The notes below the pieces were generated by a model. That model made no database searches and had not been told where the DNA came from. It saw nothing but the letters and a program-made list of their open reading frames with translations. Both the position numbers and the translations under genes were made by a program. From Chryseobacterium indologenes (lineage in GTDB: Bacteria > Bacteroidota > Bacteroidia > Flavobacteriales > Weeksellaceae), in assembly GCA_016025055.1 (NCBI GenBank), contig CP065590.1, positions 4,154,001 to 4,218,000 on the forward strand: 64,000 nucleotides of DNA, read 5' to 3'. Positions within the stretch are counted from its first letter, which is position 1, and each line of letters begins with the position of its first letter. Shown here piece after piece: positions 1-64,000 of the stretch.

Positions 1-366
1 AGTATCATGATGACCTGCAGACCATCCGGGAATCCTCAACAAAAAAACAATCGCCATATTGCCCATTTCTATAGTTCCAGGGCGACTTCTACCTTTATGA
101 TTTATAAAAGCCCGACCCATTTAAAAACAGCTGTTTACGGAAGAAATGAATCTCCAAATTTTAATGCAAAATGGTTTGACGTGATCAGGAATTTTTTCGT
201 TGCTGCAGGAGGGATGATGGGAATTGCCAAAATCCAGTGGAAGCAGCTCACTGATGGTTTCCTGGATTTTGAATAAATAAAGTAGGCTACCGCAACAGAT
301 AAATATATCAAAAACATTGACTAATACACCATTAATCGTACATTTGTCAATGACTGATATATACAC
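1..366. other. No confident gene
   Basis: Open frames exist on both strands, but none has a recognisable family, a convincing start or a composition that favours one strand. The stretch may hold the end of a gene lying to the left and the promoter of the Crp-type gene that begins at 367. I could not assign either. Confidence 0.4.
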
Positions 367-936
367 ATGGAAGAACGCTTAGTCTCATATATTACAAGTA
401 AAATATCGGTAACAGAAACAGAGCTGTGTACCATACTTTCTTATTTTAAACCCATTCAATTAAAAAAGAATGAAATGCTGCTCACTAACGGACAGTCGAG
501 CCAGAGAACGTTCTTTGTAACTTCCGGTTGCCTCAGGATCTTCTTTATCAACGAAGATGGTCAGGATTCTACCAGATATTTTGCCTTTGAGAACCAGTTT
601 GCTACCGCTCTGGTGAGCTTTATTACCTCCGAACCTTCGGAAGAGTTTATCCAGGCAGTGGAAGATACTGAGGTCTATTATATAAGTCACAGCAACTTCT
701 ATCACTTGCTGGATATCATTCCTCAATGGGAAAAATTCTACAGGATATATCTTGAAATCGCTTATGTCACCAACACCAAGCGTCTCATGTCATTCCTGGT
801 TCAGGATGCTCTGGAAAAATACCGTCAGTTGCTCAGTGAAAACCCCGTTATTGTCCGCAGATTATCCAACAAAATGGTAGCTTCTTACCTTAATATTTCT
901 CAGGAAACGCTAAGCAGGCTGAAATCGAAACTGTAA
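367..936 (+). CDS. Crp/Fnr family transcriptional regulator
   Basis: A 189-residue cytoplasmic regulator. Residues about 20-110 form a cyclic-nucleotide-binding-type beta roll (LLTNGQSSQRTFFVTSGCLRIFF, cut here by its GxxxxxxFFVxxGxLR pattern). A helical linker follows, and a short C-terminal helix-turn-helix ends in YLNISQETLSRLKSKL. This is the usual size and order for the Bacteroidetes Crp group, whose members often lack the residues needed to bind cAMP, so the ligand is unknown. It precedes the metal efflux operon in the same direction, but the gap of about 160 bases contains a long T tract, so cotranscription is not assumed. Control of the efflux genes is possible but is only inference. 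Confidence 0.85.
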   Translation: MEERLVSYITSKISVTETELCTILSYFKPIQLKKNEMLLTNGQSSQRTFFVTSGCLRIFFINEDGQDSTRYFAFENQFATALVSFITSEPSEEFIQAVEDTEVYYISHSNFYHLLDIIPQWEKFYRIYLEIAYVTNTKRLMSFLVQDALEKYRQLLSENPVIVRRLSNKMVASYLNISQETLSRLKSKL

Positions 937-1099
937 ACAGAGATGTGTTTTTTTTTTTTTAAAAAGGATAAGTTATGCTGAATTAAAGCAAAAAGTTAAG
1001 ACCATCAAACTCTGTTGTTAGCCCTCTCAAACCCTTTATTTAAAGGAAAATTAATCTTTAATAGTTTTTTAAAAAAATTTTCGCCTTATATTTGCCGCA

Positions 1100-1462
1100 A
1101 TGTTAAAATGGTTTTCCATATTATGCTCAATGATGTATGTACTGGCTACCACCAATGCGGGGGAAGTCTTCAAAGTGCCTATGTTTGTTGAACATTATAT
1201 CGAATACCACGGAAGTTTATCAGAATTTGTGATGGAGCATTATGACAATCACAAAAAGGACTCTGACTGGGATACCGATCAAAAATTACCATTTATCAAT
1301 CCACCTATTGTACTAACGGTACATGCCCAGCTTCCCGAACTTGATTTTGAGATTAAAAAACCTAAAGAAATTGCCATTCCACAGAAAAGCAGTATCTATC
1401 AGGAAAAGGATTTTTCCAACCTTTACCTTTCCCGGATTTTCCAGCCTCCACGGCTTTCCTAA
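1100..1462 (+). CDS. Small exported protein preceding metal efflux operon
   Basis: A 120-residue protein with an N-terminal hydrophobic stretch (residues 4-20) that looks like a signal peptide. The rest is polar and carries several His, Asp and Glu residues (HYIEYHG, HYDNHKKDSDWD). No catalytic motif is recognised. From memory, short proteins of this kind sit directly upstream of CusA/CzcA pumps in flavobacteria, so a periplasmic metal-binding or sensing accessory role is plausible. The His- and acid-rich middle fits this, but it is inference. The gap to the pump gene is about 220 bases with no other gene. Confidence 0.6.
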   Translation: MLKWFSILCSMMYVLATTNAGEVFKVPMFVEHYIEYHGSLSEFVMEHYDNHKKDSDWDTDQKLPFINPPIVLTVHAQLPELDFEIKKPKEIAIPQKSSIYQEKDFSNLYLSRIFQPPRLS

Positions 1463-1681
1463 TTGATTACCAGATTGAAAATTAATGCTTTAAACAACTC
1501 ATTAAAGCAGTAGATTCTTGTTACATATCAACTAACCCGCTGTCGTTTATAAACTTTAGCCAAAAGTTTCATCCATTGTTACAGCACTGAGCTTTGGCTT
1601 ATCTTAATGGTAAAAACTTTTTTATAAAGTGGTAAAAATATTTCTGTAAACTATTCCGGGTTATCAATTAATTATTTTTTC

Positions 1682-4600
1682 ATGTTAAATAAAATCATTG
1701 AGTTTTCTGTAAAGAATAAGCTCATCGTTGCCTTATTTACAATAGGTTTGGTAGTGTTTGGGGTCTATGAAACTACCCAGCTACCTATTGATGCTCAACC
1801 GGATATTACCAATAATCAGGTTCAGATTATTACCACGGCACCTTCTTACGGGGCGGCAGATATAGAACGCCTTGTCACATTTCCCATAGAACAGGCTACC
1901 AGCAATATCAGTGGAATCACCGAGCTTCGGAGTCTTTCAAGGTTCGGATTATCTCTGGTGACCGTTGTTTTTGACGATAATACCGATGTATACTGGGCCC
2001 GTCAGCAGGTTCAGGAACGACTGCAATTGGTACAGGACAATATTCCCGAAGGAATAGGAAAGCCTGAACTGGGGCCTGTTTCTACCGGATTAGGAGAAAT
2101 CTTTCAATATGTCGTAAGAGCCAAAAAAGGTTATGAAAATGTATATGACGAAACTGAACTCAGAACTATACAGGATTGGGTCGTCAGAAGACAGCTGCTA
2201 GGCACAAAAGGAGTCGCAGATGTCAGCAGTTTTGGCGGAAAATTAAAACAGTATGAAATTGCCATCAATCCTAACCAGCTACAGGCTTTCAACATCAATA
2301 TCAATGATGTCTTTGCGGCGCTGGAAAAGAATAATCAAAATACTGGAGGCGCTTATATTGAAAAGAAAGAAACTGTTCTTTTCATCAGAAGTGAAGGCCT
2401 TTTAGGAAGTACGGAAGACATCGGAAATATTCAGGTAGCAGATACCAGAGAAGGAATTCCCGTACACATTAAAGATGTAGCATCCGTGAAGATTGGCTAT
2501 GCCACAAGATATGGAGCCATGACCTATAACGATACGGGAGAAGTATCCGGAGCCATTGTTTTAATGCTTAAAGGGGAAAATGCCAACGTCGTGATTTCCA
2601 ATATCAAACAGAGACTTGAAAAGATCCAGGAGACATTACCCGAAGGAGTGGTGATCGAACCTTTTCTGGACCGTGCCAAAATGGTTAATAACACGATCAG
2701 TACGGTAAAAACCAATTTAATGGAAGGGGCGTTAATCGTCGTTTTCATTCTCGTTTTATTTCTTGGAAACTTCCGGGCAGGTCTGCTTGTTGCTTCCGTG
2801 ATTCCTTTGGCAATGCTTTTCGCGATTATCATGATGAACATCTTTGGAGTGGGCGGAAACCTCATGAGCCTCGGAGCACTCGACTTCGGACTTATTGTAG
2901 ACGGAGCTGTGATTATTGTAGAAGCCGTTCTTCATCAGTTAGCCCATAAAAAGCACTTTGGGAAAGACAATATGCTTACCCAAAAAGAAATGGATGACCA
3001 GGTTTCGGGCTCTGCGACCAAAATGGTCAATAGTGCGGTTTTTGGACAGATTATCATCCTGATTGTATACCTTCCTATTTTTACACTTCAGGGCATTGAA
3101 GGAAAGATGTTTAAGCCTATGGCACAAACTGTTGCATTTGCCTTAATCGGAGCATTTTTATTGTCCCTGACCTATATTCCGATGATGAGTTCTTTGGTTT
3201 TGAGCAAAAAGAAAAAAGTGAAAGAAAATATATCAGACAGAGTGATGGCCAAAGTTGAAGCAGGTCATCAGAAACTTCTGATGAAAGCCCTTAAATTCAG
3301 GAAAACAATTATTGCAGGAGTAATAATCCTTTTTGCAGGGGCAATTTTTATTTTGTCAAAAATGGGTGGTGAATTTATTCCGTCTCTGGAAGAAGGCGAT
3401 TTTGCTGTTGAAATGAGAATTCTGCAAGGCAGCAATATCACTGAGACGAAAAAAGTAACGACCCAGGCTTCCGCTATTCTTTTAAAACAGTTTCCGGAAA
3501 TACAAAAGATCGTCGTTAAAATCGGAAGTGCTGAAATTCCAACAGAACCGATGCCCATGGATGCAGGCGATATGATCATCGTTTTAAAACCCAAAAAAGA
3601 ATGGACATCTGCAAAATCATTTCCCGAGCTTTCTGAAAAAAATGAGCAAATCACTCAGTAGTATTCCCGGTTTGACGACCAGCTTCCAATTTCCGGTACA
3701 AATGCGCTTTAATGAACTGATGACCGGTGCCAGACAGGATGTGGTATGTAAAATTTATGGGGAAGACCTGGACAGCCTTACAACGTATGCAAAAAAACTG
3801 GGAAGTATCATTACTACCGTCAAAGGTGCTCAGGATCTTTATATTGAACCTGTTGTAGGAGCTCCTCAGGTCGTGATCGACTACAACCGTGCCGAATTAT
3901 CCCGTTACAAAATTTCTGTTGCCGATATCAACAGGGTAATCAATATGGCATTTGCAGGGCAAACGGCCGGAGCCTTGTACGAAGGAGAAAAAAAGTTTGA
4001 TATTGTCGTAAGGATGGATAATGAGCGTAAAAAAGACATTACGAGCATTCAAAACATGTTGATTCCTACTGCTTCAGGAGAGCAGATTCCGTTGTCACAG
4101 GTTGCCAAGGTAGAACTGAAGAACAGTCCGAATCAGATCCAGAGGGAAGATACCAAAAGGCGGATTATCGTAGGATTTAATGCTAAAGGGAGGGATGTAC
4201 AGACCATTGTTGAAGAACTACAGCAGAAAGTGAATGATAATCTCAGATTCTCCCAGGGATATACGGTCTCTTACGGCGGGACATTTGAAAATTTAAATAA
4301 AGCTAAAGCTAGACTGGGAATCGCTGTTCCTATTTCCTTAGTGATGATTTTCCTGCTGCTGTTCTTTGCTTTCGGCTCTGTAAAGCACAGTTTGCTGATC
4401 TATACTGCAATTCCTTTATCAGCAATTGGCGGGGTATACTTTCTGGCATTACGAGGAATGCCGTTTAGTATCAGTGCCGGAGTTGGTTTTATCGCTTTAT
4501 TCGGGGTAGCAGTACTTAACGGGATTGTTTTGATATCAGAATTCAACAGACTGAAAGATAACGGAATAACCAATACCAGCAGAATTGTGTTGATGGGAAC

Positions 4601-6020
4601 AAGAATCAGACTTCGTCCGGTATTGATGACTGCTTTTGTAGCCTCTTTAGGTTTTTTACCTATGGCGTTAAGTAACGGGGCAGGGGCAGAAGTACAACGA
4701 CCCTTAGCTACAGTGGTTATCGGTGGCTTAATGCTTGCCACATTCCTGACTTTATTTGTACTCCCTATTCTATACGTCCTTTTTGAACATATTAATAAAG
4801 ATAAAATGAAATTCTCAAAAAAAATAAATCCTCAAAAACTATCTGTTTGCCTGCTGCTGATTTCTTTCGGAAGCTTCCATGCACAAGAAAATATCACTTA
4901 TGAACAGGCATTGGAAAAAGCTTATCAGCAGAACGGAACCATTAAAAATTCAAAATTAATCTCAGAATATCAGCAAAAATTAAAAGCCAGTTATCTGGAC
5001 ATTCCGCAATTAGAGGTCACGGGAGGATTCGGGCAGATCCAGGGTGAAGAGACTGATAACTCCTTCGGTGTTTCCCAACGATTCAGTTTTCCTACCGTAT
5101 ATTCAAAGAGGAAACAGATGTTGGATGCAGAGTGGACGGCAAGTGTAATCAATCAAAATCTGACAAAAACACAGCTTACCAAAGAAATTACAGATACTTT
5201 TTACAGGATTTTAGTCCTGCAGGAAAAGAAAAAGGTACTGGAATATATCAGCCGTCTGTATATTAATTTTGCTGAAAAAGCAGGTTTAAGACTTAGAAAA
5301 GGGGAGGCAAATGTTTTAGAGGAATCTACGGCAGAAATTCAAAAAGAACAGATGAAGGTACAGCTCGTAAACCTTGAGAATGACCTGAATATGGCAAGAC
5401 TCCAGCTACAGCTTCTTCTTCAGTCAGACATTCCTTACCAGCCTGTTGCCGATAGACCGATTATGGATATGAATCTTCAGATTTCAGAGGATAAGGTAAA
5501 ACAACATCCGGAACTTCAGTATCTGCAACAACAAATCAAAGTAGGAGAGGCTGAAGTACAACTTGAAAAAAGCAAATTACTCCCGGAGCTTCTTGTTGGA
5601 TACACCAATCAAAGTATGAAAAACATTAATAATAATCGTTTTAATTCAGTGCAGGTAGGTGTGGGAATTCCTTTATTTACAAAGGGGCAAAGAGCACTGG
5701 CAAAGGCAGCTCAGACAAAAATTGCTATTTCTGAAAATCAGTATCAGAGAAAAGAAATTGAGCTTAAAAACAGATTGAGCCAGCAACTCAGCAACTATAT
5801 GAACCAGCAACAAATCATTGAAAATTATGAACAGAAACAGCTTCCAAAATCTGAAATCATTTTACAAACAGCCCAAAAACAAATGGAAGTCGGCGAAATC
5901 GATTACCTGAACTGGGTAATTCTGGTCAATCAGGCTGTAAAAACAAAAGCCGACTATATTGATCAACTGGAGAAACTTAATCAGATCGGAGCAGAACTTA
6001 AATTCTTAATTTCAAAATAA
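1682..6020 (+). pseudogene. CzcA/CusA-type heavy-metal RND pump fused to TolC-like outer-membrane factor (one frameshift)
   Basis: An inner-membrane proton-driven metal exporter. The first part (1682-3661) carries the N-terminal RND half. The TM4 motif has Asp401, Asp407 and Glu414 in a DFGxxVDGAVxxVE context, as in the divalent-cation (Zn/Co/Cd) HME class rather than the Cu/Ag class. The reading continues from 3642 in another frame with the second RND half, and then, without a stop, an outer-membrane efflux protein domain from about 4870. The break lies in seven A residues at 3636-3642, where six would restore one protein of about 1446 residues. This is an assembly error or a recent mutation. 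An in-frame ATG at 4806 opens a signal-peptide-like segment (MKFSKKINPQ then a hydrophobic run ending FHAQ), so the outer-membrane part might also be made separately. Confidence 0.88.
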
Positions 6021-6027
6021 CAGCGTC

Positions 6028-7179
6028 ATGCAATTTAAAATACTATCAATATACAGCCTTGTTATAGCACTTGTTTTATCTTCATGCTCAGGAAAAAAAG
6101 AAGAGGAAAAAACCGTATATGAAAACACTACATTCAGGAAAAATACAGAAAATACAGTTCATCTGACAGAGAAACAGATGCAATCTGTAGGAGTGACAAC
6201 CATCACAATTCAGGACAGAAACATGGAAAAACTCGTACGCCTGAACGGAAAAGCGGAAATTGCGCCATCTCATATCAGCTCGGTTTCCAGTATTATGGGC
6301 GGACATATAAAATCGATTAATGTCATCAACGGAAGTCATTTCCGAAAAGGGCAGGTCCTGGCTGTGGTAGAAGATCCCCAGTTTATTCAGCTACAACAGG
6401 ACTATCTGGTGACGAAAGCACAGCTTGAGGCAGCACGCCTTAACTTCAACCGTCAAAAAGATCTCAATACAAGCAAAGCAAGCAGTGACAAAACAATGCA
6501 GACAGCCCAGGCAGACTATTCAACGCTGAGTGCTACGTTAAAAGGGCTTGAAGAAAAACTGAGAATTATCGGCATCAATACCAAGGGATTAAGTACCGGG
6601 AATATCAGAAGCAAGATAAATATTTATGCTCCGTTTACAGGATTCGTAAGCAAAATCCTGGTCAATAACGGACAGTACATCAACCCGGCTGATACATTAT
6701 TTGAACTGATCGACCCCAGCGGATTACTTTTAGAATTAAAGGTTTTTGAAAATGATATGAACGATGTCAAAGCTGGACAGGAAATTATCGTTTACAATAA
6801 TCAGAATCCTGATGTAAAATCCAATGCCAAAATTGTTAGCGTGGTTCCAAGCATTGAAACAGGCGGTTCTGCGACGGCAATTGCAAAGCTTTCCTCCATA
6901 AACTCCCAATTTGTGAAAGGGATGTATATCAATGCGGAAGTTAATATCAGCAGCCGTTTTACTCAGGGACTTCCGAATGAAGCAGTTGTTTCTTTTGAAA
7001 ACAAAACATATGTATTTGAAGATCTCGGAAAATCAAACTATAAAATGGTTCCTGTAATAACCGGAATTTCGGATGATCAATTCACAGAAATTATTAAAGC
7101 TGACTTCTTAAAGAATAAAAAAATTGTACAAAAAGGAGCGTACAGCCTTCTGATGATGCTCAAAAATAAAGCAGAATAA
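6028..7179 (+). CDS. Efflux RND periplasmic adaptor subunit (CusB/CzcB family), lipoprotein
   Basis: A 383-residue membrane-fusion protein that bridges the RND pump and the outer-membrane channel. A lipobox (VLSSC, Cys about 20) gives a lipid anchor. Next come the barrel-sandwich and hairpin parts: a lipoyl-like half with GGHIKSINVINGSHFRKGQ, a coiled-coil hairpin rich in Gln and Leu at about 110-170, the second lipoyl half with IYAPFTGFVSKILVNNGQ, and beta-barrel domains. It starts 7 bases after the pump gene and is certainly in the same operon. There is no His-rich N-terminal extension to indicate the metal. Confidence 0.93.
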   Translation: MQFKILSIYSLVIALVLSSCSGKKEEEKTVYENTTFRKNTENTVHLTEKQMQSVGVTTITIQDRNMEKLVRLNGKAEIAPSHISSVSSIMGGHIKSINVINGSHFRKGQVLAVVEDPQFIQLQQDYLVTKAQLEAARLNFNRQKDLNTSKASSDKTMQTAQADYSTLSATLKGLEEKLRIIGINTKGLSTGNIRSKINIYAPFTGFVSKILVNNGQYINPADTLFELIDPSGLLLELKVFENDMNDVKAGQEIIVYNNQNPDVKSNAKIVSVVPSIETGGSATAIAKLSSINSQFVKGMYINAEVNISSRFTQGLPNEAVVSFENKTYVFEDLGKSNYKMVPVITGISDDQFTEIIKADFLKNKKIVQKGAYSLLMMLKNKAE

Positions 7180-7202
7180 TACTTTTTAGAATACTTTATA
7201 TA

Positions 7203-7246
7203 ACAAAGGTTTTGTTTACCAAAAGGTAGATGAAACCTTTGTTTTT
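7203..7246 (+). terminator. Rho-independent terminator of the metal efflux operon
   Basis: A 10-base perfect stem (ACAAAGGTTT with AAACCTTTGT) spans 7203-7242, with a loop of about 20 bases, and a T run follows. It lies just after the adaptor gene. Confidence 0.75.
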
Positions 7247-7354
7247 ATCTGTTTGGCTATTGGAGAGATGCAATTCTTTTAATATTTGCTTTATCGGCTC
7301 AATCTACGAGAGCTTTTTAAGCCATAACAAAGAGTTTCATCTGTGCCAATCCGT

Positions 7355-7650
7355 GAAATCTGTAGAAATATGCAATACATTTTTTTAACCACAAAAGTCA
7401 CAGAAGATTTTGACCACTTGAGTTGATTAAGTTTCCATCTTTGCGTATATGAAGTGCACATAAGTTTAAAAATCGAAGATTTTTGCTATAGCATTTAACT
7501 TTAAAATCTGTGTATAGCCTCGAATCTGTGGGAATATGCAATACTTTTTTTAACCACAAAAGTCACAGAAGATTTTGACCACTTGAGTTGATTAAGTTTC
7601 CATCTTTGCGTATGGGAAGTGCATATAAGTTTAAAAATCGAAGATTTTTG
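7355..7650. repeat. Tandem pair of about 130-base intergenic repeats
   Basis: Two near-identical copies lie at 7355-7485 and 7522-7650, a period of about 166 bases. Each runs from AATCTGTRGRAATATGCAAT through TAACCACAAAAGTCACAGAA to a terminal small hairpin (AAAATC GAA GATTTT). There is no open frame. They resemble dispersed extragenic repeats of chryseobacteria and fill most of the 530-base gap between the efflux operon and the DUF4256 gene. Confidence 0.8.
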
Positions 7651-7709
7651 ATTTATTGTTTGATTTTAAATTATATCAGAGGAACATAAAAAGAGAGCTT
7701 TTACTTTTA

Positions 7710-8267
7710 TCACACCCTTAAACATCCTCTAAAACCTCTCGCAGCATAATAAGAATCTGCTCCATTGTGATACATAAATACCGTGTTATATCGTCTGTCA
7801 CAAAAAATAGCACCTCCTAATTCCCTTATTTGGGGTGGCGTATGCACCCAGCTTGACGTTTTCTGATCAAATTTACCCAATTCCTGAAGCTTGCGGTATT
7901 GTTCTTCTGTGAGCAGTTCAATTCCCATTTCGGCTGCGGTATCAATGACATTGCTTTCCGGTTTGTTGGCTTTGCGGGCATTCCAGGCCTGGTAGTCGTA
8001 GCAGAGACTGCGTCGTTTTGGACTTTCCGGGGAACAGTCAAAGAAAATATATTCGTCAGTTTTCTGGTGGTAATCGACTACATCAGGTTCACCTTCTGTT
8101 TCTTCCATTTGGTATAACGACCATAATTTCTCAGGATGGGCCTGTAGTTTTGCCTTTATTTTGTCCCATTTAAGGGTTTCGTGGCGGGACATATTTTTTC
8201 CGAAACGGGATTCTAAGGTTGTTAAAAGTAATTCCCTTTGTTCGGGTGTTAATTGCCTGTTTTTCAT
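7710..8267 (-). CDS. DUF4256 family protein
   Basis: A 185-residue soluble protein matching the DUF4256 family along its length. The landmarks are SRFGKNMSRHETLKWD near the N terminus, EYIFFDCSPESPKRRSLCYD in the middle, ELLTEEQYRKLQELGKFD, and a C-terminal GGAIFCDRRYNTVFMYHNG segment. The biochemical role is unknown. It is the first of a leftward run of small genes (this gene, DoxX-like, YdeI-like and others), but the gaps are 50-70 bases and a shared operon is not proven. Confidence 0.85.
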   Translation of the reverse strand: MKNRQLTPEQRELLLTTLESRFGKNMSRHETLKWDKIKAKLQAHPEKLWSLYQMEETEGEPDVVDYHQKTDEYIFFDCSPESPKRRSLCYDYQAWNARKANKPESNVIDTAAEMGIELLTEEQYRKLQELGKFDQKTSSWVHTPPQIRELGGAIFCDRRYNTVFMYHNGADSYYAARGFRGCLRV

Positions 8268-8335
8268 AGTAATCTTGTTTTAATTGGTATTTGTTTTTGG
8301 GATCAATTATATTTGATAAAATTTTCAATTACGTT

Positions 8336-8737
8336 TTAATTGTTACTGATAGAAATTTTTCTGCTGGAAGGTCTGAAATACCACGAAATAAGAACTAAGG
8401 CCAACAATAAGACGGCAGGGAAGGTTCTTCCCGCAGGATCTCCAACGATAAGATGGGAAATAACGGCTCCCGACATTACAAAGAAAAAACCGGCATAAGC
8501 CCATTCTTTCAATAGTAATCGTTTTGGAATAAGGATGGCTATAACGCCCAGCAGTTTCCAAACACCTAAGATGGTCATGAGATAGGAAGGATAGCCTAAA
8601 TTGGTAAAGTTGGCAAGTTCATCTTTATTTTTCAAAAGCTGAACGATGGCAGTAGAAACCATACCGAGCGCCATCCACAAGGTAAAGATCCAGTAGATGA
8701 TTTTTTTTCGTTTTTCTGATGTGTTTGATGTTTCCAT
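8336..8737 (-). CDS. DoxX-like family membrane protein
   Basis: A 133-residue protein with four predicted membrane helices (about 12-35, 52-72, 80-100 and 105-125). It has the DoxX-like signatures LGYPSYLMTILGVWKLLG and LLKEWAYAGFFFVMSGA. Family members are linked to redox or sulfur metabolism, but small stand-alone copies like this one are functionally uncharacterised. It lies 20 bases upstream (in transcription terms, downstream) of the YdeI-like gene, so the two are probably cotranscribed. Confidence 0.87.
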   Translation of the reverse strand: METSNTSEKRKKIIYWIFTLWMALGMVSTAIVQLLKNKDELANFTNLGYPSYLMTILGVWKLLGVIAILIPKRLLLKEWAYAGFFFVMSGAVISHLIVGDPAGRTFPAVLLLALVLISWYFRPSSRKISISNN

Positions 8738-8756
8738 TTGGTGTTGTTTTTAAAGG

Positions 8757-9334
8757 TTAATCATTAAGTCCTTTTCCGTTAAGGATTTGTGGAAGGTATT
8801 TTTCAATTCTTGCTTCTCTGGTTTTAGATTGTTTAGCGGAGGAAAAGTGGAGGAGATAGGCTCTTTGTCGGCCTGGAGTAAGGGTTTCAAAAGCTTCTTT
8901 TAATACCTGATCATGATCCAGCTTGTTTTGAAACTCTTCAACCATTTCAAAATCTTTGGTTTTCTTCATTTCAACCTTAGCTCCGGATTCTTCAATTTCT
9001 ACAGCTTCAAACATATAAGCCTGAAGTTCTTTTTCAAGATCGTTGATCTGCTGAAGATCTGTAAAACGGATTTGTCTTGCCGCCTGTACATTTTCAGACT
9101 GCTGAATTAAAATCTGATCCGGATCTTTCATCAGAGCGCCTTTAAAAAGAGTAGGGCGCAATATTCTTTAAATCCGTGAATTAAGAATATGTTTTTCCCT
9201 TCATAAGTATAACAGGGGCAGCCCCATTTTAAATCTTCTGTCAATTCGGTACTGAGGGCAATGGTTCTTAATTTTTCAAATTCTTCTTTCCATTGTGGGG
9301 CTTTATCGAAGAAAAAATCAACTTTTGTATTCAT
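8757..9334 (-). pseudogene. YdeI/OmpD-associated family protein (DUF1801 plus C-terminal domain), frameshifted
   Basis: The N-terminal part (9131-9334) reads DUF1801-like sequence with DLKWGCPCYTYEGKNIFLIHGFK. The C-terminal part (8757-9161) reads ILIQQSENVQAARQIRFTD and the lysine-rich YdeI end. The frame is lost at the A5 run 9144-9148 (T5 in the coding strand). One more base gives a seamless LLFFKGALMKDP junction and a protein of about 190 residues, the family's normal size. The conserved flanks favour a sequencing error over a dead gene. Function is poorly known; relatives are linked to bacteriocin or antimicrobial-peptide resistance. Confidence 0.85.
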
Positions 9335-9346
9335 GTGTTTTGAGTT

Positions 9347-9534
9347 TGAGGGTTCTAGGGTTGGAGAGTTTGAGAGTTATAGATTTATAGAGTGGGAGAG
9401 TAAGAGCGTCTGAAGTTTAATGTTCAAGGTTGTTATCGATTCGCAAAGCATTGACGATTCACTTGCAAAGCAAAATTCACTATTGACATTCTCCATTTAA
9501 ACTTTGGCATCCACGTCTCTCATCTCTTCGTCTA
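9347..9534. repeat. Intergenic repeat, copy 1
   Basis: A low-complexity GA/GT-rich start (GTTTGAGGGTT, GGAGAGTTTGAGAG), then TTCAAGGTTGT, GCAAAGCAAAATT and a CTCATCTCTTCGTCTAT end. A diverged second copy lies at 10013-10189, so the SRPBCC gene is bracketed by the two. There is no open frame. Confidence 0.6.
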
Positions 9535-10005
9535 TTATTTTTCCCTCTCTTTAAACATTTCCTGTAAACGATCATGCGCCCTATTAATTCCCTGTGCAAA
9601 AGGCATTTTCAGGTGCTGGTCTCTGAAGTCTACAGATTTGTAAATGGTTTGGATTGTGATTTTGCTGGTGGTATCCGTTAGTTTTTCAAATTCTAAAAAC
9701 TCAATCTGAACCGGAAAAGGGGTGTTTTCCATCTGAAAAGTCCGGATAATTTTTTCATTGGGAACGATATCATGAATAGTTCCGTTGGCGCTGAAAACTA
9801 CTTCTCCAGAGGAATTAGAGGTTTCAAAACGGTAACTGCCATGTTGTTTGTTTTCCATCTTTATGACTTTGGTGCCCATCCATTGTTCGAAGAGTTCAGC
9901 TTCTGTATAAGCTTTGAAAAGAAGTTCGACAGGAAGATCAAATTCTCTGATGATGAAGATTTCCTGTTTGCCGTCTTCTGCGTGTATTTTTGTTTTTAGT
10001 TCCAT
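9535..10005 (-). CDS. SRPBCC (AHSA1-like) domain protein
   Basis: A 156-residue single-domain START/Bet v1-like protein. Near the start is the family signature IIREFDLPVELLFKAYTEAE, followed by QWMGTKVIKMENKQHGSYRF and a C-terminal helix. Such proteins bind small hydrophobic ligands or act as activator-of-Hsp90-like folds. In bacteria they commonly pair with an ArsR-type repressor, as here, where the regulator gene lies just upstream on the same strand with a repeat between. The ligand is unknown. Confidence 0.88.
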   Translation of the reverse strand: MELKTKIHAEDGKQEIFIIREFDLPVELLFKAYTEAELFEQWMGTKVIKMENKQHGSYRFETSNSSGEVVFSANGTIHDIVPNEKIIRTFQMENTPFPVQIEFLEFEKLTDTTSKITIQTIYKSVDFRDQHLKMPFAQGINRAHDRLQEMFKEREK

Positions 10006-10012
10006 ATTTTGG

Positions 10013-10189
10013 GTTTGAGGGTTTTGGTGTTTGAGAGTAGGAGAGTTTTAGAGTAAAAGGGGTTTAAGGTTCAAGGTTGTCATTCTTTCACTGATAAGAT
10101 TCATTTGCGAAGCAAAATTGACTATTAACAGTCACAAACCAAACTTTGTCCTCACTGACTCTCATCTCTTCGTCTATCCGTCTTATCTA
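10013..10189. repeat. Intergenic repeat, copy 2
   Basis: This is the diverged partner of the element at 9347-9534. It shares GTTTGAGGGTT, TTCAAGGTTGT, a GCAAAATTGACTATT segment and the CTCTCATCTCTTCGTCTAT end. It separates the ArsR-type gene from the SRPBCC gene. Confidence 0.6.
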
Positions 10190-10519
10190 TTACTCTTTTT
10201 TCAAGTTCTGATACGCTTTCATCACACTTTCAAGCTTATTGAACTTCTCATCCCACATTTTGCGGAACGGCTCTATAAAATCGGCTATTTCTTTCATTTT
10301 ATTGGGATTTAGGTGGTAAATAATTTCACGGCCGTTCTGTTCAGATCTCAACAGTTCACATTCTGTAAGGATCTGAAGGTGTTTGGAAACGGTAGGTCTT
10401 GCGGTATCGAAATTGGAAGCAATGGCTCCTGCAGTCATAGATTGTGCAGCCACCAGCATCAATATAGATCTTCTGGTAGGGTCTGCGATTGCCTGAAAAA
10501 CATCTCTTCTTAAATTCAT
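10190..10519 (-). CDS. ArsR-type helix-turn-helix regulator
   Basis: A 109-residue winged helix repressor. The recognition region reads [20 protein letters not shown], and the wing is [15 protein letters not shown]. The metal-binding ELCVCDL-type cysteines are absent, so this belongs to the non-metal ArsR group that pairs with AHSA1/SRPBCC genes. The ATG at 10519 sits beside two GTAG-N8-CTAC inverted repeats (10523-10538 and 10547-10566), which suggests autorepression. Confidence 0.9.
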
Positions 10520-10522
10520 TGT

Positions 10523-10566
10523 GTAGCTATTTGACTACAAATATATGCGTAGTTATTTAGCTACGC
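10523..10566 (-). promoter_or_regulatory. Twin inverted-repeat operator of the ArsR-type gene
   Basis: Two sites with the same geometry: GTAG-N8-CTAC at 10523-10538, and GCGTAG-N8-CTACGC at 10547-10566. The spacing of the centres is about 26 bases. They lie directly before the regulator's start codon, as expected for an autoregulatory operator. Confidence 0.65.
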
Positions 10567-10601
10567 AAGTTTTTTTTGAAAAAATATTTAATCTAAATAA
10601 A

Positions 10602-10632
10602 AACCCTTTTGTTTTTAATTGACAAAAGGGTT
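10602..10632 (-). terminator. Terminator after the ORC-like ATPase gene
   Basis: An 11-base perfect stem (AACCCTTTTGT with ACAAAAGGGTT) and a 9-base loop, about 40 bases past the stop at 10671. T-rich sequence follows on the minus strand. Confidence 0.7.
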
Positions 10633-10670
10633 ATTTTATAAAAATGAATATATACTATTTATAGAATATA

Positions 10671-12281
10671 TTATCCATTTAAATATTCATAAACTGAAGC
10701 AGTCGCAGCACTCTTTACAAGCCTTGCTCTTTTGTCGCCAACATAGTGTGCTCTTTTCAAGTTTGTTTCAGTAGTATTTAAAATATCATTAATAGTATTA
10801 ATATTAATTGTTCGCAATGTCTCTTTAATCCAACTTGTTAAGTCTAAAACATCAATAGATTTACTAAGTTCTTTTTCAAGTATTTCAGTAGTGTCATTTT
10901 CCGTAAAATTAGGAATTTCATCAACTAAAGGTTTAAAGTTAATATTATTCATTCCAAACTCGGTCATTTTTTTAGGTGTTAAATTACGTGCTATTGATAA
11001 TGAAGTGCTAGATGGTGTTGCTTCTTGGCCAAACAAACAACCCAAATTTATTAGATACCTAGTTCCAACTTCTGATGTGGATGATTTTATTCCTTTTCCA
11101 TGTTCTTGAATAATTCCAGTATATTCTAACAATCTTAAAGCTTCTTTTACAGTTTGCGGAATATCTTTATGAATCCAAATAAAACAAGAGGTTTGTTTAT
11201 CACTGAGTAAATAATTATTATTCTTTTTATTAAGTTCTAAAAGAACAATATTTTCAATAAAGTTTCGACCCCAATCAATCAATCCCTTTTGTCCAGGGTA
11301 TTTTTCGCTTAAGTTAGTATGCTCTGCTAATAGTTCTATTTTATAGAATTCTCTAATAGTTTCATTAAGTTGTGATGAGCTTACATTAGATGTTCTTGAT
11401 ATTGTCTTTAATAAAAACCGTGGATTACCCGATCCTGCATAAGCGAGAATTTCAAAATTGTTTCGGTTGCGGGAAATTTCGTTTAATAATTTGCTATCAG
11501 AGTTAGCCTGCTTTTCAACTATTTCCCGCATTCTTTCAATATAAGAATTTGAAAGAATATCTCTATTTATGTTAATAAAAGTTGCATCTTGAGAATATTG
11601 GAAAATATCACCATATGATGTAACACCAGGATAAACGGCAGCATTACATGAAATAAAAGGAGAGCGTAAATCTCTAAACAAAGTAAAAAATTGTCTTTGC
11701 TGCTCAGGTCTAAATATGTGGGCAGCTTCGTCTATTAGCAGGTTTATTCTTTTAATCCCCAAATCTTCACAAATCTCTTGAACAGCATCTTTAAAATCAT
11801 CAACGGTTGGTATTGAGGTAATTGCAATTTCCTCAGTCGGGTTTTTCCATGATTCTTCATAACTTTTAGCAACTTCTTCAATTTTTAATAAGTCTTCAGA
11901 GTATGTGCCACCACTTAAAACATTAATAGAATGTGGTAAATTAGCTAATAGCCCTTTTTTTCTAAGTTGCCTAATTATCTTAGAACATATTAATGATAAC
12001 ATCCAATTAGTAAATTGTTGTTTGTCTTGAGAATGTATTAAAGAACTTTTATTAAATGTTAGATAAACAGGCAAAACTTTACCATTTTTAAAACTTTTAT
12101 TTAATTCTTCTTCAGACACTTTCATTAAAAATGACTTCCCAACACCACGACTTCCAACCAATATGATTGGTGAAATTGATTTTAGTTTTTCAATGACATC
12201 CCTATCCTGACTTGTCTCTACAAATAAACTTAGTATTTCGTCATTAGGTATATCTTCTGTTCTAAAAAGTAAATCTGACAT
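10671..12281 (-). CDS. ORC/CDC6-like P-loop ATPase with C-terminal helix-hairpin-helix-like end
   Basis: A 536-residue protein. The Walker A motif GSRGVGKS is at residues 43-50 and a Walker B motif INLLIDEAAHI is near 179-189, in a spacing typical of AAA+/STAND-like NTPases of the ORC-CDC6 type. A middle helical region follows, then a winged-helix-like part (EALRLLEYTGIIQEHGKG). The last 45 residues (TETNLKRAHYVGDKRARLV) look like a helix-hairpin-helix nucleic-acid-binding unit. It starts 6 bases after a HEPN-like gene, so the two form an operon. It is more AT-rich than its neighbours, which fits an acquired module. A defence role is inference; the exact family name needs a profile search. 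Confidence 0.7.
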   Translation of the reverse strand: MSDLLFRTEDIPNDEILSLFVETSQDRDVIEKLKSISPIILVGSRGVGKSFLMKVSEEELNKSFKNGKVLPVYLTFNKSSLIHSQDKQQFTNWMLSLICSKIIRQLRKKGLLANLPHSINVLSGGTYSEDLLKIEEVAKSYEESWKNPTEEIAITSIPTVDDFKDAVQEICEDLGIKRINLLIDEAAHIFRPEQQRQFFTLFRDLRSPFISCNAAVYPGVTSYGDIFQYSQDATFININRDILSNSYIERMREIVEKQANSDSKLLNEISRNRNNFEILAYAGSGNPRFLLKTISRTSNVSSSQLNETIREFYKIELLAEHTNLSEKYPGQKGLIDWGRNFIENIVLLELNKKNNNYLLSDKQTSCFIWIHKDIPQTVKEALRLLEYTGIIQEHGKGIKSSTSEVGTRYLINLGCLFGQEATPSSTSLSIARNLTPKKMTEFGMNNINFKPLVDEIPNFTENDTTEILEKELSKSIDVLDLTSWIKETLRTININTINDILNTTETNLKRAHYVGDKRARLVKSAATASVYEYLNG

Positions 12282-12287
12282 TGTTTA

Positions 12288-12989
12288 TTAATTTATTAAT
12301 TCTATAATTTGAGTGATTCCTTTAAATTCGTCGGTTATTGTATTTTCTATTTTTTTGACATCTTCAGGTTTTAAATGTTTTAAATATCTTAAACAAAGAG
12401 TAAATAAAATTACTCGCCTAATAATATCAGCTTTTGAATTCCATTCATGAAAAAGTTCTTTAGAATATTCAAAGCTATTGGGTATTTTATCAATTACTGT
12501 TTTGTTTCCATGAACATATTCGGAGCATTCTCTGTAAACTTTAGATGTAATAACGTTAAAGTGATTCAATTCATCTTTTAGTTCTGGAAAAAATGCTTTA
12601 CAAAATTTATGTGAAAATATACCTTTATCTTTATCTAATAGCTCGTTCCAATAAGTATCTCTTTCTCCAATTTTCCAAAGATTAAGCTCTATTTCATTGG
12701 CAGAAAAAAGTATAGCAACTAAAGTTCGTTCTAAAAAGAAACGAAGCCCCATAAAAGCTTGTTGGTAAAGTCCAAGGGAATTGCTGAAAATTCCAATTTG
12801 ATATTCCTTAATCGCATTTTGTAGAATATTTATTTCAGGTCGATCTTTAAGAATATCTAACCATTCTGCAAAATCATGTAAAAAAGCATGATTAGTTGAA
12901 AGTAATAGTAAATCTTCATCAGCTAGTGATTCATTTTGAATTTCAAGAGCTTTTTTACCAAGCTTTTCATAGTGATCTTTAACTTGCAT
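12288..12989 (-). CDS. Uncharacterised HEPN-like all-helical protein, partner of the ATPase
   Basis: A 233-residue, almost wholly helical and AT-rich gene with no signal peptide. The only motif I recognise is Arg153-x6-His160 in YRECSEYVHGN, which fits the Rx4-6H rule of HEPN ribonucleases. A preceding segment (LYQQAFMGLRFFLERTLVAI) resembles the first long helix of that fold. It is 6 bases upstream of the ORC-like ATPase and about 25 bases after the XRE regulator, all on one strand. Toxin-like RNase activity gated by the ATPase is a hypothesis. It could also be a structural or adaptor subunit. Confidence 0.5.
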   Translation of the reverse strand: MQVKDHYEKLGKKALEIQNESLADEDLLLLSTNHAFLHDFAEWLDILKDRPEINILQNAIKEYQIGIFSNSLGLYQQAFMGLRFFLERTLVAILFSANEIELNLWKIGERDTYWNELLDKDKGIFSHKFCKAFFPELKDELNHFNVITSKVYRECSEYVHGNKTVIDKIPNSFEYSKELFHEWNSKADIIRRVILFTLCLRYLKHLKPEDVKKIENTITDEFKGITQIIELIN

Positions 12990-13013
12990 AAATTTTTATT
13001 GTAGGCTTTTAGT

Positions 13014-13421
13014 TTATTTCTTCTCAATCAACCTTTCCAACTTCTCAATCATCTCTTTCTGCTGCTCAAGCATACGCTCATAAAGCTCTACCATTTTATC
13101 AAGAGGATTAAAAGTACAATTAAAATAACCAGAGTTGTTAGCAACTGAACCTTCATGAAATGTATTGGCTATAATATTCACCGCCTGTTCCTCATCAAAA
13201 TTCTCAATCGCTTCTGCCGGAACTTTCAAAATCTTCGCTACCTGCGCCAGGATATCAGATTCTACGGTTTCTTTCTGTTCTAAAAGAGAGATTTTCTTCT
13301 GGTTCCAGTCATCACCCAGTTCAAAAGCTAAGGCTTCCTGTTTAATGCCCAGCATTTCACGGAAACGTTTTATATTTCTACCCTGATGTATTTTTTTATT
13401 TTGCATATCTGTGTCAATCAT
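13014..13421 (-). CDS. XRE-type helix-turn-helix regulator
   Basis: A 135-residue protein. The N-terminal HTH has IKRFREMLGIKQEALAFELG and QKKISLLEQKE, and a helical tail follows that ends in a coiled-coil-like run (LYERMLEQQKEMIEKLERLI). This regulator type is widespread on accessory segments of flavobacteria. The start could be Met1 at 13421 or Met6 at 13406. It is the first gene of the leftward group with the HEPN-like and ATPase genes and diverges from the SymE-like gene. Confidence 0.82.
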   Translation of the reverse strand: MIDTDMQNKKIHQGRNIKRFREMLGIKQEALAFELGDDWNQKKISLLEQKETVESDILAQVAKILKVPAEAIENFDEEQAVNIIANTFHEGSVANNSGYFNCTFNPLDKMVELYERMLEQQKEMIEKLERLIEKK

Positions 13422-13555
13422 AATAACAAATATAAAGTTTTTACCGCTGAAAAAGAAGCTTGTTTCTAAAATAAATTATCTTCTAAAATAGCTGCTTTTC
13501 AGCATAAAATATCCTATTCAGAACTGGTATAACCTGCCGGATTTTTCTTGCTTTG

Positions 13556-13801
13556 ATGAAAAACAACAAAATGAAAGAAATAGTTATTCGGGGCAAATAT
13601 AAGATCGTGTCCATTAGGAACCTTACGGTTTCCCATAAATCATTTGAAAGAGCATACAGAAGGCTGGTTTTCTTCCCGGAAATCCGGCTGGCAGGGAAGT
13701 GGCTGCTGGAGTGTGGCTTTGAACCGGGAGATCATGTGGTGGTGACGGTTCGTAGAAATCAGATTACATTAGAAAAGGAGATGAATTACGAAGAGATGTA
13801 A
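13556..13801 (+). CDS. SymE-like protein (type I toxin-antitoxin family)
   Basis: About 81 residues. The C-terminal half FPEIRLAGKWLLECGFEPGD then VVVTVRRNQITLE is the AbrB/SpoVT-like SymE core (PxIxLxGxWLxxxGFxxGxxVxVxVxxxxIxL). E. coli SymE is an SOS-induced protein controlled by an antisense RNA; it was described as an RNase toxin and later as nucleoid-condensing. A TTG one codon earlier and an internal ATG at 13571 are alternative starts. No antisense RNA could be defined here. It stands divergent to the XRE gene, in the accessory patch. Confidence 0.78.
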   Translation: MKNNKMKEIVIRGKYKIVSIRNLTVSHKSFERAYRRLVFFPEIRLAGKWLLECGFEPGDHVVVTVRRNQITLEKEMNYEEM

Positions 13802-14228
13802 ACACACAGGTTATCTACGAAAAATATTATCTGCCACTAATGCACGAATAGGATATTTCGTTATGGTAAATAAAGAACGTTTTTTATGAAATTTATAAGA
13901 TATAATTGTATAGGCTAAAATCAACGGATCCTTTTTATTTTAGTGAATTCGTGGCAAAAAAATCTGCAGAATCTGGTTAATCTGCAAGAGATTACTTTCT
14001 TTTGACGCAAAGGTTTTATGATGCGGCAGCCTGTTTTTAGGGAGCTAAGGAAAGGGCAAGTGAACTTGCCTGATGGAAGGGTGTAAATAAGATTTTCGGC
14101 GGCCTCCGGCCGCCGAAAATCATCTGCCACAAAAATATTTTAAAAAGGAAAATAATCTCAATTTTCAGAAAAAATCCTGTATTTTACTACTTTCAACTGA
14201 CAGCAGGGAACGTCTTTCGTAGCAGAAA
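13802..14228. repeat. Gene-free stretch with GC-rich palindromes
   Basis: No credible gene. Two hairpins stand out: GGCAAG-TGAA-CTTGCC at 14055-14070, and a 31-base perfect palindrome at 14091-14121 (14-base arms beginning GATTTTCGGCGGCC, loop TCC). The arms are far more GC-rich than the surroundings, like an extragenic REP-type element. It separates the SymE-like gene from the end of the ars operon and could also act as a terminator for either. Confidence 0.65.
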
Positions 14229-15260
14229 TTAGTTGTAATACCTATTTTTCAGCCAAAGACTTGAACGTACAAGCAATATAAGTACCGGAACTTCCACCAA
14301 TGGACCAATAACACCAACAAATGCTTGTGGTGAATGGATGCCAAACACTGCAATAGAGACGGCGATTGCCAATTCAAAGTTATTTCCTGTTGCGGTAAAA
14401 GCGACAGATATATTTTTATCATAAGGAACCTTAAGCGATTTATTGATAAAAAAGCTCAAGAAAAACATCAAAACAAAATAAATCACCAAAGGAATCGCCA
14501 CTTTTATTACATCCAAAGGTAATTCTACTATTTTATTACCTTTCAGACTAAACATCAGGACGATAGTAAACAGGAGAGAGTAGAGCGTAATGGGAGATAT
14601 TTTCGGTATAAATTTCCGGTTGTACCATTCAATACCCTTCGTCTTGACTAACGTATAACGACTTACAAAGCCTGCTAAAAAAGGAATACCTAAAAAGATC
14701 AATACACTTTCAGTTACATTACGGATAGATACATTGACGTTGAAATCTGCCAATCCTAATTTACGAGGTAATATATTGATAAACAGCCATACCAGGAAAC
14801 TGTAGGTAAAAACCTGAAAAATACTATTTAATGCCACCAATAAGGCAGCGTATTCTCTGTTTCCCTTTGCCAGGTCATTCCAGACAATCACCATGGCAAT
14901 ACATCGGGCCAAACCGATCAAAATTAGACCTGCCATATACTCGGGATCGTTCCGTAAGAAAAGTACAGCCAATCCAAACATCAATACGATGCCAACCATC
15001 CAATTGAGAAATAAAGAGATTACAATTGTTTTTTTGTCTTTAAAAACGCTTGGCAGTACCGTGTAATCTACTTTTGCTAAAGGGGGATACATCATCAATA
15101 TTAAACCTATGGCCAGAGGAATATTTGTAGTACCCACTGATAAACTGTTCGTAACATTTGAAATAGCGGGTAAGAAATATCCTAATCCAATTCCCACAAT
15201 CATTGCCAGGAATATCCATAAAGTCAGGTAACGATCAAGAAATTTTAGTTTTGGTTGCAT
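14229..15260 (-). CDS. acr3: ACR3 family arsenite efflux transporter
   Basis: A 343-residue inner-membrane protein with about ten helices that extrudes As(III). The key family motif [13 protein letters not shown], with its essential cysteine, is present. So are the N-terminal [18 protein letters not shown] and a C-terminal [17 protein letters not shown] motif. The length is normal. It is the last gene of a leftward ars operon and starts 3 bases after the arsenate-reductase gene. Confidence 0.95.
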
Positions 15261-15263
15261 TGC

Positions 15264-15878
15264 TTATTTTTTTATCATTGAAAAGACATAGAAGAGCTCA
15301 GCTGCAATTTCTAAACTTCTTGAAGCGTACACCTTAGTTTCCTCCGGTGTGTTATCAGAAACCTTAGGGTCTTCAAAGGTGACAGGTATTCTTTTTTCAG
15401 CTCCTGCAATAAAGGGGCAACCGGAATCTGCCTGAGAGCAGGTCATAATGGCCGCGAAATCAGATATCGGATTGAATGGATTATCATATTTTTTTGAAAA
15501 TCCAATTATCGGTAAATCATTATCACTGTATTTTACTGCATAAACAGGATTATCAGTATTGGAAATCTTAAAAATAGTAAAACCTTGATCATTCAGTGTT
15601 TCAGCAATTTTAGGATACAATGCCGTTTCCTCTGTTCCTCCTGAATAGCAATATACATTTGGAATTTGATAATATTTTGCTGCAGTTTGTGCCCAAATTT
15701 GTGACAAATGACTTCTACGTGAATTGTGAGTGCAGATAAAATTGAGGTTTACATCCACCTGACGGTCAATTTTGCCCTGGATAAACTCGATTAACGGCTG
15801 TAATACAATTTTGCGATCATGTGTGATATGCTGATGATCACGAAGACTGTTTATGATTTCTATTAAACTCTTATACAT
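15264..15878 (-). CDS. Arsenate reductase / low-molecular-weight phosphatase family
   Basis: About 204 residues, taking the ATG at 15878 (MYKSLIEI). Upstream in-frame codons encode an unlikely hydrophobic tail. The P-loop CTHNSRRS supplies the catalytic Cys-x5-Arg-Ser. Further cysteines in TCSQADSGCPF resemble the thioredoxin-coupled resolving set. It reduces As(V) to As(III), which Acr3 exports. Family members in Bacteroidetes are annotated as protein-tyrosine-phosphatase or ArsC-like. It lies between the DUF6428 gene and acr3. Confidence 0.88.
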   Translation of the reverse strand: MYKSLIEIINSLRDHQHITHDRKIVLQPLIEFIQGKIDRQVDVNLNFICTHNSRRSHLSQIWAQTAAKYYQIPNVYCYSGGTEETALYPKIAETLNDQGFTIFKISNTDNPVYAVKYSDNDLPIIGFSKKYDNPFNPISDFAAIMTCSQADSGCPFIAGAEKRIPVTFEDPKVSDNTPEETKVYASRSLEIAAELFYVFSMIKK

Positions 15879-15898
15879 TATTAGAACGTTTTTAAAGG

Positions 15899-16372
15899 TT
15901 AGCAACAACCAGAATCCGGTGTACAGCATGATGCCTTACTCACAGACAAGTCAGCTACATGTTGTTTTTGTTTTTCGGGGAGAATACCACAAGCATCCAA
16001 TGCCAGGCAAGCTGTAGTTTTGCTTTTCAGTACAAATGTGTTTCCCAGGAGGTCCAAACTGTATTTCCCTATGGTGTCGGATTGATATTCTACTTCAATT
16101 TCAAGGTCTTCAATACCTAATTTTTCTTCAGATAGCTTAATAATGTTTAATAACTTGGTTGGTTTAAGCCTGTGTTCGTAGTCATTGGCATTCCATAGTT
16201 GAAAATTCACTACTTTTTCGGTACGAATAACCCCACCACAATCAATAAAGTTTTTGGTGATCATGCCAACTTCTGTTACATGGAAATGTTCTGGAACAAA
16301 TGCTCCGTTTTCTAATTGAAACTCAACATTACTCAATGTTGGAAGAATTTCTTTGATCTCTGATAATTTCAT
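15899..16372 (-). CDS. DUF6428 family protein of the ars operon
   Basis: A 157-residue soluble protein of the DUF6428 family (start MKLSEIKEILPTLSNVEFQL; middle VPEHFHVTEVGMITKNFIDCGG). The tail SCCTPDSGCC carries two Cys pairs that could bind arsenite or another thiophilic metal. It is a standard member of Bacteroidetes ars operons, but its activity is unknown. A perfect palindrome 29-46 bases upstream probably binds the ArsR encoded next door. Confidence 0.85.
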   Translation of the reverse strand: MKLSEIKEILPTLSNVEFQLENGAFVPEHFHVTEVGMITKNFIDCGGVIRTEKVVNFQLWNANDYEHRLKPTKLLNIIKLSEEKLGIEDLEIEVEYQSDTIGKYSLDLLGNTFVLKSKTTACLALDACGILPEKQKQHVADLSVSKASCCTPDSGCC

Positions 16373-16400
16373 AAGAATTGTTTTAAAATTTATACATAAT

Positions 16401-16418
16401 GTTATATTGCAATATAAC
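16401..16418 (-). promoter_or_regulatory. ArsR-type operator before the DUF6428-arsC-acr3 genes
   Basis: A perfect 18-base palindrome, GTTATATTGCAATATAAC, sits between arsR (stop at 16440) and the DUF6428 start (16372). Its ATATTGCAATAT core resembles the operator centre found upstream of arsR itself. Confidence 0.65.
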
Positions 16419-16439
16419 GATATTAAAAAATAAAAAAAG

Positions 16440-16772
16440 TTATGAGCAGCAATTGCTCACTTTCACCTCCTGATTAAAGAATGAATTAAAGTTATTCTGA
16501 ATTTCTTTCCATACAGTATGATCGATACAATAACAAACAGATTTACCTTCTACTGTACCCTGTATAATACCCAGACTTTTTAGCTCTTTTAAATGCTGTG
16601 AGATTGTCGCCTGAGCCAATCCCAGTTCATCAACCAGATCATTACAAATACACGCTTTTTGATTGATAATATGCTGAAGGATCGCAACTCTAGCTGGATG
16701 GCCCAAAACTTTAAATGCCGAAGCTAATGTGTTCTGTTCATCCGTAAATATTTCCGATTTTGTAAGTCCCAT
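16440..16772 (-). CDS. arsR: ArsR/SmtB family metalloregulator
   Basis: A 110-residue winged-helix repressor. HPARVAILQHIINQKACICNDL holds the vicinal cysteine pair (CxC) of the alpha-3 arsenite site, here cited by its ACICNDL core. The HTH reads LAQATISQHLKELK. A C-terminal NCCS may add ligands. It probably releases both palindromes (16401-16418 and 16783-16806) when As(III) binds. It lies upstream of the other ars genes on the same strand. Confidence 0.92.
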   Translation of the reverse strand: MGLTKSEIFTDEQNTLASAFKVLGHPARVAILQHIINQKACICNDLVDELGLAQATISQHLKELKSLGIIQGTVEGKSVCYCIDHTVWKEIQNNFNSFFNQEVKVSNCCS

Positions 16773-16782
16773 CTGTATATTT

Positions 16783-16806
16783 TATAATCGCAATATTACG
16801 ATTATA
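16783..16806 (-). promoter_or_regulatory. ArsR autoregulatory operator
   Basis: An inverted repeat ATAATCG-N8-CGATTAT (16784-16805) with centre CAATATTA, lying 12-33 bases before the arsR start. Only one pair in the whole palindrome mismatches. It is similar to the site at 16401-16418. Confidence 0.65.
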
Positions 16807-16897
16807 ATTTAGAAAGACAAAACTTCTTTATGTCATTTTTCATATTTTTTTGAATATGAGTAGAATAATTATTTTATAACACTGAAAACTAGCTTCC

Positions 16898-18124
16898 TTA
16901 TTTACTCAACCATGATTTAATACGACAGCTGGCTATTTTTAGCTGAGATAAATCTTGTACCAATGCAATTCTTACATACCCGGCTCCTGCCTTCCCAAAG
17001 CCGGAACCTGGTGTTATCAATACCCCGGTATCTTTAAAAAGTTGTTCCACAAAGGCTATATCATCATCTTTTTTCAAGAAAGTATCAGGTAATTTCGTCC
17101 AAAGGAAAAAACCGGCTTTGGGCTTTGGAATTAGCCATCCTATTTCGGCCATGCTGGAAATCCAAAACTCAAGCCTCTCCTCATAAACCGCTTTCTGAAG
17201 ATCGCTTTCTACTTCTAGCTGATCAAGGATTTCAATTGTTACCATTTGTAAGGGTAAAAACAAACCAAAATCAATACTGGATTTAATTTTGGCTATCTTC
17301 TCAATTATCGTTTTATTTCCGGCTATAAACCCTATCCTCCAGCCCGCTAGACTACACGACTTACTCAAACTATGTAATTCAATGGCAACTTCTTTACCTC
17401 CTTCAATAGCTAATACGCTTGGAGGCAAGTCATTATCATCAAAAGCTATTTGCACATAGGCAAGATCTAGTATAAGTAAAATTTCATACTTTTTACAGAA
17501 AGCGATCACTTCCCGTAGGCAGTCTTCAGTTACTACATGTGTTGTAGGGTTGCCTGGGGAACACAGAACTAATACCTTAGCGGCAACGGCATCTTCTCGG
17601 GTAATATTATCAAGATCAGGGTTTCCATTTGATTTGAGATTGATTTTTACCACCTCTGCACCTAATAATTCGGCAACGCTGTTGTATACAGGATACGAAG
17701 GGTCGGGAATTAGAATTTTATCTCCTGATTGAAGTATTGAAAATAAACTATAAAAGATACCTTCTTTACTTCCCAGTATATCCAGTACTTCCTCTTTATA
17801 ATCTAATGAAGGATTCTCCTGCGATTTTGAAAAACGGCGCTTGTGGTAGGTTGCAAACTTATTTTTTAAAGTGTCATTAATTTCAGTATTAAATTTAGCA
17901 TAACCATGCAACTCTGGGTTCTGTATATGCTCAGACAATTTTTTGATCCAAAGGATATTGGGAGTTAAGTCTGGATTTCCAATAGATAGATTAATTATAG
18001 AATGTCTGCTGGCCCCTTCCTTTATTTGTTCTTCATAAGCTCTTGTCAAGGTGTCTAAAATAGCAAAAGCATCTTTCTGGTGACACTCTTCTGTACAATT
18101 AATTTGTTTTTCTATTTTCTGCAT
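16898..18124 (-). CDS. PLP-dependent class I/II aminotransferase
   Basis: A 408-residue fold-type I enzyme. The PLP lysine sits in LHSLSKSCSLAGWRIGF. Also visible are the SIGNPDLTP substrate-side motif, YPVYNSVAELLGAEV, and the NPTTHV loop. The sequence is close to the alanine/LL-diaminopimelate aminotransferase branch, but the substrate cannot be named. It starts 13 bases inside the end of the upstream decarboxylase gene, so translation is probably coupled. The pair may make or break down one amine-containing metabolite. Confidence 0.85.
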   Translation of the reverse strand: MQKIEKQINCTEECHQKDAFAILDTLTRAYEEQIKEGASRHSIINLSIGNPDLTPNILWIKKLSEHIQNPELHGYAKFNTEINDTLKNKFATYHKRRFSKSQENPSLDYKEEVLDILGSKEGIFYSLFSILQSGDKILIPDPSYPVYNSVAELLGAEVVKINLKSNGNPDLDNITREDAVAAKVLVLCSPGNPTTHVVTEDCLREVIAFCKKYEILLILDLAYVQIAFDDNDLPPSVLAIEGGKEVAIELHSLSKSCSLAGWRIGFIAGNKTIIEKIAKIKSSIDFGLFLPLQMVTIEILDQLEVESDLQKAVYEERLEFWISSMAEIGWLIPKPKAGFFLWTKLPDTFLKKDDDIAFVEQLFKDTGVLITPGSGFGKAGAGYVRIALVQDLSQLKIASCRIKSWLSK

Positions 18125-19805
18125 AAAATTATTTTTAACGTATAGGTTTTTCTAAAATACGCGTAGTCAAACTTTTTAGAATTTACTATGATTTCTTTTT
18201 GAAAGGCTATAACCTCATTGGTGATATCATTTAAAATTTTATCGATACTGGCTGAACTAAGATCTGTTTGCATGGGGTAAAGTAAGAATGCAGTCGTCTT
18301 ATGGTCGGAATTATGGTCGGTTTTGTAATCCGGTACAATACTAAAAAAAGGAAACACTTCTCCCTTATTAACCTTATCCCAACATCTTTGCATAAAAGCC
18401 ATGGCTACCTGATGAGCATCAAAATTTTCTCTCTCTGCTGATAAAAGCATTGTAAAATCAATAGAAAACACTATTTCCCATCCCAGAGATGAGGAATTGA
18501 GCACCTTAAATAGATTCCGGTGTTCCATTTTTTTTATCAGGCGACTCTGGGCCTTATGAAGTTTTACCAAATATTGTAATAATCCATTTCTTCCCAGCTT
18601 TTTTAACATAATCCAACTCGCTAAAATCCCCTGAGACGGGCGCGAATTTTCAAGCGTGTAACGATATGCTCTAAATTGTTCGAACTCTAAATCTTGGCTG
18701 CCATAGGTATAATTACCTTGTGTAAGCATATTAAAACAGTTTGAATTTCTACTAATAAAAAAACTGCTAGAGTAAGGGCATAAGCCATCTTTATGGAAAT
18801 CAACACCAAAAGAATCAAAAGACGTTAAACCTAGAAATCTTTTCCTGACCTCTAAAAATTTATTTAAAATAGAAGCGGGAATTCCTAAGTTTCTAATTTC
18901 TGTCTCTGATTCCCTCAAAAGTGTAAAGTAAATCCATCCGATAACGCTATCTAGATGAAGATAAGGACGATAGTCTAATTGGTGATCATCCACAAAACGG
19001 TCCACCAATTGGCTTACTAATAAAGTTTCGTCACAACAAAAATTAATAGTAGTCCCTCCGCAACAAATTATAGCAGCTATGCGGTTCCCTTTTTCAACTT
19101 GAATTGCAAGCAGTTGCTCAAGTGCTGTCATATTCATTTTACCCTCAGCATTTATGGGCACTCTTAAACAGTTAGTGGCACCTATCCCCAATAAACTGCA
19201 AATGTGTTCCACACAATAATGGCCTCCCTCATTTACCATTACTACTAAATTATTGGGGATGCCTTCTCGTTGAGATTCAGGAGCTATTCTGGAAATAGCA
19301 GACTTTATTGCATAAAGCATCGTAATTTTCCCCCGTTACAGGCAATGCCGTAGCTTTCGTTCCAATTAATCCACTGGCCAATAGTTCTTGCTACTTTCTG
19401 TTCTATTAACAGCGATTTTCCACCATACATATCCATTAAAGAATTAACATTATAAATAGTTGATATGCAAGATGATACAACAGCATCCACCATCGGCTCC
19501 GGTACCATATTGAATAGAGATAAGTGTGATTGTGGCCGAGTAGATCCTTGAAGAAAAGAATACATTTCTTCTATCAGATCTTCCTCAGAAAGTATATGTT
19601 CATCTAAATTGGATAACTCAGTCTCATAATTAAAAACTTCTATTGGATATTTAGGTCCCAATTCTTTCTGAGCCTTCTTTGTTAATAAGGTCTGATGATT
19701 TTTAGCCCTCGCTTGAATGCCATAATGAACCTTTTTAAGTTGTTTTAAAAATTTTTCAAACGGTTCATCTACAATAGCATTATTAGCATTAATAATAGAA
19801 TTCAT
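18112..19805 (-). pseudogene. Group II PLP-dependent decarboxylase (frameshifted)
   Basis: The N-terminal part (19305-19805) ends in IACNGGKL. The rest (18112-19320) runs through HYCVEHICSLLGIGATNC, HLDSVIGW and the PLP-lysine site DSFGVDFHKDGLCPYSSS, as in glutamate, aromatic-amino-acid or diaminobutyrate decarboxylases. One base is missing in the G5/A4 run at about 19326-19335. Restoring it gives GGKITMLYAIKSA and a protein of about 564 residues. All catalytic landmarks remain, so this may be a sequence error. The substrate is unknown. It forms a two-gene unit with the aminotransferase. Confidence 0.78.
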
Positions 19806-20439
19806 AATGTTGTAAAATAAAATTTAAATATTGAGTCATTTTAACTATTTTGAGATATAAAGTGCTGTTATTTTGATAGGTCCCATTCACGGATATTATT
19901 AGCTTTTGCTTTTTTTCTTTATAATATTTTTCAACTTCTTTAATTGGCTCATTAGCTAACTTCCTGGTATCAACAGCTATTTATAAAAATCGCTGTCAAA
20001 TCTGTTAAAAAATATCGCCTGATAGTTTGGTGTAATATCCAGATACATTATTTAGTCCCCACATTATTTTTTCAGTAGAATCTTTTACAAATTTATATTT
20101 CTAAATAAGACGTTGATTTTGAGCATAGGAAAGTATTCCTAATAAGGATTATAAAAGCAATCATCATTTTTTATTTGTTACATTTTTCACTAAAGTATGA
20201 AAAATATGATTCACATACGGATAAACGAAAAAAAAACTAAAACTAATCCACAAGTGGTATTTTTATTTCATCAGATATGATTACAAGAGTCTATTATTTC
20301 TAAAATTTTCTTAATTAGCTTGTTCGTTAAGCTCATAAATTCCTCATTGAATTCTAATTATTCACCATTTTTATTTTTAAAATGAGAGTAATGAAGAAAC
20401 AGAAAAAATAAATAGTGGAGTGGTTACCTTTTTTAGGGT
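19806..20439. other. AT-rich gene-free stretch
   Basis: About 630 bases with no credible gene or RNA. A minus-strand frame of about 60 codons (about 19797-19976) has no start codon and no recognisable family. The promoter of the decarboxylase pair should lie near the left end. The right end leads into a decayed transposase. Confidence 0.5.
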
Positions 20440-20698
20440 ATGATTTTTATACTCTTTAACTTTAAGACTATGAAAAAGATCAGAAAATTATCCAAGGCAA
20501 AACGGACTGGCTGTAGCATTACGGGAGTTGGGTCAGGTTGAAAGACCCTTATTATGCTTGATGGGTACATGAGTCCGGAACTCAGGCGGAAATTTACCGC
20601 GGGACTTAATATAGGTAAAGACAGAAATACTTTGGCAAGAGCTGTATATTTTAACAGGTCTGGAGAAGTTGTTAGAGAACGGAACTTTAAAAATCAAT
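20440..20698 (+). mobile_element. Remnant of Tn3-family transposase (TnpA C-terminal region)
   Basis: Reading across two frames gives RQNGLAVALRELGQVERPLL, then DGYMSPELRRKFTAGLNIGK, DRNTLARAVYFNRSGEVVRE and RNFKNQ. This is the unmistakable C-terminal core of Tn3-type transposases (canonical GRIERTLF...PELRRRVxAGLNKGExRNALARAVFFNRLGExRDRxFENQ). It holds a frame change near 20560 and stops, is truncated at both ends, and lacks visible terminal repeats. It is a fossil of a transposon next to the ars/decarboxylase segment. Confidence 0.82.
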
Positions 20699-20746
20699 AG
20701 ATTTATCCTTATCGTGCTATATTTCCCGTTTCGTCTAGTGACCACA

Positions 20747-20780
20747 AATAATCCCTGGCCAATATTGACCAGGGATTATT
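20747..20780. terminator. Strong hairpin terminator
   Basis: A 12-base perfect stem (AATAATCCCTGG at 20747-20758 with CCAGGGATTATT at 20769-20780) and a 10-base loop. It lies about 20 bases past the end of the small lipoprotein gene, which reads leftwards. Confidence 0.75.
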
Positions 20781-20801
20781 CTATGGTATAAAAAAATCTA
20801 A

Positions 20802-21164
20802 TTATTGTTTTTGAAAACTGTAGTTCCCTTTGAAATTAATGTTTGTCCATTTTCCTTCACTTTTGGAACTTTGCAAATAGCCTGAAAAAGTATAATGAGT
20901 TTTGGTATTCATATCAAATTTTCCGTCAAAATTTACGTAACCGTTGATGGGCTCTTTTGTATTGGTCTGATTGAGATGAATTTCACCTACTATGGTTCCT
21001 TCCTTTTGCACTACAAAATTCAGGGTACCGCTTTCATCTCCTGTAAAGTTTCCGCTCCAGTTTCCCTGAAATGCAGAATTGACCTGTCCGGCACTTGCTT
21101 CATCAGAAACACATGAGCTTAATGAAAATAAGGCAATGAATAATACAATGAGATTGGTTTTCAT
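20802..21164 (-). CDS. Small putative lipoprotein
   Basis: A 120-residue protein. The signal peptide ends in a lipobox (SLSSC, Cys 18), so it is probably outer-membrane or periplasmic. The mature part is short, beta-rich and repetitive in style (GNWSGNFTGDESGTLNFVV, GYVNFDGKFDM), suggesting a small lipocalin- or META-like barrel. No motif allows a function to be named. It lies 20 bases after the larger surface lipoprotein gene and is probably cotranscribed with it. Confidence 0.68.
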   Translation of the reverse strand: MKTNLIVLFIALFSLSSCVSDEASAGQVNSAFQGNWSGNFTGDESGTLNFVVQKEGTIVGEIHLNQTNTKEPINGYVNFDGKFDMNTKTHYTFSGYLQSSKSEGKWTNINFKGNYSFQKQ

Positions 21165-21184
21165 ACTAATAGTGGAATTAATTT

Positions 21185-22819
21185 CTATTGTGCATTTAAT
21201 TTAACACCATGCCAGGCACCGTTTTTCTTAGCAATTCCATACATGCTTACGGCAACAGCGGTAGGTTGCAGGAAATCAAATTTATAACTTGTAACCGCTA
21301 TACCGGTACCGGTTCCACCGCCAAAGGTATAGGTAAACTGAGGAGTAGCTACCCCCCAATTGAAGATTCTTTCAATTACATCCTGATTATCTTCAATCTG
21401 GCTGAAATCATAGTACTGAATGTAAGTCTGCTCATAAGAATCGACAACGAAAGCTACTCTGTTAAGCTTTTTGTTTTGTCCTTCCATGAATTTATTAGCC
21501 TGTTTCCATGCTGCTTCCCAAAACAATTTGCTCAGTTGTTCTTCAGAAAGTCCCGAAAGATTTGTTGTAAATTGAATAACAGCATCCACCGTTGCATTCT
21601 TGGAGAATGGGAAAGTAGGCATTGTCGCAGGACCTACGTTGATATAATCCGTATTATTAGCTGCTTTATACATTTTTCCGTCTAACCAATATACTTCTCT
21701 CGGAGTATTATCTGATGCATAAGTAAGGGAGTGCGAAAACTTCCATGAAATTGAATTAATACCAATACCTAATTTCTCGGCATTCTCTTTTCTCCATAGG
21801 CCTGTCCATCCTTTATATTGATGTTTTACTTTACATCCTACAGCATAGACAAGATACAGGTTTTGTGAATAGAATTTCACTTTCACCCTTCTTTTGCTTT
21901 CATATTTATCATAAGTTGTCCATGTTTTTCCAAAAACATTTCCTAACCATGGTTTTCTCACTTCTCCAATCGGCAGATTCTGAACGATACTGGCAATCGA
22001 AGGTTCCTGAGGTTGTGGTGTCGTGGTAGGAGGGTTTCTGAAACCGCCGCCACCGGTTCTTGTACCACCAGTACTACCGCTGCCTCCACTGCTGCCATCA
22101 CCACCTCTGAATCCTCCACCGGAACCGCTTCTCCTGTCGACAGGGGACGCAAAATAACTGATTCTATTATCGGTATTAGGCAAGGTGACAAGGTCACCAC
22201 TTGGTTTATCTGTCATAAAGCTTTCTCTCACAGAAGCTTCAGTAGGAATAAGAAGATCCGGAGAGATCCTTCTTACTTCAAGATAATTTTGAAGTCTGGA
22301 ATAATTCTGTTCGGTCGTCACAAACAGCCCGACATCTGTATATTTGTAAATCTGATCTGCAATTTGTATTTCTGCGCTGCCATTTAGCATAGAGGCATAC
22401 ACTTCATCACCAACCACTTCCTCCAAATCATCGATGTCATCATAAATATCTTCATCAGACACCGATTCACCTCTCATCAGCATAGATGAAGTCTTTTGTA
22501 AAGATTCTATTTTTCTGGATTTTAATTCAGAAATAACTTCAGTTTCATTTTTTTCTGTAATAATAGGGACTAAGGATTCAATTCCTTTTGCGTCCATAAA
22601 ATGCTGAACAGTTCCAAGGTCTTTCTTTTTAAGATCCTGGTAAGTAGCAGTTAATGATTCTTTATTAGGAAAATAAAGTCGTCCGTTTTTTACACTTGGT
22701 TGTTCAATGACATGGGCTTTGTCAGCTGATGTTTCCAGTTCTTCACGGCAAGAAAAGGTAACGGTTAATAAACTAAAAACAGCTATTTTTAGTAATTTTG
22801 AGTTTTTCATTTGTTTCAA
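21185..22819 (-). CDS. Large putative surface lipoprotein with Gly/Ser-rich linker
   Basis: A 544-residue protein. The signal peptide ends with VTFSC (Cys about 24). An N-terminal helical domain (about 40-200) contains a DEDIYDDIDDLEE acidic run. Residues about 230-270 are a Gly/Ser/Arg-rich linker (RSGSGGGFRGGDGSSGG), then Pro/Thr. A C-terminal domain of about 260 residues is rich in Trp and Tyr. This architecture suggests a cell-surface protein. I recognise no enzyme family. From memory, similar proteins are listed as hypothetical in chryseobacteria. Confidence 0.65.
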   Translation of the reverse strand: MKQMKNSKLLKIAVFSLLTVTFSCREELETSADKAHVIEQPSVKNGRLYFPNKESLTATYQDLKKKDLGTVQHFMDAKGIESLVPIITEKNETEVISELKSRKIESLQKTSSMLMRGESVSDEDIYDDIDDLEEVVGDEVYASMLNGSAEIQIADQIYKYTDVGLFVTTEQNYSRLQNYLEVRRISPDLLIPTEASVRESFMTDKPSGDLVTLPNTDNRISYFASPVDRRSGSGGGFRGGDGSSGGSGSTGGTRTGGGGFRNPPTTTPQPQEPSIASIVQNLPIGEVRKPWLGNVFGKTWTTYDKYESKRRVKVKFYSQNLYLVYAVGCKVKHQYKGWTGLWRKENAEKLGIGINSISWKFSHSLTYASDNTPREVYWLDGKMYKAANNTDYINVGPATMPTFPFSKNATVDAVIQFTTNLSGLSEEQLSKLFWEAAWKQANKFMEGQNKKLNRVAFVVDSYEQTYIQYYDFSQIEDNQDVIERIFNWGVATPQFTYTFGGGTGTGIAVTSYKFDFLQPTAVAVSMYGIAKKNGAWHGVKLNAQ

Positions 22820-23484
22820 AATAATTTTTATCTCATTGGTATCTGAACCACAAATAAAGATAGAATATTGAATATAGTATTAGTATTGTAAGGAATAGCC
22901 TGTGGGTGTTTTACCTGCAGATAATTATCAGGCCCGAAATTATCTGCCTTTGTTTCAAAGAGTTTCATGGTTTTTAGCCTATTTAAGACTGAGATAAGCG
23001 TTTCGTTTTCCTCGTCCTTAAATAAGAGTGGTTATTTTTTTATTCTACAAAAATGTCTGTCCAAAAATATATGGAGTATTGTAATAAAAACGGATATGTT
23101 TTTGTGCTTTTTCAATGGTGGTAGGTATTCGTTTTTTATTAACACACTAAATAGTGTCATATTTCTTGAATGCAAATGTAAAAAAATAATTGTAAAAAAG
23201 GAATTATCAGTCGAAATTATCTTAAATATTGTCGACTAAAGCATTTCCTTGATCACATTCACTCAAACAAAACATACGTACAAAATAGTAAAATACTGAA
23301 AATCAAATATTTTATTTAAATTCCATGCAAGTATTCAAAAATGATCGTTTTTCATATTCTGTCTATAAGATTAAAAATAATCTCTCTTAAAAGATTACCT
23401 GAATCGATTGAAAAAAGCCGTCAGGGCGAAATTTCCTATCTTTGAAAATCCAATGTTTATGGACATTAATCAATAGTATTACAG
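22820..23484. other. Gene-free intergenic region
   Basis: About 660 AT-rich bases between divergent genes. An open frame at 22967-23239 encodes a Phe/Ile-rich sequence with no start context or family and is treated as spurious. The region should hold the promoters of the large lipoprotein and of the YdcF gene. No RNA gene was recognised. Confidence 0.5.
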
Positions 23485-24267
23485 ATGAAATTTTTACTGG
23501 ACTTTTTATTCCGTGCTTTACAGCTTTTTGCTGAACCTTATTTTTTGTTATTTCTTGCAGCCGTTACCATCTATCTGCTGAGAAAAAAAACTCAACGTAA
23601 AAATCTGAGACTGGGAATCGGTATATCAGTGGTTTTAATCACCATTTTTATAGGGAATGGTTTTCTGGGGAAACTAACCTCGGGATATCTGCAAAAGGAT
23701 TACATTCATAACGCTGAAATAAAAACCACAGCCACTCAGAATCCTGTTATTGTAGTTCTGGGCGGTGGGATTGTAGATTTTGACCATACAGAAAAGCTGC
23801 ATACGATGTCTTATTCCAGGCTCGTCACAGCCTATCAATTGTATCATGAATACAAGAAAAATAATCAGCCTTGTACGCTATTAATTTCCGGAAAGGGAAG
23901 AGGGCATACCAGTGAAGCAGAATTGTTCAGCGAAAATTTTAAAAAGATGGGAGTACCGGATTCCGACATCATAAAGGAAGATAAAAGTATGAATACGTAT
24001 CAAAATGCCAAATATTCCAGTGAGATCCTGGCAAAGAAATCGCCCTCCGTGGTATACCTGGTGACTTCAGGTTTTCATATGAAAAGATCTGTTGCTTTGT
24101 TTCAGACATTTGGAATAAAACCTGTTCCACAGGCATCAGATTTTATAGATACAGAAATAACCTTATTTCCTAACAGCTATAATGCGGCCTTTACATTTGT
24201 TATGCTTAAAGAAATTGTGGGTACAGGACAGGTACAATTATACAATATGCTGGGAATAAATAAGTAG
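23485..24267 (+). CDS. YdcF/ElyC/SanA family membrane protein (DUF218)
   Basis: A 260-residue protein with two N-terminal membrane helices (about 5-32 and 42-62). The periplasmic DUF218 domain begins at NPVIVVLGGGIVDFDHTE and includes LLISGKGRGHTSEAE, EDKSMNTYQNAKYS and VYLVTSGFHMKRSVALF. ElyC and SanA relatives act in envelope and lipid-carrier homeostasis; the substrate of this one is unknown. It is a single gene ended by a very strong terminator. Confidence 0.9.
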   Translation: MKFLLDFLFRALQLFAEPYFLLFLAAVTIYLLRKKTQRKNLRLGIGISVVLITIFIGNGFLGKLTSGYLQKDYIHNAEIKTTATQNPVIVVLGGGIVDFDHTEKLHTMSYSRLVTAYQLYHEYKKNNQPCTLLISGKGRGHTSEAELFSENFKKMGVPDSDIIKEDKSMNTYQNAKYSSEILAKKSPSVVYLVTSGFHMKRSVALFQTFGIKPVPQASDFIDTEITLFPNSYNAAFTFVMLKEIVGTGQVQLYNMLGINK

Positions 24268-24290
24268 TATAGACTTATTCCAATCATCAT

Positions 24291-24328
24291 AAAACCGGAC
24301 GCCTGAGCGAGCTCAGGCGTCCGGTTTT
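24291..24328 (+). terminator. Strong terminator after the YdcF gene
   Basis: A perfect 18-base inverted repeat (arms beginning AAAACCGGACGCCTGAG) with a 2-base centre, followed by a T-rich tail. It lies 24 bases after the stop codon. Confidence 0.85.
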
Positions 24329-24526
24329 ATTTCTTAGGATAGTATTTAAACATTTTTGCTAATAATTTTACTTGCACAGTGCAATCAGAAGCTGAAACAT
24401 ACAGCAATGACAAAAAGCCCAAATAAGCCGTGTTTTTCCATCCAGATACTATGCTATCTGCCTGAAAACAGAGGCGATATACGGGCAAATTGTTGTACAG
24501 CATAAAATTTCAGAAGCCATCGGTTC

Positions 24527-24922
24527 TTACATATGAAATACATTGAATTTATGGCCATCTGGGTCGGCAAAAACGAATCCGTAATAATGGTCTCCAAAAC
24601 TTTCAGGTTCTGAAATAATCTTTCCACCGGCATTTCTGACTTCTTCGGCCCACTGATCTGCCTGATCTTCAGACTCAGCGGAAAGGGTGAATATAATTTC
24701 ATTGGTATCCTGAGGATTGTTAAAGTGTAACATCTTGAGATTGTTTTCAATAACGCTTTTCAGAAAAAAATGGATGATAAATTCATTTCCTGCTACAAAG
24801 AAGCTTACCAATTCTTTCGAAATATGAGCCCCGTTGGGCTTGAATCCGAGTTCGGTATAAAATTTCTGTGTTCGGTCCAGATCGGCTACTGCCAGATTGG
24901 CCCAGATCATTTTTGGTTTCAT
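24527..24922 (-). CDS. VOC family (glyoxalase/bleomycin-resistance fold) protein
   Basis: A 131-residue vicinal-oxygen-chelate fold. The first beta-alpha unit is WANLAVADLDRTQKFYTELGF and the final motif is GFVFADPDGHKFNVFHM. A usual metal His/Glu pattern is only partly kept, so the protein may be an enzyme or a binding protein. It is a single gene, divergent to the SMI1/KNR4 gene. The reaction is not predictable. Confidence 0.88.
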   Translation of the reverse strand: MKPKMIWANLAVADLDRTQKFYTELGFKPNGAHISKELVSFFVAGNEFIIHFFLKSVIENNLKMLHFNNPQDTNEIIFTLSAESEDQADQWAEEVRNAGGKIISEPESFGDHYYGFVFADPDGHKFNVFHM

Positions 24923-25017
24923 AATATTTTATTTTTGGTGAGATAAAATTAGTATCTTTCATTACGATAAAGCTTGTCATGTGGCAAGATTTTGTATTTT
25001 TAACGGTGTATGATACT

Positions 25018-25575
25018 ATGGAAGAAACTCTTCAAACATTGGATTCTCATCTTCAAAAACTGAGACCGGATTTTTACAGAAATTTACTTAGTCCTTTACA
25101 GGATAAAGACATTCAAAGACTTGAAACCCGGTATAATACACGGATTCCTGATGATCTGAAAGCTTTTTATCAATGGAAAAACGGGCAGGAGAGTAGCTGC
25201 TATGAGTCTTTTCTGAACAATTCTTTGTTTATTCCTTTAGAAGAGGCACTGGATATTGCAGAAGAGCTTACTTCTATGATAGGCAGTGATTTCGAAATTG
25301 AAAACTGGTGGAATGAAGAATGGATTCCAATTTTTCACAATGGAGGTGGAAGTTATATCTGCTATGATCAGAAAGGAATTTTCATAGGAAATCAGGGACA
25401 AATTCTTGAGTTTTGGAACCGGGATTCCGACAGAAATGTGATTGCGGGCAGTCTTGAGGAGTTTTTAAACGCTCTAAATGCTTATTATACAATTCGATAC
25501 AATAAAGAATCAGATGAATTAATCAGTATTGAAACGGACGGGAAAGAATTTCCAAAGCGATTTATTGCCGGGTAA
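25018..25575 (+). CDS. SMI1/KNR4 family protein
   Basis: About 185 residues from the ATG at 25018 (METEL-type opening, here MEETLQTLDSHLQKLRPD, which suits the family). An ATG 39 bases earlier at 24979 is also open. The family core is visible: LETRYNTRIPDDLKAFYQWK, PLEEALDI, WIPIFHNGGGSYICYD and EFWNRDS. Many SMI1/KNR4 proteins are immunity partners of polymorphic toxins. No toxin is seen nearby, so this could be an orphan immunity gene. Confidence 0.88.
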   Translation: MEETLQTLDSHLQKLRPDFYRNLLSPLQDKDIQRLETRYNTRIPDDLKAFYQWKNGQESSCYESFLNNSLFIPLEEALDIAEELTSMIGSDFEIENWWNEEWIPIFHNGGGSYICYDQKGIFIGNQGQILEFWNRDSDRNVIAGSLEEFLNALNAYYTIRYNKESDELISIETDGKEFPKRFIAG

Positions 25576-25627
25576 TTTAACATAATATATTAATCAAATT
25601 TGAGAATAAGCCTACACAAAAATTATA

Positions 25628-26221
25628 ATGAACGAAATTATCTTACATAAAATCAACCGGTTAGGCGGAAATACAGAGGCTGTTAGTCATGACAAAAATT
25701 TTGTAGAAAACTGGCAGGCAATACGATTTAATCATTATTTATACGATAAAGACTGGGATGTCTACGGAATTGATGCATTTTACGAGGAGCATAAAGATCT
25801 GTACAAAAATAATTCTGAAAAATTTTACACAGATTTACTGGAACATTATTTTTCAGAGCATGAACGGGCATACGGTCAATATTTTTTCCGGAACTGGATA
25901 TTTACACCGTTTAAAGAAAATACGGAAGACTATAATGAATTAGACGGCCTTGTAGACGAAGATCACGTAAGAAAAACCGTACAGGGCCCAGAAATGGAAT
26001 TTATCTGTGTATTGTTTTCTTATGGTTATCCGGATCATTTCTTTGTATGCACTACAGATCCTGATCAATCGAATCCAACGGTGTACAGCACAGATCATGA
26101 AATATATTTCGATGAAATCGAAAATAAAGGAAACCTGGAATCGTTTCTCGACAGGTTTATGACGAAGGAAGAGTTCCGGGAAGTTGTCAGAGGATATCTG
26201 GCAGGAAAATTTGGAGAATAA
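25628..26221 (+). CDS. Uncharacterised protein next to the SMI1/KNR4 gene
   Basis: A 197-residue acidic cytoplasmic protein with no signal peptide. It is rich in Tyr, Phe and Asp/Glu (FNHYLYDKDWDVYGIDAFY, LEHYFSEHERAYGQYFFR). A C-terminal part has VLFSYGYPDHFFVCTTDPDQ followed by a short helix. I do not recognise a family. The composition and the position 50 bases after an SMI1/KNR4 gene suggest a second immunity-type protein, but that is inference. Confidence 0.65.
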   Translation: MNEIILHKINRLGGNTEAVSHDKNFVENWQAIRFNHYLYDKDWDVYGIDAFYEEHKDLYKNNSEKFYTDLLEHYFSEHERAYGQYFFRNWIFTPFKENTEDYNELDGLVDEDHVRKTVQGPEMEFICVLFSYGYPDHFFVCTTDPDQSNPTVYSTDHEIYFDEIENKGNLESFLDRFMTKEEFREVVRGYLAGKFGE

Positions 26222-26469
26222 CGGATTCTCAGCGATTAGTCTTCTCTCCTGGCCAACATTATTTTTTCCTATAATTTATATTATGTTAAATTGAATATGT
26301 TTTATGTATTCCTTGATGCCAATTATACTGTCTGCTGTAAGTTTCCTATTCCTGTAAATTTTTGCGCTTATAATTATTTTTAATTGTCTTCCTAATTTTA
26401 AGAAATAATATTTTTCCTTACATTTATACGTATCAAGATAACAAACGAAAAAGCACAAAAAATAAAATT

Positions 26470-27147
26470 ATGGAGAAAACACCAGATTCATTACAAACTA
26501 TTGTATTTGATTTTGACGGAACCTTAGCAGATTCTGCACAATGCGGCGTCATAGCGACCACTGAAGCTTTTAAGTCACATGGATTGCCGGTACCTAAGGA
26601 TAAAGATATTACAGATTTAATGGGAATCCCAATCGAGACCTCCTTTAAAACATTGGGGGCTGATATTCTGAATGACCAGCAATTTAATGAGCTCTTATCG
26701 TCTTTTAGAGAAATCTACAAATCGAATTCAGAGAGCAGTATCGTTTTATTTCCAGGGATTTATGAAATGCTGGACACCATTAAAAAAGACCAAAAGAATG
26801 TTGCAATTGTAAGCAGCAAAAAAACAGAGGTACTGAAAAAGAACTGTAAGCAATTGAAAATTGATCACTTTATTGATGTATTTATAGGATCAGATCTTGT
26901 ACAGCTTCATAAACCTGCTCCCGAAGGCCTGCATTTAGCTCTTAAGCTAATAAATAACAGCGATTTGGCAAAAGCAATTTATATCGGTGATGCTACTGTA
27001 GATATTATGATGGGTACGAGTGCCGGCGTAAAAACCTGTGCCGTTTTATGGGGAGCTCATTCTGAGGAAGAACTGCTTAACTCCAACCCTACTTATATTG
27101 CTCCGGATGTTTTTGCACTGGAAAATATACTGAAACTCACAAATTAA
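26470..27147 (+). CDS. HAD family hydrolase (phosphoglycolate-phosphatase-like)
   Basis: A 225-residue haloacid-dehalogenase-type phosphatase. Motif I is FDFDGTLADS (nucleophile Asp), motif II IVSSKK, motif III the Lys in LHKPAPEG, and motif IV YIGDATVDIMMG. A four-helix cap lies between motifs I and II, as in the Gph/PpaX/beta-phosphoglucomutase group. The substrate is not predictable. It is a single gene with its own terminator. Confidence 0.9.
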   Translation: MEKTPDSLQTIVFDFDGTLADSAQCGVIATTEAFKSHGLPVPKDKDITDLMGIPIETSFKTLGADILNDQQFNELLSSFREIYKSNSESSIVLFPGIYEMLDTIKKDQKNVAIVSSKKTEVLKKNCKQLKIDHFIDVFIGSDLVQLHKPAPEGLHLALKLINNSDLAKAIYIGDATVDIMMGTSAGVKTCAVLWGAHSEEELLNSNPTYIAPDVFALENILKLTN

Positions 27148-27164
27148 AATACAATGTAAATCAT

Positions 27165-27202
27165 AATTCCCGTCTTCAAAACACAATCTGAAGACGGGAA
27201 TT
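27165..27202. terminator. Bidirectional terminator between convergent genes
   Basis: A 14-base perfect stem (AATTCCCGTCTTCA with TGAAGACGGGAATT) and a 10-base loop, between the HAD gene (rightward) and the MBL gene (leftward, ending at 27211). T tracts follow on the plus side. Confidence 0.85.
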
Positions 27203-27210
27203 GCTGCTTT

Positions 27211-28092
27211 TTAATTTAGATACTTTTCTATGGAATTGTTCAGGATTTGTTTTACATTTTTTGTCAGATTCTGGTAACTGTAGAAACCATAAACAGCATC
27301 AAATTCCAGCACTTCAAGCCGCTTTTTTATCCTTTTAATTTCCGATACAGGCAACGGCATTCTGTTAGGATAACTGTACATGATCGCAAAGTGTTGTAAG
27401 TTAGGAGAAAGATACATGGTGTCACCACACAGCATGGTCCCTTTTTCAGACATATTCTGATGGAGTAAAATACTGCTGCCTGCAAAATGGCCGCCGATAT
27501 TTATAATTTTAATATCATCCCACAGAGGCATTTCATCTTCTTCCCAAAGCTTAATTCTATTTCCTTTATCACTGATGTACTGCTCATCCTTTTTATGAAT
27601 GTAGATAGGACATTTGAACTGTTCTGCCCAGTCATTCATATTGCTGTAATAATGAGGATGTGAAATGGCTATAGCCTGTAGACCTCCTATTTCATTAATA
27701 AAATCAATCACCTTCTGATCCAGTAAAGGAATGCAGTCCCAAAGAATATTTCCGCTTTCAGAAAGCACCAGAAAAGCCCTCTGCCCTATGGCAAATCTGG
27801 GCGTAATGACAATCTCATAAAGATGATCATTGAGTTTTACAATATCGGTAGTATGAGTCGTAAGGATCTGATCGTGGGTTGTCCAGGTCTGTCCTGCAGA
27901 AGGAATATATTGTCTTTCTTCATTACAGATTGCACATAATTTTTCCTTGTAATGTTCCGGAAACTGGGTTCCGCATGCTGTACATAATTTTTTCATTGAA
28001 GTTGGAATTTGACCGTTTTTTTTCATAAACGATAATAACGGAACTGCTGCTATGGCTAAAGCTGAGCTTTTTAAAAATGTTATTCTGTCCAT
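27211..28092 (-). CDS. MBL-fold metallo-hydrolase with zinc-ribbon-like N terminus
   Basis: About 293 residues, taking the ATG at 28092 (MDRITFLKSSALA), since earlier in-frame codons run into the AraC gene. The N terminus resembles a hydrophobic export signal. Two CxxC pairs (CTACGTQF, CAICNEE) follow at about residues 35-60. The MBL core shows SHPHYYSNMNDWAE in place of the usual HxHxDH, then GGHFAGSSILLH and MLCGDTMYL. The changed motif suggests fewer or different metal ligands. The substrate is unknown. Confidence 0.82.
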   Translation of the reverse strand: MDRITFLKSSALAIAAVPLLSFMKKNGQIPTSMKKLCTACGTQFPEHYKEKLCAICNEERQYIPSAGQTWTTHDQILTTHTTDIVKLNDHLYEIVITPRFAIGQRAFLVLSESGNILWDCIPLLDQKVIDFINEIGGLQAIAISHPHYYSNMNDWAEQFKCPIYIHKKDEQYISDKGNRIKLWEEDEMPLWDDIKIINIGGHFAGSSILLHQNMSEKGTMLCGDTMYLSPNLQHFAIMYSYPNRMPLPVSEIKRIKKRLEVLEFDAVYGFYSYQNLTKNVKQILNNSIEKYLN

Positions 28093-28183
28093 GATAATTA
28101 CGGTATTATTGTCCTGTAAAATTGAGCAGAATTCCCGGTGTATGAAATGGATAAAACTTCCTGAGTATTGGACTTTTCGGAAA

Positions 28184-29068
28184 TCATGTATTTTCCTTCT
28201 TAAAATCTGAAGGATTCTGAAGTACGTTAGAAGTAAAAAACCTAGTAAAATAGGCATGATCTTCAAAACCTAAATAATAAGCCACTTCCTTTACAGACAT
28301 ATCGGTATATAGTAACATTCTTTTGGCTTCCAGAAGAATTCTTTCTTTTATTAAATCCTGAGCTGTTTTATGACTGATTAATTTGCAGACGTTCGAAAGT
28401 GTTTTGCTGCTTATATTTAATTTTCCAGCGTAGAAACTTACCTGGTGATGCCGGGTAAAATGGTTTTCCAGAAGTTCCTGAAATTGTTTAAACCTCAGGA
28501 AACGATGATCTGAAATATCTCCGATATGACAGCTTTTCTTTTTAATCTGATACACTTTAATCAAAAAGGATTTGAGCAAATTCATGATAATAGGTGGCGA
28601 AAAAGCATCTCTGCTCTCAGCCTGTCTGCACATCAGCGCAAAAAAATCGGTAACCTCTGTTTTTTCTTCCTCACTCAGGCTGATGACCGGCAATACGTCT
28701 ATATCATCAAAAACACTGTATTTCAACAGAAATTTTGAAGGAGAACTGTCATTGACAAAAAAGTTATCGTTAAACTTAATAACCCCTCCGCTGGTAGGTG
28801 TTTTTTTGTGAATTCTATGCACATTCTTAGGATGCAGCAGGAAAAGACAAGGCCCTGAAAATTCATAGTTTTTAAAATCTATGGTATGTACACCCCTTCC
28901 CTTTTCTATCCAGATAATTTCATAATAAGTATGCTGATGACTGTCTATACGATTTAGATTTTTCCTTTCATCGTGATAATAGGAAATATAAAAATTTTCA
29001 ATAGTATCAGTTTTGAAACTCTCTTTTTCGTTATAAACTGTAATTTGCTTTTGAGTTTTCATAAACAT
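28184..29068 (-). CDS. AraC family transcriptional regulator
   Basis: A 294-residue regulator. An N-terminal cupin-like sensing domain (DSHQHTYYEIIWIEKGRGVH) is followed by a C-terminal double HTH with VSFYAGKLNISSKTLSNVCK and MSVKEVAYYLGFEDHAYFTR. It lies about 90 bases upstream of the MBL gene on the same strand, so it may control that gene. Met3 at 29062 is an equally good start. The effector is unknown. Confidence 0.9.
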   Translation of the reverse strand: MFMKTQKQITVYNEKESFKTDTIENFYISYYHDERKNLNRIDSHQHTYYEIIWIEKGRGVHTIDFKNYEFSGPCLFLLHPKNVHRIHKKTPTSGGVIKFNDNFFVNDSSPSKFLLKYSVFDDIDVLPVISLSEEEKTEVTDFFALMCRQAESRDAFSPPIIMNLLKSFLIKVYQIKKKSCHIGDISDHRFLRFKQFQELLENHFTRHHQVSFYAGKLNISSKTLSNVCKLISHKTAQDLIKERILLEAKRMLLYTDMSVKEVAYYLGFEDHAYFTRFFTSNVLQNPSDFKKENT

Positions 29069-29210
29069 CCTTATTATTATTTTATATTTTTTATTTGATT
29101 AAATGTATAAAAATAGCGTTGAATTTTTATGCCTTTGATCTAAAAATATACGTGGTGACGGTCAGAATACGGTTTCCGGGCACAGCAATCTTTGATTTAT
29201 CATAATAAAT

Positions 29211-29238
29211 AAGCTCCAAAGTCTGAACTTTGGAGCTT
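29211..29238 (-). terminator. Terminator after the BspA-like gene
   Basis: A 12-base perfect stem (AAGCTCCAAAGT with ACTTTGGAGCTT) and loop CTGA, about 50 bases past the stop at 29290 on the minus strand. Confidence 0.8.
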
Positions 29239-29289
29239 ACTTTAAATTAGGTAATCATTCGGAAAACCTATCATGAATTTTACAATACT

Positions 29290-30779
29290 CTACTTCTTAA
29301 GTATTTTAGTGGAAGTACTGTTCCCTTTTAACAGATAATTCCCTGCTGGATATTCTGTAAGATCGATACGGTTGTTTCCTTTACTTAGGGTTATATTTTT
29401 AATGATTTTACCCGTGGTATCATATAAATAAGCATTTTCGTTGACAGTAGCCTCAACATTTATCATTCCTGTTGTTGGATTCGGATACGCTTGGTTTTTT
29501 AATTGTTTTGAAGCCTCTATTGTTGATAAAACGCATGTAGAATAGTTGTCTCCGGTAATATTAAAACCTTTGTTAACTAATTGGGCCCTCGCCATGATGG
29601 CTTGCGGTGTAGAATAGATAAGTCCTGTTGCATCTATATTTCCCGCTGTAAGTGTTGAGCTCGCCCATGTAGGATTGTTGTTGAGAGCAATTAAAAAGTT
29701 ATTATAATTTGTGCATGACAAACCGGAATTTTTAAATCCGAAAAATATTGAACTTCCATTAAAGTTTTGGAGCTGGATATTCCAGGTAGAAATGTCCTGA
29801 TCAAAATGTACAGCACCATTAAACATATTAAAGCCGGGGCCATAATTAACTTTACTTACATCCCAATTTCCAATCGGCTGGTTAAAGGATGAAGCACCTT
29901 CAAACATATGCTCAAAATCAGTTACTTTACTTGTATCCCAATTATTAAGAGGTTGATTAAAGGATGTGGCATTAGAAAACACATAACGGAAATTAGTAGC
30001 ATTTGATGTATTCCACGAATTTAACGGCTGGTTGAAAGCTGCAGCACCCGCAAACATAGCGGAGAAATTGGTTCCCGAAGCAGTGTTCCAGCTGGAAATA
30101 TTTTGATTAAAAGCAGATGTACGAGAAAATACGCTGCTGAAATTCGTTACGTTCGCAGTATTCCAGGTTCCAACATTTTGATTAAACAAAGTGGCTCCGT
30201 CAAACATCCCACTCATATTGGTAATGGTGCTGGTATTCCAATTAGAAAACGAATTATTCCCAATTAAAGACGGGCAATTAAAGAACATTTGCGACACATT
30301 GTTTATTTGTGTCAGGTTAGGAGTATCCGTAGCCGTTACATTAAGGTTTGGACAGCTCGCAAATCCCCCGTTAAATTGCTGAAGCCAAATAGTATCACCC
30401 CATTGACTGACTTCGACAAGTTGCAAATTGGGAAAAGTACCGATTGTGGTTGTACCCGCTCTGAATCCGTAAAACAATCCGCTCCCGTTTGACACCTTCA
30501 GCCTGTAGGTGGCCTGAAGAGGACTGGTATTTAAAGATGGACCAAAAGAAATGGTAATAGGACTGTTGCTATTGGATGTGACAGAATTAAGGACTCCACT
30601 ATGTTGGGGATATCCTATTTCTTCCCATTGAATTGTGTAACTGGTTCCGGTACCGCCAAATGATATTGCATTGGTGACTGTACCGTTTATATTCGGTTTC
30701 CACAAAGTAATAAATTCAGTCTGTGCATAAGAACTGAAAAAATAAAAAGAAAAATGGTTACTAGTTGTTTTTTATACAT
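29290..30779 (-). pseudogene. BspA-like (DUF285) repeat surface protein with T9SS sorting domain, frameshift in signal peptide
   Basis: A secreted protein of about 495 residues. The middle (about 140-350) holds repeated units of about 25 residues of the DUF285/BspA type (NVGTWNTANVTNFSSVF, PLNSWNTSNATNFRYVF). The end (IEASKQLKNQAYPNPTTG to the last Lys) is a type IX secretion type A sorting domain. The natural start is the ATG at 30779, giving a signal peptide that ends FFSSYAQ. One T is missing from the run at 30737-30742, so the ORF now opens only at the TGG-side codons near 30705. This probably reflects a sequence error. It likely acts on the cell surface. Confidence 0.82.
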
Positions 30780-31078
30780 AATTTAAAAAATTTCCCAAAA
30801 ATAAGTGTTATTTTAAAAAACTAAGAAATTAATTTTAGTTTAAACTGAAGTATATGTAAAGCTAAAATTCAGTTCAGGATAATAACTTCCTGTAATTATT
30901 GATCTTATCTCTTATACAAAGATATAGATGCACAGCGTCAGAACGTGTCGTAATAAAAATAATTTACACATCTATACCTTATCTTTTTGGGGTCGGATAT
31001 GAATAAATCCTTGATTAGAATTGTCATCATTTATTTTTTAAGTTTCTTTGTAAGAAATAAACAAATCTCAATCATTTA

Positions 31079-32120
31079 ATGGAACAAATAACGTTTACAA
31101 GATTTTTGGCAGCAATATCTATTGTAATATTTCATTTTGGACAAAAAAGTTTTTTTCATCAAAATGAAAGTATTTCTTTTCTTTCGCAGTCAGCCAATCT
31201 GGGAGTGAGTTATTTTTATCTGTTATCAGGATTTATTATGATTATCGCTTATTTTAATAAAAAAGAAGTCAGCACATTAGAATATTATCAGAATCGTTTG
31301 GCAAGAGTCTACCCTACCTATTTATTTGCATTTATATTTTTTTTTTATTGTAGTAATTGACCCATATATTAATCTGAAAACGATAGTATTAAATGTTTTA
31401 ACTCTTCAGGCATGGGTACCTGGAAGGGTTTTGTCTTATAATCTTCCGGGTTGGTCTATTTCAGTTGAAATGTTTTTCTTTTTGTGCTTTCCGCTTCTTT
31501 TGAAACTTTATAAATCAGGGATAAACAGTAAAATCTATTTTATAATAATTCTTCTGATATGGCTTATAACACAGGTTTTAACAAATTATATTGTGAGATT
31601 CGGGGATTTTGATATTAGTAATAACCTCAAATTAAGAGAGTTTATTTACTACAATCCTATTATGCATATTAATGAATTTCTGCTAGGAAATCTTGCGGGT
31701 ATATATTTTATCAGAAAAATGAAGCCGGGGAATTATGATGTGGCAGTTGTAGTAACAGTTGCTTTATGTGTGCTGACCATTAAATTTGTTCCCTTGGAAT
31801 TTCATAACGGTCTGCTTGCCATTGTTTTTGTTCCGTTAATTATTTTGATTTGTGCTAATACCGGCCTGATCACTAAAATTTTTAACCATAAAATACTGGT
31901 ATACCTGGGCTCTATCAGTTATTCACTTTATATTATCCAGTACCCTTTACATATTTTGTTCAGCCAGTTTTCAGAAAAATATGCCTTTATAGAATCCCAT
32001 TCATTCTATTACTATGTGATATTATTGATTATTTGTTCTATACTCTCCTATGAATTAATTGAAAACCCATGTAGAAAAATTTTCAAGAGAAAAAGGAAAG
32101 TTGTCATTGCCAATAATTGA
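31079..32120 (+). pseudogene. Acyltransferase family 3 membrane protein (frameshifted)
   Basis: A polytopic O-acyltransferase of about 346 residues. The first part (31079-31360) carries RFLAAISIVIFHFGQ with the catalytic-type His and LGVSYFYLLSGFIM. The second part (31326-32120) carries LPGWSISVEMFFFLCFPLLL and the C-terminal helices. The frame breaks in a run of ten T at 31337-31346; nine would restore FIFFFIVVID. Such enzymes acylate surface polysaccharides, peptidoglycan or lipids. No polysaccharide locus adjoins, so the target is unknown. Confidence 0.85.
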
Positions 32121-32178
32121 TAAAAGGGAATAATACTTCTACCTTTTACCTGTTTCGTTGAGATGATCTCCGGTTGTT

Positions 32179-35100
32179 TTACAGTGTTCTACTTCTTGGC
32201 AACCCTATCTCATGCTCCTGCGGATAAGGTTTTCTGAAAGTCATGCTTACATCCTCTTTAATCTGCCGGTGAATATCAAATTGTTTTTCTTTATCATACG
32301 CATAGCGCGGATCAGGAATCATCGGCATTTTTGCCATCTTATGAATCGTTATTGTTGGAAAATGGAAATCGACCTCTACCGTTCCCAGTAATAAATAGCA
32401 GCCACCTCCCTGAAAATCATAATTTTTCAGACTATCCGGAAAATGTGCCGTATCAAAATAATCACCATTCGCATCAATCCAGGTTCCGAAATACATGGTT
32501 CCTTTTTTGGTGGGAACATGCTTTCTTGCAATGAGATAAGCCAGCATCTTCACCTGTTTTTTATGATACTGCAACAAGTCTTTTACAAAAACAGAACCTC
32601 TGTATTTCGTTTGCAGTAAATCAAAAGGACTGCATGAAACCGGAAAACCAATCAGTTCGATTTCATCAAAAGCATCTTCAAATGGCTCTCGTTTCAATTG
32701 AGGAAGTTCGAATTCCTTTACAGGTTCCTCAATCAGCATCAGCCCTCTTTGTTCAGGTTTAAAATTTACCAACAACAACCGTGCTTCAACCAGCAGTTCA
32801 TTTTTAGGTTTTCCGGTACAACGGAATGCACCAATAAAGATCAGTGTCTGAATCGTTTCAATTCCCACAGGAATACGACGGATAAAATCTTCCAGCGATT
32901 TATATTTCCCGTTTTGTTCACGGTCTTCAACAATACCATGGGCTACCCTTTTTTCGAGGCCTTCCAGAAGCATAAGCCCCAGATAAATATCCGTTCCTCG
33001 CAGGGTTGTCTGGTATTCGCTGGCATTAATGCAGGGCGCCTGAATATTCCCTCCCGACATTTTTGCTTCATGGATGTAAACTTCCGTACGATAAAAACCT
33101 CCCTGATTATTGATCACAGAAACCATAAACTCCAACGGATAATATACTTTCAGATAAAGGCTTTGATAACTTTCCACGGCATAAGACGCCGAATGGGCCT
33201 TACAGAAAGAATATCCGGCAAATGACTCGATTTGTCTGTAGGCCTCAGCGGTAAGCGCTTCCGAATGTCCCTTTTTTCTACATTTTTCAAAAAAATTAGC
33301 TTTTACCTCCTGAAGTTTTTCAATTGAACGACCTTTTCCGCTCATCGCCCTGCGTAAAATGTCACCGTCGGCCAGAGACAATCCTCCAAAATACTGGGCA
33401 ATTTTCAGGACATCTTCCTGATATACCATGATCCCGTACGTTTCCTTCAGATGTTCTTCAAATATGGGATGAAAATACTCAAATTGGTCAGGATGATTGT
33501 GCCTGAATATGTATTCACGCATCATTCCGCTTTGGGCAACTCCAGGTCTGATAATTGAGGAAGCTGCCACCAGGATTCTGTAATTATTACATTTTAGTCT
33601 TCTTAATAATCCCCTCATTGCAGGAGATTCTATATAAAAGCAGCCTATAGTTTTTCCTATCGCCAGATATCCGCTGGCCTTCGGTTCATCTTTGGAAATC
33701 CTGGTGTCCCAGATATCAATATCAATCCCTCTTGTTTTTTTTATCAGATCTACGGTGTCTTTAATGGTTCCAAGTCCTCGTTGAGACAGAATATCAAGCT
33801 TTTCCATTTTGATGTCTTCCGCCACATTCATATCAAACTGAGCAATCGGAAACCCTTTAGGTGGCATTTCTAATGCGGTATAATGGGTAATAGGTTCTTC
33901 CGAAATAAGGATCCCGCAGGCATGCATGCTTCTTTGGTTAGGAAATTTTTCCAATAACTTACCGTATTTCTCGACTAATTTTACCACAGAATTCGGATCA
34001 TGTCTTTCTGCTGATTTGCTGGTCAGATCATCCAGTTCCTCCTTGGGTAAACCAAAAACTTTTCCGACTTCCCTGAAAATTGATTTGTATTTAAATTCTA
34101 CATTGGTTCCGCAAAAAGCAACATGGTCTTTGCCATATCTATTGAAAATATATTCTAATATAGTGTCTCTGTGCTGCCAGCTCCAGTCGATATCAAAATC
34201 CGGTGGTACCTGGCGGTTAAGATTCAGAAACCGCTCAAAATAAAGATCAAGTTCCAGAGGACAGATATCTGTAATCCCCAGGCAGTAGCTGACAATAGAA
34301 TTGGCCCCACTTCCACGTCCTACATGCATAAAACCCACGCTGTTGCTATAGCGGATAATATCCCATGTGATCAGAAAATGGGCACAAAAGTTGAGTTCAT
34401 CAATAACCTGCAGCTCTTTTTCAACTCTTTCTTTTGCGATGTCGTGATCCTTTCCATAGCGTTTATTTAGCCCCAGATAAGCTAACCTTCTAAGGAGTTT
34501 TACATCGGACGCTTTCGATTTTGTATAATATTGTTTGTTCTTTACCTTTTCAAAATCAAATTCAAAGTTACTTTGTTCAAGAATACGTTTTGTATTTTCA
34601 ATAATCTGCGGGTATCTTTCAAATGCTTTTACAATATCCTGTTCCGAAACAAAATATTCAGATCTGCGGCAAACTTCTCTTTTGGTAAGCTTGGAGAGCA
34701 AGGTGTTATGATCAATAGCCCGGAGAATTGTATGCAATTCATACTCTTCACCGGTACTAAAAGTAATGGGATGAAGAACAACCATTTTAGAAATATGTTT
34801 TTTATATTCGGGACGTATCAGAAAGTTTAATTCATCTGTCCTGACACCTATATACTCATTGTCTTTCAATCCGGAAGGAATATTGCTCATCGGATAGACA
34901 ATCCATACATCCTTCAATTCAGGAGCCCTTTCATCCAGCTCTTTACCATTGCAATGATGATCAGTAATGACTTTGTTGATCTCCCCAATTCCTGAGAACT
35001 TTCCGGCTATGGCTATATAAAGAAGTTTCCCATCCTTTCTTACTTCAACGCCGGGAATAGGTTTTATCCCTTTGTCTTCACATTGTTTTTTAAATTCATA

Positions 35101-35232
35101 AATTCCTGTAACGGTATTGATATCAGTAAGTACAAGCTCTTTGATCCCTAAAGCTTGGGCCTGTTCTACTAATACTTTTATGGATAAAGTTCCATAACGA
35201 AGACTATGATATGAATGGCAGTTGAGAAACAT
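32179..35232 (-). CDS. DNA polymerase III alpha-type subunit, DnaE2/ImuC-like
   Basis: A 1017-residue C-family polymerase, shorter than replicative DnaE. The N-terminal PHP domain begins CHSYHSLRYGTLS. The polymerase palm has PPDFDIDWSWQHRD (two catalytic Asp) and KLDILSQRG. The fingers region includes GRGSGANSIVSYCLG and SGKGRS. A C-terminal OB-fold follows. It starts 20 bases after dinB in the same direction, so this is a translesion synthesis operon like imuB-dnaE2. Regulation by the divergent LexA-like gene is likely. Confidence 0.85.
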   Translation of the reverse strand: MFLNCHSYHSLRYGTLSIKVLVEQAQALGIKELVLTDINTVTGIYEFKKQCEDKGIKPIPGVEVRKDGKLLYIAIAGKFSGIGEINKVITDHHCNGKELDERAPELKDVWIVYPMSNIPSGLKDNEYIGVRTDELNFLIRPEYKKHISKMVVLHPITFSTGEEYELHTILRAIDHNTLLSKLTKREVCRRSEYFVSEQDIVKAFERYPQIIENTKRILEQSNFEFDFEKVKNKQYYTKSKASDVKLLRRLAYLGLNKRYGKDHDIAKERVEKELQVIDELNFCAHFLITWDIIRYSNSVGFMHVGRGSGANSIVSYCLGITDICPLELDLYFERFLNLNRQVPPDFDIDWSWQHRDTILEYIFNRYGKDHVAFCGTNVEFKYKSIFREVGKVFGLPKEELDDLTSKSAERHDPNSVVKLVEKYGKLLEKFPNQRSMHACGILISEEPITHYTALEMPPKGFPIAQFDMNVAEDIKMEKLDILSQRGLGTIKDTVDLIKKTRGIDIDIWDTRISKDEPKASGYLAIGKTIGCFYIESPAMRGLLRRLKCNNYRILVAASSIIRPGVAQSGMMREYIFRHNHPDQFEYFHPIFEEHLKETYGIMVYQEDVLKIAQYFGGLSLADGDILRRAMSGKGRSIEKLQEVKANFFEKCRKKGHSEALTAEAYRQIESFAGYSFCKAHSASYAVESYQSLYLKVYYPLEFMVSVINNQGGFYRTEVYIHEAKMSGGNIQAPCINASEYQTTLRGTDIYLGLMLLEGLEKRVAHGIVEDREQNGKYKSLEDFIRRIPVGIETIQTLIFIGAFRCTGKPKNELLVEARLLLVNFKPEQRGLMLIEEPVKEFELPQLKREPFEDAFDEIELIGFPVSCSPFDLLQTKYRGSVFVKDLLQYHKKQVKMLAYLIARKHVPTKKGTMYFGTWIDANGDYFDTAHFPDSLKNYDFQGGGCYLLLGTVEVDFHFPTITIHKMAKMPMIPDPRYAYDKEKQFDIHRQIKEDVSMTFRKPYPQEHEIGLPRSRTL

Positions 35233-35252
35233 AATGTATTGATTATAAACTT

Positions 35253-36401
35253 CTATTTTTCAAAATCGAAGCCGGAAGCCCTTCCTACAGCACCTGCTCC
35301 AAATCTGTTTTTGATGGCGTCCATAGTTTGATAGAGGCTCATCTGTTCTTCCGTATCCTCAAAAAGGTTCATCTGGTGATTTCCATGTACCAACCCTGTA
35401 AACCGAAGGCCTATCAGGCGAAGTCTCATTCTTCGGGTATAGGCTTTGTTAAAAAGATCAAGGGCAACTCTGGACAATGTATGATCGGCGGATGTGTAGG
35501 CTACTTTGCATTGCTTGGTTTCCGTATCAAAATTGGCATATCTTATTTTTACGGTAACCGTAGAAGTCAGCCATTTTTCTTTTCTCAGTTGGTAAGCCAA
35601 TTGCTCGGCCATTCCTGTCAGTAATCTTTTCAATTCTATAATATCCATCGTATCGGAAGTGAAAGTTCTTTCCGTAGAAATTGATTTTCTTTCCGAATAT
35701 GGGACAACAGGATTTTCATCAATCCCATTGGCTTTTTTCCAGAGTTCTTTTCCGTTGGCTCCAATCATCTGCTGCAGAACGAGTACCGGCATTTCAGATA
35801 AGGTATGAATCGTCCGTATTCCTATTCTTGATAACAATTGAAAGGTCTTATCGCCCACCATTGGGATTTTTTTGATAGATAGAGGATTCAAAAACGGCTG
35901 AACTTCCAATTCTTTGATTTCCATCCTTCCTACAGGTTTGGCTTCTCCGGTTCCGATTTTTGATACCGTTTTATTGGTTGACAGTGCAAAGCTTATCGGA
36001 AGACCTGCCTCTTTGGTAATGGTCTCGGCTATTTCTTTTGTCCATTGATAGCAGCCAAAAAATTTATCCATCCCGGATAAATCGAGATAAAACTCATCAA
36101 TACTGGCTTTTTCCATCACAGGAACTTTACTTTGGATAATTTCTGTAACAAGATGTGATAAATTAGAGTACATTTCATGATCCCCTCTGATAACTCTGGC
36201 ATCAGGACAAAGCCTGAGTGCCATACGGATCGGCATCGCTGAACGCACCCCGAATTTTCTGGCTTCATAGGAACATGAGGCCACTACTCCACGGTCGCCA
36301 CCTCCTATGATCAGAGGGATTCCGTGAAGCTTTGAGTTGTTCAGCCTTTCGCAGGATACAAAAAAAGTATCCAGGTCCATATGTACAATCGCACGTTCCA
36401 T
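35253..36401 (-). CDS. dinB: DNA polymerase IV / Y-family polymerase
   Basis: A 382-residue translesion polymerase. The catalytic acidic residues are in MDLDTFFVSCE and KASIDEFYLDLS. A helix-hairpin-helix follows (IKKIPMVGDKTFQLLSRIGI), then the little-finger domain. A sliding-clamp motif-like HQMNLFED occurs near the C terminus. The ATG at 36401 is 62 bases from the ATG of the divergent LexA-like regulator. It is the first gene of the dinB-dnaE operon. Confidence 0.93.
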   Translation of the reverse strand: MERAIVHMDLDTFFVSCERLNNSKLHGIPLIIGGGDRGVVASCSYEARKFGVRSAMPIRMALRLCPDARVIRGDHEMYSNLSHLVTEIIQSKVPVMEKASIDEFYLDLSGMDKFFGCYQWTKEIAETITKEAGLPISFALSTNKTVSKIGTGEAKPVGRMEIKELEVQPFLNPLSIKKIPMVGDKTFQLLSRIGIRTIHTLSEMPVLVLQQMIGANGKELWKKANGIDENPVVPYSERKSISTERTFTSDTMDIIELKRLLTGMAEQLAYQLRKEKWLTSTVTVKIRYANFDTETKQCKVAYTSADHTLSRVALDLFNKAYTRRMRLRLIGLRFTGLVHGNHQMNLFEDTEEQMSLYQTMDAIKNRFGAGAVGRASGFDFEK

Positions 36402-36403
36402 GG

Positions 36404-36444
36404 TACAAATTTAGTTACGTTTTTGAACAAAATTTGTATTTTTG
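36404..36444. promoter_or_regulatory. Divergent promoter with inverted repeat between dinB and the LexA-like gene
   Basis: TACAAATTT at 36404-36412 and AAATTTGTA at 36430-36438 are perfect inverted arms. TATTTTTG at 36437-36444 fits the flavobacterial TAnnTTTG -7 element for the rightward gene. The arms cover both promoters and are candidate binding sites for the LexA-like repressor. Confidence 0.6.
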
Positions 36445-36462
36445 TTGATATTTTTTGTAACA

Positions 36463-37239
36463 ATGTCAATTTTCGCAGATAACATAAGGTTTTTAAGAGG
36501 AAAGAAAGAAAAAACCCAACAGGAGCTGGCCGATACTTTAGCCATCACCCGTTCCCGATATGCCTCCTATGAAGATGGAAGATCAGAACCTTCTATTGAT
36601 CTGATGGTCAGGATTTCTAAGCTTTTCCATGTGAGTATAGACCTCCTGGTCTCGGTAGATATCAGAAAATATCCGGCAAAAGAAATGTCTACACTACCTG
36701 ATAACAGAGTTATTCTGCCTCTGACAGTAGATTACTCGGGTAATAATATGATAGAAATTGTCTCACAAAAGGCATCTATAGGATATCTGGAAGGCTATCG
36801 TGATGTGGAATACATAAAAAGTCTTCAAAGAATTACTCTCCCCTTTTTAATGCATGGTAAATACAGGGCATTCCCCGCAGGTGATAATTCTATGCCTCCT
36901 TTTAAGAAAGGTTCTTATATCGTAGGAAAATATATAGAAAGAACAGAAGATTTGAAATCCGGAAAAACATATGTCTTCATTACAATGAATGACGGGATTA
37001 TCTACAAACGTTTGATCAACCGGTCAGAAGATAAAGTCCGTGTAAGTGCGGATAATGCATTTTATGAGCCATATGATATTCCTGTTGAGGAGATTATAGA
37101 AATATGGCAGTATGCTTCGGGGATCTTTCCTGAAGATTTTGAACCTGAGCATTCGGAGCATACTGATATCAAAGAAATGTTTTTCGAACTTAAAAAAGAC
37201 ATCCGGGAGCTGGAAGATAAAGTTTCCGGAAAAAAGTAA
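36463..37239 (+). CDS. LexA-like XRE/S24 transcriptional regulator (SOS-cassette copy)
   Basis: About 258 residues from the ATG at 36463 (MSIFADNIRFLRG). The N-terminal HTH has EKTQQELADTLAITRSRYAS. The C-terminal S24/LexA domain keeps the nucleophile in GDNSMPPF and the Lys in IIYKRL. The usual Ala-Gly cleavage site is replaced (KASIGYLEGY), so autocleavage is uncertain. It has a close paralogue at 41207. It is divergent from dinB-dnaE and upstream of alkB (11-base gap), which puts it in charge of a DNA-damage cassette. Confidence 0.85.
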   Translation: MSIFADNIRFLRGKKEKTQQELADTLAITRSRYASYEDGRSEPSIDLMVRISKLFHVSIDLLVSVDIRKYPAKEMSTLPDNRVILPLTVDYSGNNMIEIVSQKASIGYLEGYRDVEYIKSLQRITLPFLMHGKYRAFPAGDNSMPPFKKGSYIVGKYIERTEDLKSGKTYVFITMNDGIIYKRLINRSEDKVRVSADNAFYEPYDIPVEEIIEIWQYASGIFPEDFEPEHSEHTDIKEMFFELKKDIRELEDKVSGKK

Positions 37240-37250
37240 ATGATTTAACA

Positions 37251-37856
37251 ATGGAACAGCTTAGTTTATTCAACCCCCAGGACTATTATCAATTTCCGAA
37301 AGAATTGCTGGAATATACAGAACATTTTTTAACCGAAACTGAGGCTTCAGAGCTTGTGGAGCTTCTGATGGAAAAAGTTCCGTGGAAACAGAGAACACAG
37401 AAAATGTATGACAAAATGGTCTTAACCCCACGTTTAACAGCATGGTATGGCGATGAAAAGAAAACCTACCAGCTGGGCGACAATCGTTTCGTGGCTCATC
37501 CATGGTTACCGGAATTACTGGAAATCAAGCATCGTATTGAAAAATCCACAGGATACACTTTCAATTCTGTATTATTAAATTTATATCGGGATAAAAATGA
37601 TTCCGTAGCCTGGCATCGGGATAAGGAAAGTGAGTTGGGAAACCGTCCCGTCATCGCTTCTGTAAGCCTTGGGCAAACCCGGAATTTTGATTTCAGAAGC
37701 GTAGAAGATCATTCCAATAAATACAGCCTGCCTCTTCCGCATGGCTCATTATTGATTATGAAAGGCGATCTTCAGATGAACTGGGAGCATCGGATTGCGA
37801 AATCTGCATGGCCTATGAAACCCCGTATTAATATGACGTTTCGATTGGTCAGATAA
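37251..37856 (+). CDS. alkB: AlkB-type alpha-ketoglutarate-dependent DNA repair dioxygenase
   Basis: A 201-residue Fe(II)/2-oxoglutarate enzyme that removes alkyl groups from DNA bases. The iron ligands lie in WHRDKE (His-x-Asp) and WEHRI (His). The 2-oxoglutarate/substrate motif PRINMTFR fits RxNxTFR. It follows the LexA-like gene after 11 bases and is probably cotranscribed. With dinB and dnaE across the promoter it forms a repair and bypass module. Confidence 0.93.
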   Translation: MEQLSLFNPQDYYQFPKELLEYTEHFLTETEASELVELLMEKVPWKQRTQKMYDKMVLTPRLTAWYGDEKKTYQLGDNRFVAHPWLPELLEIKHRIEKSTGYTFNSVLLNLYRDKNDSVAWHRDKESELGNRPVIASVSLGQTRNFDFRSVEDHSNKYSLPLPHGSLLIMKGDLQMNWEHRIAKSAWPMKPRINMTFRLVR

Positions 37857-37857
37857 A

Positions 37858-37901
37858 ATCCGTTGCTATCAGTTTTACATTTATTATTGATAACAACGGA
37901 T
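37858..37901. terminator. Hairpin between convergent alkB and TonB-receptor genes
   Basis: Arms 37858-37871 and 37888-37901 (ATCCGTTG...CAACGGAT with an extended TATCA/TGATA part) pair with one mismatch. It lies between the alkB stop and the stop of the leftward receptor gene. Confidence 0.6.
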
Positions 37902-37914
37902 GGAATTAATATAA

Positions 37915-40299
37915 TTATGTTATTTTGATTTTCACGCCCACAGAAACATTAATTCCGGCCATGGGGCTCAGAAATTTCAATTGGGAATTCTGAAGTCTGG
38001 CTTCTGTATTTAAAAGATTGCTTCCTGAGATATAATACTCTATACTTCCTATTTTCAGACTGCTATCCTCATAGGCAATACGGGCATTAAGAAGAGAAAA
38101 TGCCGGCATAGGAAGCTCCGGATTAATATTTTTTCCTAAATATTTTTGTTTTAAGTAATGGTCCAGCCCTACGTTGATGCTGAAATTCCGTATACTTCCC
38201 GTCAGGCTGAAACCGAAACGGCTTGTAGGCATATTGGGCATATAATCTCCGTCACTCCATTTCCTGATAGAACTGTCGGCAACACTGATGTTTCTGACCA
38301 GGTCATAATAAGAGCCTATCTCCCATTTTCCCAACTTCTGAAGATCGATTTTATAAGCTGCTTCCGCCTCTATTCCATTGATTTCGGTATCATCAGAACG
38401 CCATTCCTTAACCAGGAAAACTTCCCGTGACAGCCCGGTATGAGCCAGATAAATATAATTTTTATAATGGGTGTGATACCAATTGGCAGACAAGCGAAGG
38501 TTTTTTAAATTAAGTCCGCCTCCTATTTCTATCGTATTTGCAGTTTCTTTATCCAGTCTGTCATCTCCGTTTTCTTCCGTCAGGATGGCAAAATGGTTGT
38601 TTCCCGAGTACAGCTCGTTCACTTCAGGAGCTCTTTCCGAATGGTTATACTGTATTTTCAGATAAGCTTTCTTAAAGATATTCCATTGGGCTGCGGCATG
38701 GAGCTGGTGGAGGGTAAAATCTCTCCCGGTAAGATTTCCTCCGGAAAGTCCACGGCTTCTTTTGTACGCGTTATCTGCTTCGGCTCTGCGTTGTACATGG
38801 TCATTCCGGTACCCCAGATCCAATTCTAGAAAATTGAAATCAAGATGCTGCATGGTGAAAATTCCGATCTCACGACTGATGGTATTGGGCAGGTATCGTT
38901 GACTGCCTTTTCCGTCCATATTTCTGTATTGCATCTCCACACCTGTGGTTCCGGTCAGGAATTTGAGTTTTTTCTGAGCTATTTCAAGACGGCCGTTATG
39001 TTGTTGTATGATAAACTGATTGGCTCTGTATCGTTCAAGAAGTTCCGTATTTTTTGAAAAAACGCCCATATAATTCAGTTTTATACTGGCAATCGGGAAA
39101 TTATTGAAATTATATGCGGATTCAAATATTGCTTTATGAGAAAGGCTCTTGATATTGATCGGTAAATAGTCTATCTTTTTCTGAGGTTTGCCGTGAGTAT
39201 GGGCCGGCATTTTGGGCATTGCGTATCCGGGAACACCAAAATAAGAATATGAATTTTGATAAGCACCTCCCAAGTAGAAGGATTTCCCAATATAACTGGT
39301 TCCGATATAGAAGGAGTTGCTTTCGGAATGGCTGTTGGGAATGACACCGTCTTTTGTGGGAACAATGTCATTGATGCTGTTCACCTCACTTCTGTAACGA
39401 TCTTTTGAAGGATCCTGTCCGGGGATGTATTTATCATTTTTAGGATTTGGATAATATTTGCCGTCCAAAGGATTATAATACGTCGGACTAAAAGTATAAA
39501 GATCATCCTGCGAAAGTTCATATTCTATCATATGATCAATGGCAAACTGGCTGATATAAGGAAAAAGACTAGTATTTAGTACATTTCTGGAATCAACATT
39601 GAGCTGGCATAATGACTGAAGAATACTGTTGAAACCCACCAGATCCGGATCATAACACCGGCTGTCTTTCGATTTTCCCGGAATTCTTACAATATCTTGT
39701 TTCTGATTACTTGCTCCCACAGTGAGAACCCAGTTTTTAGTAAGGGCACCTTTAGCTGAAAAAGCCTGTCTTTGACCGCTATTGCTTCCTCCTTCCAACA
39801 TGGCATTGAGATTAAATTTTTTATCGGGAAGCTGCCGGGGAATATAATTTGTTTCAATATCTATGGCTCCTCCTATTGCTTTTCCTCCATACAATACCGA
39901 TGCGGAGTTTTTGTAAACATTGATGCTCTGCACATTATCCATTTCAATATCCATATTGAAATCCGGACTTATTCCTGAAAGGTCATTAACGGACATTCCG
40001 TTTTCAAGTACCCGAACCCTGTTGCCACTGAGGCTTCTGATTACCGGAGCTCCGGCATTAGGCCCATATCCGGAATTTTGGATCCCCGGAATTTTCCTCA
40101 AGGTTTCCCCTAACGTATTGGACTGGATGAAATCCAGGGTCTTCCTGGGAATATTGGTGACCTCGTGATGCAGTCTTCCTTGTACTTCTACAGATTCTAT
40201 GTCCTGTACGGTCTTTTGAGTAGTCTGTTTCTGAGCTTTTAAAACAGAAGGAGAAGAAATCAACCCACTTCCTATCAAAAAAATAACGGTTTTTTTCAT
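37915..40299 (-). CDS. TonB-dependent outer-membrane receptor, probably for zinc
   Basis: About 794 residues from the ATG at 40299 (MKKTVIFLIGSGLIS signal). The plug domain has TLGETLRKIPGIQNSG, RSLSGNRVRVLENGMS and SVLYGGKAIGGAIDIET. The C-terminal barrel ends in hydrophobic VGVKIKIT. It contains histidine-rich loop features (PAHTHGKPQ) and free Cys pairs (SRCYDPD, QSLCQLN), reminiscent of ZnuD-type metal receptors. A 9-3-9 inverted repeat 47 bases upstream matches those near the Zur-like gene at the right edge. I infer zinc uptake control, but the substrate is unproven. Confidence 0.85.
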   Translation of the reverse strand: MKKTVIFLIGSGLISSPSVLKAQKQTTQKTVQDIESVEVQGRLHHEVTNIPRKTLDFIQSNTLGETLRKIPGIQNSGYGPNAGAPVIRSLSGNRVRVLENGMSVNDLSGISPDFNMDIEMDNVQSINVYKNSASVLYGGKAIGGAIDIETNYIPRQLPDKKFNLNAMLEGGSNSGQRQAFSAKGALTKNWVLTVGASNQKQDIVRIPGKSKDSRCYDPDLVGFNSILQSLCQLNVDSRNVLNTSLFPYISQFAIDHMIEYELSQDDLYTFSPTYYNPLDGKYYPNPKNDKYIPGQDPSKDRYRSEVNSINDIVPTKDGVIPNSHSESNSFYIGTSYIGKSFYLGGAYQNSYSYFGVPGYAMPKMPAHTHGKPQKKIDYLPINIKSLSHKAIFESAYNFNNFPIASIKLNYMGVFSKNTELLERYRANQFIIQQHNGRLEIAQKKLKFLTGTTGVEMQYRNMDGKGSQRYLPNTISREIGIFTMQHLDFNFLELDLGYRNDHVQRRAEADNAYKRSRGLSGGNLTGRDFTLHQLHAAAQWNIFKKAYLKIQYNHSERAPEVNELYSGNNHFAILTEENGDDRLDKETANTIEIGGGLNLKNLRLSANWYHTHYKNYIYLAHTGLSREVFLVKEWRSDDTEINGIEAEAAYKIDLQKLGKWEIGSYYDLVRNISVADSSIRKWSDGDYMPNMPTSRFGFSLTGSIRNFSINVGLDHYLKQKYLGKNINPELPMPAFSLLNARIAYEDSSLKIGSIEYYISGSNLLNTEARLQNSQLKFLSPMAGINVSVGVKIKIT

Positions 40300-40345
40300 G
40301 TACACATGCTTTAATAATCCGGCAAAGCTAGATAATTTTATCTTT

Positions 40346-40366
40346 TAACGCAACAATGTTGCAATA
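40346..40366 (-). promoter_or_regulatory. Zur-type operator before the TonB receptor
   Basis: TAACGCAAC and GTTGCAATA are arms separated by AAT. The left arm is identical to that of the site at 63874-63894, and the right arm differs by one base. It lies 47-67 bases from the receptor start. Confidence 0.65.
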
Positions 40367-40475
40367 AAAAAATAACAGCATAGAACACGTTTATCCTTTG
40401 CTCAACCGGTAACTATTTGTTTTAAAGCTTAATAAACATACTGATTGCAATATATTTACCGTCTGGTTGTAAGGC

Positions 40476-40502
40476 AAAAAAAAACCGCCCTGAAAGAGCG
40501 GT
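40476..40502 (-). terminator. Terminator after the bacteriocin-like gene
   Basis: On the minus strand ACCGCTC-TTTCA-GGGCGGT (one G-T pair) is followed by nine T. It lies about 24 bases past the stop at 40526. Clear intrinsic terminator. Confidence 0.85.
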
Positions 40503-40525
40503 AGTAAATTTTTAATTTTGTTGTC

Positions 40526-40780
40526 TTAGCAAGTTCTTGCTCCACAATTAAGTACTCTGATGTGGATTACATGGTTAACTTCGCACTGTACTTGGCATAG
40601 TCCATTTTCTAAAACATTTACAACACCACCTACAGTTCCACCAATAACACCTCCGATGCCTCCAACAACACCTCCCACAGCGCCTACAACGCCTCCGATT
40701 AGTTGTCCGATTGGATCAAGAAGTCCTTCACCAGAAATTGATTTCATTTGGTTTCTGTCTAATTTTTTTAAGTTTTTCAT
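40526..40780 (-). CDS. Bacteriocin-like glycine-zipper peptide with leader
   Basis: An 84-residue peptide. A leader-like N terminus (MKNLKKLDRNQMKSISGEG) resembles the GG-type leaders of chryseobacterial bacteriocin-like peptides. Residues 25-54 form a glycine-zipper (GGVVGAVGGVVGGIGGVIGG), typical of membrane-active peptides. The C-terminal end has four cysteines at 62, 66, 79 and 84. It has its own terminator. No peptidase-containing ABC transporter or immunity gene was recognised nearby, so export would depend on genes elsewhere. Function as a bacteriocin is inferred from form only. Confidence 0.78.
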   Translation of the reverse strand: MKNLKKLDRNQMKSISGEGLLDPIGQLIGGVVGAVGGVVGGIGGVIGGTVGGVVNVLENGLCQVQCEVNHVIHIRVLNCGARTC

Positions 40781-41206
40781 AACTATAATTTTATATGATT
40801 AATACATCACGAATATAGGAATAAAAATAATACAACGTTATATTTTTTTGAATAAATTAATGTATCATTTATATAATTTAATATTTCATTAATATAAAGG
40901 TAATTTGATGCAAAAGTCATTTTGTTTTATATCTGATTGATTTTCTAAAAGTTAAAAAACATATCTCAAATTTGAAAATTTAGAGTTATTAATTTTTAAA
41001 CAAATAACATATATTGATAAATTTTTCTCAAAATGAATTAATGATTATTATGACAACGAAACTAAAAGAATTCATCTCTTTTTTAAGCTTATATATTGTT
41101 ATAAACAGTTTCAAAAATTGAATTTGATTATTTCATCAGGTAAAAGCTGCTCTTATGATTGATATTAGGAAGCAAATTTTGTATTTTTGCTGACATACTT
41201 TTAGCA
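40781..41206. promoter_or_regulatory. AT-rich divergent promoter region between peptide and LexA-like gene
   Basis: About 425 bases with no gene. Near the right end, TATTTTTG at 41182-41189 (TAnnTTTG type) is 18-25 bases before the regulator's ATG, in the same position and context (TTTTGTATTTTTG) as in the paralogue's promoter at 36437. The left part should hold the peptide's promoter, which I could not place. Confidence 0.5.
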
Positions 41207-41992
41207 ATGTCAATTTTTTCAAATAATATACGCTTTTTAAGAGCCAGAAGAAAGCTCTCTCAGCAGAATGTAGCCGATGAACTGATGATTTCCCGTGTAC
41301 GATATTCCAAATACGAAAACGGAATCTCTGAACCTCCTATTGAGCTGCTGATTAAAATTTCCAAATACTTTCACACCAGTATCGATTTGTTATTGTCCGT
41401 AGATATTCAGAAATATCCTATGGATGAAATGATGAAGCTTCCGGATAACAGGATCGTTCTTCCTGTTGCTGTAGACGACCTGGGAAATGACACTATTGAA
41501 ATCATTCCTCAGAAAGCATCCATGGGATATCTGGAAGGCTATAGTGATGTGGAATATATTGAGAGCCTGCAAAGAATTGCACTCCCCTTTCTTACCAATG
41601 GTAAATACAGAGCCTTTCCGGCAGACGGGGATTCTATGCCGCCATTCAGAAGCGGTTCCTATATTGTAGGAAAATATGTAGAAGGTATCAACGACCTGAA
41701 GCCTGGTAAGACGTATGTTTTTGTAACATTGAACGACGGGATTACCTATAAACGTTTTAAAGAAAGAAAAGACAGTTCAATCTGTGTAAGTGCAGATAAT
41801 TCTTTCTATGAACCTTATGATATTCCTTTTGATGAAGTAGTGGAAATCTGGCAGTACGCCTCAGGTATTTTCCCTGAAGATTTTGAGCCCGGCGATTATG
41901 AAAGCTACAATTTCAAAGAAATGTTCCGCGAACTGAGACAGGATATCAAAGATCTGGATCGTAAAGTTTCCGGCCGTCGCAAAAAAGCATAA
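41207..41992 (+). CDS. LexA-like XRE/S24 transcriptional regulator (paralogue)
   Basis: About 261 residues from the ATG at 41207 (MSIFSNNIRFLRARR). It is collinear with the regulator at 36463: HTH KLSQQNVADELMISRVRYSK, then an S24 domain with GDSMPPF and ITYKRF keeping the Ser/Lys pair, and KASMGYLEGY at the cleavage-site position. Roughly two thirds of residues appear identical to the paralogue. It is divergent from the bacteriocin-like peptide gene, so it may regulate that gene. The upstream in-frame TTG at 41159 is unlikely as start. Confidence 0.85.
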   Translation: MSIFSNNIRFLRARRKLSQQNVADELMISRVRYSKYENGISEPPIELLIKISKYFHTSIDLLLSVDIQKYPMDEMMKLPDNRIVLPVAVDDLGNDTIEIIPQKASMGYLEGYSDVEYIESLQRIALPFLTNGKYRAFPADGDSMPPFRSGSYIVGKYVEGINDLKPGKTYVFVTLNDGITYKRFKERKDSSICVSADNSFYEPYDIPFDEVVEIWQYASGIFPEDFEPGDYESYNFKEMFRELRQDIKDLDRKVSGRRKKA

Positions 41993-42019
41993 TATATTTT
42001 TCCTTACCTATAAAACAAA

Positions 42020-42052
42020 TACCCCTTTTCCATACTTTTTGGAAAAGGGGTA
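42020..42052. terminator. Bidirectional terminator
   Basis: A 12-base perfect stem (TACCCCTTTTCC with GGAAAAGGGGTA) and a 9-base loop, between the LexA-like gene (right-reading) and the ferritin-like gene (left-reading). Confidence 0.85.
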
Positions 42053-42079
42053 CATCATCTTAGTCAAAATATCACACCA

Positions 42080-42895
42080 CTAAACTATAAATAAGGAAGC
42101 GATCGTCTGAGCATCGCTTCCGCTTAGAATTTCATCATATGCTGCAGAACCCGCAGCGGCTCCAAATAAAGTTGCGGTATTGTAGCCTGCCTGATTGGTA
42201 TTATCTTCTCCTGCATACACTGCGTTGGTGGAAGAAGGCATATTTCCGCCGTTGGCCAACTCTATCCAGCCTTTATTGGCTCTCATTCTTCTTACCTGAG
42301 AAGCATGTCTTGCCTCTACGGAATGAATCTGTAAAGCCGCCTGCAGGACCACTTTATTAGACATTACATTTCCCGCCTGCCCTTTATATGCTCTTACACC
42401 AGTGTCTTCGAAAGCTTGAGCCAGAATAAGAAACTGGTTATAATCGGTAAACGGGGAAAAATTTCCATTGGCTGTAAAGTCAAAATTGGGCTTTGCACCG
42501 GGTGTGGTTCCTAAAGAAGTCAACGTGCTCTTTAAAAAATTGACATGCGCAGATTCGTGTTTTGAAATCTGCATAAAAACCGCTCTGTCGGAATTAGGGA
42601 TCAATCCTGCTTTAGATAATCCCATACTGTAATATTCGTTTTCCAGGTATTCCAGCACCAGGGCCAGTTGTAAAGCATCGGTTAACGTGCTTTTTAAAAA
42701 GGTTGAAGTTCCCTGAATTTTCTGTGTTTCTGCCTTTGCAGGCGAAGCCATCATCCCTGCCAGCCCAAGAGGAACTGAAGCGACGGCCGCTTTTTTACCG
42801 AATGCAGAAATATTGGTGATAGCGTCTAATCTTGTGGCTTCCGTGGTAAAGAATTTATCATGGGAAAGCTTATCTAGTAATTTAAGAATATTCAT
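42080..42895 (-). CDS. Ferritin-like domain protein (Ferritin_2 type), exported
   Basis: A 271-residue protein. An unusual long N terminus precedes a hydrophobic segment (KKAAVASVPLGLAGMMASPAKAE) that could be an export signal with Ala-x-Ala. The four-helix ferritin-like domain has the Glu/His ligands in LEYLENEYY, SKHESAHVNFL, AQAFEDTGVRAY and HSVEARHASQVRR. The family includes desiccation-related proteins. It is cotranscribed with the second ferritin-like gene (26-base gap). The metal is unknown. Confidence 0.85.
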   Translation of the reverse strand: MNILKLLDKLSHDKFFTTEATRLDAITNISAFGKKAAVASVPLGLAGMMASPAKAETQKIQGTSTFLKSTLTDALQLALVLEYLENEYYSMGLSKAGLIPNSDRAVFMQISKHESAHVNFLKSTLTSLGTTPGAKPNFDFTANGNFSPFTDYNQFLILAQAFEDTGVRAYKGQAGNVMSNKVVLQAALQIHSVEARHASQVRRMRANKGWIELANGGNMPSSTNAVYAGEDNTNQAGYNTATLFGAAAGSAAYDEILSGSDAQTIASLFIV

Positions 42896-42920
42896 AATAA
42901 TAAGATTTAAGGGTGAATGA

Positions 42921-43634
42921 TTAATTAATACCTCTTTCTTTCCATGTGAAAGGTGTTTTGATAAATCCTCCTGCAGCCATCACGATGTCTTTAGGTTCTT
43001 TGGCCAGATCCAGCCCGTTGGCGTCAATGACATCATCTCCGGAAAAATCCGCAGATCCGGGATTGATCAGATTTCTTATAGCTGAAGCGTGCCTTGCTTC
43101 TACTGAAACTATTTTTCCGGCAATCACCAGATAATCCGGATTGGAAATATATTTTCCGGCTCCGTTATAAGCGGCTACTCCCGTGTCTTCCAATGCTTTT
43201 GAAGTTGCTAATACAGAATTCCTGTCGTTAAAATTGACGTTAGAATACTGAAATTCCAGTTTAGGAAGTACATTTTGAGTCACACCACTAATGGCTGCCT
43301 TAAAGAAATCACGATGCACTACCTCATGATGATAAAGATCTGTAAAGATCTCTTTTTCAATACTGGAAATCCCTGAATAAAAATTATTGACCACTTTCGT
43401 ATAGAAATCTGCTTCCAGTTGCTCCAGAGCATAGGCATAATTTAATATTGCCACATCTCCTGTTCCGAGGTCGAACACTGCACTGTTGCCCGGATCCTGA
43501 AAATTATCATCATCTGTACAGCCTATGATGGTAAGTCCCGCTACAGCCAGACCTATTCCACTTAATTTTAAAAAGTTTCTTCTGCTGGTATCCAGGGTTG
43601 CACCCTGATTAGAAACCTGAATTGTTTTTTTCAT
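42921..43634 (-). CDS. Ferritin-like domain protein with Tat signal
   Basis: A 237-residue protein. A twin-arginine motif (SRRNFLKLSG) and a hydrophobic segment end in IIGC, so a Tat-exported lipoprotein is likely. The ferritin-like helices have YALEQLEADFY, HHEVVHRDFF, ALEDTGVAAYNG and VSVEARHASAIR, with the same ligand pattern as the neighbour. It is the upstream gene of the pair, near a fasciclin gene and a divergent sigma factor, a neighbourhood common in flavobacteria. Confidence 0.88.
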   Translation of the reverse strand: MKKTIQVSNQGATLDTSRRNFLKLSGIGLAVAGLTIIGCTDDDNFQDPGNSAVFDLGTGDVAILNYAYALEQLEADFYTKVVNNFYSGISSIEKEIFTDLYHHEVVHRDFFKAAISGVTQNVLPKLEFQYSNVNFNDRNSVLATSKALEDTGVAAYNGAGKYISNPDYLVIAGKIVSVEARHASAIRNLINPGSADFSGDDVIDANGLDLAKEPKDIVMAAGGFIKTPFTWKERGIN

Positions 43635-43667
43635 AATATTTATTTTTTAAGTGTTTGATATAAGAAA

Positions 43668-43690
43668 AGCAGCATAAACATTATGCTGCT
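43668..43690 (-). terminator. Terminator after the fasciclin gene
   Basis: A 10-base perfect stem (AGCAGCATAA with TTATGCTGCT) and a 3-base loop, with T on the minus-strand 3' side, immediately past the stop at 43699. Confidence 0.75.
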
Positions 43691-43698
43691 CAAAAAAA

Positions 43699-44268
43699 CT
43701 ATGGCATTAACACCGTATCTATCACATGAATCACACCATTAGATTGGTTCACATCAGCGATGGTCACTTTTGCATTATTTCCTTTGGCATCTTTGATATA
43801 AAGATCTTTACCTTTTGTCCAGAATGTAACATCCTCTCCTTCTACTGTTTTCATCATACTTTTTCCTTTTCCTGCAGCTACCGCAGCCCATATGTCTTTA
43901 GCACTGTACTTTCCTGATAAAACATGATAAGTCAGTATTTTGGTAAGCGTGGCTTTATTTTCCGGCTTCACCAGATTTTCTACAGTTCCTTTCGGAAGTT
44001 TGGCAAATGCAGCATCTGTAGGTGCCAAAACCGTGAATGGACCCGCGCCTTGTAATGTTTCTACCAGACCGGCAGCTTTTACAGCAGCAACAAGTGTTTT
44101 GTGGTCTTTGGAATTCACCGCATTTTCAATAATATTTTTAGACGGATACATGGCAGCTCCACCTACCATTACCGTTTTTTCTTTCATCGTTTGTGCATTT
44201 ACCTTCCCGCTAAAAGCAAATGATAAAGCTACCATTGCTAAAACTGTGATTTTTGATTGTGTGTTCAT
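43699..44268 (-). CDS. Exported fasciclin (FAS1) domain protein
   Basis: About 189 residues from the ATG at 44268 (MNTQSKITVLAMVALSFAF signal ending VNAQ). The upstream codons are AT-rich leader. A single FAS1 domain shows H1-like GPFTVLAPTDAAFAKLP, LTYHVLSGKYSA and the final NGVIHVIDTVLMP. Such proteins are secreted adhesion-like modules. It stands divergent from the sigma factor gene, which may control it. Confidence 0.9.
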   Translation of the reverse strand: MNTQSKITVLAMVALSFAFSGKVNAQTMKEKTVMVGGAAMYPSKNIIENAVNSKDHKTLVAAVKAAGLVETLQGAGPFTVLAPTDAAFAKLPKGTVENLVKPENKATLTKILTYHVLSGKYSAKDIWAAVAAGKGKSMMKTVEGEDVTFWTKGKDLYIKDAKGNNAKVTIADVNQSNGVIHVIDTVLMP

Positions 44269-44567
44269 TGCGTTGATTTTTTTAATTAATATGAAATTTT
44301 GTGTTCTTAATTTCATTTACGAGGAAGGTTTTTATTTAGATTTAAAAAATGCAACTATTTATTTAAATAACTGAAAAACAGTTATTTATTTTTACATCCA
44401 ACATCCAAAACATTATTTTTTTAATTAACTATTAAAGGTTACGGGATATTTTTATCGTTACTTCAGATAAAAAACACGGGATAGAATAACATTTTTAACG
44501 AAAATGGAATTAAACAAAAGAATTTTTAAAATTTATTGGTCATATCTATAATTTTATTACATTTGGA

Positions 44568-45133
44568 ATGAAAAAACAAGAACTATTAAAACAAACTATT
44601 CTGAAGAGGAACTTATCGTTTTACTTAAAGAAAAAAACGAGGCAGGTTTTCATCATTTGTATGACCACTATTCCGGGGCATTATATGGTGTGATCCTTCG
44701 AATTGTTCAGTCTAAAGAATACACTGAAGAAATCATTCAGGATGTTTTTGTAAAAATCTGGAATTCCATTCACCAGTATGATGCTGCCAAAGGCAGATTT
44801 TATACCTGGATGATCAATATTGCCCGCAATACCGCCATCGATTATTTAAAATCAAAAGGTTTTCAGAACGAATTGAAGAACCAACCGCTTCCGGATTTCG
44901 TATATAATACCACAGAGCTTTCTACCACCAACCAATCATCCGACTATATCGGATTTAATAATGTGCTTGAAGGACTGGAAATTGATAAACAGGAACTTAT
45001 CAATCTGGCTTATTATCAGGGATATACCCAAAACGAAATATCCGAAAAACTGAAGATACCGCTGGGAACGGTAAAAACGAAAATGCGGAATGCATTGATG
45101 AAATTAAAAGATTTGCTTAAAGATTATCAATAA
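44568..45133 (+). pseudogene. ECF-type RNA polymerase sigma factor (frameshift near start)
   Basis: About 188 residues when repaired. Region 2 shows FHHLYDHYSGALYGVILRIV, EEIIQDVFVKIWNSIHQYD and FYTWMINIARNTAIDYLKSK. Region 4 shows LIDKQELINLAYYQGYTQNE and LKIPLGTVKTKMRNALMKLK. The ATG at 44568 is in a different frame from the rest. One more A in the run 44571-44576 gives an unbroken start (MKKTRTIKTNYSEEELIVLL). Without repair, only a TTG at 44657 inside region 2 opens the frame, which would be too short. An anti-sigma gene follows 1 base later. Confidence 0.85.
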
Positions 45134-45134
45134 A

Positions 45135-45944
45135 TTGAACACTAAAGAATACATATCATCCGGAATTATAGAATCTTATATTCTAGGCCATGCTTCTCCT
45201 GAGGAAGCGGGGATTTTGGAGTGTGTGATGAAGAATAATGCTGAAGTAAAAGCGGCTTTTGAAGAAGCTCAACTCACTTTGGAACATCTTGCTACAGCGC
45301 AGGCTGTAACACCTCCAAGCGATTTAAAATCTAAAATCTGGAATAAAATCCAACAGGAACAGACGACTGAAGAAATAAAACCTGTCGTTTCTACAGATAT
45401 TCCTGCAGCAAAACCTCAGGAAGAAATTAAAATTCAGGGGAACAGCAACTGGAAAATCTTTGCTATCGCTGCTTCCGTATTATTTTTATTAAGTATTGGA
45501 GGCAATCTTTTCTGGATGAATACCCAATCCGAAACAAAAGAGGAAATGGCAAAAATAAAGGCTGAAAAGCAATCTCAGGATATTGCCATGCAAAAGATGA
45601 ACAGGAAAATGGAAATGTTTTCTAATCCTGACATGCAGATGGTAATGCTCAAAGGCGTAGAAAAACACGCCGATTCAAAAGCGATGGTTTTCTGGGATAA
45701 AAAAACAAAAGAGGTCTACCTGAATGCTGAAAATCTCCCAAAAGCACCTGAAGGAATGCAATACCAGCTTTGGGCAATCGAAGACGGAAAACCCGTCAAT
45801 GCAGGAATGTACACCGAAGAAAAGGATACCAAAATTGCACTGGCCAATATTCCAAAAGCTCAGGCATTCGCCATTACCCTCGAGAAACAAGGCGGAAGCG
45901 CAGTTCCTACGATGGAAAACATGTACGTAATGGGCGGAATTTAG
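45135..45944 (+). CDS. Anti-sigma factor (RskA-like)
   Basis: A 269-residue membrane protein. It begins at TTG 45135 (MNTKEYISSGIIESYILGHA), 1 base after the sigma factor stop. An N-terminal zinc-less anti-sigma domain is followed by a membrane helix (about 112-130, IFAIAASVLFLLSIGGNLF) and a periplasmic RskA-type C-terminal domain (MVFWDKKTKEVYLNAENLP, YQLWAIEDGKPVNAGMY). It holds the partner sigma factor inactive. Coupling to the sigma gene is certain by spacing. Confidence 0.9.
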   Translation: MNTKEYISSGIIESYILGHASPEEAGILECVMKNNAEVKAAFEEAQLTLEHLATAQAVTPPSDLKSKIWNKIQQEQTTEEIKPVVSTDIPAAKPQEEIKIQGNSNWKIFAIAASVLFLLSIGGNLFWMNTQSETKEEMAKIKAEKQSQDIAMQKMNRKMEMFSNPDMQMVMLKGVEKHADSKAMVFWDKKTKEVYLNAENLPKAPEGMQYQLWAIEDGKPVNAGMYTEEKDTKIALANIPKAQAFAITLEKQGGSAVPTMENMYVMGGI

Positions 45945-45961
45945 CATTGACAAAATAAAAA

Positions 45962-45979
45962 CCCGGAATTTCTTCCGGG
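45962..45979 (+). terminator. Hairpin after the anti-sigma gene
   Basis: A perfect 7-base stem (CCCGGAA with TTCCGGG) and loop TTTC, 18 bases past the stop codon. The T tract is weak. Confidence 0.6.
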
Positions 45980-46129
45980 CAATCAAATATCGAATGGTAA
46001 AAAATGGAAAATCTGTGACCTGCAATCTGGAATTCTATACAATTCCAATAATGTACAAATTTCAGTTTCCATAATTTTTAAGATTTATTTTCTATTTTTT
46101 CTACTGTTAAAAAACAAAAAATACTGTAT

Positions 46130-46912
46130 TTATTCTCCTTTAAAATGAGGCTCTCTCTTTTCTATGAAGGCACTTATCCCTTCGTGATGATCTTCTGTTG
46201 AAAATAATTCTCCAAACAAGGCGGCTTCCTGTTTCAGCCCGTCGTTAATGTGCAATTCAAACCCGGTATTTAGGGATTGTTTTGCCTTTGCAACGGCTAC
46301 AGGTCCTCGGGAAGCAATTGTTTCAGCCAATTTCTGCGCTTCGTTCAAAAGATCTTCCGGGGCAATCACTTGATTGACAAAACCAAATTCCCTGCATTGC
46401 AGGGCAGAATAAAATTCTCCCGAAAACACCATCTCTCTTGCCTTATAAAGTCCTACTGCTCTTGGAAGACGTTGTGTCCCTCCAAAACATGGCAGCAATC
46501 CCAGACTAACTTCAGGAAGTCCGAATTTTGCTTTTTCGCTCGCTAAAATAATATCACAGGACAAAGCAAGTTCACATCCGCCGCCCAATGCAAAGCCATT
46601 AACGGCTGCAATCACGGCAAATGGCAGAGATTCAATGGCATTAAATGCTGTTTGGGCTGTGATTGAAAATTCTTCCGCCTGTTGAGGAGTCATCTTCTGC
46701 ATCGCTTTAATATCGGCTCCTGCTACAAAAGCCTTTTCTCCGGAACCGGTAATGATCAGCACACGGATATTTTTATCAGATTTAATATGGCCGGCCAATA
46801 AAGCAAGCTCCTGTAAAACCTTTTCGTTTAAAGCATTTAATGCCTGTGGCCGGTTGATGGTTACAACACCGACATGGTTGTTTTGTTGGTATATTAATGT
46901 TTCAAATTCCAT
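46130..46912 (-). CDS. Enoyl-CoA hydratase/isomerase family (short-chain)
   Basis: A 260-residue crotonase. The oxyanion loop is AFVAGADIKAM and GFALGGGCELALSCDI. The catalytic glutamates fit FGLPEVSLGLLPCFGGTQRL. It probably hydrates methacrylyl-CoA or a related acyl-CoA in valine degradation. It is the last gene of the leftward valine/propionate run, 47 bases after mmsB. Confidence 0.9.
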   Translation of the reverse strand: MEFETLIYQQNNHVGVVTINRPQALNALNEKVLQELALLAGHIKSDKNIRVLIITGSGEKAFVAGADIKAMQKMTPQQAEEFSITAQTAFNAIESLPFAVIAAVNGFALGGGCELALSCDIILASEKAKFGLPEVSLGLLPCFGGTQRLPRAVGLYKAREMVFSGEFYSALQCREFGFVNQVIAPEDLLNEAQKLAETIASRGPVAVAKAKQSLNTGFELHINDGLKQEAALFGELFSTEDHHEGISAFIEKREPHFKGE

Positions 46913-46959
46913 GATGTTAAGTTGAAAGTTATATATTGAACATGATCAAGGAAACTCCT

Positions 46960-47845
46960 TTAATTCCCAGCTTTATGTAAGAATTGAATGATACTTGAAA
47001 AGTCAATTTTCCCGTTTCCGGCATCGCTCCACATTCTGTAAAGATTCAATGCCGTGTTTCCTAAAGGAGTTGATGTTTTGCTTTCCAATCCTGCTTCTGC
47101 GGCCAGTCCGAGGTCTTTGGTCATAAGATCTACAGCGAAACCTCCTGAATATTCCCTGGATGCCGGAGCATTTTCCATGACTCCCGGATAAGGATTATAG
47201 ACTTCCAGAGACCAGTTTTTACCGGAACTTTTCTGCATAATCCCACTTAGAACCTTCGGGTCCAGACCATTCTTGATTCCCAGATTAATTGCTTCTGAAG
47301 TGCCGATCATGTGAATTGCCAGGAGCATATTATTACAGATTTTAGCCACCTGACCGGCTCCTGATGTCCCGGCATAAAAAATATTTTGTCCCATACATTT
47401 CAGAACGGGACGTGCTTTTTCATAATCTTCCTGCTTTCCTCCCACTATAAAAGTAAGGGTTCCGGCCTGAGCACCACCGGTTCCCCGGAAACCGGCGCAT
47501 CAATCATTCTGCAACCTTTAGAAGCCGCCAACTGAGCTACAGAACGGGCCGTAACGGCATCAATGGTACTGCTGTCGATCAATAAAGTATCGGGTTTCAG
47601 CTGGCTTATAAACTCTTCTGTATACAATTCTGCAACATGCTTACCGGAAGGCAGCATCGAGATTATAATATCTGCCTCTTTTGCTGCAGCCACCGCTGAA
47701 TCTGCGGTTTGTCCTCCTGCGGAAGCCAGTAGTTGTAATGCTGAATCTGAAAGATCAAAACCAATAACGTGATGCCTTTTTTTATAAGGTTGGCAGCCAT
47801 CGGGCCACCCATATTTCCTAATCCTATGAATGCTATATTTGACAT
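46960..47845 (-). pseudogene. mmsB: 3-hydroxyisobutyrate dehydrogenase (two frameshifts)
   Basis: It oxidises 3-hydroxyisobutyrate to methylmalonate semialdehyde. It is read in three pieces: 47663-47845 (GLGNMGGPMAANLIKK, Rossmann start), 47445-47693 (LPSGKHVAELYTEEF, SSTIDAVTARSVA, DAPVSG) and 46960-47445 (GTSGAGQVAKICNN with catalytic Lys, then the C-terminal helices). Breaks lie at the run of seven T (plus strand) 47777-47783 and at C4 47483-47486. One extra base in each restores a normal protein of about 295 residues. Two homopolymer deletions in one gene point to sequence error. Confidence 0.88.
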
Positions 47846-47865
47846 GATTATTTAATTAAAAGTTA

Positions 47866-47893
47866 AAAGTTGAAAATTGAAAATTATAGACTT
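47866..47893. repeat. Left arm of inverted repeat around the four-helix-bundle gene
   Basis: TTGAAAATTGAAAATTAT-type sequence (AAAAGTTGAAAATTGAAAAT) pairs in inverse orientation with 48345-48371. Both flank a gene on the opposite strand to the operon. Confidence 0.6.
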
Positions 47894-47959
47894 GAAGTTA
47901 ATAGTTGAGATTGATGGAAATCATAACGGGTTATTTTTTAAATTTGAGAAAAACCAAAT

Positions 47960-48319
47960 ATGAAAGAAAATATTATTTTGAATAAATCCTATTCATTTGC
48001 CTTAGAAATAATCAAAGTATATCAATATCTATCTTCTGATAAAAAAGAATTTATCCTGTCAAAACAACTTCTACGTTCAGGAACAGCCATTGGGGCTTTG
48101 ATACGGGAAGCAGTGCATGCACAGAGTACAAAAGACTTTCTCCATAAAATGAATATCTCTCTCAAAGAGGCAAATGAGACATTATATTGGCTACAATTAT
48201 TAAAAGATAGTGGCATACTTGATATATCAATTTATCATTCAATATTTCCTAAATCTGAAGAATTGGTCAGGCTACTTGTATCCATTGTAAAGACCTTAAA
48301 AGGTCAGTCTGATAATTAA
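47960..48319 (+). CDS. Four helix bundle protein (23S-IVP-like)
   Basis: A 119-residue helical protein of the family found as ORFs in 23S rRNA intervening sequences and widely elsewhere. Its motifs are SYSFALEIIKVYQYLSSDKK, KQLLRSGTAIGALIREAVHA, SKDFLHKMNISLKEANETLYWL and LLVSIVKTLKG. It lies on the opposite strand inside the valine operon, between mmsB and the HIBCH gene. It is flanked by inverted repeats, which suggests insertion as a small mobile or selfish unit. Its function is unknown. Confidence 0.88.
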   Translation: MKENIILNKSYSFALEIIKVYQYLSSDKKEFILSKQLLRSGTAIGALIREAVHAQSTKDFLHKMNISLKEANETLYWLQLLKDSGILDISIYHSIFPKSEELVRLLVSIVKTLKGQSDN

Positions 48320-48344
48320 AATTGACCAAAAGTTCTTAAATTTT

Positions 48345-48371
48345 CCATTATCAATTTTCAATTTTCAATTT
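48345..48371. repeat. Right arm of inverted repeat
   Basis: ATTATCAATTTTCAATTTTC followed by AATTTA, the inverse of the arm at 47866-47893. It overlaps the end of the HIBCH gene, whose last codons read it. Confidence 0.55.
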
Positions 48372-49424
48372 AAAATACGAGTTAATCCATTCCTCAGTGA
48401 TTTCATTCCATGTTGCAGGGTGCCATTTGGGTGAAAGGTCCTTGTCTACCAGTAAAGCCCTCACCCCTTCTGCAAAATCAGGATGAAGACAGCATTGGCA
48501 GGAAAGGTTCAGTTCCGATTGGAATACTTCTTCCAGGCTTAAGCTTTTTCCTCGCTGCAGCTGTCTGAAAATAACGTGTGCAGAGCTTGGTGAACCGGCC
48601 TCAAGACTTTTTAAACCATTATTGATCCATTCATCTTTATCGGAATAATTGGAAAGCAGTTCTTTAAACTGCTCTGCAGAACTTACATCTTCAAACAAAC
48701 GGATAAACGGCTCATGAGCCTTTGCCTGAGATTCCGGAATAACAAATTCACGGGAAACGGTGGTAAGAATTCCAGAAACGGTGGTATGAGGGTCATTTTT
48801 CCAGTCTGCATGTTCTAAGGCTTTGATAATGGTTTCTTTTGAAGAGGATTCCACATAATAGTCGGCCAGTCCCAGAAAAACACAGTCGGGGCCGTCTAAT
48901 CGGGTTCCGGTCAGTCCCATATACATCCCATAGGCAGAAGGCATTTTATTTAAAAACCACGTTCCGCCTACATCAGGATAAAGTCCGATGGTAATTTCAG
49001 GCATGGCCAGTTTACTTTTTTCCGTTACAATGCGATGTGAAGCACCTACCATCAGGCCTATTCCTCCTCCCATGACGATTCCGTGTCCCCAGACAATTAC
49101 CGGTTTGGGATAGGTATGAATATCAAAGTCTACCTTATATTCCCTGGAAAAGAAATCATAGCAATCTTTGGGAACCTGCGTCGAATCAATACTTCTCTGA
49201 TGGATAATGACTTCATAGAGTTTTCGTACATCCCCACCGGCACAGAAGGCTTTCTCGCCTGCTCCCTGGAGGAATATACAGATCACTTCATCGGAAGTTT
49301 TCCAGGCAGTCAGGATCTTCTGCAATTCTTTGATCATCGGTAATGAAAGAGAATTGAGCGTTTTCTCTGAATTCAGGGTGATAAACCCTACTTTATTTTT
49401 TATCTCGGTTAATACTAAATTCAT
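48351..49424 (-). CDS. 3-hydroxyisobutyryl-CoA hydrolase (crotonase family)
   Basis: About 357 residues from the ATG at 49424 (MNLVLTEIKNKVGF). The crotonase core has KAFCAGGDVRKLYE, WGHGIVMGGGIGLM and SKLAMPEITIGLYPDVGGTW. A C-terminal extension is typical of HIBCH (about 340-380 residues, CLHPDFAEGVRALLVDKDL). It removes CoA so that the next step, mmsB, can act. It is cotranscribed with the ACAD gene to its right. Confidence 0.9.
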   Translation of the reverse strand: MNLVLTEIKNKVGFITLNSEKTLNSLSLPMIKELQKILTAWKTSDEVICIFLQGAGEKAFCAGGDVRKLYEVIIHQRSIDSTQVPKDCYDFFSREYKVDFDIHTYPKPVIVWGHGIVMGGGIGLMVGASHRIVTEKSKLAMPEITIGLYPDVGGTWFLNKMPSAYGMYMGLTGTRLDGPDCVFLGLADYYVESSSKETIIKALEHADWKNDPHTTVSGILTTVSREFVIPESQAKAHEPFIRLFEDVSSAEQFKELLSNYSDKDEWINNGLKSLEAGSPSSAHVIFRQLQRGKSLSLEEVFQSELNLSCQCCLHPDFAEGVRALLVDKDLSPKWHPATWNEITEEWINSYFKLKIEN

Positions 49425-49507
49425 TTTTTTAATTGAGAGTTGAAAGTGGAACATTGAGTTTTATTGGTCCAAACGATTTCCTCGGCTGCTCATTTTTCCA
49501 CTATTAC

Positions 49508-50671
49508 TTATCTGATTTGTAAAGTAGCTCCTTCTTCCAGCATTTTACGTGAAATAACGAGCTTCATAATTTCGTTGGTTCCTTCTACCACCTGATGTAC
49601 CCGTGCATCACGCATCAGCCGTTCTACAGGGAAATCCTGGGTACATCCATAGCCTCCGAGTATCTGCAAAGCTTCATTACAAATATTAAAAGACATATCT
49701 GTAGCCAGTCTTTTGGCCATGGCACAATACGTTGTCGCATTCGGGTCCTGAGAATCAAGCTTAAATGCTGCAAGGTGCACCATCTGACGGGCAGCGACAA
49801 GTTCAGTGGCCATATCTGCTATTTTAAACTGAAGAGACTGAAACTGGGAAAGTGATTTTCCAAACTGCTGTCTTTCATGCATATATCGCTGTGCCTGATT
49901 GATAGCTCCCTGGGCTGCTCCTACTGAGCATGTTCCGATATTGATCCTGCCACCGTCCAGACCCTTCAATGCAATTTTGAAACCTTCTCCCAGTTTACCC
50001 AGCAGAAAATTTTCATCGATTTCTACGTGATCCAGAAATACGAAACGGGTCGGCTGTGTATTCCATCCTAATTTTTTTTCTTTTTCACCAAAGCTGATTC
50101 CTTTTGTCTGTGCCGGTACAATGAAAGCGCTGATTCCTTTGGCTCCCGGTTCATCACCTGTACGGGCCATCACAATGAGGATATCACTTTCTCCGGCTCC
50201 TGAAATAAAAGCTTTTGTTCCGTTGATGATGTATTTGTTTCCTTTTTTTACGGCTGTTGTTTTCAATCCGGCAGCATCAGAGCCCGATCCCGGTTCTGTA
50301 AGGCAATAGGAACCTAAGAGTCTTCCAGAAGCCAGTTCAGGACATAGCTGCTGCCTTACAGGGTCTTTTCCAAACTGATCAATCATCCATGAAACCATAT
50401 TATGAATGGTGATGTAGGCTGTAGTGGACGGGCACGCAGCTGCTAATTCCTCAAATATAATGGCAGCATCTAATCTGGACAATCCCAGCCCTCCGTTTTC
50501 CTCTCCGGTATAAACCCCGCAAAATCCGAGCGCTCCGGCTTTGGTAATGGCTTCCCGTGGAAATATCTTCTTCGCATCCCATTCAGAGGCAAATGGAAAG
50601 AGTTCTTTTTCAGCAAATCTTCTGGCTGCATCCTGGAATGCCCGCTGGTCTTCATTTAGGTTAAATTCCAT
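49508..50671 (-). CDS. Acyl-CoA dehydrogenase, isobutyryl-CoA type
   Basis: A 387-residue FAD enzyme. Signatures: CLTEPGSGSDAAGLKT, FISGAGESDIL, and the catalytic Glu in VVEGTNEIMKLVI. The C-terminal helix carries QILGGYGCTQDFPVERLMRD. By neighbours (mmsA, HIBCH, mmsB, enoyl-CoA hydratase) it oxidises isobutyryl-CoA in valine degradation. Short/branched substrate assignment is by context. Confidence 0.92.
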   Translation of the reverse strand: MEFNLNEDQRAFQDAARRFAEKELFPFASEWDAKKIFPREAITKAGALGFCGVYTGEENGGLGLSRLDAAIIFEELAAACPSTTAYITIHNMVSWMIDQFGKDPVRQQLCPELASGRLLGSYCLTEPGSGSDAAGLKTTAVKKGNKYIINGTKAFISGAGESDILIVMARTGDEPGAKGISAFIVPAQTKGISFGEKEKKLGWNTQPTRFVFLDHVEIDENFLLGKLGEGFKIALKGLDGGRINIGTCSVGAAQGAINQAQRYMHERQQFGKSLSQFQSLQFKIADMATELVAARQMVHLAAFKLDSQDPNATTYCAMAKRLATDMSFNICNEALQILGGYGCTQDFPVERLMRDARVHQVVEGTNEIMKLVISRKMLEEGATLQIR

Positions 50672-50759
50672 CTTTAGGTTTATTGAAATTAAAATATTAG
50701 CATTAAAATCCGGCTACGAGCGTTGAAAAACGTGACTATTATTCATTTTAAATTTTCAA

Positions 50760-52256
50760 CTACTTAAGGTTGATTGTCATATTGACATTACCTCCCGGTA
50801 CGTCTTCTTCAAACCATCGTGCCGTAATGGTCTTGGTTTCTGTATAAAAACGGACTCCCTGCTTCCCGTAGGAATGCAAATCGCCAAAGAATGATTTCCG
50901 CCATCCTGTAAATGAGAAAAACGGAAGCGGAACGGGAATAGGAAGGTTCACCCCTATTTGCCCTACTTCAATTTCGTGCTGGAATTTTCTGGCTGCGGCT
51001 CCCGAATTGGTAAATATGGAAGTCCCATTGCCGTAGGGATTCGCATTGATGATCCGAATAGCTTCATCTAAAGTTTCTGCTTTTAAAAGCAACAATGCCG
51101 GTCCAAAGATTTCTTCTTGATAAATATCCATTTCTGCAGAAACATTATTAAACAAGGTTGGGCCTACAAAATATCCGTTTTCATAGCCTTCAACATGGCA
51201 GTCGCTTCCGTCTAACAGGACTTCAGCACCCTGATCGTAGGCCGATTTTATTAATCTTAAAACTTTTTCTTTAGATTGTTTATTGATTAAAGGACCGTAT
51301 GCTGCAGATTCATCCGACCATACGCCAGGTTTGATCGTGCTTAACGCTTTTTTGATATCATCAACCCACTGCTGTGCCTCACCTACCAAAACAGCAACGC
51401 TGATCGCCATACAACGCTGGCCGGCTGCTCCACAAGAAGCTCCCACCAGATTATTGATCACCTGGGTTTTATTGGCATCAGGCATTACCACCATATGATT
51501 TTTAGCCCCTCCAAAAGCCTGAACTCTCTTCAGATTGGCAGTTCCCGTACGATAAACATGTTCTGCCACCGGAACGGATCCTACAAAGGAAATTGCTTTG
51601 ATTTCAGGATGGTTGAGGATATGATTGACCTGGTCTTTCGAACCATGAACAATATTCAAAACGCCCTTTGGAAAACCTGCCTGTAAAAACAGCTCGGCCA
51701 TTTTCATGGAAGTCATGGGAGTCTGCTCAGAAGGTTTTAAAATAAAGGTATTTCCACAGGCAACAGCCATCGGGAACATCCATAACGGAATCATAGCCGG
51801 AAAATTAAATGGGGTAATTCCTGCACAAACACCCAATGGCTGGATGTAACTGTAGGTATCCACTCCCCTTGCTACATTTTCTACGGTTTCTCCCATCATC
51901 AGGCTTGGAATATTGCAGGCATGTTCCACTACTTCAATTCCTCTCCAAACATCTCCCATAGCATCGGCAAAGGTTTTTCCATTTTCCTGGGACAGAATTT
52001 CAGCAATCTCTTTTTGATGTTCTTTCAAGAGTTGCTGATATTTAAGAAATAATCTGGCTCTTTCCGGTGTGGCTACTTCTTTCCAGGTTTTAAAAGCTTC
52101 ACGGGCCGCTTCAATAGCTTCGTCTATCTCCTCTGTGTGGGTTAAAGGAACCTCTGCAAGAATCTCCTGTGTAGCAGGATTTTCTACCGGAAGATATTCA
52201 GTTGCTTTACTGTCCTGAAAATTTCCGTCAATTAATATTTTTATTTTTTGCGACAT
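50760..52256 (-). CDS. mmsA: CoA-acylating methylmalonate-semialdehyde dehydrogenase
   Basis: About 498 residues from the ATG at 52256 ([13 protein letters not shown]), as earlier codons form an unlikely extension. It turns methylmalonate semialdehyde plus CoA and NAD into propionyl-CoA and CO2. The catalytic Cys is in [17 protein letters not shown], with [13 protein letters not shown] as the NAD loop and [11 protein letters not shown] in the C-terminal half. Its product feeds the methylcitrate cycle encoded just upstream. Confidence 0.95.
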
Positions 52257-52261
52257 AGTTT

Positions 52262-52371
52262 TTTGAATTGAATGTGGAGAGTCGAAAGTTGAAAATGATA
52301 GTAAAATACTATGTTTTTTGTACAGTTCCATATAGATTCATCATTTTCAACCTTCAATTTTCAACTCTCCA
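52262..52371. repeat. Low-complexity inverted repeat between mmsA and prpD
   Basis: Left GAGAGTCGAAAGTTGAAAAT and right TTCAATTTTCAACTCTCC are inverse-related arms of the same GTTGAAAR family seen at 47866-48371 and 49430-49450. There is no gene. Confidence 0.55.
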
Positions 52372-52377
52372 TTAGTA

Positions 52378-53829
52378 TTAAATTACCAGCAGGTCAACAA
52401 ATTCATTGACATCAAGGCTGATGAGTTTGTCATATTCCAAAGAATTTTCCAATACCAGTTTCTGTTGTTTTTCCGGGAAAATACGGGCAAGATTGACTTT
52501 ATATTTTTTGATCAGTTCGGGAATTCCCTCTTCTCTTCTCCGTTTGTGACCGATAGGATATTCTACCACAATTTCATCCAACACTGTCCCGTCATGAAGC
52601 TCTACGGTTACCGCATTAGCGATGGAACGTTTTTCAGGATCGTGATAATCTGTGGTAAACTGAGTGTCTTCCACACATTCTATTTTATCACGAAGAAGAT
52701 CAATTCTAGGATCCGAAGCAATATTATCTTCATAATCTGCTGCCGTCAGTCTTCCGTGAATCATAGGTACTGCTACCATATACTGAATACAGTGGTCACG
52801 GTCTGCAGGGTTATTTAAAGGTCCTTTTTTATCGATAATTCTGATAGCCGCTTCGTGAGTACGGATCGTTACTTTTTTAATATCATCTGTTGTTTTTCCA
52901 AGGTCTTTTAATTGCTGATGTAATGTCATGGCTGCTTCTACGGCAGTTTGTGAATGAAATTCGGCAGGGAAAGAGATTTTAAATAATACATTTTCCATGA
53001 CGTAAGAACCGTATTCTCTCTGGAATTTAAATTCATTTCCTTTGAATGAAACATCATAGAATCCCCATGTTTTAGCAGTTAGAACGGAAGGATAACCCAT
53101 TTCTCCGGTTTTGGCGATGAGTGCCAGACGTACGGCTCTTGAAGTCGCATCACCTGCAGCCCATGATTTACGGGAACCGGTGTTCGGGGCATGACGGTAT
53201 GTTCTTAATGACTGTCCGTCTACAAAAGCCAATGAAACAGCATTAATCAATTCATCGCGGGTTAGGCCGATCAATTTTCCCACTACTGCTGTAGAAGCCA
53301 GTTTTACCAATAACACGTGATCAAGACCTACTTTATTGAAAGAGTTTTCCAGCGCCATCACGCCCTGGATCTCATGCGCCATAATCATTGCTTCCAACAC
53401 CTGCTTCATTTTTAAAGGGGTCTTTCCTTCCGCAATCTGCGTTCTGGATAACCAGTCTGCTGTGGCCAGGATACCTCCAAGATTATCGGAAGGATGCCCC
53501 CATTCAGCAGCCAGCCATGTATCATTAAAATCCAGCCAACGGACAATAGCACCGATATTGAAAGCTGCCTGTACGGGATCTAACTGAAACTGAGTACCGG
53601 GAACCTTTGCCCCATGAGGAACCACGGTTCCTTTTACGATAGGTCCTAAAAGTTTGGTGCAGGCTGGATAAGTGAGTGCTTCCAACCCACACCCCAGGGT
53701 ATCTAAAAGACAGTAATGAGCCGTTTTCCAGGCCAAGTCGTTTTTGATTTCATAGTTTAGTACATAATCCGCAATATCTGCCAATACTTTATCCGGTTGC
53801 GGTCTTTCATTTGAAATGTGTGAACTCAT
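52378..53829 (-). CDS. prpD: 2-methylcitrate dehydratase (bifunctional with aconitate hydratase)
   Basis: A 483-residue MmgE/PrpD-family enzyme that dehydrates 2-methylcitrate to methylaconitate. Landmarks are [58 protein letters not shown] and [15 protein letters not shown]. There is a normal PrpD length and no Fe-S cluster cysteines, as expected for this family. It lies between prpC and mmsA on one strand, with 78 bases to prpC. Confidence 0.95.
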
Positions 53830-53907
53830 TGTATAGTTTTAATTTATAGGAAAATGGAAGGTTTAAAGTGGTCAACTTTAATGTGCTTCTCATTCTTTGT
53901 TTTTTAA

Positions 53908-55062
53908 TTATTTTCTGTTGCTGATCGGGACAAATTCTTTGTTTTCAGGGCCTGTATAGTTGGCACTCGGGCGGATGATTTTTCCATCCTGTCTTTGCTC
54001 GATAATATGGGCACTCCATCCGGTTACTCTTGAAATAACAAATAATGGAGTGAACATCAGGGTTGGCACTCCCATTAAATGATAAGAAACGGCAGAGAAC
54101 CAATCCAGGTTCGGGAACATTTTCTTTTCTTCCCACATGATGGTTTCCAGTCTTTCGGCAATATTGAACAGCAGCATATCTCCGGCTTCTTCGGAAAGTT
54201 CCTGTGCAACCTTTTTAATGACAACGTTTCTAGGGTCTGATATGGTGTAAACCGGATGTCCGAATCCTATGATCACTTCTTTATTGGCAATACGTTTACG
54301 GATGTCTTCTTCCGCTTCATCCGGAGAATTGTAACGGCTTTGAATCTCAAAAGCAACTTCATTGGCTCCTCCGTGTTTTGGTCCCCTTAAAGCACCGATA
54401 GCTCCTGTGATAGCAGAATAAATATCAGAACCTGTTCCGGCAATAACACGGCTGGTAAAAGTAGAAGCATTAAATTCATGCTCTGCATACAGGTTTAAGG
54501 AAATCTGCATAGCCTTGGCCCACGAATCAGAAGGTTTCTTTCCGTGGAGTAAGTGAAGGAAGTGCCCTCCGATCGTATCGTCATCAGTTTCCACATCAAT
54601 TTCTTTTCCATTGTGGGTGTAATGATACCAGTATAATAATCCTGAACCGAAAGAAGCGAGTAATTTATCCGCAATATCCCTTGCTCCGGCAATATTGTGG
54701 TCATCTTTTTCCGGCTGAATACTTCCGATCGCAGATACCATAGAACGCATAACGTCCATAGGATGGGCAGCAGCAGGGATACTTTTTAAAATATTTCGTA
54801 CAGAATGGGGTAAACCTCTTAATGATTTTAGCTTGGCCTTGTAATTTTTCAGCTGGGCTTCTGTGGGCAACTGACCATAGATTAAAAGGTAAGCGACTTC
54901 TTCAAACTGTGTTTTTTCTGCAAGGTCCAATATATCATAGCCTCTCTAGTGCAGATCATTGCCGCTTTTTCCGACACTGCAAAGTGCTGTATTACCGGCA
55001 GCTACCCCCGAAAGTGCTACGCTTTTTTTGGGTTTAAACGTAGGTTCATTACTTGTTGACAT
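53908..55062 (-). pseudogene. prpC: 2-methylcitrate synthase, interrupted by an in-frame stop
   Basis: It condenses propionyl-CoA and oxaloacetate. From the ATG at 55062 it reads normally for 38 codons ([31 protein letters not shown]). TAG at 54946-54948 then stands where Tyr of the HYRGYDI motif is invariant. The rest is intact: [55 protein letters not shown] or TAT to TAG is a single change. It is either a nonsense mutation or a base error. It overlaps the prpB stop by 14 bases. Confidence 0.9.
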
Positions 55063-55957
55063 CATTATTCTTTTTAAAAAGGTTATCTAATTTTTGTTCA
55101 TAATCATGGTATCCGATGCTTGTGTAGAGTTCTTCTCTGGTTTGCATGGTATTGAGTACATGAGCTTGTGTACCGTCTTTGCGGATGTGCTCAAAAACAT
55201 TTTGAGCCGCTTTATTAGCCGCCCTGAAAGCTGATAGGGGATAAAGAATAAGCTCTACTCCAGCTTTTTTAAGCTCGTCGACCGTATACATCCGGATCAT
55301 CCCAAATTCTGTAATGTTTGCCAATACAGGAATTCCGGTAGCATCTACAAATTTCTGATACAAACTGATATCAGGAACGGCTTCTGCAAAAATGAAATCT
55401 GCACCGGCATCTTTGTAAGCAATGGCTCTTTCAATTGTTTTATCCAAGCCTTCAACTGCAAAAGCATCTGTTCTGGCCCCTATGACAAACTGATCGTCTG
55501 TTCGGGCATCGACAGCGGCTTTTAACCTGTCTGACATTTCATCCTTACTTACAATTTCCTTTCCGGGACGATGTCCGCAGCGTTTAGCTCCCACCTGATC
55601 TTCAATGTGAAGCGCTGCAGCACCGGCCTTAATAAGAGACTTGACTGTTCTGGCAACATTAAATGCTGAAGGTCCAAAGCCCGTATCTACATCAACTATC
55701 AGCGGCAAATCACAAACATTGGTAATGCGCTGAATATCTGTCAATACATCTTCTAGGGTGGTGATTCCCAGATCGGGAATTCCCAAAGAACCGGCAGCAA
55801 CTCCTCCTCCCGAAAGATAAATGGCATTGAAACCTGCCTGCTGTGCCAATAATGCATGATTGGCATTGATGGTACCTACAATCTGGAGAGGATTTTCTTT
55901 TTGCATCGCCTCCCGAAACCGCAGTCCGGGCGACTCTAAGCGTTCATTTTTAGTCAT
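55049..55957 (-). CDS. prpB: 2-methylisocitrate lyase
   Basis: A 302-residue isocitrate-lyase-family enzyme that splits 2-methylisocitrate into pyruvate and succinate. The active-site Cys is in [10 protein letters not shown]. The metal and substrate loops are [34 protein letters not shown] and [11 protein letters not shown]. It is the first gene after the cobalamin riboswitch. The gene overlaps prpC by 14 bases, so the two are translationally coupled. Confidence 0.95.
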
Positions 55958-56354
55958 TGTTAATATTTATCATTTAGTTAAATAGGTATTTGTAATGAGG
56001 GTTGAGCTATAGCTGCCTGTCGGAAATCCGATGCGTGGAATCAGTTAAAATGCTATGTATAAAACATTTTCCGATCTCTACCTGTTGTTTCAGATTGAGA
56101 TAGACGGGATTGTGAATGGGCATATTTGTCAACTTTTTAAGGATTAAACCATATAAAGTTCCTGTCAGGCTTCACAATACTTTAGGGGAAATAAAAATTA
56201 AGGAAAGGAAAATATGTTTATAGGTTAATAGCAGATGTATTGCATCATTCATCTATCTCAACAATAGGATGAGCACATAAAAGTATAATCACACTGTTAT
56301 CTATATCATATCATACCTGACTATAAGCTTCAGACCGCGAAAGCATCGTCAATT
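55958..56354 (-). other. Long leader between riboswitch and prpB
   Basis: About 400 bases separate the riboswitch from the prpB start. Several minor open frames exist on the minus strand (for example 56007-56123, about 38 codons), but none is convincing. The leader could carry the expression platform, or the riboswitch may have lost its original gene. Confidence 0.5.
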
Positions 56355-56525
56355 CAAAACAGGCAGGTCTCCTGACTTGTAACAGTTTTTATCTTCCTTC
56401 CCATTTACAGAGCAAACAGTGGACATGATGTGATAAAAACCTTGGTGTGTTACTTACAGTTGCGCGACAGTTCGTGATTTGCACACGATTCCCTTTTAAT
56501 ACACAGCTAAGTGTAACCAGTTTTG
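56355..56525 (-). promoter_or_regulatory. Cobalamin (adenosylcobalamin-class) riboswitch
   Basis: Reading the minus strand, the conserved core appears in order: AAAGGGAAT, then GTGTGCAAATCACG, then CTGTCGCGCAACTGTAA, and the B12 box AAGTCAGGAGACCTGCC (56362-56378). Outer arms CAAAAC (56520-56525) and GTTTTG (56355-56360) close P1. The transcript runs leftwards to prpB-prpC-prpD. High B12 should repress. Confidence 0.92.
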
Positions 56526-56990
56526 GTTGATAAAGAAGGTGTTAAGAACTCCTTGGTGGTAAATATAGACATTTTATTGAAACAGCCGCATCTGGAATTG
56601 TTTTTTATTTTAAAAAAGCTTTAAACCATTGAAAATATGGGTGATATTTTCAATTAAAGCTTTTATTTTGAAAGGAAATAATAGTTGATTTTAACAATAT
56701 TTGTAATTTTTTTAACACCAAAAATTATGCTTTGAATAGAAAGCGATTCACTTCTTTTTATTTTACTGATGAAAATCATGTTATCTATTTGTTAAGTTTT
56801 GAGACTTATCACAGGCTTTATGATGAATGATCTGAAAGGCGGATTTTTCTGTTCTGACTGGCAGCTCATTTAAATATTTTGCTTCAAATCCTTAAAATGA
56901 CACTTCATGATCCTTAAAATACACTTGATTCACAAAACTGATCGCCTTGATCATTAAAATTTCTTGCTTTGTCCTGAAAAAACCGACAAA
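56526..56990. other. Gene-free AT-rich region
   Basis: About 460 bases with no credible gene. It should hold the promoter for the riboswitch transcript to the left and for the small membrane protein to the right. A TTG in frame at 56964 is not used as start. Confidence 0.5.
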
Positions 56991-57254
56991 ATGCCGAAAG
57001 AAAAATTCAGCCTTAAAAACAAACCAGAATATATTTTCCTGGTTCTGGGAACGTTATGCCTGGCAGCAGTTCCTGCTCTTTTTCTTTTGGATTTTCCCAA
57101 TAAAGCTGCAACAATTCTGATAGTACTGATCTGTGGGGAAATTTTATTTCTGATTACTATTGCCCTTTCCGGAAAAGGTTATACTGATAAAATAAAGGAA
57201 TCTTTTACCGGGTTTTTTAGAGTAAGACAAAAGTTAAGAAACAAGAAAAACTGA
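56991..57254 (+). CDS. Small membrane protein resembling 'transporter suffix' domain proteins
   Basis: About 87 residues from the ATG at 56991 (MPKEKFSLKNK). Two membrane helices are at about 13-33 and 40-60 (IFLVLGTLCLAAVPALFLLDF, quoted only as a hydrophobic run, and AATILIVLICGEILFLITIAL). A basic C-terminal tail follows. The pattern and length resemble the short transporter-suffix domain proteins. The role is unknown. It is convergent with the hypothetical gene at 57325. Confidence 0.62.
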   Translation: MPKEKFSLKNKPEYIFLVLGTLCLAAVPALFLLDFPNKAATILIVLICGEILFLITIALSGKGYTDKIKESFTGFFRVRQKLRNKKN

Positions 57255-57286
57255 AAATTATAAGAAACAGATGTCTATGCGGGAAA

Positions 57287-57316
57287 AAAAGACAGAAACA
57301 CTGTTGTTTCTGTCTT
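57287..57316. terminator. Terminator between convergent genes
   Basis: AAGACAGAAACA and TGTTTCTGTCTT pair over 12 bases with a CTGT loop. On the minus strand a run of seven T follows, so it chiefly terminates the leftward gene ending at 57325. Confidence 0.8.
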
Positions 57317-57324
57317 GTAAGTCG

Positions 57325-57807
57325 TTATAAAGAAGAAATGTATACTTCTATTTTTGTTCCATCGTAATTAAAAGTTCCATCTTCATTCTTTTTGCCTAAT
57401 TCCCACTTGAAATCTACAGGTCTATCCCATCCTACTCCTAGTTTTCCTCCATTCACGGAGCGGGCGTAATCTATGTTTTCGGTCGTAATTGCAGAATGAA
57501 AGAAAGTTTTGTCTATCAGCCTATAGAATCCAAGGGCTTTTCCTTTAGGGATTACGGAATAGCCGTCCCACTTTTCTCCTCCCATGTAGTCGAACTTTCT
57601 CAGCCATGCCTGACCTGTAAGTTCTGATAAATCATTGGGACTGATGCTGGCGCCTCTCATATAAAGTGTATACGCTACTACATCATGACAAACTCCGGTG
57701 TTGTATTTGCTGATATTCTCAAAGCCTGCAAGAAGTGCATTGGCAACAGTGGCTCTTTCCGAAGGGCCTAATTGAGCTTTCGTAGCTCCTTCTGGTGTTA
57801 ATGACAT
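57325..57807 (-). CDS. Uncharacterised protein with possible papain-fold (NlpC/CHAP-like) pattern
   Basis: A 160-residue protein without a signal peptide. Cys40 begins a helix in NTGVCHDVVAYTLYMRG. The later stretch VIPKGKALGFYRLIDKTFFH with His104 (HSAITT) has the order seen in NlpC/P60 or CHAP cysteine peptidases (Cys helix, then a beta strand with His). No Asn/Asp third residue is clear. This could be a toxin effector, an amidase, or something unrelated. It is a single leftward gene. Confidence 0.5.
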   Translation of the reverse strand: MSLTPEGATKAQLGPSERATVANALLAGFENISKYNTGVCHDVVAYTLYMRGASISPNDLSELTGQAWLRKFDYMGGEKWDGYSVIPKGKALGFYRLIDKTFFHSAITTENIDYARSVNGGKLGVGWDRPVDFKWELGKKNEDGTFNYDGTKIEVYISSL

Positions 57808-57972
57808 ATTAATAAAATTTTGTTTTTGGTCTTGTAAAGATAAGTTTTTAAAATTAAAGCGAAAATCATATTAATTTTCTGCATCTCCTGTATTCTCCTA
57901 TGACGTGGACAACGAAGCGTCAGGGTTTCGATACAATTCAATTAAATTGTTTATTTTTAAAATAAAAAACAG

Positions 57973-58539
57973 ATGATGAAAGTAGTGTTTAAGTTTCTAT
58001 TAATTATCTTCTGCTTGGGAAGTACTGTATCATGCCTGACCCATTATGATGAGAAGAACAATGCCGAACTATTGCTGAAACTGATTGATAAAAGACTGAA
58101 GGTCTCACCTTTGGTTGCGAAAAGCAAATGGAATACAAAAGCTCCTATTGATGATCCCGTGCGAGAAAAAGTTATTCTGGACAGTGTGAAAATTAAAGCC
58201 CAGAAAATGGGAATTGATGAAAACCTGGCGGTTCAGTTTTTTCAGGCACAGTTTGAAGCCGGTAAAATAGTACAAAGGCAATTGCATAGCCGGTGGCAAA
58301 TTCAAAATCAGGCATCTTTCAATCCGGTTCCGAATCTTGCTACAGAAGTTCGTCCTGTCTTGGATCGTCTTACTCCTCTGTTGTTACTGGAACTGAAAAA
58401 AAATAACCCTCATACTCTGAATGCTCAGTCAATAAAGATATTAAGAAAAGAAGCAAGAAAGATAATTAGCCCGGAATTTACCGATGACGTTGTGGAAACG
58501 GCGATACAACCTCTTGAAATCGCTGTCACATCAAAATAA
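57973..58539 (+). CDS. aroQ: Exported chorismate mutase (AroQ gamma class)
   Basis: A 188-residue protein. A signal sequence with a lipobox-like end (STVSC) is followed by the all-helical AroQ-gamma fold. Characteristic segments: LLKLIDKRLKVSPLVAKSKW, PIDDPVREKVILDSV, FFQAQFEAGKIVQRQLH and LTPLLLLELKK. It converts chorismate to prephenate outside the cytoplasm. The next gene, 13 bases on, encodes a prephenate-dehydratase-like lipoprotein, so the pair is an operon that ends with a hairpin at 59211-59247. Confidence 0.88.
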   Translation: MMKVVFKFLLIIFCLGSTVSCLTHYDEKNNAELLLKLIDKRLKVSPLVAKSKWNTKAPIDDPVREKVILDSVKIKAQKMGIDENLAVQFFQAQFEAGKIVQRQLHSRWQIQNQASFNPVPNLATEVRPVLDRLTPLLLLELKKNNPHTLNAQSIKILRKEARKIISPEFTDDVVETAIQPLEIAVTSK

Positions 58540-58551
58540 CGGAATGAATTA

Positions 58552-59228
58552 ATGTACAAATATTATCCTTTGACAAAAAATATAACAATCATCGGATCCA
58601 TCCGATATGTGGTGGGATGGATTATAATGGTAAGTCTTTTGGGAAGCTGCCATTTAAACAAAATCAACCCTTCAGAAAAAATAGCGTATCTCGGGCCTCC
58701 GGCATCATTTACTCATTCGGCGGCCGGGAAGAAGTTTCCGTCACAAACGCTGGTATTTCAAAACAGCATTGAAGAGTGTTTTATTTCTGTACGTTCAGGG
58801 ATCGCGGAAAAGGCAGTTGTTCCTTTGAAAAATTCTATTGGAGGCATTGTAGTGCCCACTGAAAAGGCATTGATAGCGTTTCCTGATATTATGATCGAAG
58901 ATTCTCTGGAGTTGCCCATATCCCAAAACTTAATGGTTGTTCCCGGAACGGTTGCTATTAAAAAATTTATTCTCATCCGCAGGCTTTACGACAGTCCCGT
59001 CGACTTATAGACAGCCTTTATCCCGCTATTCCAAGAATTGAATACTCCTCTACTTCGGCAGCGGCAAAATGGGTATCGGAACATCCTGAAGAGAAAGCAG
59101 CAGCTATCGCCAATACCGAAGCTGCAAGATTATACAAACTGAAAGTCATTAACACTGATATCCAGGATGATAAAAATAACAGAACAATGTTTATCATTAT
59201 TTCAAAAAAGAATAAAGAGCTGCACTAG
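58552..59228 (+). pseudogene. Prephenate-dehydratase-like lipoprotein with altered active site (frameshifted)
   Basis: About 225 residues when repaired. A signal with lipobox LLGSC (Cys33) is followed by a PDT catalytic domain: AYLGPPASFTHSAAG, VVPLKNSIGGIVV, then after the break HPQALRQSRRLIDSLYP, EAARLYKL and NNRTMFIII. The frame breaks at A6 58960-58965; a seventh A restores it. Canonical PDT has PxENS and NxTRF, but here Glu is Lys93 and Arg is Met, which should impair catalysis. No ACT domain is present. An exported PDT is unusual. Confidence 0.82.
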
Positions 59229-59247
59229 TGTCAGGCAGCTCTTTATT
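59211..59247 (+). terminator. Terminator of the aroQ/PDT-like operon
   Basis: A 13-base perfect stem (AATAAAGAGCTGC with GCAGCTCTTTATT) and an 11-base loop. It overlaps the PDT-like stop codon. Confidence 0.75.
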
Positions 59248-59287
59248 GTATAGTAACCTAAGCTTTGTTTTGATAGTTTCCGGATTA

Positions 59288-60610
59288 TTATGAAACTACA
59301 CCGATTCTCGCTTTTAAAGGGATATTGTAAGTATTTAAGCATGGCGTCTGCCCATGAAAATCAAAATCAATATTGACATCCGGTCTGAAAATCAGGCAAT
59401 GAGTGGAGCCTCCAAAATGGAAGGTACCGATAGGATCTCCTTTTTTTACTTGTTGACCTTCTGTAACCATAATTTCACAACTCGACACTTCCGCCATTCC
59501 AACCGCTACAAAACACATTAATCCTATTTTTTCATTATCGGATTGAATAAAAATCAATGCGCGGGCTGCCAATTCTGTAATATATCCCTGAGAATCATTC
59601 GGTCCTGATGGGTCATAGCCTTCAACAGGGGCTTCTGCATAGTAAGTTCCCGGAACATTCTGAATGGCTACTATTTTTCCGTCTACAGGACTATTCCACC
59701 TGTGATAGGTTTTGGCGCATAAAAACGCCTGATAAACTGTGCTGTTATCTCCAAACTGCTGTGCCAGCTCATGATTATTCATAATATCAATCAAAGAATA
59801 AGGCTGGCCTTTCATCCAGAATTTATCTTTCATTTTAGCATTGGTAACCACATTATAAGGGGCAGATTCGCAAGCATTAACAATTACTGACGGGTCCTGA
59901 TCTTCGGGGCTTACCTCCCGTACTCCAGGATTGAACTGTCTGGTAAAAAAATCGTCCCAGCTTTTATATCCGAAATGCGGCTGATCCGGCTGGCATTGGT
60001 AATTGTAAATAAAATTTTGTAACGCATCCTGCGGATTATTCCCCTTTCCTCTCAAGGGATCCATGGCTGCAATAGCTTCAAGAGCCGGCTGTGAAAACCA
60101 TCCGATCGGGTTCGTATAATCCGGCTGTGGCTGGGTGACAGGCCCATTAACCAAAACATATTGTGAGGCCGGAGATTCCAGAAAGGTTTTCCATTCTGCC
60201 AGGATAACGCTTAGTTTTTCATTCACTACAGGATGAAGGAAAGTGAGGTATCCTGCCTGAGTACCCATCGCCCAGTCCAGAATTGCATTGATAGGAAAGC
60301 CAACCAATCCTATACTGTCTTCTATAGTACTGTAACAGGGAGCTTCGTTTAAGACCTGATTGATGATAAGCAACATAGTTTCAAAGTTTTTAACGGGCTC
60401 ATTGTAGCCTTGCGGAATTTCATCATACATGCTTGTAAAGCTCATGTATAAAGTAGGATCATTATAAATAGCCTCCCTTAGTGCATTGACTGCAGAGCTG
60501 AGAGGAAGTCTGGTCTGCTTTACCTGATGTACTTTTTTCTCGATCCAGTTATTGAGAAAACTTCTGTCGGAGGGAAGCCATTTCCCTACCCTGTACTTTA
60601 CATGATTCAT
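59288..60610 (-). CDS. Phosphatidylserine-decarboxylase-family protein with PSDC domain
   Basis: A 440-residue pyruvoyl enzyme. The N-terminal half resembles the PSDC (phosphatidylserine decarboxylase associated) domain. The C-terminal catalytic part has KTYHRWNSPVDGKI (His-type triad), CFVAVGMAEVSSCE and the self-cleavage motif FHFGGSTHCLIF (GST). Members with this two-domain layout include fungal PsiD, an L-tryptophan decarboxylase, so an amino-acid substrate is as likely as phosphatidylserine. It is soluble, with no membrane helix. It lies opposite the aromatic-pathway genes. Confidence 0.85.
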   Translation of the reverse strand: MNHVKYRVGKWLPSDRSFLNNWIEKKVHQVKQTRLPLSSAVNALREAIYNDPTLYMSFTSMYDEIPQGYNEPVKNFETMLLIINQVLNEAPCYSTIEDSIGLVGFPINAILDWAMGTQAGYLTFLHPVVNEKLSVILAEWKTFLESPASQYVLVNGPVTQPQPDYTNPIGWFSQPALEAIAAMDPLRGKGNNPQDALQNFIYNYQCQPDQPHFGYKSWDDFFTRQFNPGVREVSPEDQDPSVIVNACESAPYNVVTNAKMKDKFWMKGQPYSLIDIMNNHELAQQFGDNSTVYQAFLCAKTYHRWNSPVDGKIVAIQNVPGTYYAEAPVEGYDPSGPNDSQGYITELAARALIFIQSDNEKIGLMCFVAVGMAEVSSCEIMVTEGQQVKKGDPIGTFHFGGSTHCLIFRPDVNIDFDFHGQTPCLNTYNIPLKARIGVVS

Positions 60611-60715
60611 GGTATGAGTCTTTTAGAGGTTATTTTTATACTTTAAAGTTACCTCTGTTCTTCTATACCTGCAATAGTATTTCTACTTAAAGTAAGATAC
60701 GTAAAACTACTTAAA

Positions 60716-60747
60716 CAAAAAACAAGACGGAAGAAACCCGCCTTGTT
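60716..60747 (-). terminator. Terminator after the alkaline phosphatase gene
   Basis: On the minus strand AACAAGGCGGG and CCGTCTTGTT pair imperfectly around TTTCTT, followed by six T. It lies about 40 bases past the stop at 60786. Confidence 0.6.
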
Positions 60748-60785
60748 ACCAAAAAATAATATGATATGAAAAAATATGAATGTTT

Positions 60786-62178
60786 TTATATTTGTGATGC
60801 ATTCAACATTAAGTTATGCAGATCTGTATTCTTTATAAAGGGTTGCAACAGTTCACTTCCCGGTCCGAATGCCGCTACTTCCACATAGTCTCCGGAATGA
60901 TCCATACTGATCCACCCTACGGAGTTATGTTTTTTCTGAATTTCAGAATACAGTTTGAAAGGAAGCTTTTTATAATTGTAAAGCCCTTCTTCCTTCTCCA
61001 ACCCGTTATAGAAACCCAGAAGCTGCCTGGCTTCATCATCGGTCAGTACGATTTGATTTCCTTCATAGATCCAGTCTTTGATATCTTTCGGTGAATAGTC
61101 TTTATGAATTTTATTTAGTATATATTCATTGGTATATTTATAATCTGAAATACTGTTGAAGTTTTTCGTAGCATTACTTCCGTAGATGGTTCCGGGATTG
61201 GCATTTCCATGATCTGTTGTGATGATCACCAATGTATTTCCGTCTTTTTCAGCGAAATCAACAGCTGCTTTTACCGCTTCATCAAAAGCGATCTGGTCGT
61301 GGATAAGGGCAGCAACATCATTGGCATGTGCCGACCAGTCTACTTTTCCGCCCTCTATCTGGAGTACAAAACCATTCGGATGATCTTTCATCTGGTCAAT
61401 AGCTGATTTGGCCATTTCAGCTAATATTGGAGTGTTTTTAAACTCAGTCAGATGCGTTCTGTCTATACTGTAAGGTAAAGCTCCAGTACTGAAAATACCC
61501 AGTGTTTTACCACCTTGTTTTATATTTTTTAAATCGTTCCGGTTCTTAAGAATCTGATAGCCCTTGTTCCGGTAAACTGCATAGAGATCTTTTTGTCTTC
61601 TCTTTTCCCGGATTAAAAAATTCATCTCCGCCACCCATTAAAACATCAATTTCGAGATCGGCATACATTTCGGCGATTTGTGGTTCTGCATTTCTCTGAG
61701 CCGAATTCACACAAAATCCTGCCGGTGTAGCATGAGTGATGGTCACTGTGGTCACACAACCTGTTTTTTTGCCTGCTTTTTTAAATTTCTGCCATATGGG
61801 CACATGTTTTTCGCCATTAACCCCGATGTTCAGGACCCCGTTTTTTACGCGTATCCCTCCTCCAAATGCAGAACTTGCCGCAGCAGAATCTGTGACAACA
61901 GAACTTGCCGATGCCGTATCCATGAGCGCACGCGAAACTTTCTTTTCATTATACAAACTAATCCAGTTTGTTTCTCTGCCCAATATATTTTTTGAATACA
62001 GATTGGCCATCGATAATGTACCCAGACTCATTCCGTCACTGACCATGAATATGATGTTTTTCGCTCTTCGCAGGGTTTTATTAGCAATAATGTTCTTCGA
62101 CCGGAAAAGCTCAAAAGGTGATAAAGTAAGGGCTCCGGAAAGTAATGCGGAACCTTTCAGAAATTTTCTTCTATCCAT
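60786..62178 (-). pseudogene. Alkaline phosphatase, Tat/exported (frameshifted)
   Basis: About 463 residues when repaired. The N-terminal part (61546-62178) has a Tat-like start (MDRRKFLKGSALLSG), MVSDGMSLGT and the catalytic Ser region VVTDSAAASSAFGGG. The rest (60786-61634) has QIEGGKVDWSAHANDVAALI, IITTDHGNANPG and WISMDHSGDYVEV. The break lies in five T (plus strand) 61590-61594; four would restore NPGKEKTKDLYAVYR. The zinc ligands seem intact. A partial zinc-box-like site lies upstream. Confidence 0.88.
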
Positions 62179-62219
62179 TTCTTTAAAAATATAATGGCAA
62201 GGTAGTATATCTTGCTATT

Positions 62220-62240
62220 TATTGAAACTTTGTTGCATTA
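62220..62240 (-). promoter_or_regulatory. Partial Zur-like box upstream of the alkaline phosphatase
   Basis: The right arm GTTGCATTA matches the site at 63874-63894 exactly. The left arm TATTGAAAC matches at only 6 of 9. It lies 42-62 bases from the phosphatase start. It is weaker than the other boxes, so this is tentative. Confidence 0.4.
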
Positions 62241-62261
62241 ATAAATAATTAAATTTCCTCT

Positions 62262-63464
62262 TTAAATATTCTTTGGAAAAGGATCATAAAAAGATTCCCC
62301 ATGTTCCAGATATTCTTTTTCTGTATCACTGATAAGACAGTTTTGAAGATCATTCAAGATTTCATCTTTATTCAGGTTCTGTCCTATAAAGACCAGTTCA
62401 TTGATGCGGTCGCCCCAATCTTTGTCCCACCTGCTTTCAATAAAATCCTGGTTTTCTATAAAGGATGCATATTGTACCCTATGGCTCATAGGCATACTTC
62501 CCCACCACACTCCGGCTTTTTCCAGACGGAAAGAACCGCCTGCCTGGGAGAAATTCAACGCATCATCAGGTCTTGAAGCCAGCCAGAACAGCCCTTTTGC
62601 CCTGAGAGTTCCCTGCGGATAGCTCTCATTGAGATATTCCCAAAGCCGCATCGGATGGAATGGTCTTTTATTTCTGAATACCAGTGAGCTTATTCCATAT
62701 TCTTCGGTCTCAGGGGTATGATGCCCGTTTTGTAGTTCTTTTTGCCATCCTGCAGAGGCCTGTGCCTTATCAAAATCAAAAAGCCGGGTGTTGATAATCT
62801 CCTGCCAATCAATCTGGCTGAATTCTGACTGCAGGATTTTAGCCTCAGGGTTCAATTTTTGAAGAGCAGCCTTTAAGAATCCCAATGTTTCAGGATCTAC
62901 CAGGTCGGTTTTGTTTAAAATAATAACATTGGCAAATTCTATCTGATCGGTCAGAAGATTAACAATAGTTCTGTAATCGCCTTCCATATCGGTAAGATCG
63001 CGGTCAGCAAGAAGTTCTGCAGAGCCGAAATCTTTGATGAAATTGAAACAATCAACCACTGTTACCATTGTATCCACATAGCTGAAACGGGAAAGATCAA
63101 TTCCGCTTTCTTCATCTACATAAGTAAAAGTTTGTGCTACGGGAACGGGTTCGCTGATCCCTGTACTTTCAATAAGCAGATAATCAAATCGTTCTTCTTT
63201 AGCAAGGCGCTCTACTTCCACCATAAGGTCTTCTCTCAACGTACAGCAGATGCAGCCATTGCTCATTTCTACCAGTTTTTCTTCTGTCCGGGAAAGAGTA
63301 TTCTGATTTTCCACTAAACGTGCATCGATATTGATTTCACTCATATCATTGACAATAACTGCTACTTTTAAGCCGTCTTTATTATGCAGAATATGATTTA
63401 AGAGTGTGGTTTTTCCGGCTCCCAGAAAGCCGCTTAGTACCGTTACAGGAAGTTTTTTACTCAT
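62262..63464 (-). CDS. G3E/COG0523 GTPase, probable zinc metallochaperone
   Basis: A 400-residue CobW-family GTP-binding protein. P-loop [12 protein letters not shown]; metal site [11 protein letters not shown] (CxCC); [13 protein letters not shown]; guanine motif NKTDLV. The C-terminal CobW domain has [18 protein letters not shown]. Zur-controlled members (ZigA, YciC/ZagA) move zinc to client proteins in shortage. The gene follows merC after 6 bases and is driven from the Zur-box promoter, which supports zinc. Confidence 0.9.
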
Positions 63465-63470
63465 GATAGC

Positions 63471-63809
63471 TTAGTGTTTATGATTCTTAAAATTGATAAT
63501 GTGCGCGATAATGAGTCCGGCAGCTCCTACATAGATTAAAGGAATATGAATTTCAAATAGGAGGTCTACAAATACCGAAATGGAAATGAGCAGAATAGAG
63601 AGGCAAAATATAAATTTTAACCATATGTTGGTCATGTGTTTCGTGACTCTATACACTACGGCAGCTCCGATGATAAGAAAAGCCAGATCAATATAAGGAT
63701 TATGGGATATCCCTAAAGGAATAATCAGTAAAAGCGGAAAGATAATGCAGTGAATCAGACATAATACAGCGGCGGATATTCCTACTGCGTCCAGAATTTT
63801 CGATTTCAT
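63471..63809 (-). CDS. MerC domain membrane protein
   Basis: About 112 residues from the ATG at 63809 (MKSKILDAVGISAAVLC). Four membrane helices. A Cys pair in AAVLCLIHCIIFPLL is the MerC-type metal-binding motif. Proteins of this kind import mercury in mer operons. In flavobacteria, short MerC relatives often lie beside Zur-regulated genes, so zinc is plausible here. It is cotranscribed with the G3E GTPase. Confidence 0.85.
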   Translation of the reverse strand: MKSKILDAVGISAAVLCLIHCIIFPLLLIIPLGISHNPYIDLAFLIIGAAVVYRVTKHMTNIWLKFIFCLSILLISISVFVDLLFEIHIPLIYVGAAGLIIAHIINFKNHKH

Positions 63810-63833
63810 AAAGTATAGGGAATTTAGATTTGT

Positions 63834-63894
63834 TATCGTAACTTTGTTGCAAAAGTAGAGATTAATTTTCAAATAACGCAACTTTGTTGCATTA
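63834..63894. promoter_or_regulatory. Two Zur-type boxes in the divergent merC / Fur-like promoter
   Basis: Site A (63838-63850): GTAAC-TTT-GTTGC. Site B (63874-63894): TAACGCAAC and GTTGCATTA arms with a TTT centre. Site B is 5 bases from the Fur-like ATG. The boxes are in a 90-base gap between merC and that gene. Probably autoregulatory and for the merC operon. Confidence 0.75.
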
Positions 63895-63898
63895 AAAA

Positions 63899-64000
63899 AT
63901 GAAACAAGTAAGAAATACGCACGCCAAAACTGAAATTCTGAACCTTATCAACGGGTCTGATGTAGCGCTTACCCATGCGGATATTCAAAAGAAATTAGGA
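63899..64000 (+). CDS. Fur family regulator, probable Zur (partial, cut by window end)
   Basis: The first 34 codons from ATG 63899 read MKQVRNTHAKTEILNLINGS then DVALTHADIQKKLG. This is the opening of a Fur-family winged helix (helix 1, and ALTHADIQKKL typical of Zur-type). Only the N terminus is present, so metal ligands cannot be checked. Zur rather than Fur/PerR is inferred from neighbours (merC, G3E) and boxes. Confidence 0.75.
   Translation, partial: MKQVRNTHAKTEILNLINGSDVALTHADIQKKLG

Follow-up and report, generated by a model that had tools for sequence, protein, structure and literature searches.

We describe here a cobalamin riboswitch situated directly ahead of the 2-methylcitrate cycle genes prpBCD in Chryseobacterium indologenes. 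It is highly probable that this element functions as a class-I cobalamin riboswitch that represses prpBCD when B12 is present, with the binding of cobalamin itself assigned by analogy. The aptamer (RF00174; 56345..56536, minus strand) aligns with the full length of the Rfam model (1-189 of 189) at 105.3 bits (E 2.5e-25, gathering score 31.5), and is the sole Rfam match at or above the gathering score in the window, by which we mean the whole 64-kb stretch of DNA that was analysed. A preliminary description of this DNA had recognised a full cobalamin riboswitch core on the minus strand with a leader of about 400 bases, and both points hold: the B12 box AAGTCAGGAGACCTGCC (56362..56378, minus strand), placed by the Rfam alignment and the sequence, is 404 nt from the prpB ATG, a distance that ranges from 337 to 479 nt across 34 prpB leaders.

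The riboswitch and prpB are consistently found together within the genus. Among 148 genomes searched, the riboswitch is present ahead of prpB in all 27 that carry the gene, including this one, and also in three of three further Chryseobacterium congeners. With only five RF00174 sites in the 4.92 Mb C. indologenes genome and this recurrence in relatives, chance placement of the riboswitch ahead of prpB is negligible. Elsewhere in the family the switch is found at four of nine prpB loci, all four from one genus, which we infer to be Elizabethkingia; in this Elizabethkingia-like group four of the five prpB-bearing genomes have the switch and one (L090) lacks it. The conserved synteny that the preliminary description had proposed to look for is thus seen in both genera; at all 34 switch loci the switch is followed in the same orientation by an open prpB frame, with the B12 box and core ahead of prpB at 16/16 named Chryseobacterium and Elizabethkingia loci, a set that overlaps the genome-survey counts. 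The wider survey took in the order (346 genomes, of which 12 carry prpB and five of these lie outside the family) and the class (375 genomes, of which 19 carry prpB and 18 of these lie outside the family). A B12 switch motif scan of 77 prpB loci, including Proteobacteria, gave no matches while recovering 27 of 27 controls; five of the 77 are also in the family-locus set, and some loci stop close to prpB (e.g. L157). Similarly, an Rfam scan of 15 named Bacteroidota prpB loci outside both genera found no cobalamin switch, a further Bacteroidota locus (L132) being covered by the motif scan only. Because no switch was found at the prpB loci sampled outside Chryseobacterium and the Elizabethkingia-like genus, the linkage looks lineage-specific. 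We also note that in Pedobacter cryoconitis a P13-like sequence lies ahead of prpB, with no aptamer recognised by Rfam.

The genes downstream are consistent with a B12-free route for propionyl-CoA. All are on the minus strand, beginning with prpB (methylisocitrate lyase, 55049..55957; TIGR02317, 415 bits, cut-off 354.4), prpC (2-methylcitrate synthase, 53908..55065; NF009006, 628 bits over its open part, cut-off 550) and prpD (2-methylcitrate dehydratase, 52378..53829; TIGR02330, 864 bits, cut-off 458). These are followed by mmsA (methylmalonate-semialdehyde dehydrogenase, 50760..52331; TIGR01722, 803 bits, cut-off 448.5), whose true start, judging from relatives, is likely near 52256, an acyl-CoA dehydrogenase (49508..50671; best match NF042972, 380 bits, under the curated cut-off), the 3-hydroxyisobutyryl-CoA hydrolase HIBCH (48351..49454; NF004127, 348 bits, cut-off 274), the C-terminal part of mmsB (3-hydroxyisobutyrate dehydrogenase, 46960..47445; TIGR01692, 237.5 bits over the C-terminal half, under the cut-off) and an enoyl-CoA hydratase (46130..46912; best match NF004475, 320 bits, under the cut-off of 394). 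The order and strand of this run are as first described, with some corrections. In this assembly the prpC frame is interrupted by an in-frame stop (54946-54948) and frameshifts break mmsB upstream of its C-terminal part, the copies of both genes being open in relatives, and a small plus-strand gene (47960..48319; PF05635) intervenes between HIBCH and mmsB. The prpC stop may mean that this strain has lost a working methylcitrate pathway, or else that the assembly is in error. The B12-dependent counterpart is represented by three matches to the PF01642 mutase family, which is present in 148/148 congeners, such that the B12-free alternative prpBCD lies downstream of the switch and a mutase-family protein of putative specificity, assigned at the family level, is encoded in the same genome. 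The C. indologenes genome also has metH-family matches together with a metE riboswitch. The cobJ/cbiH model, a marker of de novo corrin synthesis, scores 47.3 bits against a cut-off of 246 in this genome, which, for this single gene, fits B12 salvage.

The aptamer belongs to the lineage of the metE, thioesterase and mesX switches and not to those of the transporters. In a tree of aptamers, those ahead of prpB, metE, an acyl-CoA thioesterase gene and mesX fall into one group with support of 100/99, and three transporter or secreted-protein branches stand apart from it; within the group, metE with mesX is supported at 99/97 and the thioesterase aptamers at 100/99, with prpB requiring two changes on the tree. 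The tree has 54 rows, including 12 of the 34 prpB switches, 10 of the 64 rows chosen having been dropped where the core pattern was not found; L218 and L017 are flagged as long branches, and the program cautions that the length of the transporter branches could bring them together falsely. The prpB switch descends from the same switch lineage as the metE and thioesterase switches. Its loop L5, UCGCG (56463..56467, minus strand), is invariant in 34/34 prpB leaders, and the P13 hairpin of the expression platform (UGAC-GCUU/AAGC-GUCA; 56318..56351, minus strand) presents an L13 loop, CGCGG (56335..56339, minus strand), complementary to it. By complementarity, a kissing loop between L5 UCGCG and L13 CGCG(A/G) is predicted in all 34 prpB leaders, and the same pair is found in eight of 10 metE leaders (L5 was not parsed in the other two) and in the four of four thioesterase leaders shown; the single mesX leader has CGCGU as L13. 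Conservation follows these elements, with identities within the genus of 90% for the aptamer, 94% for P13, 40–54% for the variable leader and 40% for its 3' part, and identities to the Elizabethkingia-like loci of 81%, 80% and, for the leader past P13, 14–41%. The transporter-type switches of this genome (L001 and L004) are of the same Rfam family but other aptamer branches, and L001, with L5 UCCCCG and an L13 that holds GGAGGA near the start codon, would appear to be of translational design.

The preliminary description had cautioned that the riboswitch might be left over from a lost neighbouring transporter gene and exert no control over prpB. The length of the 404-nt leader and the poor conservation of its 3' part could be read in this way, and decay of a switch in front of prpB is suggested by the P13-like sequence of P. 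cryoconitis, but the aptamer lineage is of the metE rather than the transporter type, the aptamer with its metE-type kissing loop and P13 is under strong constraint, and the linkage to prpB is unbroken within the genus and retained where downstream neighbours are gone. We therefore regard a relic as very improbable.

A candidate promoter -7 box, TATATTTA (56560..56567, minus strand), lies just 5' of the aptamer, and an equivalent box is present at a similar distance in 34/34 prpB leaders; the flavobacterial promoter consensus is given as TAnnTTTG (PMC9723704). The preliminary description had pointed to a terminator or a separate promoter between the switch and prpB as evidence against their connection. 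A consensus scan of the minus strand at 55900-56700 found no terminator between the two and sigma-70-type promoter matches at chance level only, one of them between the switch and prpB, that consensus being uninformative for flavobacterial signals, and there is no TAnnTTTG box within the prpB leader of this genome. The box does occur inside 10 of the 34 leaders, however, at +87 to +97 in eight, and these ten may have an internal promoter past the aptamer.

Occupancy of the aptamer might be communicated to prpB, over some 200–400 nt, by a block of short segments distal to P13. Segment 2, GUAUUGUGAAGC (56169..56180, minus strand), is complementary to the 5' half of P13 and is a candidate anti-P13 sequence; 97.7% of cells are paired in register in 30 leaders, and 29–45% when the segment is slid by one to three positions. 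No pair is changed on both sides of the helix, and column shuffles match or exceed its score in 500/500 trials. Duplex energies were also considered as a criterion and discarded, most being no better than those of shuffled leaders (of 200 shuffles per leader, 3 to 147 equal the observed energy), which leaves conservation in register as the argument for the helix. Segments 3 (AACUUUAUAU) and 4 (UUAAAAAGUU) lie at 56131..56160 (minus strand), with 2:3 predicted to form a weak U-tailed hairpin and 3:4 a competing A-U hairpin; folding of five leaders gives the 2:3 hairpin energies of -3.5 to -4.7 kcal/mol, and 93.3% of its cells are paired, with no covariation. The distal block is not recognised in the four Elizabethkingia-like leaders. 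Chryseobacterium metE leaders have P13 sequence in common with the prpB leaders, and have the block, at 138–139 nt, in only five of 10.

These segments suggest a mechanism that we advance tentatively, as having somewhat less than an even chance of being correct. With B12 bound, the kissing loop would lock P13, freeing the distal GUGAAG to enter the U-tailed hairpin GAAGUU...AACUUUUU, and transcription would stop; without B12, transcription would continue into prpB, GUGAAG being paired instead with the 5' half of P13. Such mutually exclusive pairing of P13 and anti-P13 is also the basis of the Priestia megaterium metE platform, a P13/antiterminator/terminator switch (PMC10653944), although in the prpB leader the candidate partner is some 190 nt past the B12 box and the predicted terminator is weak and A-U rich. 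The weakness of the intrinsic 2:3 hairpin would suit Rho-dependent termination, in which the locking of P13 would expose a stretch, rich in pyrimidines and poor in G, that precedes the distal block. In one 60-nt window of this leader C occurs 14 times and G once, and the leader alignment shows a conserved tract resembling CCTTTCC...TTTTTCTTTCTC, but A-T-rich, G-poor leaders are common by chance and we consider Rho control unlikely. More unlikely still is translational control through a small open reading frame running from just past the distal block to near the prpB start, in the style of the Mycobacterium tuberculosis ppe2 uORF. Interplay of a B12 riboswitch with a uORF has been described (PMC11260477), and 17 of 34 leaders have a frame of 63–79 aa that opens at the equivalent position and terminates between -15 and +14 nt relative to the prpB start; in the other 17 it is absent or far shorter, and in this genome the putative coding frame is of 38 aa (56007..56123, minus strand). 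Its dN/dS medians are 0.57–0.78 in three groups (0.29 for a single pair, this genome and L037) and nine single-base gaps occur in one group, showing little sign of coding constraint, and a coding leader peptide is not convincing.

We have also considered how far control by the switch extends. prpBCD is the constant partner and target of the switch, and it is doubtful that control reaches the valine-degradation run, given a hairpin after prpD in 13 of the 14 gaps folded and the two of 16 named loci (L103 and L105) that have the switch and prpBCD without valine genes in the available downstream sequence. In C. indologenes this hairpin (52276..52371, minus strand) is strong, the gap folding at -32.2 kcal/mol with a z of -5.6 relative to single-base shuffles, and possibly marks the boundary of the controlled unit; across the 13 gaps z is -3.3 to -7.6 against the same kind of shuffle, and the arms differ between species groups and are terminator-like in E. 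miricola (L102). A single operon, in which the switch governs the entire prp and valine run and ties valine breakdown to B12 status, would account for the eight genes having the same order and direction in 14 of 16 named loci, for the short gaps in C. indologenes and E. miricola, and for the finding that, at 12 of the 13 loci scored, no TAnnTTTG box separates prpD from the long frame that follows (the exception, L103, has no mmsA match). The hairpin and the two loci without valine genes speak against it, and there is little sense in stopping valine breakdown when B12 lets its product be used, such that we think a single operon rather unlikely. At L105, a broken mmsA-like start persists.

B12 riboswitches are known on genes for B12-free isozymes, such as metE and the nrd genes. 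In the part of the literature that we searched, prp genes are not described as carrying a cobalamin riboswitch, nor is the propionate branch among the targets of riboswitches on B12-free isozymes. We infer both ligand binding and a B12-off sign for the prpB switch by comparison with metE and other B12-independent isozymes, whose kissing-loop cobalamin switches are of known behaviour. With B12 present the switch would repress prpBCD, and propionyl-CoA would flow by the B12-dependent methylmalonyl-CoA mutase route; the locus is probably a canonical B12-off switch extended to an entire B12-free pathway. The metE switches of P. megaterium and of this genome (L005) are the nearest known systems, of a common aptamer family with an L5-L13 kissing loop and a B12-independent alternative downstream, but their target is a single isozyme and that of the prpB switch a three-gene pathway, and in this genome 404 nt separate the B12 box from the start codon at prpB, about twice the 199 nt at metE. 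M. tuberculosis offers a parallel in its prpR-prpDC-Rv1132-metE cluster, where B12 lowers prpR-prpDC-metE expression, placing B12-lowered methylcitrate-cycle genes beside metE (PMC10924821). Two B12 riboswitches, on metE and ppe2, are described there (PMC11260477), and in the parts of these accounts consulted prpDC is under the transcription factor PrpR with no riboswitch described on it, whereas in Chryseobacterium the switch is directly ahead of prpB. In five of the 16 named genomes the prpB riboswitch is followed, some 11 kb downstream, by that of metE.

With a switch sitting directly on prpBCD, it becomes simple to test how the cell chooses between two propionyl-CoA routes, and the metE-type P13 with its CGCG loop, as opposed to the transporter type, may be a signature by which, in these bacteria, B12-off switches on isozyme genes can be told from those for uptake. 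It is conceivable, although we would put it slightly below an even likelihood, that duplication of one switch has given rise to a B12-off regulon of metE, prpBCD and the acyl-CoA thioesterase gene, all of a single aptamer lineage and kissing-loop/P13 design, rerouting methionine synthesis and propionyl-CoA when B12 is scarce. The prpB and metE members would then exert their control remotely by way of a common four-segment attenuator, the 3' arm of P13 having a copy some 140–190 nt downstream that competes for P13. The prpB switch also points to the thioesterase gene as a possible further B12-off gene, and the thioesterase riboswitch motif is present in 138 of 148 congeners.

The preliminary description placed a cobalamin riboswitch ahead of prpB, and the Rfam check bears this out: RF00174 aligns along its full model length to minus-strand positions 56345-56536 (105.3 bits), and is the sole Rfam match reaching its gathering score within the 64-kb window. 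Between the end of the B12 box and the prpB ATG lie 404 nt, and all of the genes described downstream are present, with prpBCD, encoding the B12-free methylcitrate route, followed by the valine run of mmsA, acyl-CoA dehydrogenase, HIBCH, mmsB and enoyl-CoA hydratase. In this assembly prpC carries an in-frame stop (54946-54948) and mmsB (46960-47844) is frameshifted, whereas the copies in relatives are open. Because another of this genome's riboswitches is followed by a TonB-receptor gene that seems split as well (a relative's copy is open), and the assembly is 97% complete compared with 99-100% in most congeners listed, assembly error is as likely an explanation as pathway decay. We also note that, upstream of the riboswitch, the next larger ORF on the minus strand (57325-57807) encodes a TecA-deamidase-like protein of 160 aa (NF040972, 118 bits, under the cut-off of 220), and that a PF05635 23S rRNA-intervening-sequence protein gene lies on the plus strand between HIBCH and mmsB (47960-48319).

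The riboswitch and prpB are kept together in other Chryseobacterium. Among 148 genomes of the genus, including that of the window, 27 encode prpB (E <= 1e-60), and RF00174 exceeds its gathering score at all 27 loci (94.0-105.4 bits). A search of 246 family genomes, 29 with prpB, added 12 loci, seven of them with RF00174: all three from further congeners and four of the nine others. These four come from one genus, making up four of its five prpB-positive genomes; the genus is presumed to be Elizabethkingia, since three named loci of Elizabethkingia share the prpB start and a box at equal distance; in the other four family genomes, from three genera, this search gave no RF00174 at prpB. Each of the 34 positive loci has an open prpB frame downstream of the aptamer and in the same orientation, and a B12 box with core lies upstream of prpB in all 16 named Chryseobacterium and Elizabethkingia loci, a set overlapping the 34. 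Outside these two genera, RF00174 was found at none of 15 named Bacteroidota prpB loci, and a motif scan that recovered 27/27 controls found no B12 switch at any of 77 prpB loci. At one Pedobacter cryoconitis locus (L112, 9690-9830) a B12-box-like stretch, 212 nt before prpB, occurs with a metE-type P13-like hairpin; none of the Rfam cobalamin families reaches even E 10 there, and this may be a decayed or very divergent switch, perhaps caught in decay.

What lies behind prpBCD is less constant. Valine genes stand behind prpBCD in 14/16 named loci of the two genera; in the other two, L103 and L105, the switch and prpBCD are kept, but no gene of the valine run was detected further downstream (E 1e-20), and L105 retains a broken mmsA-like start. 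At the 15 other Bacteroidota loci no valine-run gene was found beside prp, apart from two cases of a distant acyl-CoA dehydrogenase homologue in the opposite orientation (prpD was not matched at one, L126). In the window a long inverted repeat (52276-52371) follows prpD. Of 14 gaps folded at this position, 13 contain a hairpin (z -3.3 to -7.6 relative to single-base shuffles; L103 gives -1.3); its arms and sequence vary by species group, and the form in E. miricola is terminator-like. Because of this hairpin and the two loci where no valine genes were found, we restrict the firm claim to prpBCD, the constant target.

Placement of a cobalamin riboswitch ahead of a B12-independent alternative is already known, isozymes of B12-dependent enzymes being one target class (PMC3766115), and the methylcitrate pathway is an established corrinoid-free alternative to the mutase (PMC11287211). 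In the open-access text available to us we found no description of the methylcitrate cycle as a direct target; the accessible main text of PMC3766115 mentions neither methylcitrate nor propion-, and PMC11575231 describes four cobalamin riboswitches in Xylanibacter ruminicola, none adjoining propionate-pathway genes. Both propionyl-CoA routes appear to be present in every prpB-positive congener, because matches to the B12-dependent mutase family (PF01642) occur in 148/148 genus genomes. The C. indologenes genome has metH-family matches alongside metE, and no cobJ/cbiH match over the cut-off. Two B12-free functions, metE and prpBCD, can be neighbours, since a riboswitch with confirmed metE lies about 11 kb downstream of that of prpB on the same strand in 5/16 named genomes; in the genome of the window the two are 241 kb apart. 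In M. tuberculosis the prp genes and metE are likewise neighbours, and B12 represses prpR, prpDC and metE, with no riboswitch on prpDC reported in the available text of these sources (PMC10924821; PMC12713380).

Within Chryseobacterium, mean leader identity is 90% for the aptamer, 94% for P13 (the expression-platform hairpin), 54% for the mid-leader, 74% for a four-segment distal block and 40% beyond; the corresponding figures in comparison with the Elizabethkingia-like loci are 81%, 80%, 35%, 41% and 14%. Counted from the B12 box, the block is 183-197 nt downstream in 30/34 prpB leaders; of ten metE leaders, five have it at 138-139 nt and one more at 366 nt. It was recognised in none of the four Elizabethkingia-like leaders. 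Segment 2 is similar to the P13 3' arm and complementary to its 5' arm, with 97.7% of cells pairing across 30 leaders versus 29-45% when slid; duplex energies are ordinary, no pair has changed on both sides, shuffles score as well, and there is no covariation support. An A-U hairpin can be drawn from segments 3 and 4. Two-sided changes occur at four of its pairs (five cells), sliding the register by -1 gives as many, and one of 500 shuffles attains its covariation score. The hairpin between segments 2 and 3 is U-tailed (pairing in 93.3% of cells, versus 79.8% when slid by one); it is weak when folded, and no covariation was found in it.

This arrangement resembles the P13/antiterminator/terminator logic outlined for the P. 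megaterium metE switch (PMC10653944), with the 2:3 hairpin as a putative terminator turning expression off with B12. The four segments would yield this expected sign only if the 2:3 hairpin is a terminator; Rho might act in its place, or a small ORF might be the means of control. As a side observation, the four Elizabethkingia-like leaders (L087, L076, L085 and L080) each contain a putative 37-aa ORF (MIRILFFDN...) that begins 47-48 nt downstream of the B12 box. As for initiation, a TATATTTA box, close to the flavobacterial consensus TAnnTTTG (PMC9723704), lies immediately 5' of the aptamer in 34/34 prpB loci. The prpB leader of the window has no TAnnTTTG; it occurs inside 10/34 leaders (at +87 to +97 in eight), and a second promoter past the aptamer is therefore possible in that group.

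The preliminary description also raised the caveat that the riboswitch might be left over from a lost transporter gene, a reading on which the aptamer lineage bears. RF00174 has five sites in the C. indologenes genome, ahead of a TonB receptor (L001), a 4HBT thioesterase (L002, C1:344375-344555 of this genome), prpB (L003), a second TonB receptor (L004, identified from its relative L184) and metE (L005). A tree built from 54 aptamers, of which 12 come from prpB loci, groups the switches of prpB, metE, the thioesterase and mesX in a single branch of 32 rows (support 100/99), separate from three branches tied to transporters or secreted proteins. The kissing-loop half L5 is UCGCG in every leader of this metE-type branch in which it was parsed (all but two metE leaders), and its partner L13 reads CGCGA or CGCGG, except in the single mesX leader, where it is CGCGU; the transporter-type L001 has UCCCCG as L5 and GGAGGA inside a hairpin near the start codon. 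These features do not fit a leftover from a lost transporter gene.

The thioesterase behind the L002-type switch, in C. indologenes and congeners, is a 127-aa protein, and a 4HBT thioesterase stands behind 23 of 35 riboswitch loci listed (for congeners, the best-scoring loci); a B12 box with a AACTTTCGCG motif occurs in 138/148 genus genomes. The mesX switch, from Pedobacter sp. BAL39 (L218), lies upstream of a MesX protein (PF08908, 566 bits), presumably linked to a B12-free methionine synthase system. At seven further loci (L183, L188, L205, L192, L021, L023 and L025) cobalamin riboswitches precede similar predicted secreted proteins; both of those scanned (L183 and L192) carry a Por_Secre_tail sorting domain, and that of L192 also DUF5074.
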